Shown here: piece after piece, positions 1 to 56,137 of the stretch
How the letters are laid out: the number at the start of each line of letters is the position of its first letter
Position numbering within the stretch: the stretch's first letter is position 1
DNA from: Microcaldota archaeon
Lineage (GTDB): Archaea > Micrarchaeota > Micrarchaeia > Micrarchaeales > Micrarchaeaceae
Direction: 5' to 3'
DNA: 56,137 nt
Assembly (NCBI GenBank): GCA_021806095.1
Contig: JAJZYD010000002.1
Location: 1 to 56,137, forward strand
Program-made: the position numbers and the translations under genes
Notes under the pieces: model-generated
What the model was told of the DNA's origin: nothing
The model's database searches: none
What the model saw: only the letters and a program-made list of their open reading frames with translations

Positions 1-1
1 A

Positions 2-478
2 TTAAAAAAGTCTATTAATGAAGGCAAAGAATTAAAATTAGAAGATATTGAAGATTTGAAAAATCAAGCACAAAATATACTTAATGAAATAAGTGAAATT
101 TTTTATAAACACTCTAAGAAGATTGTTGAATCAATTAGAAACGCAATAAATCTCGCAGAAGAAATAGGCAAATCTTATATTGCGAGCACAAAAAAATTAA
201 ATAATATAATTTCAAATAATGAGGAATGGACGGCATTCGTAAACAAAACAAAAAATTCACAAAATATTATGAGAAAAGAAAGTGAGGCTGATATTATTTC
301 AAATAATACAGAAAATAAAGAGGCAAGCTTAAATCCAAAATCTAATCTGCAAAAAATAATTGAAGAGATTGAAAATGAAAGGGCGCTTTATAATCTGTCG
401 CTTGTTTATTCAGGAGAGGTATTAAAACATATAAATAGTATTTTTTCATTTATTAACGAAATAAAAAATCAAATATAA
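2..478 (+). CDS. hypothetical protein, 5'-truncated by window edge (helical/coiled-coil-like)
   Basis: Frame 2 is open from the window start (LKKSINEGKELKLEDIEDLKNQAQN...), so the listed TTG start at 56 is probably internal. Confidence 0.6.
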   Translation, partial: LKKSINEGKELKLEDIEDLKNQAQNILNEISEIFYKHSKKIVESIRNAINLAEEIGKSYIASTKKLNNIISNNEEWTAFVNKTKNSQNIMRKESEADIISNNTENKEASLNPKSNLQKIIEEIENERALYNLSLVYSGEVLKHINSIFSFINEIKNQI

Positions 479-592
479 ATAAATAAAAATATAATAAGTT
501 TTTAGTAATTTTGTTTTTAGTTGTTCTAATAATTATTGTTTTTATTATATATTTATTATATATTTATACATTTTTTTTGTTTAGTGATCTGA

Positions 593-1573
593 ATGGCTAT
601 TGTAATTGGAATTGAAAGCAGTGCCCACACATTTGGCGTTGGTATTGTAAAAGATGGTAGGATTCTTGCTAATGAGAAGATAATGTATCCTATAAATGAT
701 ACTGGAATTATACCTGCCAAGGTTGCTGATTTTCATGCCATCAATGCTCAAGAAGTGCTCAAGAATGCTTTGCTCAAATCAAATTTAACCATGAAAGATA
801 TTGACGCTGTGGGATATACAAAAGGCCCTGGATTAGGCCCATGCCTGCGTGTCGGCCAGCTCTCTGCAAAAACACTCTCTCTAAAATATAATATTCCATT
901 ATTTCCCATTAATCATGCGCTTGCTCATATTGAGATTGTAAAGCAACTTAATAATATAGATGATGTGCTTGTTCTTTATGTAAGCGGAGGTAATTCTCAA
1001 ATTTTAGCACTCACTTCAGAACCATTTAAGCACTATCATGTTTATGGAGAGACGCTTGATATAAGTATAGGTAATATGCTTGACAATTTTGCAAGATATG
1101 CAAAGCTAAAGCCAGCTTGGGGTTCAAGTGTTGCAAAAGCAGCATTAAATGGATCATATTTATCAATGCCTTATACAGTCAAAGGGATGGATTTTACATT
1201 TACTGGATTATTAACTTATGCTGAAAAAATGCTCCCCTTACAGTCCTTAAATAATGTTGCATATTCATTGCAGGAGACTGCTTTTGCAATGCTTTGTGAA
1301 GCTGCTGAACGGGCTCTTCTTCTTCTTAAAAAGAAATCTATTATAATATGTGGAGGGGTTGCACAGAGTAGTAGATTGAAGGAGATGATTACAAAGATGG
1401 CAGAACAGCATAATGCATCTGTTTATACAGCTCCTAACGAATTCAATGCTGACAATGGTGCTATGATTGCAGTTGTTGCAGAGCATATGTTGAAAAGCAA
1501 CGAACATTTTGATATTGATGATTGCAATATTAATCAAAAATATAGGATTGATAGTGCTAAAATAATGTGGTAA
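593..1573 (+). CDS. kae1: tRNA N6-adenosine threonylcarbamoyltransferase Kae1/TsaD
   Basis: MAIVIGIESSAHTFGVGIV, TKGPGLGPCLRVG, NHALAHIE, YVSGGNSQ motifs of the Kae1/TsaD family. Confidence 0.95.
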   Translation: MAIVIGIESSAHTFGVGIVKDGRILANEKIMYPINDTGIIPAKVADFHAINAQEVLKNALLKSNLTMKDIDAVGYTKGPGLGPCLRVGQLSAKTLSLKYNIPLFPINHALAHIEIVKQLNNIDDVLVLYVSGGNSQILALTSEPFKHYHVYGETLDISIGNMLDNFARYAKLKPAWGSSVAKAALNGSYLSMPYTVKGMDFTFTGLLTYAEKMLPLQSLNNVAYSLQETAFAMLCEAAERALLLLKKKSIIICGGVAQSSRLKEMITKMAEQHNASVYTAPNEFNADNGAMIAVVAEHMLKSNEHFDIDDCNINQKYRIDSAKIMW

Positions 1574-1575
1574 TA

Positions 1576-2196
1576 ATGTATGGTTCATTAACAAAAATAG
1601 ATGAAGGTGCTGAATCTGTAATTTATAAAACAAAATTTATTAATATTAATTGTATTGTAAAAGAAAGAATTGTAAAGGATTATAGAAACAAAGAATTAGA
1701 TGAAAAGTTAAGAAAAGAAAGGACCGCTAATGAGGCAAGAATTATTACACTTGCATCATTTAATAATGTCAATGTACCCTTTGTGCTTCTTGTAGGAAAA
1801 TATTCTATAATAATGAGCAGAATAGAAGGTACAAATCTTAATACTTTGATGAATAATTCTTATTTTATTAATAGCCATTTAAAAAGCATAATAAAAGAAT
1901 CTGCAAAACAACTTTCAATGCTTCATAATATTAATATTGTTCATGGAGATTTTACTCCAGCAAATATAATGGTTTATAAAAGCAAAACATATATTATTGA
2001 TTTTGGTCTTTCTAAAATAATAAATTCTATTGAAGATAAGGCAATTGATCTTCTTTTAATAAAGAGATCTTTAAATAAAAATATATATACTTTATTTATT
2101 GATGTTTATAAAAAAGAAGCAATTGATTCAGAAAAAATTATTGATAGATTAGAAGAAATTGAAAAACGTGGAAGATACCAGAATCATAATATCTAA
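1576..2196 (+). CDS. bud32: Bud32-type serine/threonine protein kinase (KEOPS)
   Basis: IVHGDFTPANIMV and YIIDFGLSK kinase motifs; directly follows kae1; ATG at 1576 preferred over GTG at 1567. Confidence 0.93.
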   Translation: MYGSLTKIDEGAESVIYKTKFININCIVKERIVKDYRNKELDEKLRKERTANEARIITLASFNNVNVPFVLLVGKYSIIMSRIEGTNLNTLMNNSYFINSHLKSIIKESAKQLSMLHNINIVHGDFTPANIMVYKSKTYIIDFGLSKIINSIEDKAIDLLLIKRSLNKNIYTLFIDVYKKEAIDSEKIIDRLEEIEKRGRYQNHNI

Positions 2197-2252
2197 ATAC
2201 CTTTTTATATAATATTTTATATAATGTTTTTGCTATATTAATTAGTGAATTG

Positions 2253-5200
2253 ATGGAGAATAAAAACAATAACAAAAACAAACATGGAAAGAAGTCTGCT
2301 CAAAGTGCAGTAGATTATTTAATGACCTATGGTTGGGCAATACTTATTATCGTTGCTGTTATTCTTATACTTTTCAAATTAGGTGTTTTTAGTTCTGGTA
2401 GTTTGACGGGATCTGCTTGTGTTGGCACGCCGGGATTTTTATGCACAATACCAACAATGAATTCTTCTGGATATCTTTCGGCTTCAATAGGTTCTGCAAC
2501 AGAGTCCATTGATATACTTGCGGTAGGATGTTCAGCGAGTGATTCTGCACCTCCTTCAACTAACTTTACATATTTAAGTAAATCTATCAAATTACCACCT
2601 CAAAGTTCTGTTATACAACTCTTTCATTGCCCACTCCCTGCAAATTCTCCACTTGGAACTCCATTTACCGGAACATTATGGATTAAATATAATACCCAAT
2701 ATGTAAGTTCACAAGTTTCTGAAGTTGGTTCTTTAGTGGCAAAGGTTGATACAGTTGGAAGTCTATCATATACTGGTTCTAAAATTTTACCAACCTCATT
2801 TTATTTAACAATGGGTATTATTCCTAATAATGGAGGAATTGTAACGCCAGGCAGCGGCTCCTATAATACTGCAACTACTGTTTCAATTAGTGCAACTCCA
2901 AATTCAGGTTATATCTTTGATGGTTGGTTAGGTTCCGGATCAGGAAATTATAATGGTACAAGCAATACTGCAACAGTTACAATGAATGGTAATATAACAG
3001 AAACTGCTACTTTCATTAAACCTAATACAATATTATTTGTTGATCCTGGTTTGCCTTTGGGAACATCTTGGGGTGTTACATTCAATGGTGTTACAAACAG
3101 CACAACTGGAAATTTTGTTTCATTTACAGAAAATACCCCTGGAAATTATCCTTATTATGTTGATTATGTTTCTAGTTATGCGCCAACTGTCCTTAACAGC
3201 ACAGTAGATTTTGTAAATTATAATGTTATAGATGTTAATTTTTCAAAAGTTTATCACATTGCACCTTATCAGCAGTTAGTAACATTTTCTCCTACATCAT
3301 ATAGTACATATGAATCAAGTGATCTTGGAAACATAAGATTTTATTATAAAAGCATTCAAACATATAACAACATTACAGAACTTAATAGTTGGTGTGAAAG
3401 TGGTTGCAGTTCAAGTGCATCACAGGCAAGATTTTTGGTTCTCCTTCCAAATGATGTAAATGTCACAGAGCCTAATGGTAACATAACAAGTGCAAATATT
3501 ATATTAGATATGTATTTTTCCAATACACCACAATATAGTGGAGTTCATGCGGGAGAGGCGCCTCAACTATCAAGCACCTATGGAGAATATGATAATGGCG
3601 GAAGGGTGTTTAATTATTATACAAACTTTGCAGGTAATGCACTTCCAACTAATTGGGCTTCGGCTGGTGGTGCAAATTATATTGTTAATGACGGTATAAC
3701 AATTTATCCGGGAGGTACAAATGATGGAACTATTCCAGATCATTGTACTGGTGGTGTTTTTGACACTCAGGGATTTTCATCTAATAACTATATGGAAGAC
3801 TTTTATGGTAATGTAATTGGTAGTACAATATCAGCTACTCCGTGTGATACCGCAGGTGTAGGTATTGTAAATACAAGTTCACCTTTTCCGACTTCTGGAG
3901 TACAAGCAACAAAAAATTTCCTTTGGCTATCTTCAAATATTAATCCTATTATTAGTTCTGTTACTTCTTTTGGTGGTGGCATAACAACAAATTATGCAAG
4001 TGGTCAAAATAATGTATTTACATCAATCGTATTTAATTGTTTAAATAATAGCTATCTAAGCGGTGCAGTAAATTATAATATTAATTCTACAAATCCATTG
4101 CTGCTTTCTGAACAAATTAATCCATATTATCCTTTTATGCATAGCCAAGATAATACTACTTTAACATTAAATATTAAATGGTTAGGTTTTAGAAGTTTTC
4201 CACCAATAGGAATAGCACCACCAATAACTATAGGATCTATACAAAGTAGTAGTAATGGAAATTATTTGCCCATTGGTATTTCAATGAAGCAAAATTATTA
4301 TGTATGTCATAATAATGGTACTATTAATACAACATATCAGTTCTATCAACTTATTATGAAAGCCTCACCAACAGGTGGTGGAACAACAATACCAAGTGTT
4401 GGTTCACATCTATTAAGTGGAGGTGGAGGTGTGATTGATGAAGTAGAAATTGATGCAGTAACAAATCCAGGATATGTCTTTTATGGTTGGTCAGGTACAG
4501 GAAGTGGCAGTTATACAGGCACCGATAATCCAGCAACAATTAATATGAGCGGCGACATAAATGAAACTGCAGTATTTACTCCAGCATATTATATAACATT
4601 TACAGAAAATGGATTAGCAAATGTAACAAATACATTATGGTATGTTACAGTAAATGGTATAACTAAAAGTTCATCAACAAATACAATAACATTCATGGAA
4701 ACAAATGGTATTTACTCTTATACAATAAATGCAATTGTTGGTCCAAGCCCTGCTACAGGCTCAATACCATACCCTCATAATGGCTCATTGACTGTTGCTG
4801 GTGCAAACATAATCAAATTAATATCATTTGGTACATATTATCCAATAACCTTTGAGGAGAGCGGACTGCCTTCTGGGGCATATTGGTCTGCATACATCAA
4901 TCAATCATTCGGAAATTATTATCCATCTAATTTTGGATTTGCAAATTCAACATCAAGTACATTAACGCTTAGACAAATACCCGGCAGTCATAGATTTTAT
5001 ATACCAACCACATCAGGCAGCTGCAGTACTTCTGCAAATGTGGTGTCATGTTATACATATGTGCCATCACCTGGCTCTAGCAACATAACAATAACAAATA
5101 CCGCAGCAACACAATCAATAGTTTTCTCAAATACTCTTTGGTATGTTTATAACGGAATAGCAAATACAATAACTTACTCCAATGTGCCTATGATAAATTA

Positions 5201-5735
5201 TACAGAAAGTGGATTAAGCAGTAATACAGCTTGGGGTATTGATCAATACTATAGTGGTACATATGCAAGTGGTCAGGAATATGAAGGTGGAAATCCAGAG
5301 CTAAATTATTTGAACATGCTGGAAAGTGCAGGTGGTACTTATAATTATTATGTAATGCCTAGCACACCAGGATATATTCCTAGCCCAACATCAGGTTCTG
5401 CAACTCAAACAAGCACTACCACACCGCTTTCAGTTCCAATTTCATATACCGCAGGGAATACATATAGCCTTAGCTTTACAGAAAATGGATTAGCTAGCGG
5501 CACAAGTTGGTTTATAACGTCAAATAATGTGCTTCCAACTTCTAAGTCAAATGGTGGAGCAACAGAGTCATATATTCTGCCAGCTGGATCTTACACATAT
5601 AATGTTAGCATAGCCGAGGAGGTTATTTCAGGAATTGAATATGCATGTTATCCATCAGAAAGTAGTAATACAATATCAATCAGTAGCAATACAGTTATAC
5701 CAATTACATATGTCTGCAATGCAGCAAAAACATAA
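2253..5735 (+). CDS. giant class III signal peptide surface protein (pilin-like N-terminus plus adhesin-like repeats), paralog A
   Basis: N-terminal KKSAQSAVDYLMTYGWAILIIVAVILILFKLGVF class III signal; InlB B-repeat-like GGIVTPGSGSYNTATTVSISATPNSGYIFDGWLGSGSG; F-x-E-x-GL-x-x-x-T-x-W repeats. Confidence 0.85.
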   Translation: MENKNNNKNKHGKKSAQSAVDYLMTYGWAILIIVAVILILFKLGVFSSGSLTGSACVGTPGFLCTIPTMNSSGYLSASIGSATESIDILAVGCSASDSAPPSTNFTYLSKSIKLPPQSSVIQLFHCPLPANSPLGTPFTGTLWIKYNTQYVSSQVSEVGSLVAKVDTVGSLSYTGSKILPTSFYLTMGIIPNNGGIVTPGSGSYNTATTVSISATPNSGYIFDGWLGSGSGNYNGTSNTATVTMNGNITETATFIKPNTILFVDPGLPLGTSWGVTFNGVTNSTTGNFVSFTENTPGNYPYYVDYVSSYAPTVLNSTVDFVNYNVIDVNFSKVYHIAPYQQLVTFSPTSYSTYESSDLGNIRFYYKSIQTYNNITELNSWCESGCSSSASQARFLVLLPNDVNVTEPNGNITSANIILDMYFSNTPQYSGVHAGEAPQLSSTYGEYDNGGRVFNYYTNFAGNALPTNWASAGGANYIVNDGITIYPGGTNDGTIPDHCTGGVFDTQGFSSNNYMEDFYGNVIGSTISATPCDTAGVGIVNTSSPFPTSGVQATKNFLWLSSNINPIISSVTSFGGGITTNYASGQNNVFTSIVFNCLNNSYLSGAVNYNINSTNPLLLSEQINPYYPFMHSQDNTTLTLNIKWLGFRSFPPIGIAPPITIGSIQSSSNGNYLPIGISMKQNYYVCHNNGTINTTYQFYQLIMKASPTGGGTTIPSVGSHLLSGGGGVIDEVEIDAVTNPGYVFYGWSGTGSGSYTGTDNPATINMSGDINETAVFTPAYYITFTENGLANVTNTLWYVTVNGITKSSSTNTITFMETNGIYSYTINAIVGPSPATGSIPYPHNGSLTVAGANIIKLISFGTYYPITFEESGLPSGAYWSAYINQSFGNYYPSNFGFANSTSSTLTLRQIPGSHRFYIPTTSGSCSTSANVVSCYTYVPSPGSSNITITNTAATQSIVFSNTLWYVYNGIANTITYSNVPMINYTESGLSSNTAWGIDQYYSGTYASGQEYEGGNPELNYLNMLESAGGTYNYYVMPSTPGYIPSPTSGSATQTSTTTPLSVPISYTAGNTYSLSFTENGLASGTSWFITSNNVLPTSKSNGGATESYILPAGSYTYNVSIAEEVISGIEYACYPSESSNTISISSNTVIPITYVCNAAKT
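2430..3709 (+). repeat. direct repeat copy A (about 1.28 kb, no mismatch seen by eye) of 11410..12689
   Basis: Line-by-line comparison at constant offset 8980; bounded by G/A differences at 2429/11409 and 3710/12690. Confidence 0.9.
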
Positions 5736-5853
5736 GTCTTATTCTTTTTATTTTATTTTTCATTTCTTTTTTATGAATTTTTCCTCTTTTTGTATAACAA
5801 AAATTATGTTGCAGCATACTAAATATTATAAATACAGAATGCTGTAATATATT

Positions 5854-7749
5854 ATGGAATTTTTATTTCGATTTAATAAGCTGAGGCCTTTTCAAGATAA
5901 GATGCTCAATGATATTTATAAGAGTATATCAAACAAAAAGAGCATTTTTGTTAATGCACCTACAGGCATAGGTAAAACAGACGCATCAATAAGTGCCGCA
6001 CTAACTTATATAATTAATGAGAAGAAAGAGCATAATGTTGATCTCAATCTTTTCTTTCTTACACCAAAAATATCACAACATGCAATTGCAATAGAGTCCT
6101 TGAATGGTATAAGTAATAAATATGATCTTAATTTAAACTTTATTGATTTTGTTGGTAAACAGAATTTATGCACAAATACAGAAGTAAATAATCTTGAGAG
6201 CAGCGCATTCTATCAATTATGCAATAAAAAAATTAAAGAGGGAAAATGTGCTTTCTTTAATAATGCAAAGGATCATATTAAATATGATAATATTGCTAAA
6301 GAGATTAAAGATGCTGCGCTCTTAGGTCATAATCATCTGCTTGATTCTTCATTTAATTATAAAATGTGTGGCTATGAGCTTGCCTCTTATTTTGCAAAAT
6401 CATCTCAAATAATAGTGGCTGATTATATACATATGCTAAATCCCTTAATAAATGCATCTTTTATGAAAAAAATAGGCAAGGATTTGGGCAACAGCATATT
6501 AATATGGGATGAGGCCCACAACATGCTTGATCTTGCAAGCTCATATCTTGAATCATCGCTTACATTATTCTCAATAGAAAATGCCCAAAAAGAGCTTAAT
6601 AAAATAGGTTCAAATCTTGATCTTGATTATTTAAAATTCATGATTAACCAGCTTGCCGATAAAAAGCTTTCAAACAAAAAAGAGGCATTTATTGAAATTG
6701 ATGATATATCCAAAGAAGCCCTTAATAATGAAATCATTGGCAATATTGAAAAGGCTGCTGTAGAATATGTTGTTAATGAAAAGGCAAAGCGTTCATCATT
6801 AATGCATATTGCAAATTTCCTTAAGTTGCTTGGAAATACTGATGATTCATTGATAAGAATAATCAGCAAAGTTTATGGCAAGCCAAAGCTTGAATTATCC
6901 TGCATGTACCCAAAAAATCTTGCATCGTTGCTTAATTCATCTTATGCAAATATATTTATGAGTGCAACCTTAAATCCCCTTGATATGTATGCTGAGATTT
7001 TTGGAGTTAAGAATGCAGTGCTTGAAAGCTATTCCTCACCATTTCCAAAATCAAACAAAAAAGTAATAATTGATGATTCATTTACAACAAAATATGAGTT
7101 TAGATCAATTGAAGAATATAAAAAGATTGCAGTAAGAATTAGTGAAATAAAAAAGAAAATACCTGGCAATATTGCAGTATTCTTTCCAAGCTTTGATGTG
7201 CTTGAAGGTGTATTTAGGTATATGCAGTCTGAGCAGATATTCATACAAAGAAAGAACATGCATAATATAGAGATTAACAATATATTAATGAAATTCAACA
7301 AATCAAATAATAGTATGTTATTTGGTGTTATGGGTGGCAGTTTAAGTGAAGGAATTGATTATACAAATAATATTATAAAATGTATAATCATTGTTGGACT
7401 GCCCTTTTCAAATCCTAACCTTAAAACAACAATGAAAATACAGTATTTTGATAAATTGTTTAATGGTAAAGGAGCACAATATATATATTTGATACCTGCA
7501 ATCATACGCGTTATACAAGCTTCGGGAAGAGCAATAAGAAGCGAGAGTGATAGAGCAGCAATTGTATTAATGGATAAGCGCTATAAATTCAACATATACA
7601 AAAATATAATAAAAGATAGCTTGCCTGTTAATTTATCTGATTCTATTAATGAAATAGAATTATTTTGGAAGGAAGATAAAAAAAAGCAACAGAATATGCA
7701 AGAAGCTTTACATGGAAAAATGTGCAAGGAAGACATTGAAAGTGTATAA
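5854..7749 (+). CDS. XPD/Rad3-like superfamily 2 DNA helicase
   Basis: NAPTGIGKT Walker A, WDEAHN Walker B, cysteine cluster (LCTN..LC..KC..MCGYE), motif VI QASGRAIRSESD. Confidence 0.88.
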   Translation: MEFLFRFNKLRPFQDKMLNDIYKSISNKKSIFVNAPTGIGKTDASISAALTYIINEKKEHNVDLNLFFLTPKISQHAIAIESLNGISNKYDLNLNFIDFVGKQNLCTNTEVNNLESSAFYQLCNKKIKEGKCAFFNNAKDHIKYDNIAKEIKDAALLGHNHLLDSSFNYKMCGYELASYFAKSSQIIVADYIHMLNPLINASFMKKIGKDLGNSILIWDEAHNMLDLASSYLESSLTLFSIENAQKELNKIGSNLDLDYLKFMINQLADKKLSNKKEAFIEIDDISKEALNNEIIGNIEKAAVEYVVNEKAKRSSLMHIANFLKLLGNTDDSLIRIISKVYGKPKLELSCMYPKNLASLLNSSYANIFMSATLNPLDMYAEIFGVKNAVLESYSSPFPKSNKKVIIDDSFTTKYEFRSIEEYKKIAVRISEIKKKIPGNIAVFFPSFDVLEGVFRYMQSEQIFIQRKNMHNIEINNILMKFNKSNNSMLFGVMGGSLSEGIDYTNNIIKCIIIVGLPFSNPNLKTTMKIQYFDKLFNGKGAQYIYLIPAIIRVIQASGRAIRSESDRAAIVLMDKRYKFNIYKNIIKDSLPVNLSDSINEIELFWKEDKKKQQNMQEALHGKMCKEDIESV

Positions 7750-7775
7750 AAAGGTGCTTAAGAAATAAAAAAAAT

Positions 7776-7955
7776 ATAAAAAATAAGCTTGCAATAATAA
7801 CTACGTGCGGATTATCTTTTTTTTGAGGAGGTGAAAAATTTGCAGTTGAAGTTGCAAAAAAAAAACTGAATAAAGAATTTGAAATTACTATTTTCTCAAA
7901 AAATACAGTATCTGAACCGCACAATTCAGTTGGTGCTTTTTTTCAATATGGTTAG
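7776..7955 (+). pseudogene. truncated remnant, possibly N-terminus of a GT4-type glycosyltransferase
   Basis: Frame reads KNKLAIITTCGLSFF*GGEKFAVEVAKKKLNKEFEITIFSKNTVSEPHNSVGAFFQYG*; one GGA>TGA change restores a GLSFFGGGEKFA-like sequence. Confidence 0.45.
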
Positions 7956-9240
7956 TTTTCATATGCTGTTTCTCTATAATTAAAATATTGTCCTTCCAAA
8001 AGAAATTTGTGCACAGGGATTAATTTTATTGAACCTTCATCGAAATTAATTGTTTTTTCGTCAATTTTTGTAACTAATATACCTTCATGTCTGTTGAATT
8101 TTTTCATAAATTCTCTCAAATTCTTGAAATCACCCAAATTTATTTTTTCTTGATATTTGACTTCTATTGGAATTCCTTTATATATAATGTTAATTTCATC
8201 ATTATTCTTCCAAAAAGTGGTTGCATTAAGATAATTAACAATGCTAGTTTCCACCATTTTCCCAAAAAAGTCAGAGTTAATATCAGAAGTATAAAGATAA
8301 ATCAATGAATTGTCAGTAGGATATGCTCGTTTTTTCTTTCTTAATGTTGCTATGCTTCCCTTTCTGTAATTGCCAAGCATATTAATTAAAAAACCTTCTT
8401 TAAGATAAGAGATATAATTTTTTATGACTCTTCTGTCTTTATCAAACTGCTTGCTTAATGATTGATAATCTATATATGCGCCAGGATTTGTTGCTATTAG
8501 CTCAAGCAAAACTTTGAGAAATTCTGGGTCTTGTATTTTGAAAAGTTTTGGTATATCTTGATATACTATTTTGTCTACAACTAATGCCTTTATATACTCT
8601 CTAAATTCCCTGTCATTTTTAAATGAAAAACTTTCAGGAAAACCACCCTTCTCTATAAAGCTATGTAAAAAAGGTTTAATTTTTGTTTCATACTTAAATT
8701 CATTTTCATTTACTCCATTAAATTTTAAATATTCATTAAAAGTGAATGTAGCCAAAACAAAATCAAACAGCCTTCCTGCCAAGGTTTCTTTCATCTTTTT
8801 TTTAATAAATAATGATTCTGAGCCACTTATAATAAATTTAATTTTCGGATAAAGATCGTAATATTTTTTAATTTCATTTTCCCAGTTAACACATTTTTGG
8901 ATTTCATCAAAGAATATATAAATTCTTTCCTTTCTAAAATCTTTTTTTTGAAAATCTTTATAAGAATTTATTATGTCGCTTATTTCTGCACTATTATCAT
9001 CAAAAGAGAAGAAAAGTATATTAGCAGGTTCAACTTTTTTTCTATTAAATTTTGAATTAATTGATATAATATTGTAGTTTTGCCAACTCTTCTTAAGCTT
9101 GTCAGAGCTATTATAAATTTATTTTCAATTCTTTTTTCAATAATATTATAAATATCTCTTTTAAACTCCAATGCAAGGTCCTCATAAACCTTGTTAGTTA
9201 TCCACCAATGATTGAATTATTCAAGTTTAATTTGTTCCAT
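7952..9240 (-). pseudogene. AAA_14/DUF4143-type ATPase, disrupted by a nonsense codon and a frameshift
   Basis: MEQIKLE*FNHWWITNKVYEDLALEFKRD...SLRRVGKTT (Walker A) then frame change at an A7 tract (9035..9041) into RKKVEPANILFFSFDD...IYIFFDEIQK (Walker B)...ISGSES...AGRLFDF... Confidence 0.85.
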
Positions 9241-9375
9241 AATTCTCTATAAATATACTGTAACTATATTTATAAATTTTTAATACTTGATAAAATTTCC
9301 CCAACTTCCTGCAAAACAAGTAATAAAGTAATTAAAGAAAAAATAAAACAAAAAGAAAACACAAAAAATAAAAAT

Positions 9376-10296
9376 TTAATACATTTCCTCAAGTTTCTTT
9401 ATTCTATCTTCTATTGGCGGGTGTGTTGAGAATAAGTTCATTATTGATTTTCTTTTAAGAGGATTTGCAAAATACAATGAAGCAGTAATTTCATTTGCAT
9501 TTTTTACTGGTTGTGCGGTTGGGTTGTTTTCATAAGCTTGTATTTTTTTTAATGCGCTGGCAAGATATTTTGGTGCTCTTGTTATTCTTGCGCCATTTGC
9601 GTCTGCCATATACTCTCGCCTTCTGGATATTGCAAGCTTTAGCAATGTAGCAAACAATGCAGCAAAAATTCCAATTACAACTGCCAAGACCAGCAATATT
9701 AATGTGCTATCACCACCATTTCTACTACCACGTCCACCCATGCCAAAACCTCCAAAAAACAGCATGCTTCTAAATATTGCAGCGATTAATCCAATTATGC
9801 CTGCAAAGACTGTAGCAATAAGCATGAATTGAATATCATTATTATATATATGGGACATTTCATGTGATATAACTCCTTCAAGTTCTTCATGGTTCATCAT
9901 GCTTAATAATCCCGTTGTTACTGCTATTGATGCACTTTTTTTATTCTTTCCAGTTGCAAATGCATTTGGATTTTGGTCATTTATAATATAGATTTTTGGT
10001 GGTGGCTGAATCTGCAATCCAGTTGCAACTTCATCAACAATATCATATAAATCTTTATATTGGCTTTTATCTGCGGGCTTTGCTTTTGATACCTTAAGTA
10101 CAAATTTATCTCCCAAAGAATAAACAAATAGAGCATATATTACTATTAAAGCAAGCCCCGCTACCAATCCTATCAATCCCCCTCCAAAAATAATATCAAC
10201 AAGGTAAACGACACCTGCAAAGAGCAGTCCAAATATTATCATTAATAATATTGACTTCATTTTGTTTTTATTTATCTCATCAAAAAAACTTGCCAT
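9376..10296 (-). CDS. htpX: M48 family zinc metalloprotease HtpX
   Basis: GVISHEMSHIYNND, four hydrophobic segments, STHPPIEDRIKKLEEM C-terminus. Confidence 0.93.
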   Translation of the reverse strand: MASFFDEINKNKMKSILLMIIFGLLFAGVVYLVDIIFGGGLIGLVAGLALIVIYALFVYSLGDKFVLKVSKAKPADKSQYKDLYDIVDEVATGLQIQPPPKIYIINDQNPNAFATGKNKKSASIAVTTGLLSMMNHEELEGVISHEMSHIYNNDIQFMLIATVFAGIIGLIAAIFRSMLFFGGFGMGGRGSRNGGDSTLILLVLAVVIGIFAALFATLLKLAISRRREYMADANGARITRAPKYLASALKKIQAYENNPTAQPVKNANEITASLYFANPLKRKSIMNLFSTHPPIEDRIKKLEEMY

Positions 10297-10375
10297 AATA
10301 TTACCTTTTTTTATATTTTTATATATTAGCTAATTTATTTATTGCCTTTATTTTTATTTTTTTTTGCATCTTTTG

Positions 10376-11032
10376 TTAGTTTTTTTTATTTGTAGTGCCT
10401 GTTTTATTCTGTTGTGATTGTGTATTCTTTTGTGTTTGCGGATTAGGTGCATTAATATCATTAAAGTTTACATTAACAGGTTGAGTTTCATCTTCGTTGG
10501 TTTTAAAGTAATCTGACTTTTGGAAGTGGAATATATCAGCAAATATATTTGTCGGAAACATTTGCAATGCATTATTATAGTCAAGAACATAATCATTGTA
10601 TGCTGTTCTTACAAATGCTATCTTATCTTCAGTTACTTCTATCTCATGCTGCAATTCTTGAAATTCTTCACCAGCTTTAAGATTTGGATAATTTTCAGCA
10701 ACTGCAAAAATTGTTTTGAAAGTCTGACTTAATTGGTTGTTTGCTGCTGCTTTGTCTTGTGTTGATCCAGATACAATAGCACTTCTAAGTTTTGTTACAG
10801 TCGTAAGCAAATTCTTTTCATATACCATATAGCCTTTTACTGCATCAATGAGCTTTGGTATTAAATCATATCTTCTTTTAAGCTGGACATCTATTTGAGC
10901 CCATGCATTTGCAACTCTATTCCGCTTGCTTATTAATGTGTTGTAGCTTAATACAACTACAAGTGCAATTATAATTAACAATGCAAATATTATAGTCCCT
11001 GTAATAGCTAATATTCCAAAAAATATATACAT
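10376..11032 (-). CDS. lemA: LemA family protein
   Basis: N-terminal TM, YNTLISKRNRVANAWAQIDVQLKRRYDLIPKLIDAVKGYMVYEK. Confidence 0.93.
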   Translation of the reverse strand: MYIFFGILAITGTIIFALLIIIALVVVLSYNTLISKRNRVANAWAQIDVQLKRRYDLIPKLIDAVKGYMVYEKNLLTTVTKLRSAIVSGSTQDKAAANNQLSQTFKTIFAVAENYPNLKAGEEFQELQHEIEVTEDKIAFVRTAYNDYVLDYNNALQMFPTNIFADIFHFQKSDYFKTNEDETQPVNVNFNDINAPNPQTQKNTQSQQNKTGTTNKKN

Positions 11033-11241
11033 AAAATCTCTTTTTATAATTATTTAATCTTTATAATTACATACAAAAAATTAAAAAAGCTCTTTTTTAA
11101 ATAATAAATATAATAAGATACCAGAATAATAGTATAATATTAAAATTATTTAAACAATTATTTATATATGTTAGTTTTTTATTTATATAATATACATAAT
11201 AAAATATATATTTATATTCTTATTAAATTAATAGTGTTTTG

Positions 11242-14200
11242 ATGGGGAATAAAAACAAGCTCAAAAATAAAAGAAGAGCTCAAAGTGCTGTGGATTATCT
11301 TATGACCTATGGTTGGGCAATACTTATTATCGTTGCTGTTATTCTTATACTTTTTAAATTAGGTGTATTTAGTTCTGGTAGTTTGACGGGATCTGCTTGT
11401 GTTGGCACACCGGGATTTTTATGCACAATACCAACAATGAATTCTTCTGGATATCTTTCGGCTTCAATAGGTTCTGCAACAGAGTCCATTGATATACTTG
11501 CGGTAGGATGTTCAGCGAGTGATTCTGCACCTCCTTCAACTAACTTTACATATTTAAGTAAATCTATCAAATTACCACCTCAAAGTTCTGTTATACAACT
11601 CTTTCATTGCCCACTCCCTGCAAATTCTCCACTTGGAACTCCATTTACCGGAACATTATGGATTAAATATAATACCCAATATGTAAGTTCACAAGTTTCT
11701 GAAGTTGGTTCTTTAGTGGCAAAGGTTGATACAGTTGGAAGTCTATCATATACTGGTTCTAAAATTTTACCAACCTCATTTTATTTAACAATGGGTATTA
11801 TTCCTAATAATGGAGGAATTGTAACGCCAGGCAGCGGCTCCTATAATACTGCAACTACTGTTTCAATTAGTGCAACTCCAAATTCAGGTTATATCTTTGA
11901 TGGTTGGTTAGGTTCCGGATCAGGAAATTATAATGGTACAAGCAATACTGCAACAGTTACAATGAATGGTAATATAACAGAAACTGCTACTTTCATTAAA
12001 CCTAATACAATATTATTTGTTGATCCTGGTTTGCCTTTGGGAACATCTTGGGGTGTTACATTCAATGGTGTTACAAACAGCACAACTGGAAATTTTGTTT
12101 CATTTACAGAAAATACCCCTGGAAATTATCCTTATTATGTTGATTATGTTTCTAGTTATGCGCCAACTGTCCTTAACAGCACAGTAGATTTTGTAAATTA
12201 TAATGTTATAGATGTTAATTTTTCAAAAGTTTATCACATTGCACCTTATCAGCAGTTAGTAACATTTTCTCCTACATCATATAGTACATATGAATCAAGT
12301 GATCTTGGAAACATAAGATTTTATTATAAAAGCATTCAAACATATAACAACATTACAGAACTTAATAGTTGGTGTGAAAGTGGTTGCAGTTCAAGTGCAT
12401 CACAGGCAAGATTTTTGGTTCTCCTTCCAAATGATGTAAATGTCACAGAGCCTAATGGTAACATAACAAGTGCAAATATTATATTAGATATGTATTTTTC
12501 CAATACACCACAATATAGTGGAGTTCATGCGGGAGAGGCGCCTCAACTATCAAGCACCTATGGAGAATATGATAATGGCGGAAGGGTGTTTAATTATTAT
12601 ACAAACTTTGCAGGTAATGCACTTCCAACTAATTGGGCTTCGGCTGGTGGTGCAAATTATATTGTTAATGACGGTATAACAATTTATCCAGGAGGTACAA
12701 ATGATGGAAGCAATGCAGATGACTGTACTGGTGGTGTTTTTGACACTCAAGGATTTATAACAGCTAACTATATGGAAGACTTTTATGGTAATGTAATTGG
12801 TAGTACAATATCAAGTTATTGTGATACCGCAGGTGTAGGTGTTTCAAATCTTTCTTCTGCTTTTCCACCATACCCTAAAATTCAGAATATAAATAAAATT
12901 TTATGGTTTTCAACATCATTAAATCCTGTTATATCTTCTGCAACTGCATCATCAGGTGCTATAACAACAAATTATGCGAGCGGTCAAAATAATGTATTTA
13001 CTTTAGCATCATTAACCTGCCCTCACGGTTCGATTGATGCAGCATTTGCCAATTATAATGTTAGTTCAGTAGCGGGAATGTTGTCTCAAACAATTAATCC
13101 ATATTATATAAATATAAATTCTCAACATGATACTAGTTTAACACTAAATATCAAATGGCTAGGCTTTAGAAGTTTTCCACCGATAGGAACATATCCTCAA
13201 ACAACTACAGGTAATTTACAGAGCAGCAGTAATGGAAATTATTTACCTGTAATTATTTCAATGCAACAAGCATATGCAAGTGATATCTGTAATCTAACAA
13301 ATACTACTATATATTCACTTCTTATGAAGGAATTGCCGTCAAATAGTAGCACATTATTAATTCCATTTGCTGGTACACATTTATATAGTAAGGGTAGTAA
13401 GGTTACAATTAATGAAATACCAAAACCTAATTATGTTTTTGGTGGTTGGGTTGGCAGTGGAATAAATAGTTATACTGGTTCAAGCTCTGAATCATTAGTG
13501 ACAATGAACAGCAATATAGTAGAAACAGCAATATTTAATACTTGGAATGGAAGCGCAAATGGCCCGCTTAATGGATATACGACAAAACCTGCACAATCTT
13601 CTTACGCATTTGGAGGAACACTTAGTGGAAGTGCTTCAGGAAAGGCATTTGGTATTATAAATAATGCATTGGTTAATACAACATTCTCATCTGCACAATT
13701 AAATGGTCCATTTAATGGTACTAATATAGCGGGATACGAATGTGATTATCCTACTTATTTCTTATTGTCTAATGCAACAGGTACATTTAGCGGATCTGGT
13801 ATAAGTGGCACTTGGACTGGAGAAGTTAATGGTAGTTCTTGTAATAACAAATGGGGTGGTATTTTAAGCGGCGTTTTAAACGGTACATATTTAGGAAGCC
13901 CTATGTTTGCTATGATTAATAGTATCAGTCTGACTGGAAGTTTAAATCCTACTATTAATACTACAAAAGGCACAATAGATGGTACCTGGAGCACTGCCAA
14001 TGCTTTTGGGTCTTGGAAATTAATTAATGTTTCAAATGATAATATAATTTTTACTGAATCAATATTACCTTCAGGAACAAAATGGAATGTTACATTCAAT
14101 GGTAATACACTATCATCAACAAGTTCTTATATAACATTCCCAGAAGGGACAAATGGAAATTATCTGTATACTATTGGCAATGTAGTAAATTATGTAGCAG

Positions 14201-14760
14201 TGCCCAAGAGCGGTTATATTTCATTTACTTCCCCAACACCAGTAATAAAATTTGTACCTTTTGTATCAACTTTCAATTTAGTGATGAACGCTAATCCTTC
14301 TGATGGAGGAACGGTTACTCCAGGAAATGGAATATATGTTATGGGAAGTGCTGTAACAATCAATGCAATACCAAATTCAGGTTATATATTTTATAAATGG
14401 TCAGGAACAGGATGGGGTGGTGATTATAGTGGCACAAGCAATACAGCAAGAATAATAATGGATAACAACACAACAGAAACTGCTACATTTATACCATATA
14501 ATAGTGTTGACTTCGCAGAATCAGGTCTATCAAGTGGGACTGTGTGGAATGTTATATTTAATGGCAATTCAGTATTATCTAAAAATTCAATTATATCTTT
14601 CCCAGAAACCGTCAGTGGAACCTATCCATTTACAATTAATGCTTTAACTTCTGGTAGTGGTTGTACTGCAACTCCAAGTAGTGGCAATATTATCTTCAAT
14701 GCTCCAATACCATATATTGAAAATATTAGTTTTTCCTGTGTGGTGCATATTGGTACATAA
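11242..14760 (+). CDS. giant class III signal peptide surface protein, paralog B
   Basis: RRAQSAVDYLMTYGWAILIIVAV signal; first ~490 aa nearly identical to paralog A, C-terminal half divergent; InlB B-like repeats. Confidence 0.85.
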   Translation: MGNKNKLKNKRRAQSAVDYLMTYGWAILIIVAVILILFKLGVFSSGSLTGSACVGTPGFLCTIPTMNSSGYLSASIGSATESIDILAVGCSASDSAPPSTNFTYLSKSIKLPPQSSVIQLFHCPLPANSPLGTPFTGTLWIKYNTQYVSSQVSEVGSLVAKVDTVGSLSYTGSKILPTSFYLTMGIIPNNGGIVTPGSGSYNTATTVSISATPNSGYIFDGWLGSGSGNYNGTSNTATVTMNGNITETATFIKPNTILFVDPGLPLGTSWGVTFNGVTNSTTGNFVSFTENTPGNYPYYVDYVSSYAPTVLNSTVDFVNYNVIDVNFSKVYHIAPYQQLVTFSPTSYSTYESSDLGNIRFYYKSIQTYNNITELNSWCESGCSSSASQARFLVLLPNDVNVTEPNGNITSANIILDMYFSNTPQYSGVHAGEAPQLSSTYGEYDNGGRVFNYYTNFAGNALPTNWASAGGANYIVNDGITIYPGGTNDGSNADDCTGGVFDTQGFITANYMEDFYGNVIGSTISSYCDTAGVGVSNLSSAFPPYPKIQNINKILWFSTSLNPVISSATASSGAITTNYASGQNNVFTLASLTCPHGSIDAAFANYNVSSVAGMLSQTINPYYININSQHDTSLTLNIKWLGFRSFPPIGTYPQTTTGNLQSSSNGNYLPVIISMQQAYASDICNLTNTTIYSLLMKELPSNSSTLLIPFAGTHLYSKGSKVTINEIPKPNYVFGGWVGSGINSYTGSSSESLVTMNSNIVETAIFNTWNGSANGPLNGYTTKPAQSSYAFGGTLSGSASGKAFGIINNALVNTTFSSAQLNGPFNGTNIAGYECDYPTYFLLSNATGTFSGSGISGTWTGEVNGSSCNNKWGGILSGVLNGTYLGSPMFAMINSISLTGSLNPTINTTKGTIDGTWSTANAFGSWKLINVSNDNIIFTESILPSGTKWNVTFNGNTLSSTSSYITFPEGTNGNYLYTIGNVVNYVAVPKSGYISFTSPTPVIKFVPFVSTFNLVMNANPSDGGTVTPGNGIYVMGSAVTINAIPNSGYIFYKWSGTGWGGDYSGTSNTARIIMDNNTTETATFIPYNSVDFAESGLSSGTVWNVIFNGNSVLSKNSIISFPETVSGTYPFTINALTSGSGCTATPSSGNIIFNAPIPYIENISFSCVVHIGT
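11410..12689 (+). repeat. direct repeat copy B (about 1.28 kb) of 2430..3709
   Basis: See copy A. Confidence 0.9.
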
Positions 14761-14987
14761 TATATAATAAATAAGCTAATAATCAAATTTACATTAAGCA
14801 AACTATATAATATTTTAGATATTTTAGAATTTATATAAATATTTTTATTGGTTTTTCTGCTTGTTATCTACTTAAATTTCTTTTTTTAGAATAGTTATTT
14901 AAAGATTTAGATTGATGTAATATTAATAATATTTTTCTTAATAATTTCTACATTATTAATGTTATAATTAATATCAAATTAATATCA

Positions 14988-15029
14988 TAATTAAAATAAT
15001 ATAATTAAAATAATATAATTAAAATTATA
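14988..15029 (+). repeat. tandem repeat, 14-bp unit TAATTAAAATAATA x3 (last copy 1 mismatch)
   Basis: Read directly just upstream of the E1-alpha start. Confidence 0.85.
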
Positions 15030-15057
15030 TAATAAATATTAATATCAAGGTGGTAAT

Positions 15058-16137
15058 GTGATAAATGAAGTATTTTCAAAATCTATATCCTATATGCAGA
15101 TAATGGATGAAAATGGGAACATTGATGAATCGCTCTTTTCAAATGATTTAAATCAAAATAAGCTTCTTATCGATATGTACAAATATATGAACCTAGCTAG
15201 AAATGTTGATGCAAAAGCGCTTAGCCTTCAAAGGCAGGGCAGGCTTGCAACTTATGCACCGCTTCTTGGCCAAGAAGGAGAGCAGATAGGCAGTGCAATG
15301 GCACTTGGTAAGGATGATTATATCGTGCCAAATTATAGGCAACATGGTGCACTTATTGTTAGAGGGCTTCAGCTCAAAGATTTCTATACATATTGGAAAG
15401 GGTATGAAGATGGAGGCAGTGCATTCAAATCAATAAACAGTCTCGCGGTTGCTGTGCCTGTTGGAACGCAAATCCAACATGCTGTTGGGCTTGCATATGC
15501 ACAAAAATATTTGAAGACAGGTAATGCAGTTGTAGCATATATTGGAGATGGAGGTACATCAGAAGGCGATTTCTATGAAGCTATCAACTTTGGTGGTGTT
15601 ATGAAAGTCCCACTTGTTGTTATTATAGAAAACAATCAATGGGCAATATCAGTTCCAAGAAGCAGACAGAGCGCCGCTCAAACACTTGCTCAAAAAGCAA
15701 TTGCCGCTGGTATCGATTGTATGCAAGTTGACGGCAATGATGCTGTTTCAGTATATAAAGCAACAAAAGATGCGCTCGCAAAAGTGAAAAAAGAAGGGCC
15801 CATGATTATAGAGTGTCTTACATATAGAATGAGTATGCATACAACATCTGATGATCCGACAAAATATAGAAGCAATGAAGATGTTGAAAAATGGAAATTA
15901 AAGGATCCTATCAAAAGAATTGGAGTTTATTTGAGAAAGAATGGATTATGGAATGATTCAAAAGAGGCAACGATGATGGAAGAGCAGCAGAAGATGATTG
16001 ATGATGCGGTTGCAGAAGCAGAGGAATTTAAACCAGATCCAAAGAAAATGTTTGATACTGTGTATAGTTTTATTCCAGAAATTCTACAAGAAGAGTATGA
16101 TAATGCGGTTTCATCAAACTTCTGGCTTGAAGAATGA
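15058..16137 (+). CDS. pdhA: pyruvate/2-oxoacid dehydrogenase E1 component alpha subunit
   Basis: GTG start after AAGGTGG; YRQHGALIVRG, GDGGTSEGDFYEAINFGGV...ENNQWAISVPR ThDP motif. Confidence 0.93.
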   Translation: MINEVFSKSISYMQIMDENGNIDESLFSNDLNQNKLLIDMYKYMNLARNVDAKALSLQRQGRLATYAPLLGQEGEQIGSAMALGKDDYIVPNYRQHGALIVRGLQLKDFYTYWKGYEDGGSAFKSINSLAVAVPVGTQIQHAVGLAYAQKYLKTGNAVVAYIGDGGTSEGDFYEAINFGGVMKVPLVVIIENNQWAISVPRSRQSAAQTLAQKAIAAGIDCMQVDGNDAVSVYKATKDALAKVKKEGPMIIECLTYRMSMHTTSDDPTKYRSNEDVEKWKLKDPIKRIGVYLRKNGLWNDSKEATMMEEQQKMIDDAVAEAEEFKPDPKKMFDTVYSFIPEILQEEYDNAVSSNFWLEE

Positions 16138-16173
16138 ATTGAATATATTTTGAAATAATGTTAGAGATAAAAG

Positions 16174-17148
16174 ATGGTGAAAAATATGATGATAAATATG
16201 GTTAGTGCGATAAATAATGCATTAGATTTAATATTAGCAGAAAATGATAAGGCAATAATATTAGGGGAAGATGTTGGAAAAGATGGAGGTGTATTTAGGG
16301 CAACAGATGGATTATATGCTAAATATGGCGATAGGGTGCTTGACACACCACTTGCAGAATCTGCAATATTGGGAAGCTCAATTGGCATGTCATTAGGTGG
16401 AATGTTTCCAATTCCAGAAATTCAATTTGCCGGCTTTATGCTTCTTGGATTCAGTCAGTTAATAAATCATGCCTCAAGATATAGAACAAGAACAAGATCA
16501 GCAATGCCCCTTAAAATGATTGTTAGAACACCTGTAAGCGGAGGTGTGCGGGCTCTTGAGCACCATTCAGACAATCCCGAAACATTTTATTCACATATTG
16601 GAGGACTAATTGTTGTAGAGCCTTCAAATCCTTATGATGCAAAAGGCTTGCTTATTAAAGCGTCGCACATGAATGATCCTATCATATTTCTTGAGCCAAC
16701 AAAGCTCTATAGACTGTTTAAGCAGGAAGTGCCTGAAGAAAGCTATGAGGTTCCAATCGGCAAGGCAAATATTATTAGAGCTGGCAATGATCTTACTATA
16801 ATAACATATGGAACAATGGTTGAGGCTGTCAAAAAAGCAGTTGATGCAAAGAAGGTTGATGCGGAGATTATTGATTTAAGAACAATAAATCCATTTGATG
16901 AAAATTTAATAATTGAAAGCGCAAAGAAAACAGGAAGAGTTATTATTGTGCACGAGGCATCACTTTCATTTGGTGTCGGCGCTGAAATATCCGCAAGAAT
17001 AGCAGAGAAGGCAATGTTTGAGCTTAATGCTCCAATATTAAGAGTTGCATCTCCAAGCCTGCCATATCCATTCCCTGGTTATGAAGATTATTATATACCA
17101 AATGAAAAAAAGATTATAGAAGCAATCAACAAAATAATGTCTGTATAA
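16174..17148 (+). CDS. pdhB: pyruvate/2-oxoacid dehydrogenase E1 component beta subunit
   Basis: LGEDVGKDGGVFRATDGL, DTPLAESAILGSSIGMSLGG, HHSDNPETFYSHIGGL. Confidence 0.95.
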   Translation: MVKNMMINMVSAINNALDLILAENDKAIILGEDVGKDGGVFRATDGLYAKYGDRVLDTPLAESAILGSSIGMSLGGMFPIPEIQFAGFMLLGFSQLINHASRYRTRTRSAMPLKMIVRTPVSGGVRALEHHSDNPETFYSHIGGLIVVEPSNPYDAKGLLIKASHMNDPIIFLEPTKLYRLFKQEVPEESYEVPIGKANIIRAGNDLTIITYGTMVEAVKKAVDAKKVDAEIIDLRTINPFDENLIIESAKKTGRVIIVHEASLSFGVGAEISARIAEKAMFELNAPILRVASPSLPYPFPGYEDYYIPNEKKIIEAINKIMSV

Positions 17149-17219
17149 AACAATAAGTGCAAGAATAAAATAAAAATAAAATAAGGATAAATAAGAATAA
17201 TAATGGTGATTATGTGAAA

Positions 17220-18539
17220 GAGCTTAAGTTTGTTGATGTTGGAGAAGGCATAACTGAAGGTCATATTCAAAAATGGCTTGTTAAAAATGGTGATATTGTA
17301 AAAGAAGATCAATCAATCGTGCAGATAGAAACTGACAAGGCAGTTGTAAATATACCTGCTCCTATATCCGGCGTTATAAAAATCAATGCTCCTGAAAAAA
17401 CTGATGTGCATATTGGTGATGTTCTTGCTTATATAGGAACTGCTGATGAATTCAAAAGCAGCTTCACAAAGCCCGCAGGCAATATCATCAATGCAGTAAA
17501 AGAGCAGGCGTCAAAAATAATTACTCCAAATCAAAATAAAACAGCTTTGGATGCATCTATTAAAAATACTAAAGGTAATTTTCAATCATCACAGCAAATA
17601 TCTCAATCTCAAGTGCCAAAAGAAATAATTGCAGCACCATCTGTTAGAAAGCTCGCAAGGAGTTTGAATGTTGACATTAACAAAATTATTGGAACTGGTC
17701 CTAATAGCAGAATATTGGAAAATGATGTAAAGAATTTTGCAAATTCCTCAACAACTTCTAATATTTCATCAACAACATCATTTCCAACATCAACATCAGC
17801 ATCAACATCAGCATCATCAGTCCAAAATGAATCAAATAATTTAATAGAGAGAGTATTAATGTCGCAGACGCGCAAGGCGATTGCCCGCAATATGGAGGAA
17901 TCATGGAAGATGCCAAGGGCAGTTCATATGGATAAAATTAATGCAACTGCATTATGGAATATCGTTGCAAAAGAAAAGCCTCATCTTGAAAAAGATAAAG
18001 GTGTAAAGTTGACTTTCCTACCATTTATTATAAAAGCAACAATAGAAGCTCTTAAAGAAAATCCAAATTTCAATGCAAGTTATGATCGCGACAATCAAGT
18101 GATAATAAGAAAGAAATATTATAATATAGGGCTTGCAGCTGAATCCCCTGATGGACTGAAAGTTGCTGTTGTTAAAGACGCTGATAAAAAAAGTATTATA
18201 AGCATAGCTGCTGAGATTCAGGAGCTGCATAAAAAAACATTAAACAATACAATAACACTTAATGAAATGAGAGACAGCACATTCACAATTACAAATATAG
18301 GAAGCTTGGGTGGCGGTTACTTCTCAGTGCCCATGATAAATCCTCCAAATGTTGCTATATTAGGCATCCATCTTATAAGAGATGAACCCATTGTTGTAGA
18401 TGGTAAAATTCAAGTAGGCAAAGTCCTCCCATTTTCATTGAGCTTTGATCATAGAGTTGTTGATGGTGCAGAAGCAGTTCTCTTTGGAAACGCAATTATA
18501 AAATATATAGAAGATCCAGATTTTCTTGAAATGCTTTGA
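17220..18539 (+). CDS. pdhC: 2-oxoacid dehydrogenase E2 (dihydrolipoamide acyltransferase)
   Basis: Lipoyl motif ETDKAVVNIPAP, E3-binding-type domain PSVRKLARSLNVDINKIIGTGPNSRI, catalytic SFDHRVVDGA; exact start among nearby codons uncertain. Confidence 0.93.
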   Translation, partial: ELKFVDVGEGITEGHIQKWLVKNGDIVKEDQSIVQIETDKAVVNIPAPISGVIKINAPEKTDVHIGDVLAYIGTADEFKSSFTKPAGNIINAVKEQASKIITPNQNKTALDASIKNTKGNFQSSQQISQSQVPKEIIAAPSVRKLARSLNVDINKIIGTGPNSRILENDVKNFANSSTTSNISSTTSFPTSTSASTSASSVQNESNNLIERVLMSQTRKAIARNMEESWKMPRAVHMDKINATALWNIVAKEKPHLEKDKGVKLTFLPFIIKATIEALKENPNFNASYDRDNQVIIRKKYYNIGLAAESPDGLKVAVVKDADKKSIISIAAEIQELHKKTLNNTITLNEMRDSTFTITNIGSLGGGYFSVPMINPPNVAILGIHLIRDEPIVVDGKIQVGKVLPFSLSFDHRVVDGAEAVLFGNAIIKYIEDPDFLEML

Positions 18540-18617
18540 TTTATTTATTTAGATTTTTGTTGTTTATTTTTAATTTATTAATTTATTGATTTATATTTAA
18601 TTATTTATTTTGTATGT

Positions 18618-19988
18618 GTGATTGCTATGGTAATGGGCTCACTTCCAGAAGAATTTGATCTTGCGGTTATTGGTGCTGGAGTCGGTGGCTATGTTGCCGC
18701 TATAAGGGCTGCAGAGCTTGGCTTGAATGTCGTGCTCATTGAAAAGGAAAAACTTGGAGGCCACTGCTTGAATTATGCTTGCATACCTTCTAAGACACTC
18801 ATTCATATTGCTGATTCTTTTTATACGTCATCTCATTCATCAAAGTTTGGGCTTTCATCATCGCCATCAATAGATGCAAAAAAGATGTATGAATGGCGCA
18901 TGTCGGTATCAAAGAAGCTTGAAGATGGTGTAGCATTCCTATGCAAAGCCCACAAGGTTGAGGTTATAAAGGGCAATGCAGTATTCACTTCATCAAGCAC
19001 GCTACTAGTAAATGGTTTAAGGACAATAGAATTCAAGAAGGCAATAATCGCAACAGGTTCAATGCCGATGCAGCTCAAGGGCTTTGAGGTCGACAATACA
19101 TATATAATTGATTATATGAAGGCGCTCATGCTTGATTATATTCCAAAAGATATGCTCATTATAGGTGCTGGTTATGTTGCAGTTGAAGTTGGTACATTAT
19201 ATGCAAAATTAGGTAGCAAGGTTACAATTCTCGCAAGGTCCGATATACTCTCTCATTTTGACAAAGAGGCTGTATCTATTGTTAAAGCAGGAATGCAGAA
19301 TTTAGGGATTAATATAATTACTGGTGTAACTCCTGTATCAAGGAATGGAAATGAAATTATATTAAGTAATGGAAATAAAGTGAATGCAAGTATTGTTCTT
19401 TCTTCTACAGGTCTTGTTCCATTTACGGAAGGGCTTGAAATAGAAAAAACAAAAGTAAAGCTTAATGAAAAAGGCTTCATAGTTGTTGACAATAAGCTTC
19501 AAACAAATGATTCCAATATACTTGCCGTCGGTGATGTAATAGGTGAGCCAATGCTTGCACACAAAGCAATAAGGCAAGGTGTAATTGCAGCAGAGGTTGC
19601 TGCTGGCTTGCCTTCCTATTATGACAATATTGTTGTGCCTGCTGTTGTGTTCTCTGATCCTGAGCTTGCGATTGCAGGAAGTGTTGAAGAGAAAGAGGGA
19701 ATTAAAGTAAAGAAGTTTCCTTTGAGCGCACTTGGAAGAGCCATTGCACTTGATTTAACAAAAGGTTTTGTTAAAATTGCTTATGATAATAATAAAATTA
19801 TTAAAGGTATAGAAATCGTATCAAAAGACGCAAATATAATGATTGCAGAAGCAACACTCGCTATTGAAATGGGTGCAACAGTTGATGACATTGCAAGTGT
19901 TATACATCCACATCCAACATTCAGCGAAGCAATACAAGAAGCTGCTGAAGCTGCAATAGATGCACCAATTCATTATTTCTATGGATAA
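18618..19988 (+). CDS. lpdA: dihydrolipoyl dehydrogenase (E3)
   Basis: VIGAGVGGYVAAIRAAELG, GGHCLNYACIPSKT redox disulfide, C-terminal HPHPTFSEAIQEAA. Confidence 0.95.
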   Translation: MIAMVMGSLPEEFDLAVIGAGVGGYVAAIRAAELGLNVVLIEKEKLGGHCLNYACIPSKTLIHIADSFYTSSHSSKFGLSSSPSIDAKKMYEWRMSVSKKLEDGVAFLCKAHKVEVIKGNAVFTSSSTLLVNGLRTIEFKKAIIATGSMPMQLKGFEVDNTYIIDYMKALMLDYIPKDMLIIGAGYVAVEVGTLYAKLGSKVTILARSDILSHFDKEAVSIVKAGMQNLGINIITGVTPVSRNGNEIILSNGNKVNASIVLSSTGLVPFTEGLEIEKTKVKLNEKGFIVVDNKLQTNDSNILAVGDVIGEPMLAHKAIRQGVIAAEVAAGLPSYYDNIVVPAVVFSDPELAIAGSVEEKEGIKVKKFPLSALGRAIALDLTKGFVKIAYDNNKIIKGIEIVSKDANIMIAEATLAIEMGATVDDIASVIHPHPTFSEAIQEAAEAAIDAPIHYFYG

Positions 19989-20033
19989 TATTTGTTTTAT
20001 TTTTGTACGCAAATAAAATTTATTGGTAATTCA

Positions 20034-21047
20034 ATGGTTCATACATATGCTAATGCGGGAGTTAATATTGACAAAAAGAATGAGGCTGTTGAACATTTAA
20101 TAAGATCATTGACTTACAAAAGAGAAAAAAATCCATCTCTCGCTCTAAAAGGACATTATGCTGGTGTATTTGATTTAGGGCCATTCTATGGTGCGCTGCA
20201 TACTGATGGAGTCGGAAGCAAAATTCTTCTTGCAAAACAACTCAACAAGTGGGAAGGTATAGGAATTGATTGTGTAGCAATGAATGTTAATGATCTTATT
20301 GTTTTAGGCATGGAGCCTGTATCAATGGTTGATTATATAACGCTTAATCATGTTGATGATAAAACTCCTAATATTCTTAAAAAAATAGGGGATAGCCTTA
20401 ATGAAGGTGCAAAAATAGCAAACATAGAAATAGTAGGCGGTGAAACCGCAGTGGTGCCTGACATTGCAAACGATATTGATTTATCTGGAAGCGTGTTTGG
20501 AATTAGCAAGGATAAAAATATAATTGATGGAAGCGCGATATCTGAAAATGACATAATAATTGGATTATCCTCTTCTGGGGTTCATTCAAATGGCTATTCT
20601 CTTATTAGAAAAATAATAGAAGATAATAATATAAGTCTAGATGAAAAGTTAGATGGCAATACTATTGGAGATATATTAGTCGAGCCGACGAACATATATG
20701 TTAAAGAAATTTTACCAATAACTGAAAAGGTACATGCAATGGCACATATAACTGGAGGCGGACTGCGGAATTTATTAAGGCTTTCTTCAACTTATAAATT
20801 TGTATTAGATGATCTTATGAAACCGCAAAAAATTTTCAAATTTATACAAAAAGAAGGAGATATAGAAAACAAAGAAATGTATCAAACTTTTAACATGGGG
20901 ATGGGATTTGTAATTATAGCGCCAGAAGAATTCAGGAATGATATTTTCGAAAGCATATCACAATTCAATTTAAAGGTTATTGGACATGTTGAAAAAGGCC
21001 AAGGTGTTTACGTTAATAAATTAGATTTAAATTATACAAAATATTAA
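20034..21047 (+). CDS. purM: phosphoribosylformylglycinamidine cyclo-ligase PurM
   Basis: TYANAGVNIDKKNEAV, HTDGVGSKILLA, CVAMNVNDLIVLGMEP, ITGGGLRN. Confidence 0.92.
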   Translation: MVHTYANAGVNIDKKNEAVEHLIRSLTYKREKNPSLALKGHYAGVFDLGPFYGALHTDGVGSKILLAKQLNKWEGIGIDCVAMNVNDLIVLGMEPVSMVDYITLNHVDDKTPNILKKIGDSLNEGAKIANIEIVGGETAVVPDIANDIDLSGSVFGISKDKNIIDGSAISENDIIIGLSSSGVHSNGYSLIRKIIEDNNISLDEKLDGNTIGDILVEPTNIYVKEILPITEKVHAMAHITGGGLRNLLRLSSTYKFVLDDLMKPQKIFKFIQKEGDIENKEMYQTFNMGMGFVIIAPEEFRNDIFESISQFNLKVIGHVEKGQGVYVNKLDLNYTKY

Positions 21048-21090
21048 TAAAAATATAATTGATTCTAATATACTGTAATGGTGTTCTAAA

Positions 21091-21840
21091 ATGGTAAATG
21101 AACTAAAAGAAAATTTTGTATTTACTATGGAAGGCCATATACATTATAAATATTATAAAAATATTAATCAAAATTCAAATCCAAAAAATTTAATATTTTT
21201 GCATGGGTTGGGTGCATCTTCAACTGCTTGGAAGAGAGTTGCTGATATGTTTCCAGATAAATATAATTTATATTTTCTTGATATACTAGGCCATGGCCAA
21301 TCTGATGCCCCTATAATAAAATATAATGTAGAAACACAAGCAAAAATGCTTGGTGAATTTATCAAAGCGCTTCATTTAAGCAATACATATATTATTGGAC
21401 ACTCTTATGGTAGTTGGGTTGCATTATATTATGCCTCAAGCTCAAAAAATATAATTAATGGATTAGTAATTGTTGATGCTGTTGGATTAGATATTTATTT
21501 TAAAAATATTACACCATTGGAGCGTATTAAAAGCATTGATAAAATGTTTTATCAGATTATGAAAATAGATGGAAATAAAGATTATGTAATAAAAAGTATA
21601 CTCAATTCTGAATATAATAAAGAATGGCTTACAGAAGAAATTTTGGCCAAAATAACAGTACCAACTTTAATAATATGGGGGGAAATGGATAAAATTATAG
21701 ATCCGAAATACGCAGAGATATTTAATAAAAGAATAAAAAACAGCAAAGTTAAAATATTAAAAGGTGCTGGCCATACTCCTCATTATACAAATACCAAAGA
21801 ATTTATAGATATTTTATCTAATTTTATTGATGAAAATTAA
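21091..21840 (+). CDS. alpha/beta hydrolase
   Basis: IFLHGLGASSTAWKRV, GHSYGSWVALYYAS nucleophile elbow, GAGHTPH catalytic His. Confidence 0.88.
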   Translation: MVNELKENFVFTMEGHIHYKYYKNINQNSNPKNLIFLHGLGASSTAWKRVADMFPDKYNLYFLDILGHGQSDAPIIKYNVETQAKMLGEFIKALHLSNTYIIGHSYGSWVALYYASSSKNIINGLVIVDAVGLDIYFKNITPLERIKSIDKMFYQIMKIDGNKDYVIKSILNSEYNKEWLTEEILAKITVPTLIIWGEMDKIIDPKYAEIFNKRIKNSKVKILKGAGHTPHYTNTKEFIDILSNFIDEN

Positions 21841-21868
21841 GCAATTTTATATTTATTCGAGTGGTTTT

Positions 21869-22606
21869 ATGGTAAAGGAAAAAATTATTGAAAAAAAATA
21901 TCAATTATATGAGAGAATAGATGAAACAAAAGATGTTATTATAGTAAAATTCAAGCCAGAAAATGGTCAGCCATTAAATTTTACCCCTGGAATGTTTATT
22001 ATGATATCTGGGATTGATGAAACTGGTAAAGTAAGAGAAGCAAGAGCATTTTCAATTGCCTCAGATCCTTTATCTCCAATTCTTGAGCTATATGCTGTAA
22101 AGGAGCATCCTTTGTTAGGTGTAATGCATAGAACATTTTTTTTAGATGCTAAAATAAATAGTACCTTTATAGTGAAAGGCCCTTATGGCCAATTTGTATT
22201 TGATATTAATAATGACAAAAAAGTATTGCTTATTGCGGGAGGCACAGGTGTTGCTCCATTTATGTCCTTCCTTAAACATATGGATGCTACATCAAGCAAT
22301 ATAGATGTGGTATTAATGTATAGTGTCAGATTTCCAACAGATATAATAAGGAAAGATGAGATAAAAGAATTTGAGAAAAAATTAAATCTAAAGACCATTA
22401 TAACTGTTACACGCCCGCAACCGAATGATAATTGGAATGGACTAACAGGGCATATTGATAGTAATATGATTAAAACACAATGTACTGATTTTTTAGAAAG
22501 GAAGGTATATATATGCGGACCGCTTGCATTTGTAAAAGCGATGCAGGATAGTTTATCATCCTTAGGTGCAAAGAAAGAAAATGTTAAAGCAGACATTTGG
22601 GGTTGA
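21869..22606 (+). CDS. FAD/NAD(P)-binding oxidoreductase (ferredoxin-NADP reductase-like)
   Basis: RAFSIAS FAD motif, LLIAGGTGVAPFMSFLKH, VYICGPLAFVKAM. Confidence 0.85.
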   Translation: MVKEKIIEKKYQLYERIDETKDVIIVKFKPENGQPLNFTPGMFIMISGIDETGKVREARAFSIASDPLSPILELYAVKEHPLLGVMHRTFFLDAKINSTFIVKGPYGQFVFDINNDKKVLLIAGGTGVAPFMSFLKHMDATSSNIDVVLMYSVRFPTDIIRKDEIKEFEKKLNLKTIITVTRPQPNDNWNGLTGHIDSNMIKTQCTDFLERKVYICGPLAFVKAMQDSLSSLGAKKENVKADIWG

Positions 22607-22680
22607 TTATTATTTAATAAAAAAAACAAAAAAAAACAAAAATAAAACAAAAAAAAAAACAAATTAATAAAGGTAATAAA

Positions 22681-23280
22681 ATGCGGGAATTTCTTTTATA
22701 TTCAAGAACTGGATACACAACACCAAATTTTTCAACACTGCTTGATGGTGGAAGGCTTGACGTTGTCTATCAATCAATTTTAATGTCAATATTCAAAGCA
22801 CAGGCACATAGGCATGATGTAATATTTCATACAGTGCTAAATGGTCCTAAAAATCCTCCATTGCATATTCAAATCAACGGAAATGAGCTTAGAGACGCAA
22901 GGATCGATGAAGCAAGCTGGAATATAATTATAAAAGAGATTTTAAAAGGAAAAATGCATATTGGGATAAATGTTGATAAAAAATCCTTACAAGAAATAAT
23001 AAAAGAAAAAGACGCAGATGGATACAATATATTTGCGTTGAATTCTAAAGGGAGAAGCATAGATAAATTAGAAATCAGCGATAAAATGTTATTTATAATA
23101 GGAGATTATATAGGAATCCCAAAAAAAGATGAGCAGTTTATACTCAGGTTTGGAAATAAATTGTCACTTGGGAAAAACAAATATTTAGCAGCAAGCTGCA
23201 TTGATATAATAAATTATGAAATTGATAAAAGGCTTTCAAATCAAGACAACACAGAAATATTACAAAATCAGCAATATTAA
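22681..23280 (+). CDS. trmY: tRNA pseudouridine(54) N1-methyltransferase TrmY (DUF358)
   Basis: FLLYSRTGYT...GRLDVVYQSILMSIFKAQAHRHDVIFHTVLNGPKNPP..., IIGDYIGIPKKDE, SLGKNKYLAASCIDIINYEID. Confidence 0.85.
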   Translation: MREFLLYSRTGYTTPNFSTLLDGGRLDVVYQSILMSIFKAQAHRHDVIFHTVLNGPKNPPLHIQINGNELRDARIDEASWNIIIKEILKGKMHIGINVDKKSLQEIIKEKDADGYNIFALNSKGRSIDKLEISDKMLFIIGDYIGIPKKDEQFILRFGNKLSLGKNKYLAASCIDIINYEIDKRLSNQDNTEILQNQQY

Positions 23281-23291
23281 AAAACAAACTT

Positions 23292-23822
23292 TTATGCTAT
23301 TTCTGTTATTTTTACTTCTGGTTTTATGTTTGGATATAACAATAATTTTACTCTAGATTTAGGCATAAATACAAAGTAAGTTACTATAATAAAGTCTATT
23401 ATTATTGCTATATGCATTGCTGTGCAATATATACATACTGAACGCAATACTACAAGCTCTATATAAATTAAGTAAGGGACGATTGCCAGTCCTATAAATC
23501 TCCACGCAAACAATAATTTAAATGAAAAGCGTGCATGTTTGATTCCTGCAAATACTATAAGCAGGACTAGCACAATGTTAATGACAAACCACAATGCCGC
23601 AAGCATATCTAATGATATGTTAAAGCCAAATACTGAAAGATTTGAATAGCTGCTTAACAAAACTTTGGCACAGTTAAATTGTATATTACCAGTACTGCCA
23701 AGCGAGCAAAAAGGTGGCAATTCATGTACTATATATATCTGATATATTACTGTCATTGATGCAATTATGCCTATAATTGACATCATAATCAATATTATAA
23801 AATCTTTACGAGAAGTTCTCAT
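23292..23822 (-). CDS. vitamin K epoxide reductase (VKOR) family membrane protein
   Basis: Four hydrophobic segments, SVFGFNISLDMLAALWF, CIYC CxxC motif. Confidence 0.85.
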   Translation of the reverse strand: MRTSRKDFIILIMMSIIGIIASMTVIYQIYIVHELPPFCSLGSTGNIQFNCAKVLLSSYSNLSVFGFNISLDMLAALWFVINIVLVLLIVFAGIKHARFSFKLLFAWRFIGLAIVPYLIYIELVVLRSVCIYCTAMHIAIIIDFIIVTYFVFMPKSRVKLLLYPNIKPEVKITEIA

Positions 23823-23956
23823 GTCATCAATTTTTTATTTTATGATAATTTTTTAGAATTATTAATTTTACTATATTTACCATAATTTACTATAATTATA
23901 ATATATAATAAATATATAAAATATAAATATATTGCCTTTAGAAGGATTTATGGTTT

Positions 23957-24541
23957 TCACTTATTTTTGTGTTTATGTATATATCTTATAAGAGCAGTGT
24001 CTAATTTTTTGTCAAATTTAGTCCCTAATTTTATATGGAGCTTATTTGCGGCTTCTATAACTGCCTTTGTATGTTTTGGCTTAACATTCCATATTCCTTG
24101 CATATCTCTCAAGAAAATATTTATTGTAATATCGCCAATGCCTTTTGCCAAATTCTGCAACATCTCTCTTAATTCCTGTTCATCTTTTGATATTTTATAT
24201 ATTTGAATTAAACCTTTTTCTTTTTTAATATTTTTTGATAATTCAAGAAGTTTGTCAGCAGTTTTAAAGTCATATCTTGTATAGCCACCATTGTCAAGCA
24301 GCTCAACAAGCCTATTCCAGCCTGATTTTAATATTTTATCTGGTGTATTTATATTATAATTATCAAGAATCCTAAATGTTTTTTCTGCATTGCTCTCACT
24401 TATTGGTGCTCCAAATAATACACTCGCAAGGAACCACTTAAATATTTCTTTCTCATTTTTTTTATCTAAATTTATTCCTAATTCTTCACTATACAATTTT
24501 CCATACTCTTTAAGAAGTTTTTCTTTGCTAATAAATTTCAT
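23957..24541 (-). CDS. HhH-GPD / endonuclease III-like DNA repair superfamily protein
   Basis: ASVLFGAPISESNAEKTFRIL..., LAKGIGDITINIFLRDM helix-hairpin-helix-like. Confidence 0.7.
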   Translation of the reverse strand: MKFISKEKLLKEYGKLYSEELGINLDKKNEKEIFKWFLASVLFGAPISESNAEKTFRILDNYNINTPDKILKSGWNRLVELLDNGGYTRYDFKTADKLLELSKNIKKEKGLIQIYKISKDEQELREMLQNLAKGIGDITINIFLRDMQGIWNVKPKHTKAVIEAANKLHIKLGTKFDKKLDTALIRYIHKHKNK

Positions 24542-24579
24542 AATGTTCCTCTTATTTTTATATATTTATATATATAAGA

Positions 24580-24607
24580 TGTTGAATTTTATATTATATA
24601 TTCAACA
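24580..24607. promoter_or_regulatory. inverted repeat TGTTGAAT-N12-ATTCAACA
   Basis: Perfect 8-bp arms in the upstream region of the HhH protein gene. Confidence 0.55.
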
Positions 24608-24685
24608 CATATTTTTAAAGTTTTCATTATAATATTCCAACTTATTTATTTATACATAATGTATGATACATAATATCTACAATAA

Positions 24686-24703
24686 TACATGCAATTGCAT
24701 GTA
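24686..24703. promoter_or_regulatory. 18-bp perfect palindrome TACATGCAATTGCATGTA (candidate operator)
   Basis: Read directly; lies in the divergent intergenic region between 24541(-) and 24826(+). Confidence 0.6.
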
Positions 24704-24825
24704 ATGCAACTTTTGTATAATCAACTAATCTGCATGCTTTCTATGCGCGCATATTTTATTCATTCCAAAAGAGAAGTTTTAAAAATTTAACATCCTAATA
24801 TTATATTATAAATTAAGGTGAGTTT

Positions 24826-25719
24826 ATAAAAAATAAATTAATTGCATTAGGTGTTATACTATTAATTATGCTATTTATACCACAAATATTTTCCCAACAA
24901 TATACTTATGGAACTGTAAACATAATATTAAGCAAATCTAAAATAACTATGATGCCAAATGAAACAAACACTATTAATTTTAATGTTGTGCTTACAGGTG
25001 GTGAAGCATGGGGCACTACTGTAAAAATTTTGAACAGTCAGGATTTTAGTACTAATGGAATTGGTGTCTCTATTTCAAACCCGTATGGGAAACCTAACTT
25101 TACAGGAAGCATTATGATAAGCCTGATTCCTATACAGTCTGGATTTGTAACATATACAGTAAAGCCTGGCATATATCCAATAGTGCTTATAGCAGTATCT
25201 GGCGATGTATCCACACATAATGTTACGCTTTATTTGGATGTTGTTAATAAAACAATTATTAATTCAACGGCACCAACTACAGTAATAAACACTACAAACA
25301 GCACTAATAAAACTAATATAAGCAAAAGCAGCAATCATAGTTCAATTGTTCCAACCCAATCAACTTCTTCTTCAAATACCTCTTCAAAGAATTCCAGTAC
25401 AGTGCAAAAGCAGCAATCCAACAATAATAATATTTTAATTGAAATTATTATTCTTGTTATAATAATCATTGCAGCGGCATTTGGATTGAAGAAGAAAGCA
25501 GCAAAAACAGATAATGTGCAAGCTCAGCCTTCAAGCAAGGAGGAGGTGCAGGAGCAGCAGAGCCCAGCTCAAGCAGACAAAGTGCCTTCTAATGCAGTAG
25601 AACCTAAAAAAACAGAGATTGAAAAGTCTAATTCAACAACAGAAACTGCAAATACAAGCAAGGGAGATAAAGAAGTCCCAAAACAGAAAAAGCAAAAGCC
25701 AAAGAAAGGAAGCAAATAA
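24826..25719 (+). CDS. secreted/membrane-anchored protein with C-terminal TM and Lys-rich tail
   Basis: From a putative ATA start: (M)KNKLIALGVILLIMLFIPQIFSQQ signal peptide; Asn/Ser/Thr-rich stalk; IEIIILVIIIIAAAFGLKKK anchor. ORF-track ATG is at 24868. Confidence 0.6.
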   Translation: MKNKLIALGVILLIMLFIPQIFSQQYTYGTVNIILSKSKITMMPNETNTINFNVVLTGGEAWGTTVKILNSQDFSTNGIGVSISNPYGKPNFTGSIMISLIPIQSGFVTYTVKPGIYPIVLIAVSGDVSTHNVTLYLDVVNKTIINSTAPTTVINTTNSTNKTNISKSSNHSSIVPTQSTSSSNTSSKNSSTVQKQQSNNNNILIEIIILVIIIIAAAFGLKKKAAKTDNVQAQPSSKEEVQEQQSPAQADKVPSNAVEPKKTEIEKSNSTTETANTSKGDKEVPKQKKQKPKKGSK

Positions 25720-26553
25720 TTATATAAAGAAGCCTATGCTTGCATAAGCTACAACTGCAGAAAAATCTTTTGTTGCAACTCCTGAATTTGAGTAATCTAA
25801 TATCTTTGTCTTTTTAAAATTATTTTTTATAGCAAATAATGCCGCAGTTGCCACAGGGCCATAACCGCACATACTATCATTATACTCATCTATCCTGCTA
25901 TAAAATAAGGAAATATCAAAAGATTTTAATGCAGCAAGAACCTTCATATCCTTTTCTTTTGTTGTCTTGGCATCTTCATAATGATTCATGTCTGAGCTTG
26001 CAATAACAAATATTCTTCTGTTAAGCGAAAGCGCAGATTCATACAATATTCTGCTGATTTCAACAGCATTATCATAAGACTGATCTCCCATACAAATAAA
26101 TACACATTTTGGATCTTTTACAATTTTCTGTAGAAATGGAAGCTGAACTTCTATTGAATGTTCTTCTGCATGTGCTTCTTCATCAAACTTCATTAATTTT
26201 GAGTTTTTAACAATTTTTTCTGATAATATTCTATCGTTTTTAACAACACCTAATGGCGTCGACCAGTCTTCTTTTGAAACTGCTATTGGTTCACCAAATC
26301 CTGTATGGTTGGGGCCTATTATAACAAAGGTATCTATAACAGCCTTCTTTAATGTATTTGATATAATTTTATAAGTAAATGCCGCTGTTCTTCCAGAGTA
26401 AATATAGCCTGCATGCGGTGCCACTGCACTCACTACAATATTCTTTGGATTAACAGAAGCATCATCAATAAATTTATCTATCATCTTATTTAATTCTAAT
26501 TTATTTGATGGATAAAATGATCCTGCAAATATTGAATCTCTCATCAATATCAT
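25720..26553 (-). CDS. MEMO1 family protein (AmmeMemoRadiSam system protein B)
   Basis: RDSIFAGSFYPSNKLELNKMI, APHAGYIYSGRTAAFTYK, IIGPNHTG, HAEEHSIEVQLPFLQ, SSDMNHYE. Confidence 0.93.
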   Translation of the reverse strand: MILMRDSIFAGSFYPSNKLELNKMIDKFIDDASVNPKNIVVSAVAPHAGYIYSGRTAAFTYKIISNTLKKAVIDTFVIIGPNHTGFGEPIAVSKEDWSTPLGVVKNDRILSEKIVKNSKLMKFDEEAHAEEHSIEVQLPFLQKIVKDPKCVFICMGDQSYDNAVEISRILYESALSLNRRIFVIASSDMNHYEDAKTTKEKDMKVLAALKSFDISLFYSRIDEYNDSMCGYGPVATAALFAIKNNFKKTKILDYSNSGVATKDFSAVVAYASIGFFI

Positions 26554-26629
26554 CTTTTTCTATATTTTTGCCTTTGTTTTATTTATTATTAGTAGATAAC
26601 TATAAATATTTAAAAAGAGCATTGATATT

Positions 26630-27655
26630 ATGCAGAAATTAGGAGTCCTTTATAATCAATTGCCAAATAAAAGAGCCATATGCAATTTATGTGCAAGACG
26701 CTGTAATATTCCTGAAGAATCAATGGGCTTCTGTGGAGTGCGCAAAAATATAAACGGAAAAATATATTCAACCACATATGGAAGCATTGCAGCAATAAAC
26801 CTTGATCCTATAGAAAAAAAACCCCTATTTCATTACAAGCCCGGAGCAAGTATGCTCAGTGTCGGCACTAATGGCTGCAACTTCAATTGTCAATACTGCC
26901 AAAATTGGGATTTAAGCCACTCAAGGGATGTGGCAAATTTAGAGGTATCACCTGAATTGCTTGTGGATAAGGCATTAAGATACAAAGCTGATGGCATTTC
27001 ATACACTTATAATGAGCCTACAGTCTTTATGGAGTATGCTTTGGATACAGCCAAATTGGCACATAAGCATGGTTTATTCAATACATTTGTTACTAATGGA
27101 TTCATGACGCCAGAAGCTGTAGATGCAGCATCCGGATTGATTGACGCAATGACTGTTGACTTCAAAGGCAACGCCAATACAAAATTTGCTATGAAGTATA
27201 TCTCAATAATGTCAGAGCAGCCTATTTTTTCCTCATTATTGGCAATGAAAGAGAAAGGCATGTTTATAGAAATAACGGACTTAATTGTACCAAAATTTGG
27301 AGACTCTGTAGAAGATGCGGAAAAATTAGTTAAATGGATTTATGATAATTTAGGATCTAATACTCCAATACATTTTCTAAGATTTCATCCTGATTTTAAA
27401 ATGAATAATCTTCCCTTTACTCCTATCAAAACTCTTGAGCATCACTACAAGATTGCTAAAAATATAGGAATGAATTACGTTTATTTAGGCAATGTTTATG
27501 ATAGCAAATATGAAAATACCTATTGCCCAAAATGTAGTGCTTTATTAATAGAAAGGTTGGGTATAAAAATATTAAAATATAATATTACAAAAGAAAATAA
27601 ATGTAATGTTTGCGGAGAACATATAAATATTAAAATTGTTCCTAATATTTTATAA
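26630..27655 (+). CDS. amrS: AmmeMemoRadiSam system radical SAM enzyme
   Basis: CNLCARRCNIPEESMGFCGVRKN, CNFNCQYCQNWDLSH radical SAM motif, C-terminal CxxC pairs. Confidence 0.92.
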   Translation: MQKLGVLYNQLPNKRAICNLCARRCNIPEESMGFCGVRKNINGKIYSTTYGSIAAINLDPIEKKPLFHYKPGASMLSVGTNGCNFNCQYCQNWDLSHSRDVANLEVSPELLVDKALRYKADGISYTYNEPTVFMEYALDTAKLAHKHGLFNTFVTNGFMTPEAVDAASGLIDAMTVDFKGNANTKFAMKYISIMSEQPIFSSLLAMKEKGMFIEITDLIVPKFGDSVEDAEKLVKWIYDNLGSNTPIHFLRFHPDFKMNNLPFTPIKTLEHHYKIAKNIGMNYVYLGNVYDSKYENTYCPKCSALLIERLGIKILKYNITKENKCNVCGEHINIKIVPNIL

Positions 27656-27687
27656 TATACAGAAAAAAATAAAACAAAAATGATTTT

Positions 27688-28308
27688 ATGAAATTTTATA
27701 ATTTAAAAAATGGAAAAATTTTAGTTAAATGTGCTAGAAAAGCCATTGAAAATTATATTAAATATAATATCAAAAAAAGTTCGTTTGAATTAGAGAAGTT
27801 TAAAGAATCATTTGGAGTTTTTGTAACAATTGAAAATTATCCAAACAAAGAGCTAAGGGGGTGTATAGGATTTCCAAAAGCTGTTGCGCCTTTAAATAAT
27901 ATGCTTATTGAAGCGGCAATAGCAGCTGCAACTGATGATCCTAGATTTCAACCATTAAATAGTAAAGAACTTGATAAAATAACATTAGAAGTTAATATAT
28001 TATCAGAGCCTACAATAGTAAAGAAGTCTAAAAATATAGAAGATACAATAAAAAATATTAAAATAGGCAGAGATGGCCTGTTGATTCAATATGGCTATTA
28101 TTCAGGATTATTGCTTCCAATAGTTGCAGTTGAAGAACAATGGGATGAAAAAACATTTATTGAAAATGCTTGTCTTAAAGCTGGATTAGATATTGAAGCA
28201 TGGAAAGATCCAAAAACAAAATTATTTAAATTTGAATCTCAAATATTTAAAGAGAAACAGCCTAATGGAGAAATATATGAAATTGATATAACATCCTCCC
28301 ACAAATAA
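27688..28308 (+). CDS. AMMECR1 domain protein (AmmeMemoRadiSam system protein A)
   Basis: ELRGCIGFPKAVAPL signature, DDPRFQPL, VEEQWDEKTFIENACLKAGL. Confidence 0.93.
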   Translation: MKFYNLKNGKILVKCARKAIENYIKYNIKKSSFELEKFKESFGVFVTIENYPNKELRGCIGFPKAVAPLNNMLIEAAIAAATDDPRFQPLNSKELDKITLEVNILSEPTIVKKSKNIEDTIKNIKIGRDGLLIQYGYYSGLLLPIVAVEEQWDEKTFIENACLKAGLDIEAWKDPKTKLFKFESQIFKEKQPNGEIYEIDITSSHK

Positions 28309-28331
28309 ATTCTGTAGAATTCCTCATAATT

Positions 28332-28354
28332 TCAATGATTGTTTCAATCATTGA
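28332..28354. terminator. hairpin TCAATGATTG-TTT-CAATCATTGA
   Basis: 10-bp perfect stem, 3-nt loop, 24 nt after the AMMECR1 stop codon; terminator or processing role is inferred. Confidence 0.5.
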
Positions 28355-28693
28355 CATCATTCTTGTTGATTGGATAAAAAATAAAATCCTTAAATATTTT
28401 GTGATTTATCATAATATATTTATAGTTATTTATTGAAACTTTATTAGGTTTTTTATTATATTTTTATTCTTTTATTGTTCATAAATTTAGAGTATATATT
28501 ATGCATATTTTATTTATAAAAATATTTAAAAATAATTAAAAATAAATAAAATAATAGCTAAAAAAATAATTATTTCTAATGTCAATATATTTATAATATT
28601 TATATAAAAAATAAAAACAAAATAAATAAATAATAAAATTAAAGAAAAAGGCTAAATTTAAAAAATAAAAATTAAAAATTAGATGAGAATTTT

Positions 28694-30595
28694 ATGGCAG
28701 AAGAATATACAGCAAAAGATATTATGGTGCTAACTGGGGTTCAAGGTGTACGCAAAAGGCCAGCTATGTATATAGGTTCAACAGGCAGTGCGGGTTTTCT
28801 GCATTTGCTTTATGAAGTGCTCGACAATGCGATAGACGAATCGCTTGCAGGATATGCAAAAAATATAACAATAAAATTAAGCAAAGATGAAGATATTGAT
28901 GTTGCTGAAGTAAGCGATGATGGAAGGGGCATACCAGTTGATATTATACCAAAAGCAGGCAAACCCGCGTTGGAAGTTATAATGACTTCTCTTCATTCTG
29001 GTGCAAAGTTTGAAAATAAAGCATATAAAGTATCTGGAGGTCTTCATGGTGTTGGGCTTACTGTTGTTAATTCACTATCAGAATACACTGAGGTAAGAGT
29101 AAAAAGAAATGGTAAACTTTATATGCAGAAATTTAGTCGAGGTGTCCCATTAACAAGCCTTACAGAAATTGAATCAAATATTTCAGGTAGCGGTACAACT
29201 ATAAAATTTAAGCCTGACAAAGAAATATTTTTAGTTAAATCATTTGAAACAATACAACTTACAGAGAGATTGCAAGATCTTGCATTTCTTAATCCTGGAT
29301 TACATATAACACTTATTGATGAACGGGATGAATCACCAAAAGAGATTAAATATTATTCTGAGAAAGGGCTTGAAGATTTTCTTTCATACATCAAAGGAGA
29401 CAAAGAAAATATAAGTAAGCCTGTCTATATTACAAAAGATGTTGATAATTTTCATGTAGAAATAATTATTCAATATGTTAAATCCTATTCCGAAGAACTG
29501 CTTTCATTTGTAAATAAAATTAAAACGAGTGAAGGTGGTATGCACGTTGCGGGGTTTCATGCGGCATTGACTCGCGCTATTTTATCATATAATCAAAAAA
29601 ATATGAAAAAGCGAGATATTGTGCTTGAGGGGGAAGATACAAGAGAGGGGCTTACTGCAATTATTTCTGTTTTAATGCAGAATCCTGAATTTGAGGGGCA
29701 GACAAAGGAGAAACTTGGAAATGTTTCAGTAAAATCTGCAGTTGATAATGTAACATATGCAGGGCTTTCTAAATATTTTGAAGAAAATCCAAATGAAGCC
29801 ATAAAGATTTTGGATAAAGTATATAATGCAGCAGAAGCAAGGGAGTCCGCAAGGCGTGCACGAGAGCTCGCAAGAAAAAAAGGAATGTTTGATGCTGATA
29901 TTCTACCAGGTAAGCTTGCTGACTGTACAGAAAAAGATCCAGAAAAATCAGAGCTTTTTATTGTAGAAGGAGAAAGTGCAGCAGGTTCAAGCAAACAGGC
30001 CCGTGATAGATTTATACAAGCAATACTACCTTTGCGCGGTAAAATACTCAATGTTGAAAAAGCAACTGATGAAAAAATATTTAGCAATACTGAACTGCAT
30101 ACAATGGTAACTGCTTTAGGAACCGGAATAAAAGAGACATTTAGTGTTGATGGAATAAGATATAAAAAAATTATAATATTGACGGATGCCGATGTTGATG
30201 GAAGTCACATAAAAACTTTACTTCTTACATTCTTCTACAGATATATGCGCCCGCTTGTTGAGAGAGGCTATATTTATATAGGACAGCCCCCATTATATAA
30301 AATTTCACATGGCAAAGAAGTTAAATATGCGTACTCAGATTCAGAGCTTAATGAAGTGCTCAAGCAGTTCGATGGGAAGGCAAATGTACAACGATATAAA
30401 GGTCTTGGGGAGATGAATCCAGAACAGCTTTGGGAAACAACAATGAATCCCAAATGTAGAATACTCAAACAAATAACTATAGGGGATGCTGAGCTTGCCA
30501 ATATAATGTTCACAGTATTAATGGGATTGGATGTAGAGAAGCGGCGCCATTTCTTAGAAGAGCATAGCAGTGAAGTTAAATTCTTAGATATTTAG
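28694..30595 (+). CDS. gyrB: DNA gyrase subunit B
   Basis: [80 protein letters not shown]. Confidence 0.97.
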
Positions 30596-30605
30596 AGGGA
30601 TATTT

Positions 30606-33134
30606 ATGTCAGAAAATTTAATACAGTCACACATTGAAAAAGAGATGCAGAGTTCTTATATAGATTATGCAATGAGTGTGATAGTGGGAAGAGCTCTTCC
30701 TGATGCAAGGGATGGACTCAAGCCAGCACAGAGAAGAATTTTATATGCAATGAGCAAGTTAGGAAATTTTCATGATCAGCCAACAAAGAAAAGTGCAAGA
30801 ATAGTTGGAGATACTATAGGAAAGTATCATCCACATGGAGATATGGCAGCCTATGAAACCTTAGTAAGGCTTGCTCAAGATTTTACAATGAATCATACGC
30901 TTGTTGAAGGTCAAGGCAATATGGGCTCAATTGATGGAGATCCACCAGCAGCTCAAAGATATACAGAAGTAAGGCTTACTAAGCTTGCTGAAGAAATGCT
31001 TGAAGACCTTGATAAAAAAGCAGTGAGTTTTGTTCCAAATTTTGATAATACAGAAGATGAGCCTATTGTATTACCATCAAAAATACCAAATCTTCTCGTT
31101 AATGGTGCATCTGGAATTGCGGTGGGAGTTACAACAAGTATATTACAGCACAATCTAATGGAAGTTTGCAGTGCAATTACTGCTTTTATTGATAATAAAA
31201 ACATAACAAATCAAGAACTTCTCCAATATATAAAAGGACCTGATTTTCCAACTGGTGGAATTGTTTTTTATAATGAAGATTTGATAAAGTCCTATATAAT
31301 AGGTAAAGGATCATGCACTATACGAGGAAGAATAAAAACAGAGGAACAAAAAGACAGAAAAACATTAATAATAGATGAAATTCCTTATGCAGTCAATAAA
31401 GCTATGCTTATACAAAAAATAGCTGGACTTGTTAAAGAAAAGAAAATTCAAGGTATATCTGATTTAAGAGATGAAAGCAATAAAGATGGGATAAGAATTG
31501 TAATTGAATTAAAGAAGGATGCTAATCCAGAAATAATAATAAATATGCTTTATACACATACACCCTTGCAAGTGACAATTCCAGTAAGAAATGTAGCAGT
31601 GATGGGTAATAATCTTATAACAATGGATATAAGGCACATGATAAAAATATTTGTTGAATTTAGAATTGAAGTTATAAGAAAAAGAACTCAATTTGAACTT
31701 GCTGTTGCATCTGATCGTAATCATATTGTTGAAGGGCTTTTAACAGCAATGTCACATATCGATGAAATTATTAATTTACTAAAAAAAAGCAATGAAATAA
31801 AAGATGCAAGACAAAATTTAATAAATAATTATTCATTATCAGAAAAACAGGCAAATGCAATACTTGATATGAAGCTAAGCAAACTTACACACCTCGAAAC
31901 AAAATCGCTTGAGATTGAGAGTGCAGATTTAAAGAATAAAATTAACCAGTATAATGAAATATTAAAAGATGAAAATAAAATTAATGATATAATTAAAGAA
32001 GAAACAAAATATATAAGCGAGAGGTATGGAAGAAAAAGAAAAACAACAATTGAATATAATCCAAATCTAAAAATAGATAATGAGGAATTAATAACAGATG
32101 AAGATACAACAATAATACTGACAAACAATAATTATGTCAAAAGAATGCAGACTTCTTTGTATAAATCTCAATCACGGGGAGGAAAAGGCGTTATTACAAT
32201 TGCTCTTAGGGAAGGCGATTTTGTAAAACAAGTTATATCATGTAAATCAAAAGATTACTTATTATTATTTACAAACAAAGGAAGAGTGCATTGGCTCAAA
32301 GCATATCAAATATCAGAAGAAAATAGATATAGTATAGGGAAAGCACTTGTTAATTTTATAACTTTAAGAGATAATGAAAAGGTTGAAAAGATACTTAATA
32401 CACGAAGTTTTGCAAATAGTTTTATAATATTTATATCAAAACATGGGAAAATAAAAAAAGTAAATGCAGAGCATTTTTCAAGGCCAAGAAATAATGGCAT
32501 CATTGCAATGCCCCTACTTGAAAATGACTCCTTGGCAAATGTATGTATATCAAATGGCAACAATGAACTGTTTATTGCAACGAGAAAAGGCAAGGCACTG
32601 CACTTTAAAGAAACAGATTTAAGAGAAATGGGTAGAAATGCAATTGGAGTCAGAGGCATACGGTTGAATGCTGGAGATGAAGTAATAAATATATTAGCAG
32701 CAAACAGCGATGATTTAATTGCATCAGTAACAAGCAAAGGGTTTGGCAAGATAACAGAGCTTAATAAATACCGGCTTCAAAAGCGTGGCGGAAAAGGTGT
32801 CATAAATCTGAAGATAAAAGAGAAAACAGGAGAAATAATAAAAGTGCTTAAAGTTGATCTTGATGATAATATAATACTATTTAATTCTCAAGGAATGTCA
32901 ATAGAATTTCCTGCATCTGAAGTTAGAATAACTGGGAGAGGTGCATCTGGTGTCAGGTTAATGAAAATTGAATCTGATAGCAGAATTGTAGATGCACAGG
33001 TAGCGCCAAAGCAGAATAATAAAAATAATGAGCAAATACAAGATGAAAGTGTAGGATCAAAACATGAACAAGAAATAAATATTAAAACAAATATCCCTAT
33101 AGACAAACAACCAAAAGATAATGAAAAAGAATAA
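30606..33134 (+). CDS. gyrA: DNA gyrase subunit A
   Basis: [48 protein letters not shown], catalytic [10 protein letters not shown], GyrA-box-like QSRGGKG and QKRGGKG. Confidence 0.97.
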
Positions 33135-33221
33135 AAATATAAGAATAAACAAATTATATATTATTAATCTATTATATAATTTTATATTTATTGTATAATT
33201 GTTATATTAGTTTATTATATT

Positions 33222-33306
33222 TTATCTAACTCTGTAAGCAGAATGTCACAAACTATAAATATAGAAGAGGTTCTAGCATTAATGGTAAGATAATTTAGTT
33301 AGATAA
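33222..33306. repeat. intergenic element with TTATCTAACT...AGTTAGATAA 10-bp terminal inverted repeat; left end shared with 38269..38288
   Basis: Perfect 10-bp arms enclosing 65 nt; 19/20 nt match (TTATCTAACTCTG[T/C]AAGCAG) to the second site. Confidence 0.6.
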
Positions 33307-33336
33307 TATATTTATATTAATGCTTCTATAATTATA

Positions 33337-33399
33337 TGTAATGATGACAATGCACTACGCTGAGCAATTGCTATGAAGAAGATCTTGAGTGCTGAATTT
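33337..33399 (+). ncRNA. C/D box sRNA (2'-O-methylation guide)
   Basis: C box ATGATGA (33341-33347), D' CTGA (33360-33363), C' ATGAAGA (33373-33379), D CTGA (33392-33395); both C-to-D' and C'-to-D intervals are exactly 12 nt. Confidence 0.8.
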
Positions 33400-33450
33400 A
33401 GTTTTATATATTGTTATAAATATAATGAATATATAAAAACAGGTGTTATT

Positions 33451-33660
33451 ATGGGAATTTCTCGGGCTGCTATAAAAAAAATTGTTAAAAAGAATAATAT
33501 AATGATTAGTGATATTGCAGCAGATAAAATCGCAAAAATATTAGAAAATAAAGCACAAATGATAGCAAAGTATGCTGTGAAAAGAGCAAAGAATGCTGGA
33601 CGAAAAGTTGTAATGAAAGAAGATATTGATTTTTACAAACTTAAATTTGATAATAAATAA
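33451..33660 (+). CDS. archaeal histone
   Basis: 69 aa MGISRAAIKKIVKKNNIMISDIAADKIAKILENKAQMIAKYAVKRAKNAGRKVVMKEDIDFYK histone fold; start corrected from 33373 to ATG 33451 after AGGTG. Confidence 0.87.
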   Translation: MGISRAAIKKIVKKNNIMISDIAADKIAKILENKAQMIAKYAVKRAKNAGRKVVMKEDIDFYKLKFDNK

Positions 33661-33778
33661 TTTAAAATAGGAAAAATTGATTTTACAAAATTTATAAAGT
33701 AAAAGGCTTTTATTATATATTTTATTATGTATTTATAAATTTATCTTAATAAAGATTAATAATTATGAGGTGTTTTAA

Positions 33779-34018
33779 ATGGCAATATCTTTATCTGAAT
33801 TATATGGAAAACAGATAATAACAAATGGAGGTCAGAAAGTTGGAATAGTTGAAGACATTATATTAGATGTTGAAAATAAGAAAGTGGCTAATCTATTGCT
33901 TAAGAAATTTGAAGAGTTAACAAGAACTCAATCAACTCCAGCAGCTTTGGCAAAAAACAGCATAAAATATGACAGAGTAGATCAAATATCTGAGATAATA
34001 ATAATAAAGACAAAATGA
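33779..34018 (+). CDS. PRC-barrel domain protein
   Basis: LSELYGKQIITNGGQKVGIVEDIILDVENKKVANLLLK. Confidence 0.85.
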   Translation: MAISLSELYGKQIITNGGQKVGIVEDIILDVENKKVANLLLKKFEELTRTQSTPAALAKNSIKYDRVDQISEIIIIKTK

Positions 34019-34080
34019 TTATTTTGTTAAAAAGAGTATAAAAAGTATAAATAAAATAAATAAAAATGAAAAATAATTAA

Positions 34081-34203
34081 TCAATCAGTTGAAATTTCCT
34101 TTGAGAGATTTGGCCTTTCTTTTAAAATTATTCTACTTCCGCAATATGTACATCTAAGCCCTTCTCTTATCTTCTTCTTACACTTTGCACAAATATATCC
34201 CAT
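34081..34203 (-). CDS. rpoP: DNA-directed RNA polymerase subunit P (Rpo12), 40 aa, absent from ORF track
   Basis: MGYICAKCKKKIREGLRCTYCGSRIILKERPNLSKEISTD; CxxC...CxxCGSRI zinc ribbon typical of RpoP. Confidence 0.8.
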   Translation of the reverse strand: MGYICAKCKKKIREGLRCTYCGSRIILKERPNLSKEISTD

Positions 34204-34282
34204 ATTACTCACAATATAACAACATTATAATATAACATCTTATTCATAACATTTATTTTACTTTCTGTTTATTTTTATTAAT

Positions 34283-34657
34283 TTAAACTTTTTTAAACTT
34301 CTTTTCTTGTTCAAGAATCCATTTTGCAATAGATTGATGCAACATAGACTTACTTGTATCTATAACTCTTACTTTAAAAGAACCTTTATATTCTTCATCA
34401 TTAAGTTCAAGCACTGGCTGATATTTTTCCATCTTTGTAAATTGCAATTCACTCCAATGCACTCTTCCTTTAAGATAATCACTTATTATTTCATCAGTCC
34501 ATGGTAATGATCCAAAAGCAAAAAGTATACCATTACACCAATACAAAGGAAAATTTCCTGCAGGTGTAACTCTACTTCTAATTAAATCTTCTTTATTGAC
34601 ATATAAATAATCATGTATTACTATTTCATTTATTGGACTAAAATTTATTGCAACCAT
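34283..34657 (-). CDS. hypothetical protein
   Basis: 124-aa ORF, coherent coding, within a translation/transcription gene run. Confidence 0.6.
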   Translation of the reverse strand: MVAINFSPINEIVIHDYLYVNKEDLIRSRVTPAGNFPLYWCNGILFAFGSLPWTDEIISDYLKGRVHWSELQFTKMEKYQPVLELNDEEYKGSFKVRVIDTSKSMLHQSIAKWILEQEKKFKKV

Positions 34658-34701
34658 AAAATTACCTTATTATCATCTTAATAATCTAATATTAATTTAG
34701 A

Positions 34702-35013
34702 TTATGAATTTGTTGCCGCAGATTCTTCTTTTGCAAGAATCTCATTTGCACGCAATCCTTCTTCCTTTTTATATGTATGTTTATTAAGTTCACTTATAAG
34801 TCTCTTTGCCACCTCACCTTTCTGAGTTGACATAGTATATGCCCCTCCTGCATAGACTGCCTTGCAATGTCTGCACTGCCATATACTTGTGCTTATTCTA
34901 CGCACATTTTCACGGCCACAAAGCTCACATTTATAAGCTGCTCTCTTTTTTCCTTTTATTGCATTATATCTCTTTCTTAAACTTGCTCCATATCTTATAC
35001 TTGCATTTGACAT
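34702..35013 (-). CDS. rpl37ae: ribosomal protein eL43 (L37Ae)
   Basis: RYGASLRKRYNAI...YKCELCGRENVRRISTSIWQCRHCKAVYAGGAYTMST zinc ribbon. Confidence 0.95.
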   Translation of the reverse strand: MSNASIRYGASLRKRYNAIKGKKRAAYKCELCGRENVRRISTSIWQCRHCKAVYAGGAYTMSTQKGEVAKRLISELNKHTYKKEEGLRANEILAKEESAATNS

Positions 35014-35017
35014 AAGA

Positions 35018-35809
35018 TCATTCCTCTTTTACAGCATTATTTATAGCATTATTTAATTCAGCATATTTATTAATTGATATATTAGCCATATCATCAAGTT
35101 CCTTGCTTGATATACTGCCACTTAATCCTTTTTGCATAGCTCTAATAATTTTACCGTCATTAGCAATTGTTAGTCTAGCATCAAGCGCTGTTTCTTCGTG
35201 TATATTTGGATCAATAATTATTTTATCTTTAATTTTTCCAAATGTAGTTGATACTACAGTTGAATTTATTGGTAATGGTATATTTCTTTCCTCATATATA
35301 GCTTTACCGTCCTCATATTTAGGCATTTTGGTATTTTTTAGTGCAGTCATAACAGCTAATGTTCCTGCATCAAATAAATTTCCATCATAATTTAATACAT
35401 ATATATCACAATAAATTTCCCATACTTTATTGCTTTCTATAAAAAGTTTTGATAAATCAATGCTGTTTGCTGCCCTTATACCCCTGTCAACAACTCTTGC
35501 AAGTTCTATTGATTCTGGGCTTGGTGGACCACTTTCAAATTCTGCATGTGCAAGTGGTAAAAGTTCTGCTGAAACAATAAGATTGCCATCTGTAGGATTA
35601 TCTGCCATTGGCTCACCTATCTGCATCTTTACACCAACAAGCACTTTTGTATCACCAATATTAACTATTGAAGAACCTTCTGCTTGCGGTATAAAATCTT
35701 TTGTTATATAAATTTTTCTAAAATCAAACATACCCCTATTATTTTCTCTTACTCCTTTTGCAAGCAGCTCTTTTACATAATTTCCTTTTACATCTTCAAA
35801 AACTCCCAT
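35018..35809 (-). CDS. rrp42: exosome complex RNase PH-like subunit Rrp42
   Basis: EGSSIVNIGDTKVLVGVKMQIGEP..., DRGIRAANSIDLSKLFIE, position upstream of eL43. Confidence 0.92.
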   Translation of the reverse strand: MGVFEDVKGNYVKELLAKGVRENNRGMFDFRKIYITKDFIPQAEGSSIVNIGDTKVLVGVKMQIGEPMADNPTDGNLIVSAELLPLAHAEFESGPPSPESIELARVVDRGIRAANSIDLSKLFIESNKVWEIYCDIYVLNYDGNLFDAGTLAVMTALKNTKMPKYEDGKAIYEERNIPLPINSTVVSTTFGKIKDKIIIDPNIHEETALDARLTIANDGKIIRAMQKGLSGSISSKELDDMANISINKYAELNNAINNAVKEE

Positions 35810-35810
35810 T

Positions 35811-36563
35811 TTAAACACCATTAACTCCTATTTGTTTATCCACATTCTTATATATTTCTAAAAGTGAATCTTGCTGTATTTTTGATATTGTTTTTCCAGC
35901 TTCTTGTGCCATTGATATTGCTCTTTTTATTTCATCTTGCTTTATATCACCATCCATCTGAAGCAATAAAAGTTCACCATTTCTTGGTGATATTGCCATT
36001 GGCATATCACAGTCAGAATAATTATCTTCTATCATATTTAAATCAAGCAGTAATTCATCACCAACTTTTCCAACAGAAACTGCATAAACAATGTCTTTCA
36101 TATGTATTCCTGCATTCGCAAGTGCAACTGCAGCTGCGGTTATTCCTGCAGCTCTTGTACCACCATCACTCTGTAATATCTCTATAAATATATTTATTTC
36201 ACTTCCTGGAAAATCATTTACAAATATTATATTTTCAAATACCTCTTTTGTTACTTTTGATATTTCTATTGCTCTTCTATTTGGGCCACTTCTGCTGTGC
36301 TCACCTTTAGATGAAAAAGGGGCCATTGAATACCTACATTTTATTATTGCTTTTGTGGGATCTGCAAAATGTTTTGATATTGCTTTTTGAGGGCCAAAAA
36401 CCGCTGCGAGTACTATATTATTACCCCATTTTAAGAGTGCAGATCCATCAGCATTTTTTAATATACCTGCAGTTATTTTTATTGGTCTTAGTTGATTAAA
36501 ATCTCTACCATCAATTCTTTTTCCATTTATTATTAATTTTGGCGCGTTCGCTTTATTTGACAT
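35811..36563 (-). CDS. rrp41: exosome complex exonuclease Rrp41
   Basis: RIDGRDFNQLRPIKITAGILKNADGSALLKWGNN, RSGPNRRAIEISKVTKEVFE, LQSDGGTRAAGITAAAVALANAGI. Confidence 0.95.
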   Translation of the reverse strand: MSNKANAPKLIINGKRIDGRDFNQLRPIKITAGILKNADGSALLKWGNNIVLAAVFGPQKAISKHFADPTKAIIKCRYSMAPFSSKGEHSRSGPNRRAIEISKVTKEVFENIIFVNDFPGSEINIFIEILQSDGGTRAAGITAAAVALANAGIHMKDIVYAVSVGKVGDELLLDLNMIEDNYSDCDMPMAISPRNGELLLLQMDGDIKQDEIKRAISMAQEAGKTISKIQQDSLLEIYKNVDKQIGVNGV

Positions 36564-36574
36564 TTTTACACCAT

Positions 36575-37204
36575 TTATTGTTTAATAGAATTTAACTTTA
36601 ACATTTCTTCTTCTAGCATTACTTTTATTCTTTCTGTTAATCCCGTTGTATGTGCCTCATTCTCTATTTTCCTTATAGCTTCTGTTGCAACACTGATTGC
36701 ATCACCACGCAACCATATAATTCCATTAGTACCAACAACAATATTACATGCTGTGAGCTGTGCAATTTGCTCAACCATTGTATTACTGCGACCTACTATT
36801 CGCGGAACTTTTGTAGCTTTGACTTGAATTATTGTTCCACCGCGCAATGCTTTAGGATTCCATAATATTACTGTTTTATAATCTTCTACATCCTTAACAG
36901 ATGCAGATATAACATCTCCAACATTAAATCTTATATTATCATACTTATTACTTATAAGCAAGCCTCTACCAAAAAAGAAAAGCTCAACTTCATAAACATT
37001 GCCTTTTGATGATGTAATTATACCAACAACAGATTCATCAATTTTTGGTATCCAATTTCCTTCAAGTTGTATAATTGTCTTTTTTTCATCATCATACAAT
37101 CCAACAACCTTTGAATATATTTTGTTATTTTCTATATAAACATTTTCAGTTTTTTCAATCTCGTTCGGGGCAAGCATCCCAGGTAATATAATATTTCTCA
37201 TCAA
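36575..37204 (-). CDS. rrp4: exosome RNA-binding subunit Rrp4
   Basis: S1-like region VGIITSSKGNVYEVELFF, KH-like KVPRIVGRSNTMVEQIAQLTACNIVVGTNGIIWLRG. Confidence 0.92.
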   Translation of the reverse strand: MMRNIILPGMLAPNEIEKTENVYIENNKIYSKVVGLYDDEKKTIIQLEGNWIPKIDESVVGIITSSKGNVYEVELFFFGRGLLISNKYDNIRFNVGDVISASVKDVEDYKTVILWNPKALRGGTIIQVKATKVPRIVGRSNTMVEQIAQLTACNIVVGTNGIIWLRGDAISVATEAIRKIENEAHTTGLTERIKVMLEEEMLKLNSIKQ

Positions 37205-37486
37205 ATCATCCTCTTTTCCTATAAATATTGAAATCTTTTAATATAGTAAACATCTTAATTATTAATATATTAAATATAAATAAAAATAATACAAAATGAA
37301 TATAAAAATAAATATAAATAACAAAATCATCAGGCAATTAAGATATATTTGCATTTGTAATTAATATTTATAATTTATACATTAAAATAAAAATAATAAA
37401 AAAAATTTATATATAAGTTATAGCATAAACAAATATATAACTTACTCATTACTTATTTTACCTAATTATTAATTATATTTATTTTT

Positions 37487-38167
37487 TTAGAGCATTCTTG
37501 TTATAACTTTACCTTGTGTTGCCTTATTCATTCTATCAAAAAATTCTCCTTGCATTCCGGCTGGAAATTCTACAACAACCTTTAAATCACCATTTGATTG
37601 CCATTCTTCTGACTTCATACCGTACTGCTTTACTATCCCAAAACATCTATTAGCAAATTCAGCAGGTATTATAACCTCTATTTTTGTATTTGTAAATTTG
37701 ATTGGAAGGATAGGAGCAAGTTTCTTTACTATCTCATCAATTTGTTCATTTACATTTTTAAATGGATCGATAGAAACTTTTGCTTCTTTCATAGCATTTT
37801 CGATTCTTAATGGTGGATTTGGTAAATTTGTCCTTGGGTCAATAGAATTTCTTGATATTATCATAATAATCTGCTTTTTCTTTTCTTCAACAAGTTTTGC
37901 TCTCTGCTCTGTTGTTATAGGAACCTCCCCTTTCTTTAAAATTGCATCAACAACTTTAGCTATATCTGTAGTACCAAAAGCTTTTTTTATCTTTTCTTCG
38001 CTTTGGCGTTCACCTTTTTTTGCATCTTTAAATATTTCCTCATCTTCTACAACACTTAATGGATCACTTCTTTTACCAGTAACATATTCGTAAGCCATAT
38101 CTGCATCTGCCAATATTTCAAACTCATCATTATTTACTTTACATTTTATTACAACACTTTTACTCAT
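37487..38167 (-). CDS. ribosome maturation protein SBDS/Sdo1
   Basis: [78 protein letters not shown]. Confidence 0.95.
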
Positions 38168-38268
38168 ATTATCACTTTTAAGTTATAATATAATAAATTA
38201 ATATAATATATTAATATTATATATCTTTCAGTTTAGATGCAGTTATCGTTCGAGTTATTTTTATAATA

Positions 38269-38288
38269 TTATCTAACTCTGCAAGCAG
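38269..38288. repeat. second copy of TTATCTAACTCTG[T/C]AAGCAG motif
   Basis: 19/20 nt match to 33222..33241. Confidence 0.6.
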
Positions 38289-38350
38289 GAGTCCTCTTTA
38301 AGATAAGGCGAGTTTATTGAAAAAGACTAGAAATAAAAAATAAAAAAGAT

Positions 38351-39046
38351 TTAAAGATATTTCTTAATTTTTTCTGGAGAAAATAGACTATAACCTTCAT
38401 CCTTTGAAATTGTTGCAATATCCATATTAAGCTCATTTATCTTTTGATCAACTACTTTTTTTATTACGCTTATACCTAAAGTTATTGTATCATCAACAGA
38501 CATATCTGTTTTATATTCTTTTGTAAGAAGTTCTTGAGCTTGGATTTTGCCTTGACCTATTGCATCTGCCATATAACCAAGAAATGAGGCTCCAGCATCA
38601 ATCTCATAAAGCTTTGGAGAATTATCATATCCCCCTATAAGCAATGAAATTGCATAAGGTCTTAAGCCGCCATATTGAGTGGCGACCTGCATCTCTTCAG
38701 ATACTTCTTTTGCTATTGCTTCAACTGATTCTGTTTCGTTATACACCATTCTATGCGTTTGTGTATGCACCCTCATTATATTTATTAGATGCAATCCATC
38801 AGAAACCAATCCGCTATAAGTAACGCCTATATTTGCGTCTATTCTAAAAATCTTTTGAACTGTACTTGGTATTGCTAATGGCTCTGTTATACTTTTATGT
38901 GCTATAAGCACAACTGCATCATCAGATAATAATCCAAGCGATGTTGCTCCTTTTCTAACCGCCTCTCGCGCATAATCTACTTGAAAAAGTCTTCCATCAG
39001 GACTAAACATTGCACCTCTATCATATGCTTGCATATTTGGATACAT
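38351..39046 (-). CDS. psmA: proteasome subunit alpha
   Basis: YDRGAMFSPDGRLFQVDYAREAVRKGATSLGL alpha-subunit N-terminus. Confidence 0.96.
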   Translation of the reverse strand: MYPNMQAYDRGAMFSPDGRLFQVDYAREAVRKGATSLGLLSDDAVVLIAHKSITEPLAIPSTVQKIFRIDANIGVTYSGLVSDGLHLINIMRVHTQTHRMVYNETESVEAIAKEVSEEMQVATQYGGLRPYAISLLIGGYDNSPKLYEIDAGASFLGYMADAIGQGKIQAQELLTKEYKTDMSVDDTITLGISVIKKVVDQKINELNMDIATISKDEGYSLFSPEKIKKYL

Positions 39047-39162
39047 ATTTTCACCTTAAAATATAAACATTAATTAATGAGAATAATTTTAATAAATTTA
39101 AATTATTTAACAATTATAATTTATATAACTATCTTTTAATTTTAACAAAAGATAAATATAAA

Positions 39163-39687
39163 TTATTTTATTTGTTCAATTTTAATTTCGCGCTCAGCTG
39201 GTACTATTTTATAACCTGCATTTTGGAAATGCAGTGCAAGCTCCCTACCTTCATAAAAATGATGTAAAAATATCGCAATTGCCGAAGCTTCGCAATGCGG
39301 TTGTGTTGTTATGCTTACATTAAAATCAGAATTATTTAATATTGTCTTATTAACTTCTTCAGATGAAACGATCAATAATAAATTTTTATAATTTCTTATT
39401 ATATTACCAATATTTTGTAATGATTGACCATATTTAGTCAAATATATAACTTTATAAGTTTTTCTTGTATTGATAAAAGATTTCCAATTACTTATAAAAT
39501 TTATATTGAAGTTGCCACCCCATTTATTGTTTAATCTTGATATATATTTTATAAGTGTAGGGTTCTTTTTTGTAGTAAATGTTATTTCTGATGCACCAAA
39601 TGCACGCGATGTTAATGCGATATCAACCATCCTATCATAAGAATTTTTTCCAATTACTAATATAGATATCACTAAATTCACCACCAA
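39163..39687 (-). CDS. tRNA (cytidine(56)-2'-O)-methyltransferase Trm56
   Basis: DRMVDIALTSRAFGASEI..., SITTQPHCEASAIAIFLHHFYEGRELALHFQNAGYKIVPAER SPOUT-like C-terminus. Confidence 0.78.
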   Translation of the reverse strand: MVVNLVISILVIGKNSYDRMVDIALTSRAFGASEITFTTKKNPTLIKYISRLNNKWGGNFNINFISNWKSFINTRKTYKVIYLTKYGQSLQNIGNIIRNYKNLLLIVSSEEVNKTILNNSDFNVSITTQPHCEASAIAIFLHHFYEGRELALHFQNAGYKIVPAEREIKIEQIK

Positions 39688-40075
39688 ATTTTTTTAAATG
39701 CCTATCTTATGTTATATAAGCAAAAGCATTTATTCAATAATTTACAAACTTATTATTTAATTATTTAATAAGTTATAAATTATAAAAAAATATGATTAAA
39801 TAATAATTATTAAAAGATATTATAATGAAAAAACATAAAAAGCATTCTTAAAATTTTGTTTATATAACTACTTATTTTTATTCTTTATATTTATATTTTA
39901 TTTATATAAAATACAATAATATAATATATAATGAATTTATTTTAAAATTTTCATTATAATATTTAGAATTAGTATTTAATATTTTATAATATATTTATAT
40001 TTCATTGCAATATTCTATACTATTGCAAGAACCTCTAGTATTTTATATTTTATGCTGCTATTTATTATTGTATAA

Positions 40076-40140
40076 TTACAGAATGCATAGTATTATTAGG
40101 GATTCACAAGTAAAAGAGAGAAAACTTTTCTTTCAATGCA
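40076..40140. repeat. intergenic element TTACAGAATGCATAG...AATGCA, 15-nt core shared with 56013..56027
   Basis: Exact 15-nt match between two intergenic regions; both closed by an ATGCA complement. Confidence 0.4.
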
Positions 40141-40244
40141 GTTTATTTAATTCGTTTTAAAAGAAAAATATTAAAAGGTCAACATCCTAATATCATAATA
40201 ATTAATTATAATGATTAATATTATTAAAATATATAAGTGATAGA

Positions 40245-40889
40245 ATGGAATTTATAAAAAATGAAGACAAAATAGAAATAAAGAAACTTTTAGACAGTAA
40301 GCTTACTAATGATGTAAATATTATTATTTTTACATCAAAAGATAAGTCAAAATGTATGTATTGTAAAGAAGCTGTTGCACTTTTAAAGGAGCTTAGTGTG
40401 CTTAACTCAAAGCTAAAGGTAACTGAATATGATGTAGTTGAGAATTTAAAGGAAGCAAAATTTATGGGTATTGATAAAGTTCCGGCTATTATTTTGGGAG
40501 GAAAGACAATTTACAATTTATATTATTTTGGTATACCAACAGGTTATGAATTTGCATCACTTATTGAAGATATAATAGATGTATCAACAGGTCAAACACG
40601 ACTAAGTGATGCAACGAAAAAAGCACTTAAAAAATTTAATAATCCAATAGATATTAAAATATTTGTTACTCCAACATGTCCATGGTGTCCAAAAGCGGTT
40701 AGGACTGCACATCAATTTTCTATAGAAAATAATAAAATAAAGAGCAGTATGATTGAAGCAACAGAATTTCCAGAATTATCGCAGAATTATGGAGTAATGG
40801 CAGTACCAAAAATAATAATAAATGATAAAGAATCATTTGAAGGTGCACAACCAGAAGAAGTATTCCTTAAATATTTAAGTAATATTTAA
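40245..40889 (+). CDS. protein disulfide oxidoreductase / glutaredoxin-like protein (two thioredoxin folds)
   Basis: KCMYCKEA in N-half and TPTCPWCPKA CxxC in C-half. Confidence 0.9.
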   Translation: MEFIKNEDKIEIKKLLDSKLTNDVNIIIFTSKDKSKCMYCKEAVALLKELSVLNSKLKVTEYDVVENLKEAKFMGIDKVPAIILGGKTIYNLYYFGIPTGYEFASLIEDIIDVSTGQTRLSDATKKALKKFNNPIDIKIFVTPTCPWCPKAVRTAHQFSIENNKIKSSMIEATEFPELSQNYGVMAVPKIIINDKESFEGAQPEEVFLKYLSNI

Positions 40890-40938
40890 ATATTTTTGTA
40901 TAACTTATATTGATAATAATATTTATTAGGTGTTAAAA

Positions 40939-41271
40939 ATGACTGTAAAAGATATTGATCAATCTGTTTTTGATGATGAAGTATTGAAATCAAACATACC
41001 CGTTGTGATAGATTTATGGGCAGAATGGTGTGGTCCTTGTAGAATCTACTCCCCAATATTTGAAGAATTATCAAAAAATTATGAAGAAAAAATAAAATTT
41101 GTAAGATTAAATGTCGATGATAATCCTATAATTGCAGAAAAATACAATATAATGAGTATACCAACAACATTGCTTATTATAGATGGTAAAGTAAAAGCAA
41201 TGCAAGTAGGTGCAATGCCAAAGGATATGGTAAAGAAATGGATTGATAATAATATTAATAAAAAATATTAA
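40939..41271 (+). CDS. trx: thioredoxin
   Basis: [28 protein letters not shown] active site. Confidence 0.94.
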
Positions 41272-41360
41272 AACATAAAATAATCTATAATCTATATTCT
41301 AGATTCGTTACTTTTTAGTTTATCTTTATATTATTTATATAAATTTATTCAAGGATTACA

Positions 41361-42653
41361 ATGCAAGAGATTCCAACACCAAGGGGAATGAGGGACTTAA
41401 TGCCAAATGAAGCATTCTTTATGAATAAAATAATAAAAAAGATTGAATCTGTTTATTCAAAGTTTGGATTTCAAACGATAGATACACCACTCATTGAATC
41501 TTTGCAAATTATGAATGCTAAAAATGCCATTGGTGAAGATACAAAGCTTATATTTGAATTGAAACAAGAAGGATTTGCGCTTCGTTTTGATCAAACTATA
41601 TCACTTGCGCGCTATCTTGCTATGTATAAGGAACTTCCAATGCCATTTAAAAGATATGTGATAGGAAAAAGCTGGAGAAGAGATGAGCCACAAAAGTTAA
41701 GATATAGAGAATTTATTCAAGCAGATGTTGATATTGCAGGAAGCACTTCACTGGCTGCAGATGCGGAGGTTATAGCCGTTCAAGCTAAGGTAATAGAAGA
41801 ACTTAATTTAGATTACATTGTAAAAATAAATGATAGAAGATTTATATATGGATTTTTTTCATCAATAGGCATAAATGCGGAGCAGTCAATACATATAATG
41901 CGTGCAATAGATAAGTTAGACAAGATTGGAAAAGATGGTGTACTGAAAAGTATACAAAAAATAAATGGAATAGATAATGAAAAATTAAAGATTATAGATG
42001 AACTTATAAGTCAAGATAATACAAATGAAGATGTGCTTGCATTTATAAAGGCAAAAGAGTCCGAAAACAAATTAATTAAGGTTAGTGGAGAACTAATTGA
42101 ATTACTTGATATGCTTAAAAATTATAATCTGAAAGGAATTGTTAAATTAGATCTTTCTTTAATGAGAGGTATTGATTATTACAATAGTACTGTTGTTGAA
42201 TATTATGTAAACAATAAGAATATATTATCAGCAATAGGTGGTGGAGGAAGGTATGATAATTTAGTTGCAACTATTAGTAATAAAAAATCAGTGCCATTGG
42301 TTGGTACTAGTTTGGGAATCAGCAGAATTCTCGATATTTTAAATTTCTCGGATTCTCTAAAATTGAATGATGCAGAAATTTTTGTTGTTAATGTTAAGAA
42401 AAACAATTATATGTATGCTCTACAAATTGCAAATAAATTACGCTCGAATGGAATAGCAGTTGATATGAATATAATTGATAGAAATATATCAAATCAATTT
42501 TCATATGCTAATTCATTAAAATATAAATATATAGTTATTGTAGGAGATATTGAAGAAAAATTAAATAATTTAAAGGTAAGAAATCTCATCGATGGAACTG
42601 AGGAAACAATTACATTAAATGAAGCAATAGAAATGTTCCTTGGACATAAATAA
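41361..42653 (+). CDS. hisS: histidyl-tRNA synthetase
   Basis: PTPRGMRDLMPNEAFF, LRFDQTISLARYLA, GKSWRRDEPQKLRYREFIQADVDIAG, GRYDNLV. Confidence 0.95.
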   Translation: MQEIPTPRGMRDLMPNEAFFMNKIIKKIESVYSKFGFQTIDTPLIESLQIMNAKNAIGEDTKLIFELKQEGFALRFDQTISLARYLAMYKELPMPFKRYVIGKSWRRDEPQKLRYREFIQADVDIAGSTSLAADAEVIAVQAKVIEELNLDYIVKINDRRFIYGFFSSIGINAEQSIHIMRAIDKLDKIGKDGVLKSIQKINGIDNEKLKIIDELISQDNTNEDVLAFIKAKESENKLIKVSGELIELLDMLKNYNLKGIVKLDLSLMRGIDYYNSTVVEYYVNNKNILSAIGGGGRYDNLVATISNKKSVPLVGTSLGISRILDILNFSDSLKLNDAEIFVVNVKKNNYMYALQIANKLRSNGIAVDMNIIDRNISNQFSYANSLKYKYIVIVGDIEEKLNNLKVRNLIDGTEETITLNEAIEMFLGHK

Positions 42654-42691
42654 TTATAAATAAATTAAAAAAGTAAAAATAAGTTGAGTAT

Positions 42692-43231
42692 ATGGTAAAA
42701 TCAGATGTTGATAGAGTCACAGAAGAGAATATAGCAAAAGGCGGTGTTTTAGTAAGATTGTATTTTGATATTCAGGATAAAGAAGAAAATAAGTTACAGC
42801 CACTACTTGTAGATTTGATTAATAATGGACTTATGAAAGAAAAAGGGGTCGTTTACTGTTATGGTAGTATAGAAAAACCCCTTCTAATGAAAGATATTTA
42901 TATAACAAGCGGCACTGTTACTATGTTATTTGATAAGTTTATGCCTCTTATTGGAATTGTATTTAGATATGCACCTGCTGGAATAGAAATATTGAAGCCT
43001 GACAAAGAAATAAACTTTAAGATAAATGACCTTCAATCAATGCTTATGGACATATCGCAATTATCTCTTGATTATTCTAAATTTATACTTGAGAAAGTAC
43101 TTAAACCAGAAGAGATTGAAAATTTTAAAACTATTTTGGAAAATAGAGTTATGCTTGGAAAGCAACTACTTAAAGAGCAGAATATATTAGACAATATAAA
43201 TAAAGATTCAGATCCTAATAATAAAAAATAA
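42692..43231 (+). CDS. hypothetical protein downstream of hisS
   Basis: 179-aa coherent ORF; family not recognised. Confidence 0.7.
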   Translation: MVKSDVDRVTEENIAKGGVLVRLYFDIQDKEENKLQPLLVDLINNGLMKEKGVVYCYGSIEKPLLMKDIYITSGTVTMLFDKFMPLIGIVFRYAPAGIEILKPDKEINFKINDLQSMLMDISQLSLDYSKFILEKVLKPEEIENFKTILENRVMLGKQLLKEQNILDNINKDSDPNNKK

Positions 43232-43244
43232 TAAAAATATATTT

Positions 43245-44297
43245 TTAACAACCTTTTGAACTTGAACATATAAATGTTCCACAAGTGCCTATTCTGTTTT
43301 CTCTCATATATGCTGATTCTAATGAAATTGAATTTGTAGATAAAAAGGCGTTTTCCGTTGTTGATGATATTATATCATCTGATATTACATTCATAGTTAT
43401 TATCAATGCAATTCCATTTGAAATTGAGCTATGTGAATATGCTGTATAAACTGCATCGTACAACGAAGGTGTTGAATTAGTTATATTTAAAGTAAGTTTA
43501 TATGGAGTTATAGCAGTTATATTTTGATATGTATCTGTTCCATTAGGAAATATACCTTCTAAATTATAATATGTATTATTATATTTAGTTGCTGTACAGT
43601 TTGATTCATTTGCATACATTTTTGTATAATTGACCATTATTGGATAATAAGTGCTTACTTTAAGTAAGTTTTCTGCTTTATCAAAATTACTAGTTTGTGT
43701 GCTTGAACTGTTAGAAGTTGAAGTAATATTTTTATTAGTTGTAGTTTTATTGGTTGTTATACTTATAGGTTTAATAGCGGTAATTGGTGCTGTTCCAAAG
43801 TTCGGTACAGTATTATTAACAAAAAGGATTCGTTGTACAGTTGGGGTCTCTAACAGACTAGAAGGAATTGGTATAAGGTCTACAACAAAATGATTATTGC
43901 TCACATTAGAAAGTTTTATTCTTAATGTTGAATATTTACTGCTTAAGTTAACATCGGTAAAATTATTAAATGGTATTTGTATAAGCATTGTAGGATTGAC
44001 AAATATAGGAAGCTTGGTAATTGCTAAAACTGCCTGTGTTGTAATATTTGAATAAGATAATAATTTCAAAGAATATTCATTACCATTTAATGATATTATT
44101 GTTGGTGTTGTAGTAAGTGTTATAGGTGTTGATTGATTTATAGATATAATATTTACATAATTTATATATAACGATATTATAGAATAAGCTACAAAAATAA
44201 TTACTAAAAATATAATTATAATAATACCATATTTAAAATATTTCAAATTTTTATTTTTTATTGCATCTTTTTTTGTAGTAGTTTTTATGACTTCCAT
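43245..44297 (-). CDS. hypothetical membrane-anchored Ser/Thr/Asn-rich extracytoplasmic protein
   Basis: N-terminal TM YFKYGIIIIIFLVIIFVAYSII, extended T/N/S-rich region; likely start MEVIKTTTKK at 44297. Confidence 0.65.
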   Translation of the reverse strand: MEVIKTTTKKDAIKNKNLKYFKYGIIIIIFLVIIFVAYSIISLYINYVNIISINQSTPITLTTTPTIISLNGNEYSLKLLSYSNITTQAVLAITKLPIFVNPTMLIQIPFNNFTDVNLSSKYSTLRIKLSNVSNNHFVVDLIPIPSSLLETPTVQRILFVNNTVPNFGTAPITAIKPISITTNKTTTNKNITSTSNSSSTQTSNFDKAENLLKVSTYYPIMVNYTKMYANESNCTATKYNNTYYNLEGIFPNGTDTYQNITAITPYKLTLNITNSTPSLYDAVYTAYSHSSISNGIALIITMNVISDDIISSTTENAFLSTNSISLESAYMRENRIGTCGTFICSSSKGC

Positions 44298-44535
44298 AAT
44301 TGCACCTTTATTCTTATCAATTATTAAGAGCAAAATATTAAAAGATTACTATATTACTATATTATAATTATACAATCATATTCATTTTATTAATAATTGT
44401 ATTTATAAAAATTGTATTTATAAATTATGTTATATATAAATAATCTATTTATTTACACCTATTCACAAAATCGTATTCTGCATGCATGGCAAAGGATTAT
44501 ATTTTTTTGCAGTGATTTTATATCAGGTGACTTAT

Positions 44536-45756
44536 ATGACTGTAGAAGAACAATTTAAGGAAGATATTATTGGTATGTTGAATGACCGTCAACAAGTTTC
44601 TTTCAATGAAATTAGAGATATAGCATTTAGTAGAGGGATTGCAGAGAAGTCTTTTGTAGATACGCTTACTAATTTAGAAAAAGATAAGATTATTGCTTCA
44701 AGAAGAAATGGAGGAATTTTGACATATTATATGTTGCAGCAACAAGATCATCTCAAAAATATTATAATTGTAGAAGATGATAAAAATATTAACAAACTCA
44801 TGGCTCTTTCAATAGGAAAAGGGTACAATATAACACAAATATATGATGGTGGTGAAGCGGTAACTATGATAAGAAAGCAGAAACCGGATCTTGTTATTTT
44901 AGATTTAATGCTTCCAAATAAAGATGGTTTGGATATATGCCAGACTATAAAATCAGATCCAGAAATAAAAGACACTATTGTTATTCTTGTAAGTGCTATG
45001 GATCCAACAAATAATAGATTTAAAGGTATAAAATATGGCGCTGATTATTATATAAAAAAGCCATTTGATCCCAGTGAACTCAGAACACTTGTGACACTCT
45101 TTCTCGAGAAAAAAGGCAAAAGATTTGATCCTTTAATAGATTTACCTGATGAAGAGAGAATATCAAACGAAATTGAACGCTCAATAAAAGAAGGTAAAAC
45201 ATATACAATAGGTACATTGAAAATAGATGAATTAGGAAATTATGCATCAAGGATAGGTGAACATTACGCTATAATTATTTTAAGGTTGGTGTCTCAATTG
45301 CTTCAAGATGCAGTAAATCAACATTCACCAAATATTTTTGTTGGTTTTCTCAATGGAGATGAATTTGTAATAGCTGGTATAAAAGACAATGTTGAAAAGG
45401 TAATACACGAAGTGCAAAAAGAATTTAATGCAGTAATGCCTTTTCTACTTCAAGATGCTGGTTATAAAAAGCTTGATTTAAATATTGATTCATTATTTGA
45501 AACAGACGAAGTGCCAAAATTGTCACTTTCATTTACTGAATCAGAAAAAGAAAAGCTTGAAGAGCGACGAAATGAGGTTCTTAAGAGTAAAGGTATAACT
45601 ACAAATGATATAGGCTCATATACATATGATGAATTACAGCAGATTTTTGGTAAAGAAAACTTTGATATTATTATAACAAGAGATTTAGATGGAGTTAAGA
45701 TGAGGGTTGGTAAAAAGAACAACTATAAAGAAGAAAAAAATAATAAAGATGAATAA
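44536..45756 (+). CDS. response regulator: N-terminal winged-helix-like, REC, C-terminal degenerate GGDEF-like domain
   Basis: NIIIVEDDKNINKLMAL...DLVILDLMLPNKDGLD...VILVSA...YIKKPFDPSEL receiver; then DPLIDLPDEERI...KIDELGNYASRIGEHYA...FVGFLNGDEFVIAG; start ATG 44536 after CAGGTGA. Confidence 0.82.
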   Translation: MTVEEQFKEDIIGMLNDRQQVSFNEIRDIAFSRGIAEKSFVDTLTNLEKDKIIASRRNGGILTYYMLQQQDHLKNIIIVEDDKNINKLMALSIGKGYNITQIYDGGEAVTMIRKQKPDLVILDLMLPNKDGLDICQTIKSDPEIKDTIVILVSAMDPTNNRFKGIKYGADYYIKKPFDPSELRTLVTLFLEKKGKRFDPLIDLPDEERISNEIERSIKEGKTYTIGTLKIDELGNYASRIGEHYAIIILRLVSQLLQDAVNQHSPNIFVGFLNGDEFVIAGIKDNVEKVIHEVQKEFNAVMPFLLQDAGYKKLDLNIDSLFETDEVPKLSLSFTESEKEKLEERRNEVLKSKGITTNDIGSYTYDELQQIFGKENFDIIITRDLDGVKMRVGKKNNYKEEKNNKDE

Positions 45757-45772
45757 ATAAGAAGATACATAA

Positions 45773-46324
45773 ATGGTTTGTATGAAAAAATTAAAATCAC
45801 AATCTTCTATTGATTTTATAATTGCCTACAGTGTATCGCTTGCAATTATTATTGTTGTTCTTGCAGTTATATTTAAAATTAATATATTTGGAATAAATAT
45901 TGCACCAACAAGCTGTATTTCATCACCATCTTTTTCATGTGGTGGAATTCTATTCAATTCAAATGGCTTAATTACTTTTACACTTTCACAAGCTACAGGT
46001 GCTGCAATTAATATTACAGGTGTTGCATGCTCTAGCGCTATAAATTCAACAAGCTATGCACCAGAATATGGTAATATTTATGTGCTTAATTATAAACAAG
46101 CTCCACAATACTATCCAAATAATGAACTTGCAAATGCTATTGTATTATATAGTGATTCTTCCCAATCCTTTCAAGCATTCTGTTACGATGGCAGTAGTAT
46201 AGCAAAGATTAATATAGGAAATACATTTGCTGGATTTATATGGATTAATTATACAACATCTGCACTTCCTAAAAACTACTATATTATTGAAAAGGTTATG
46301 TCATTTTCAACAGATGCAGGCTAA
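45773..46324 (+). CDS. class III signal peptide pilin-like protein
   Basis: KSQSSIDFIIAYSVSLAIIIVVLAVIF; head with C-x(6)-C...ACSS...GNTFAGFIWINYTT like that of the giant proteins. Confidence 0.8.
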   Translation: MVCMKKLKSQSSIDFIIAYSVSLAIIIVVLAVIFKINIFGINIAPTSCISSPSFSCGGILFNSNGLITFTLSQATGAAINITGVACSSAINSTSYAPEYGNIYVLNYKQAPQYYPNNELANAIVLYSDSSQSFQAFCYDGSSIAKINIGNTFAGFIWINYTTSALPKNYYIIEKVMSFSTDAG

Positions 46325-46485
46325 TATTAATAACAAATAATTTTTAAAAAAGTTTATAAATATATTTAAATAAATAATATACAGCAGTATAACATGTGTT
46401 GATTATTCATTTTAAATAATAAAATGAGCAAAGAATTATATGTTATTAATTTGTTACCAATACTTCATTAGATAAGTCGATTAAT

Positions 46486-47322
46486 ATGAAATTGAAATCA
46501 AATTTATTAAAATTTATTCCATTTATTTTCTTGTTTATCTTAATGATAAGCTTTAGCAATGCAACATATGTCAATATGGTTGAGCCATATAATGCAACAA
46601 TTTATAATAATGGTAATGTGATCTTAGGCAAGGTTGGTCCAGGTCAGGTATTCTATTTAGCAATATCTTCAAGTACAACAAATGTAAATGGTATAAAGGT
46701 AAATGAAGGCTGGAATAAATTATTAATTGTTAATGCACCTGTAGGCTGGTTTGTTGAGAATTCACCTCTATATATATCAATAATCTCTACAAAAATTGTT
46801 GTACCTGGGAATGTAAAGTATGGTTTATATAATTTTACATTTAGAGCCGTCAATATTGGAAATTATTCAAAAGTTGGTAACTTAACATTCAATGCTTCTG
46901 TTAATGTTACTCCAAATGTATTTAAACTTTCAGTATATCCAAAAAATGTAACTGCTGGTCCTGGCCAACCAACACCTATTTATGTGGTTATAAATAACAC
47001 AGGGGTTTCTGATAGCCCATTTATAATAAGTGCAAGCGGACTTCCAGCATGGAATTATACTGCGACAGTAATTGCACTTCATCATACTACAAAAATTTTT
47101 AAGTATCCAATATATGAAAATGAACCAGGTTTATATGATACTATAATTAATGTGACATCATCTGCTAGTCCGTTAATACATAAAAATGTGACTATCATAA
47201 TGAATGTACAGTCATCCATTATAAATAATTATAAAGCAATAGGTGAAGGTGCCATAACTTTTCCTATAATTTATGCTCCGGTATATGCTATTATGAATAT
47301 AATAGGTAAATTTTTTAACTAA
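46486..47322 (+). CDS. secreted protein with beta-sandwich-like repeats and C-terminal hydrophobic segment
   Basis: Signal peptide FIPFIFLFILMISFSNA; NVTAGPGQPTPIYVVINNTG NEW3-like; C-terminal ITFPIIYAPVYAIMNIIGKFF. Confidence 0.7.
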   Translation: MKLKSNLLKFIPFIFLFILMISFSNATYVNMVEPYNATIYNNGNVILGKVGPGQVFYLAISSSTTNVNGIKVNEGWNKLLIVNAPVGWFVENSPLYISIISTKIVVPGNVKYGLYNFTFRAVNIGNYSKVGNLTFNASVNVTPNVFKLSVYPKNVTAGPGQPTPIYVVINNTGVSDSPFIISASGLPAWNYTATVIALHHTTKIFKYPIYENEPGLYDTIINVTSSASPLIHKNVTIIMNVQSSIINNYKAIGEGAITFPIIYAPVYAIMNIIGKFFN

Positions 47323-47337
47323 TTTTAGGTGTAATAA

Positions 47338-48036
47338 ATGAAAGAGAAAAGTAAAACTAAAAAAGACAAAGATACCAGTTTAAGCAATGTGTGTTTTATA
47401 AAATTAAATTCATTAGAGGATCTTGGCAAAAATATGTTGTTTACAGACATCAGCAAAACACTTTTTTCCATTGCTGAAGATAAAAAGCTTAATCTCTTCA
47501 TTGCAGGGCCTAAATTGAAAGGTACACGGCTTATTTTCTATTATCAAACAGATTTGGTTAAAGCAAAATATCTTGCATATAAACCTGAAGATAACAATTC
47601 AAAAAAAATATTAAATATAAGCGATAAATTGTTAAAAGATCAAACTACAGTTACACAGATTCCAATAATAGAACTTAAAAAAATGCCTTATAAAGAGAAA
47701 AAAATTGAGAATGTTACATGTATAAATGTTATTGATTATGAACCAATGGTTAAGATGTTAATTGCAAGAGCAATGGATAATGAAAGTATGGGAAAAGTTT
47801 ATATGTTTAATGTTGGCAATACTTATTTCATAACTTCATTATCTTTGCTAGGAAGTGATGATAATAATGTTCTTTACTATGCAGAAGTTAAAAATCCAGA
47901 TTTGAGCAAAGGATTTTTCCAATATGATTATTCAGATGATACAATAAGTCAAACAAATACAATCGGCAGTACATCTTTACTTTATTTAAGTATAATATAT
48001 CTTAAAGAAGGGTTTCCTTTTTTCAAGCCCGAATAG
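47338..48036 (+). CDS. hypothetical cytoplasmic protein
   Basis: 232-aa ORF after TAGGTG; end overlaps tRNA-Asn. Confidence 0.7.
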   Translation: MKEKSKTKKDKDTSLSNVCFIKLNSLEDLGKNMLFTDISKTLFSIAEDKKLNLFIAGPKLKGTRLIFYYQTDLVKAKYLAYKPEDNNSKKILNISDKLLKDQTTVTQIPIIELKKMPYKEKKIENVTCINVIDYEPMVKMLIARAMDNESMGKVYMFNVGNTYFITSLSLLGSDDNNVLYYAEVKNPDLSKGFFQYDYSDDTISQTNTIGSTSLLYLSIIYLKEGFPFFKPE

Positions 48037-48099
48037 CTCAGTGGTAGAGCGACTGGCTGTTAACCAGTAGGTCGCAGGTTCAATCCCTGCTTCGGGCGC
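48027..48099 (+). tRNA. tRNA-Asn (anticodon GTT), no intron, no encoded CCA
   Basis: GCCCGAA TA GCTC AGTGGTA GAGC G ACTGG CTGTTAA CCAGT AGGTC GCAGG TTCAATC CCTGC TTCGGGC G cloverleaf. Confidence 0.97.
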
Positions 48100-48101
48100 C
48101 T

Positions 48102-48117
48102 TTTGGTGCTCCAAAAT
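48102..48117. terminator. hairpin TTTTGG-TGCT-CCAAAA immediately 3' of tRNA-Asn
   Basis: 6-bp perfect stem, 4-nt loop; role inferred. Confidence 0.4.
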
Positions 48118-48163
48118 ACAAACAATTCTGAAATAAGTGCAGCATTAATATATACTTGCAACA

Positions 48164-49210
48164 TCAAATCCATTTACCAATACCTTCTTGCTTAATTTTA
48201 TTATTTATATCAGCAAGCTTGTCAACATATTTTGATATGCGCTCCCTATCAAACTCATGCTCATCACACATGAAGCTCAATATTTTTTCTTTATTGGGTG
48301 CTTTTGTAATTTCTTTTATCATTTTTTCTTCAACTTCACTTACTTCAGGATTCAAAAACATTTGCTCAACCTCTCTTGGATCAATTTCAAACTCTGTGTT
48401 ATACCTGCTTTTAACAAATGCTTCAACATCACTTATACTTGATGCATTTTTTACAATCTTCAACGCAGTTTTTGGACCAATTCCTTTAATTCCCTCATTA
48501 AAATCAGTGCCAAGAAGTATTCCTATCCAAATAAGCTGCTTATGATTTAAATTTAATGCCTCTAAGGTTTTTTCAAAATCAAGAATTTCTGGATCAATAT
48601 TTATATATATATTTTTTTTAGGAAGCTTTCTTTTTCCACTTATTGTTAAATTCCTCAACACTCTTGGAGCTCCAATAAGTATTGTATCATAATCTTGGCT
48701 TACTACAGAATAAACTAATCCCTTCATGCACATATATGATGCTTGAGCCTCTCCTTCGCTTGGGGCATTGATAAATGGTATTCCCATATATTCAAGAATC
48801 TTTTTCGCGCTCCCAACAATTTCCTTTGTTATTCTTGTGCTTGCTTGAGCGTGCATCTTTGCTTCTTCAATTTTACCTTCCACCATTGCACTTTTCCATG
48901 CTTCATAAGCCTCATTTCTTCTATTCATCCTTGCCTCTATTGTTTTCTGCTTGAGTATTGAGGGAATTCCATCAAACACATATATAGGCTTAGCACCATA
49001 GCTCATTAATTCTATGTTTCTATAAAATAATCCAGATAGATGGCTTGTTACGTTGCCATGAGAATCTGTTAATGGCATACCATCCTGCTGTCTTATGACA
49101 GACAGGAATTGGAACATTATATTATAAGCATCGACAGCAAGCGCCTTTCCTTTTAGTTCTTCAAAATCAAATTTTCTTTTCCAAACAAGTTTGCTGAGAT
49201 CAACTGCCAT
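48164..49210 (-). CDS. fen: flap endonuclease 1
   Basis: LKGKALAVDAYNIMFQFLSVIRQ, PIYVFDGIPS, INAPSEGEAQASYM, VVSQDYDTILIGAPR, GILLGTDFNEGIKGIGPKTAL. Confidence 0.96.
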   Translation of the reverse strand: MAVDLSKLVWKRKFDFEELKGKALAVDAYNIMFQFLSVIRQQDGMPLTDSHGNVTSHLSGLFYRNIELMSYGAKPIYVFDGIPSILKQKTIEARMNRRNEAYEAWKSAMVEGKIEEAKMHAQASTRITKEIVGSAKKILEYMGIPFINAPSEGEAQASYMCMKGLVYSVVSQDYDTILIGAPRVLRNLTISGKRKLPKKNIYINIDPEILDFEKTLEALNLNHKQLIWIGILLGTDFNEGIKGIGPKTALKIVKNASSISDVEAFVKSRYNTEFEIDPREVEQMFLNPEVSEVEEKMIKEITKAPNKEKILSFMCDEHEFDRERISKYVDKLADINNKIKQEGIGKWI

Positions 49211-49695
49211 TATATCTCATCTATTTTTTTGTTATTCATAAAGTCTTCAATGGTTATTTTATTATTCTGACCTTTTACATTACTCTCAGAAACTTCTTCA
49301 GGAACTTTTAAGAGTTTTATATTTAATGTTTTTTCCAGTTTTTTAATGAGTTTTGTAGTTGGTTTCATTTTTCCTTCTTCTATATGCAAAAGCAATCTCT
49401 CTTTCTCATTAAGCATTTCTGCAAGCACTTTTACTGGAATCTTCATCTGCTCTCTAGAATTTTTTATAATTGTATTATAATTTTCTACAAGTTCCATATC
49501 ATCTTTTGATATATTCTTTTTCATTTCAATTTTGCTTTTTATTGCTTTTACTTTTTTTAGTGCAGATCCTTCTTTTTCTATCTTTATTATCTTTTTTCCA
49601 TTGGCACAAGCGGTACAAATCCTAAATTCAACTCCTTCTATTTCAGCAACATATATTGTATCAATCTTTTTACCGCAGAGTTCGCATTCTTCCAT
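49210..49695 (-). CDS. multiprotein bridging factor 1-like HTH protein
   Basis: MEECELCGKKIDTIYVAEIEGVEFRICTAC zinc ribbon plus C-terminal HTH KIPVKVLAEMLNEKERLLLHIEEGKMKPTTKLIKKLEKTL. Confidence 0.87.
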   Translation of the reverse strand: MEECELCGKKIDTIYVAEIEGVEFRICTACANGKKIIKIEKEGSALKKVKAIKSKIEMKKNISKDDMELVENYNTIIKNSREQMKIPVKVLAEMLNEKERLLLHIEEGKMKPTTKLIKKLEKTLNIKLLKVPEEVSESNVKGQNNKITIEDFMNNKKIDEI

Positions 49696-49906
49696 AAAAT
49701 TCACCAAACATTTAGTTAATAACACGTATTATTTATAAATATATTTATTATATTTATGTATTTTATTATTTAAATTTTAGTGTAATGCAATTAACAAAAC
49801 TAAAGTATTATATATTATACTACAAATTAATATTATAAAATATTTTAATTATGTTTTTGTTGTATTATCTCATTATTTTAGGTATAAATTTTATAGAGGA
49901 ATTAAA

Positions 49907-51472
49907 ATGCAAAAGAAAAATGCTAAAACAAGCAAAATAAAAAATCATGACAATAATAAAGATTCAGAGTTAAAGAATAGCAACTCAAAGCCAATTATTA
50001 AAGACAAAATGTTGCGTTTATTTATCACAATATTCTTATTTATACTTGGATTTATTTTAATTTATTTTCTTTATACAATTTCATTTATAGGTGTTATATT
50101 ACAATGGGCATCAGCTATAATCTTTCTTGTTTTAATAGGTATTTTAATACGTGCAGTAAATGGATTTCAAGGCAGTAATGGACTTTACTTGTTATCAACA
50201 AAAAATGGATTAAATATTATTGATGAAATATCAAAAAAAGGCAAAAATTTTTGGAAGCATATGTCAATATGGGGTGTAGTTCTTGGTTTTGGCTTGCTTT
50301 CATATCCCTTATTAAAAGGTAAAATTGGAAAGTATGAATATATATTTGGAATTTTATCATTAATTTTTATTTTATTAGTTGTACTTCCTAATACTGCTGT
50401 AGGAATTCAATTTATAAATTTACCACAATTGCACTCAGCAAATATCTCTGCAAACACATCACAAATCAACACGCCAAATCATACATATTTGATGATATCA
50501 ATCATTTCATTGATTATTGGTGTAGTATTTGGGCTTAGCGGCTATATAATGTTTCTTCTTATTTATCTTACCGCAATAGATTCAGCTGCCTTGATTAGCT
50601 TTTTGGCAACGGTAAGTGCAGGAAAATCACAACCACAAATATTACAAAATATTGTTCCAGGAGTTGCTCCAGTTATACCTGGTATTGATGTTCCACTGTT
50701 TGCTGGATTGATTTCATTGATAATATTGCTTATAATACATGAATTTTCTCATGGAATACTTTCTCGTATAGAAAATATAAAATTAAAATCAATAGGTTTA
50801 TTGATATTTGGAGTGATACCTATAGGTGCATTTGTAGAACCTAACGAAAAAGAAGTTTCTAAATTAAATAACATAAAACAGACAAGAATATTTGCTGCTG
50901 GGTCTGCAATAAACCTTCTTGCTTCAATATTATTCTTTGCAATCATGCTTTTTATGATTTATTTTATAATCCCAGGATTGTATTCAAATGGTGTGTTTAT
51001 AACAGGAGTAATAAATGGCTTACCTGCAGCAAATGTATTAAAATCCGGAACGCAGATACTTTATTGGAACAATGTAAAAATAGCCAATTTATCAAGTTTT
51101 AATATTGCAGCTGCTAATGATACGCCAGGTAAAATGATAAATGTAGTTACTACAACAGGTTCATATTCATTAAAAGCAGTATCTGTAGATAATTCTACAA
51201 AAGGTTATATTGGAGTTGAAATTGGAAATGAATTAAAAAGTGGATTTGCCGTACAATTATTGTATTTTATTTATACTATTGTTGTTCTATCATTTATATT
51301 TAACATTTCCGTTGGAATAATAAATTTATTACCGTTACCATTTTTTGATGGATGGAGAATTTATAAAATCAATATCAAAAATAAAAATATAATAAATGCA
51401 TTTGCGATCTTTGTATCTATTATATTTATCATAAATGTAATATTTTTATTAATAAGTAGTAGTGTTGTCTGA
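49907..51472 (+). CDS. site-2 protease-like M50 membrane metallopeptidase
   Basis: LLIIHEFSHGILSR, multiple TM helices, NLLPLPFFDGWRIYKI second motif. Confidence 0.87.
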   Translation: MQKKNAKTSKIKNHDNNKDSELKNSNSKPIIKDKMLRLFITIFLFILGFILIYFLYTISFIGVILQWASAIIFLVLIGILIRAVNGFQGSNGLYLLSTKNGLNIIDEISKKGKNFWKHMSIWGVVLGFGLLSYPLLKGKIGKYEYIFGILSLIFILLVVLPNTAVGIQFINLPQLHSANISANTSQINTPNHTYLMISIISLIIGVVFGLSGYIMFLLIYLTAIDSAALISFLATVSAGKSQPQILQNIVPGVAPVIPGIDVPLFAGLISLIILLIIHEFSHGILSRIENIKLKSIGLLIFGVIPIGAFVEPNEKEVSKLNNIKQTRIFAAGSAINLLASILFFAIMLFMIYFIIPGLYSNGVFITGVINGLPAANVLKSGTQILYWNNVKIANLSSFNIAAANDTPGKMINVVTTTGSYSLKAVSVDNSTKGYIGVEIGNELKSGFAVQLLYFIYTIVVLSFIFNISVGIINLLPLPFFDGWRIYKINIKNKNIINAFAIFVSIIFIINVIFLLISSSVV

Positions 51473-51577
51473 TATTCCCAACCGCTAAAACATGTAGACT
51501 TCCTCTGCATCAAAATGAAGCTATTTATATTTATACTTGCGGTTCGCTTTCAACTCACTTTTAACTCAGGGTTGCCA

Positions 51578-52287
51578 TCACGAGCTTTTCGCTTCCTCGG
51601 TATTCCTTATGAGATATTTGGCTTGCGCCTTGGCCTTGTCTGCGTCCTTCGCCTTTGGCATGGCTGCCTTTAGCTCGTTTTTCCTCTTTACAAGCTGCTC
51701 GCGTCTTTCTTGTCCAATAATGGCTCCTTTGTTTCAGTTCTTTCTTGCCTGCACCAATTCTCAGCTTGGCTGCCAGCAGCTTTCGGATCGGTCGCTTCGC
51801 GACCAATTGGCGTTCCAATCACCATCGGAGCGGCACAAGACCGGCCGTCCGCGAGTTCGAACCGCCAGCTATCATCCCAGCTATCATTGGCAACGTCGTC
51901 GGAATTGACGACCAGGGACAGCAGGCTCTTTGCTGGCCAAACACGAATCTTCTCTTCCACAGGAATCTTTTTCTTTCTTATATTCACAAGCACTCCATTT
52001 TCATCCATTGTGTATAATCCATCAATCCCTATTCCTAATTCTGCAAGATAGAACCACTTACCTTTCAGCGAGTTTTTCAGCCCCTCATCCTTCATAAGAA
52101 GAAGTATTATTTCCTGATAAGTGTACGGCCTGAGGCCTGCCTTTTGCAGGAGATCCATTGAAGTTGCATGATCCGCCTCCTGATTTAGAACATATATTTT
52201 AACACCAGTTGTTCCCGATATCGGTTCAAATTCCCCATATCTAGACCCCAGTACAGTCCCTGCCTTTCTTTGAGTTGATGTTTCCAT
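51578..52287 (-). CDS. hypothetical protein in compositionally atypical DNA; C-terminus probably frameshifted (uninterrupted ORF 51688..52287)
   Basis: METSTQRKAGTVLGSRYGEFEPISGTTGVKIYVLNQEADH... ORF; another frame continues as KGAIIGQERREQLVKRKNELKAAMPKAKDADKAKAQAKYLIRNTEEAKSS* to 51578. Confidence 0.6.
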
Positions 52288-52291
52288 TTAA

Positions 52292-52444
52292 TCACAATAA
52301 TAATATATAAATTCCCAGATATTTATAGATATTTCTTTTATGAAAATTGTTTATCGATTGTTGCGATTTTGTAATCCTTAAATTGCCCCCATTGCCAAGG
52401 CTATCTAAGAGGTAGCTCAATATCTTAATCTCTTCCTTATTCAT
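52292..52444 (-). CDS. 50-aa small ORF, HTH-regulator-N-terminus-like, 4 nt upstream of the METSTQRK ORF
   Basis: MNKEEIKILSYLLDSLGNGGNLRITKSQQSINNFHKRNIYKYLGIYILLL*; below ORF-track length cutoff. Confidence 0.5.
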   Translation of the reverse strand: MNKEEIKILSYLLDSLGNGGNLRITKSQQSINNFHKRNIYKYLGIYILLL

Positions 52445-52467
52445 TTTGATTCTTTATTATATTTTTT

Positions 52468-52487
52468 TTACTATACCATTATAGTAA
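52468..52487. promoter_or_regulatory. inverted repeat TTACTATA-CCAT-TATAGTAA (candidate operator)
   Basis: Perfect 8-bp arms, 23 nt upstream of the small ORF start. Confidence 0.6.
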
Positions 52488-52544
52488 TTTACATAGTAGT
52501 TTTAAATGGTGTGGGATTTCCAACTCATATTTTGATTATAATAT

Positions 52545-53279
52545 TTATTTTAGGTTCTTAAGCTTGCCAAAATCAATGGTTGATCCATAGCCAACTGCAA
52601 TTGCATGCATAGAGTCTAAATCAATATGCTTGAATACCGGCGACAGAAGTTCGCTTTTTGGCTTTAAGTTTATATCAGAGCCCCCGGCAAAATAGCTTAT
52701 TGCTGGAATAACAAGAATCGGTATATTGAAATATTTGCCATAAAGGAATGCTTTGATTCTCTCAATTTTATTTCCAATAGTCCTGATGCCTATTGTTGGG
52801 TGCTCATGGCCCATTATAAGCATCTTGACATTTTCTATATTCTTTGGTAGCTCTTCGCCATGGAAGAATAAATAGTTGTTGATTTTGGCTTCCTGCGAAA
52901 ATATGCTCAATTTGAAAGGTTCTTTATATTTATCAACAAAATTGTCATGGTTCCCTTTTATAAGAACAAGCAGCAGCTTCTTTTCCTTTATAAATTTAAC
53001 AAAATCAAATAGTTCATTAAATTCTTCTTCATCAACTTTTGAAAATTCATTCTTGATGTCGCCGTCTACAATAAGCTGCGTTGCATGCTTCTTTGTCAAA
53101 GCTTCATTGATTATATCTTTTATATATTTCAAATTCATCTTCGGCAAAACAGTTCCAGTATGCTTTGCTATTACTCCTTCATAGCCTAGATGCATGTCTG
53201 CTATGACAAGCGCGTTTATGCTTTTTATATATAAAACAGGCAGTCCATCAATCAACTCTATATCTTTTCCTAATTTCAT
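52545..53279 (-). CDS. Mre11/ICC-like metallophosphoesterase
   Basis: VIADMHLGYEG, VDGDIKNEF, LIKGNHDNF, FHGEEL, MGHEHPTIGI. Confidence 0.9.
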   Translation of the reverse strand: MKLGKDIELIDGLPVLYIKSINALVIADMHLGYEGVIAKHTGTVLPKMNLKYIKDIINEALTKKHATQLIVDGDIKNEFSKVDEEEFNELFDFVKFIKEKKLLLVLIKGNHDNFVDKYKEPFKLSIFSQEAKINNYLFFHGEELPKNIENVKMLIMGHEHPTIGIRTIGNKIERIKAFLYGKYFNIPILVIPAISYFAGGSDINLKPKSELLSPVFKHIDLDSMHAIAVGYGSTIDFGKLKNLK

Positions 53280-53283
53280 AAAA

Positions 53284-55953
53284 TCACTTCTTTATCCTTT
53301 TCATAACTAATTTATGAAGTTCTTGCAGATATTTATGTCTATCCTTTATCATGATAACATCATTTTGACCAAATGTCAAAAGCGAATGTGAGAAAGGACT
53401 CGGTATTGGTGTTCTAATTAATTTACATCTTATTTCTTTTTTTCTTATTTTTGATAACACTTCTTCAGCCTTCGGCAAATTCATAAGGTCATTCATTATT
53501 TCTCTATATGTTTCTTTCAGTATTGGAAAATTTGTATCCATTTCTTCAATTGCCTTGAGAAGTATATGAGAGCTTACTTGCTGCTTGTTTACTGACATTT
53601 TATATCCTTTATAATTTCTAAGAATCATAAAGCTTCTTACTGCAACATGTCTAAATTTGCGCCTCATTAATTCAGTGTTTTTTATATTTCTTTTAAGTAA
53701 TGAAATTATGCTTGATGATGAAAGTTCTTCCATTATTTGATCAATAATTTTTTGATTTATGTTTGGCTCTTCTTCGAATGTTACAACAAATCCATTATCA
53801 CTTATATTTATACTTACATCTTCTTGAAGGATTTCACCAATCTTTATTGCAACTGCTCTTGAAAGTGCATCATTTACTCTTCTGCCAAACAATGAATGAA
53901 ATATTAAATAATATTTATCTTTTGAAGGGCTTTGTGTTAGTTCTATAAGTAATAAATTTTTATTTGGAATATCTTTTGCGAACAAATACTGCTCTAAAAA
54001 ATATTGAAATATGTTAATTTCTGAATTTTTATCAATAGGCAATTTCATTAATATTTCTTTTATATTTTTAGGAATATTTTCTTCTTTAATTTTGCTTATA
54101 TCTCCTATTTTCTTTTTTAAGCCAAAGTCTTCAATTGCCTTAAGCATTTCAAGTCTAAATGCGCCAATATCATTTGCAAGTTCATATGATAGTGGAAGCT
54201 GCTCTGAGAACCATGGAGGAATTGTAGGTGAATTGGAATTTGAATCACTTACATAGCATTTCATGCCCTTTGCATATTCAAATTTGTATAGCCTACCCCC
54301 TAATGTAAATATGTCCTTTGGCTTTAACTTCATCATAAATTCTTCTTCAATATTACCTATCCACTTATTGCCCTTAAATACATTTACTGCAACTTCCTCA
54401 GGTATAGTTCCTAAATTGAGCATATAAATTACTTTTGTATATTTGCCACGCTTGACAAATGTATTTTCCTGCTCATCATACCATATTTTACCATATACTC
54501 TTCTGCTTTCTAATCCAACATACTTGCCTGCTAAATAATCCAATAATGAGAGAAAGTCGCCTTTCGGTAAATTATGATAAGCATAGCTTCTTTTTATTAA
54601 AAGATAGGCTTCATCAACACCCCATTTTTTTGTCAGCGACATTCCTATAATATGCTGGGCAAGCACATCAAGCGCGTTTTGAGGCACCGTAAATGAATCT
54701 AGCCTTTTTTTCAGTGCAGAGTCAAACATTATTGCACATTCAACAAGATCATCTCTATTTAAAACAATTGTTTTACCTTTTGCAGTCTCCTTGAATGAAT
54801 GGCCTGCCCTACCTATACGCTGAATAGCACGAGTAACACTTTTTGGTGATCCAAGTTGTATAACTGTTTCTATTGACCCTATATCAACGCCTAATTCAAG
54901 ACTTGTAGATGATACTGCACATTTTAGTGTTCCTTTTTTTAGCAGCTCCTCAACTTCAAATCTTGATTCCCTTGATAGCGAGCCGTGATGAGCTGCAATT
55001 TCTTCACCGTAGCCAAATCTTTTTTTAAGATTGAAAATTACTCTTTCAGTACCACTTCTCGTATTTGTAAATATCAATGAGGTTTTATTTTGTTTTATAA
55101 TTTTATTTATTTCATTATACATTGCATCTTCTACTTCTTCATCTTCAGCATATATCATATCTCTAATAGGACTTATTACTTTTGCATCAATCTTCTTACT
55201 CCATGATGCATCAACAACAATACAATCATTTGGTTCATTGCCATTATAACCAACAAGGAACTTTGCTGCCTCATCTAAAGGATATAATGTTGCACCTAAT
55301 CCAATCCTTGTAAATGGTATGTTTACCATTGCAGATAAACGTTCAATAGAAAGAGATAGATGGACGCCCCTTTTATTATTTGCAAGTTCATGGATTTCAT
55401 CAATTATAAGGTATTCAACCCCTTTAAGATTTTCAACAAACTTTTGTGAATTAATTAATATTGCAAGGCTTTCTGGGGTAGTTACAAGGATGTGTGGTGG
55501 ATGAACAAGCATATTCCGTCGCTCTTTTTGAGTTGTATCTCCAGTTCTAACACCAATAGTGATGTTTTTTATATTCTCTTTTATTATATTTACACCTTTT
55601 GCTTTTCGCACCATTTCAAATATTTCTTCAAGTGGTTTTGTAAGATTTCTTTTTACATCATTGTTAAGAGCCCTAAGTGGTGATACATATATGCAATATA
55701 CCTTATTTTCAAGCTTACCTTCCAGCGAATAATCAAAAAGCTTGCTGATTATTGATAGAAATGCTGATAATGTTTTTCCTGATCCGGTAGGTGCGGTTAT
55801 AAGAATATTTTTCTTGTTATATATCAACTTAAATCCAAATTTTTGTGGTGGTGTGATTTCTTTGAAGTTTTTTTTGAACCATTCTTTAACATAAAGATTA
55901 AGCACAGCATAGCTCTCTTCATCTCTAAATGGCATATCTAAATATTCAATCAT
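53284..55953 (-). CDS. Lhr-like DEAD/DEAH box helicase
   Basis: LITAPTGSGKTLSAFLSII, IIDEIHELANNKRGVHLSLSIERL, HHGSLSRESRFEVEELLK, QRIGRAGHS. Confidence 0.94.
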   Translation of the reverse strand: MIEYLDMPFRDEESYAVLNLYVKEWFKKNFKEITPPQKFGFKLIYNKKNILITAPTGSGKTLSAFLSIISKLFDYSLEGKLENKVYCIYVSPLRALNNDVKRNLTKPLEEIFEMVRKAKGVNIIKENIKNITIGVRTGDTTQKERRNMLVHPPHILVTTPESLAILINSQKFVENLKGVEYLIIDEIHELANNKRGVHLSLSIERLSAMVNIPFTRIGLGATLYPLDEAAKFLVGYNGNEPNDCIVVDASWSKKIDAKVISPIRDMIYAEDEEVEDAMYNEINKIIKQNKTSLIFTNTRSGTERVIFNLKKRFGYGEEIAAHHGSLSRESRFEVEELLKKGTLKCAVSSTSLELGVDIGSIETVIQLGSPKSVTRAIQRIGRAGHSFKETAKGKTIVLNRDDLVECAIMFDSALKKRLDSFTVPQNALDVLAQHIIGMSLTKKWGVDEAYLLIKRSYAYHNLPKGDFLSLLDYLAGKYVGLESRRVYGKIWYDEQENTFVKRGKYTKVIYMLNLGTIPEEVAVNVFKGNKWIGNIEEEFMMKLKPKDIFTLGGRLYKFEYAKGMKCYVSDSNSNSPTIPPWFSEQLPLSYELANDIGAFRLEMLKAIEDFGLKKKIGDISKIKEENIPKNIKEILMKLPIDKNSEINIFQYFLEQYLFAKDIPNKNLLLIELTQSPSKDKYYLIFHSLFGRRVNDALSRAVAIKIGEILQEDVSINISDNGFVVTFEEEPNINQKIIDQIMEELSSSSIISLLKRNIKNTELMRRKFRHVAVRSFMILRNYKGYKMSVNKQQVSSHILLKAIEEMDTNFPILKETYREIMNDLMNLPKAEEVLSKIRKKEIRCKLIRTPIPSPFSHSLLTFGQNDVIMIKDRHKYLQELHKLVMKRIKK

Positions 55954-56012
55954 GGCAATCATTCTTTAAAAACATCAAAATCAAAAACAGTAAAGTTTGT
56001 CTTCTATTTCTT

Positions 56013-56064
56013 TTACAGAATGCATAGCAGAAAGCCTACCTTTTTTAAAGGTGGGATGAATGCA
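56013..56064. repeat. intergenic hairpin element TTACAGAATGCATAG...CCTACCTTT-TTT-AAAGGTGGG...ATGCA
   Basis: Lower stem TGCAT/ATGCA and upper 9-bp stem with one G:T pair; 15-nt 5' core shared with 40076. Confidence 0.45.
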
Positions 56065-56137
56065 AAACATATAAATTATTAATTTAATAATTGTAGTTAA
56101 ATATATATAAATATATAATATAACGTGAAGCAAATGA

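Follow-up and report, generated by a model that had tools for sequence, protein, structure and literature searches.

Archaea are usually said to lack response regulators with a GGDEF domain; the data presented here describe instead a conserved core regulator of this type. The sole earlier mention of such a fusion that we found in the literature is one sentence in Galperin 2018 (PMC5847659), whose available text notes a 'WspR-like' regulator, in which a receiver (REC) is joined to an inactivated GGDEF domain, in two Ca. Micrarchaeum acidiphilum genomes and leaves bacterial contamination open. In the same available text, one histidine kinase and one HTH regulator are counted in the sole complete Micrarchaeota genome of that time (PMC5847659). 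GGDEF matches in DPANN archaea have also been mentioned in passing (PMC8646023).

The window analysed here is the whole stretch of 56,137 nucleotides, which is contig C36 of a 782-kb Micrarchaeota genome (G000) that is 92% complete. Table 1 lists the features of its response regulator and of the neighbouring genes. The regulator start at 44536 is backed by the ortholog alignment, which begins at this codon, and a Shine-Dalgarno-like AGGTGAC lies ahead of it at 44525-44531; an alternative in-frame ATG for a longer reading frame is found at 44482. In the full-length AlphaFold model (pLDDT 82), the secondary-structure elements of the N-terminal end follow a winged-helix order, and those behind the receiver are arranged much as in a GGDEF domain. 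The best PDB matches of this model were WspR, DgcR and PleD, with a large rmsd over both domains, presumably because the domain orientation differs. In Pfam the N-terminal region weakly matched a number of winged-helix families (Penicillinase_R sub-threshold, E 0.05), and a PDB profile search gave mixed weak matches, while the model topology fits a winged helix (wHTH). Judging from this model, the N-terminal domain is probably DNA-binding. It had been overlooked in the first-pass annotation.

Table 1. Coordinates of the regulator, its domains and motifs, and the surrounding features in the window.
Feature	Position	Strand	Basis
Response regulator of 406 aa with predicted wHTH, REC, pseudo-GGDEF and a C-terminal extension	44536..45756	+	Pfam, AlphaFold, orthologs
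Predicted N-terminal winged helix (wHTH)	44536..44748	+	AlphaFold order a-b-a-a-b-b; weak Pfam matches
Receiver domain, residues 76-186	44761..45093	+	Pfam PF00072, E 6e-25
Phospho-acceptor Asp123	44902..44904	+	Invariant in 68/68 orthologs
Degenerate GGDEF domain core, residues 197-300	45124..45435	+	Profile, alignment, fold search
DPLIDLP, residues 198-204, corresponding to the DxLTxLPNR signature	45127..45147	+	L200, D202, L203, P204 invariant
NGDEF replacing GGDEF, residues 273-277	45352..45366	+	GG[DE]EF in 0/68 orthologs
Rest of GGDEF-like fold and lineage-specific extension, residues 301-393	45436..45714	+	I380, R382 invariant
Class III-type pilin-like protein, KSQSSIDF (Q+1, acidic +5), alternative start 45782	45773..46324	+	
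Secreted or membrane-anchored protein, conserved third gene	46486..47322	+	Downstream in 38/79 loci
Conserved 232-aa protein, no predicted membrane segment, fourth gene	47338..48036	+	Downstream in 30/79 loci
Divergent gene, N-terminal TM segment and extracellular domain	43245..44333	-	Upstream in 55/79 loci
Imperfect inverted repeat AARGnATAwTATnCYTT, 17 nt, candidate promoter/operator	44491..44507	+	Centre about 37 nt before start codon

Residue conservation was assessed in a set of 68 orthologs, no two of which share more than about 85% identity. E80, D81, D82, D123, S153 and K175 of the receiver are invariant in all of them, and the acidic pocket (D81/D82), the phospho-Asp D123, S153 and K175 are thus all present. 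By these intact residues the domain is a phosphorylatable receiver, and its earlier description as clear agrees with both the Pfam match and this invariance. A receiver search of the genome returned the regulator as its single match and no second receiver.

Orthologs of the regulator occur in 95 of 100 related Micrarchaeales genomes, and further ones were found in deep families and other orders of the same class. In a tree of 70 regulator sequences, the deep lineages and two Micrarchaeales clades formed clearly separate groups, with SH-aLRT support of 100 at the deep split and of 97 and 95 for the respective clades, which argues for vertical inheritance and against contamination. On this phylogeny the regulator is a vertically inherited core gene. 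A bacterial contaminant as its origin is ruled out by the distribution and the tree together. The complete genome of Micrarchaeum A_DKE carries an ortholog as well (L063), and this strain is a candidate organism for testing.

The segment after the receiver had been proposed to follow a GGDEF-like layout. With the Pfam GGDEF profile the window protein stayed sub-threshold (15.5 bits, cut-off 23.8, E 0.015), and 43 of the 68 orthologs matched (best E 3.3e-5), a few of them at or above the cut-off. Because the match recurs in so many orthologs, it is, on profile evidence, not a chance one. The structure of residues 193-393 alone was then predicted (pTM 0.80) and searched against the PDB. GGDEF-containing chains made up 49 of the top 50 fold matches, and the sole exception was Thg1, a related palm enzyme. 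The GGDEF chains were matched with probability 1.00 and a best E of 8.4e-5 at moderate TM-scores of about 0.4-0.55, which therefore point to a diverged GGDEF fold. A PDB sequence search with the C-terminal domain alone gave weak GGDEF matches (best E 0.017), and Micrarchaeal GGDEF proteins were matched with 58.6% probability when profiles were compared with profiles. According to the predicted structure, the C-terminal domain is a GGDEF-derived fold, in line with the proposed layout, so that the fold check suggested in the first-pass annotation came out in its favour; the named motifs also align as claimed, with D202, L203 and P204 of DPLIDLP invariant.

To set the register against PleD, the regulator was aligned at profile level with stand-alone Micrarchaeal GGDEF proteins, and we take D327 of PleD to be the metal Asp and N335 and D344 to be guanine-binding. 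D327 corresponds to K229, which is Lys or Arg in 57/68 orthologs; N335 corresponds to A237 (Ala, Val or Thr among orthologs) and D344 to I246, a position held by hydrophobic residues. In the window protein NGDEF stands at the GGEEF position, with D275 and E276 kept. None of the 68 orthologs has GG[DE]EF, and in 60 of them the first Gly of the motif is Asn. The commonest forms are NSDEF or NGDDF, and deep-lineage orthologs carry GEGEF, GDGEF or GNGEF types. An RxxD I-site, expected five residues before the motif, is absent from the window protein, and any RxxD nearby was seen in 2/68 orthologs. As the metal Asp, the guanine-binding residues, GG[DE]EF and RxxD have all been lost, cyclase activity is very unlikely, and by its residues the domain is a catalytically dead pseudo-enzyme. 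The first-pass annotation had read the motif as NGDEF, the first metal Asp as replaced, the I-site as not apparent and an active cyclase as doubtful; these readings are supported. R250, S253, Q254, Q257 and D258 are invariant or nearly so and form a polar face on one predicted helix, and the C-terminal part is conserved at Y362, Y364, E366, I380 and R382. From these two conserved patches we infer an interface, and the conservation suggests that the dead GGDEF domain serves as a protein interface.

No histidine kinase was found in the window, as had been annotated; its HATPase reading frame at 28694-30595 is GyrB. This gyrase subunit B represents a bacterial-type topoisomerase in an archaeon. 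The regulator is nevertheless not an orphan: on another contig the genome encodes a histidine kinase of 750 residues (G000:C13, L119:4614-6866, minus strand), in which HATPase, HisKA and PAS score over cut-off and GAF is matched weakly. This is the one HisKA-HATPase kinase recognised in this genome, where no second one was found; a further HATPase protein of 550 residues on C18 is, judging by length, putatively topoisomerase VI B. Both genes could be placed in 57 genomes; in 47 of these no more than 6 kb separates kinase and regulator, and in 46 the two share a strand. At 10/11 loci from the deep families, the regulator likewise has a kinase of this family nearby, oriented divergently where the coordinates are clear. 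This gene linkage makes the GAF/PAS kinase the probable cognate partner of the regulator. Micrarchaeales probably have no two-component system other than this pair, while a second system may have been missed here because the genome is 92% complete.

In this genome, as in some other members of its genus, kinase and regulator stand apart. Genes for thioredoxin, HisRS and a 180-aa protein lie upstream of the regulator here (window 40930-43231) and downstream of the kinase in G005 (L121), a placement hinting at how the kinase-regulator pair split. Directly downstream of the kinase is a gene for a TM-anchored, probably extracellular protein (L119:3408-4490, minus strand), which resembles the divergent gene beside the regulator in layout and not in sequence. 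All 63 members of the divergent-gene family have the TM segment.

The regulator is followed, as previously noted, by a class III-type pilin gene after a gap of 16 nt. Such a pilin-like gene is directly 3' of the regulator in 46/79 loci, always co-directional and with gaps of -50 to +35 nt. A class III-type signal, consisting of a charged residue, Q+1, an acidic +5 and a hydrophobic helix, was present in 51/55 members of the pilin-like cluster, none of the Pfam pilin families being matched. The conserved spacing is good evidence, at the level of gene order, that regulator and pilin share a transcript, as the earlier suggestion of an operon implied; it bears on co-transcription and does not prove regulation. 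Mapped on the tree, the adjacency is found in 37/41 loci of one clade and in 0/20 of its sister clade, for which one gain with a few later losses is the simplest history. Pilin linkage is thus a family-specific specialisation, whereas the kinase linkage is older; the pilin is perhaps not the ancestral target, since the linkage is missing in the sister family.

Upstream of the regulator, the inverted repeat has a near-fixed position before the start codon in most of the 68 loci, with a palindromic correlation of 0.81. The copy in the AT-rich window is weak and degenerate. Of 1015 other genes at these loci, 14 scored as high with the weight matrix of the repeat, a contrast that overstates specificity because the matrix was trained on the same regions. 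When six genomes were searched for the repeat, few matches exceeded the control, and they did not define a regulon. The repeat may function as operator or promoter, or the two may overlap in it; it may also be simply the BRE/TATA promoter of the regulator itself.

Taken together, we propose that the GAF/PAS histidine kinase would phosphorylate Asp123 of the regulator, which would probably act as a transcription factor by binding DNA through its winged helix. The dead GGDEF-derived domain would mediate dimerisation or protein interaction. In family f1, the most likely target of the regulator would be the operon that it forms with the adjacent genes for the pilin-like and secreted proteins; the divergent membrane gene is perhaps a further target. 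To this scheme as a whole, that is, a DNA-binding regulator phosphorylated within a sole two-component pair, with a dead GGDEF interface and its own surface operon as the target, we assign a probability of about 0.6. Because the catalytic residues have been lost and a pilin gene is adjacent in one family, the regulator probably tunes the cell surface rather than makes cyclic di-GMP. The broader picture is more tentative, and we would favour it less than its opposite: one pair would provide environmental sensing across the order through a wHTH-REC transcription factor whose GGDEF domain has been repurposed from enzyme to interaction module, and this switch would directly control a pilus or surface operon for host contact in Micrarchaeaceae-like archaea.

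An alternative is that the regulator is an adaptor that does not bind DNA, with the winged helix as a protein interface and the pilin proximity reflecting shared transcription only. Most archaeal response regulators lack DNA-binding outputs according to the available text of PMC5847659, and the polar residues R250 to D258 on one helix do look interface-like. Yet the wHTH order in the model, the apparently single two-component system of the genome and the inverted repeat upstream of the regulator's own gene speak for DNA binding, and we consider a pure adaptor rather improbable.

In some bacterial proteins dead GGDEF domains sense GTP or act as receptors, and the domain described here might likewise bind c-di-GMP or another nucleotide and gate the regulator. 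In favour of this, other, apparently active GGDEF proteins are encoded by roughly a third of the 100 relatives. Of 16 such stand-alone proteins examined (L202-L217; for example L202:5029-5706 and L204:4805-5410), 14 have a GG[DE]E core and 13 the I-site too. Some of their genes (L203, L204) occupy shared positions beside archaeal genes, which makes contamination unlikely, and from their motifs they are possible archaeal diguanylate cyclases. Against a receptor role, the I-site and the substrate-site residues are gone from the regulator, and this genome keeps the regulator without a match to any other GGDEF protein; nucleotide gating is therefore a distinctly poor prospect. An active cyclase of the WspR/PleD kind, making c-di-GMP for pilus control, is hardly credible despite the structural matches and the retained D275 and E276, given Lys229 at the metal position, Ala237 and Ile246 at the guanine positions, Asn for the first Gly in most orthologs, and the finding of no EAL over cut-off and no PilZ among 60 relatives.

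Bacterial-type c-di-GMP pilus control needs a cyclase, a phosphodiesterase and a receptor, and this genome gave no match to another GGDEF, to EAL or to PilZ. The suggested echo of that control is not supported: besides these negative searches, the domain no longer has the residues that bind substrate and product, and the sister family lacks the pilin link while the kinase link is older. The regulator would be a case of an enzyme domain retained as a structural module after catalytic loss, and together with its probable kinase it offers a tractable handle on how episymbiotic archaea sense their surroundings.

The Ca. Micrarchaeum acidiphilum regulator (PMC5847659) shares the phylum and the domain fusion, and almost certainly belongs to the same family, an assignment made from its published description. 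The locus had first been put forward as a possibly undescribed module; that does not apply to the fusion, which was mentioned there, and does apply to the winged helix, the core distribution, the kinase pairing and the pilin operon, which the available text of that paper does not report. In LtrR-type archaeal regulators a winged helix precedes the receiver, as the model predicts for the regulator here, but LtrR has no GGDEF domain and, in the same available text (PMC5847659), is known only from haloarchaea and Methanosarcina. The adjacent gene resembles archaeal class III signal-peptide pilins in its [KR]xQxAx[DE][FY]-type signal and hydrophobic helix, and its subgroup is set apart by an acidic +5 that is usually Asp and by the lack of a match to any Pfam pilin family. 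Finally, WspR, PleD and DgcR, the top full-length fold matches, likewise place a GGDEF fold after a receiver, whereas the regulator described here lacks the active site and the I-site and has an additional predicted winged helix and a C-terminal extension.
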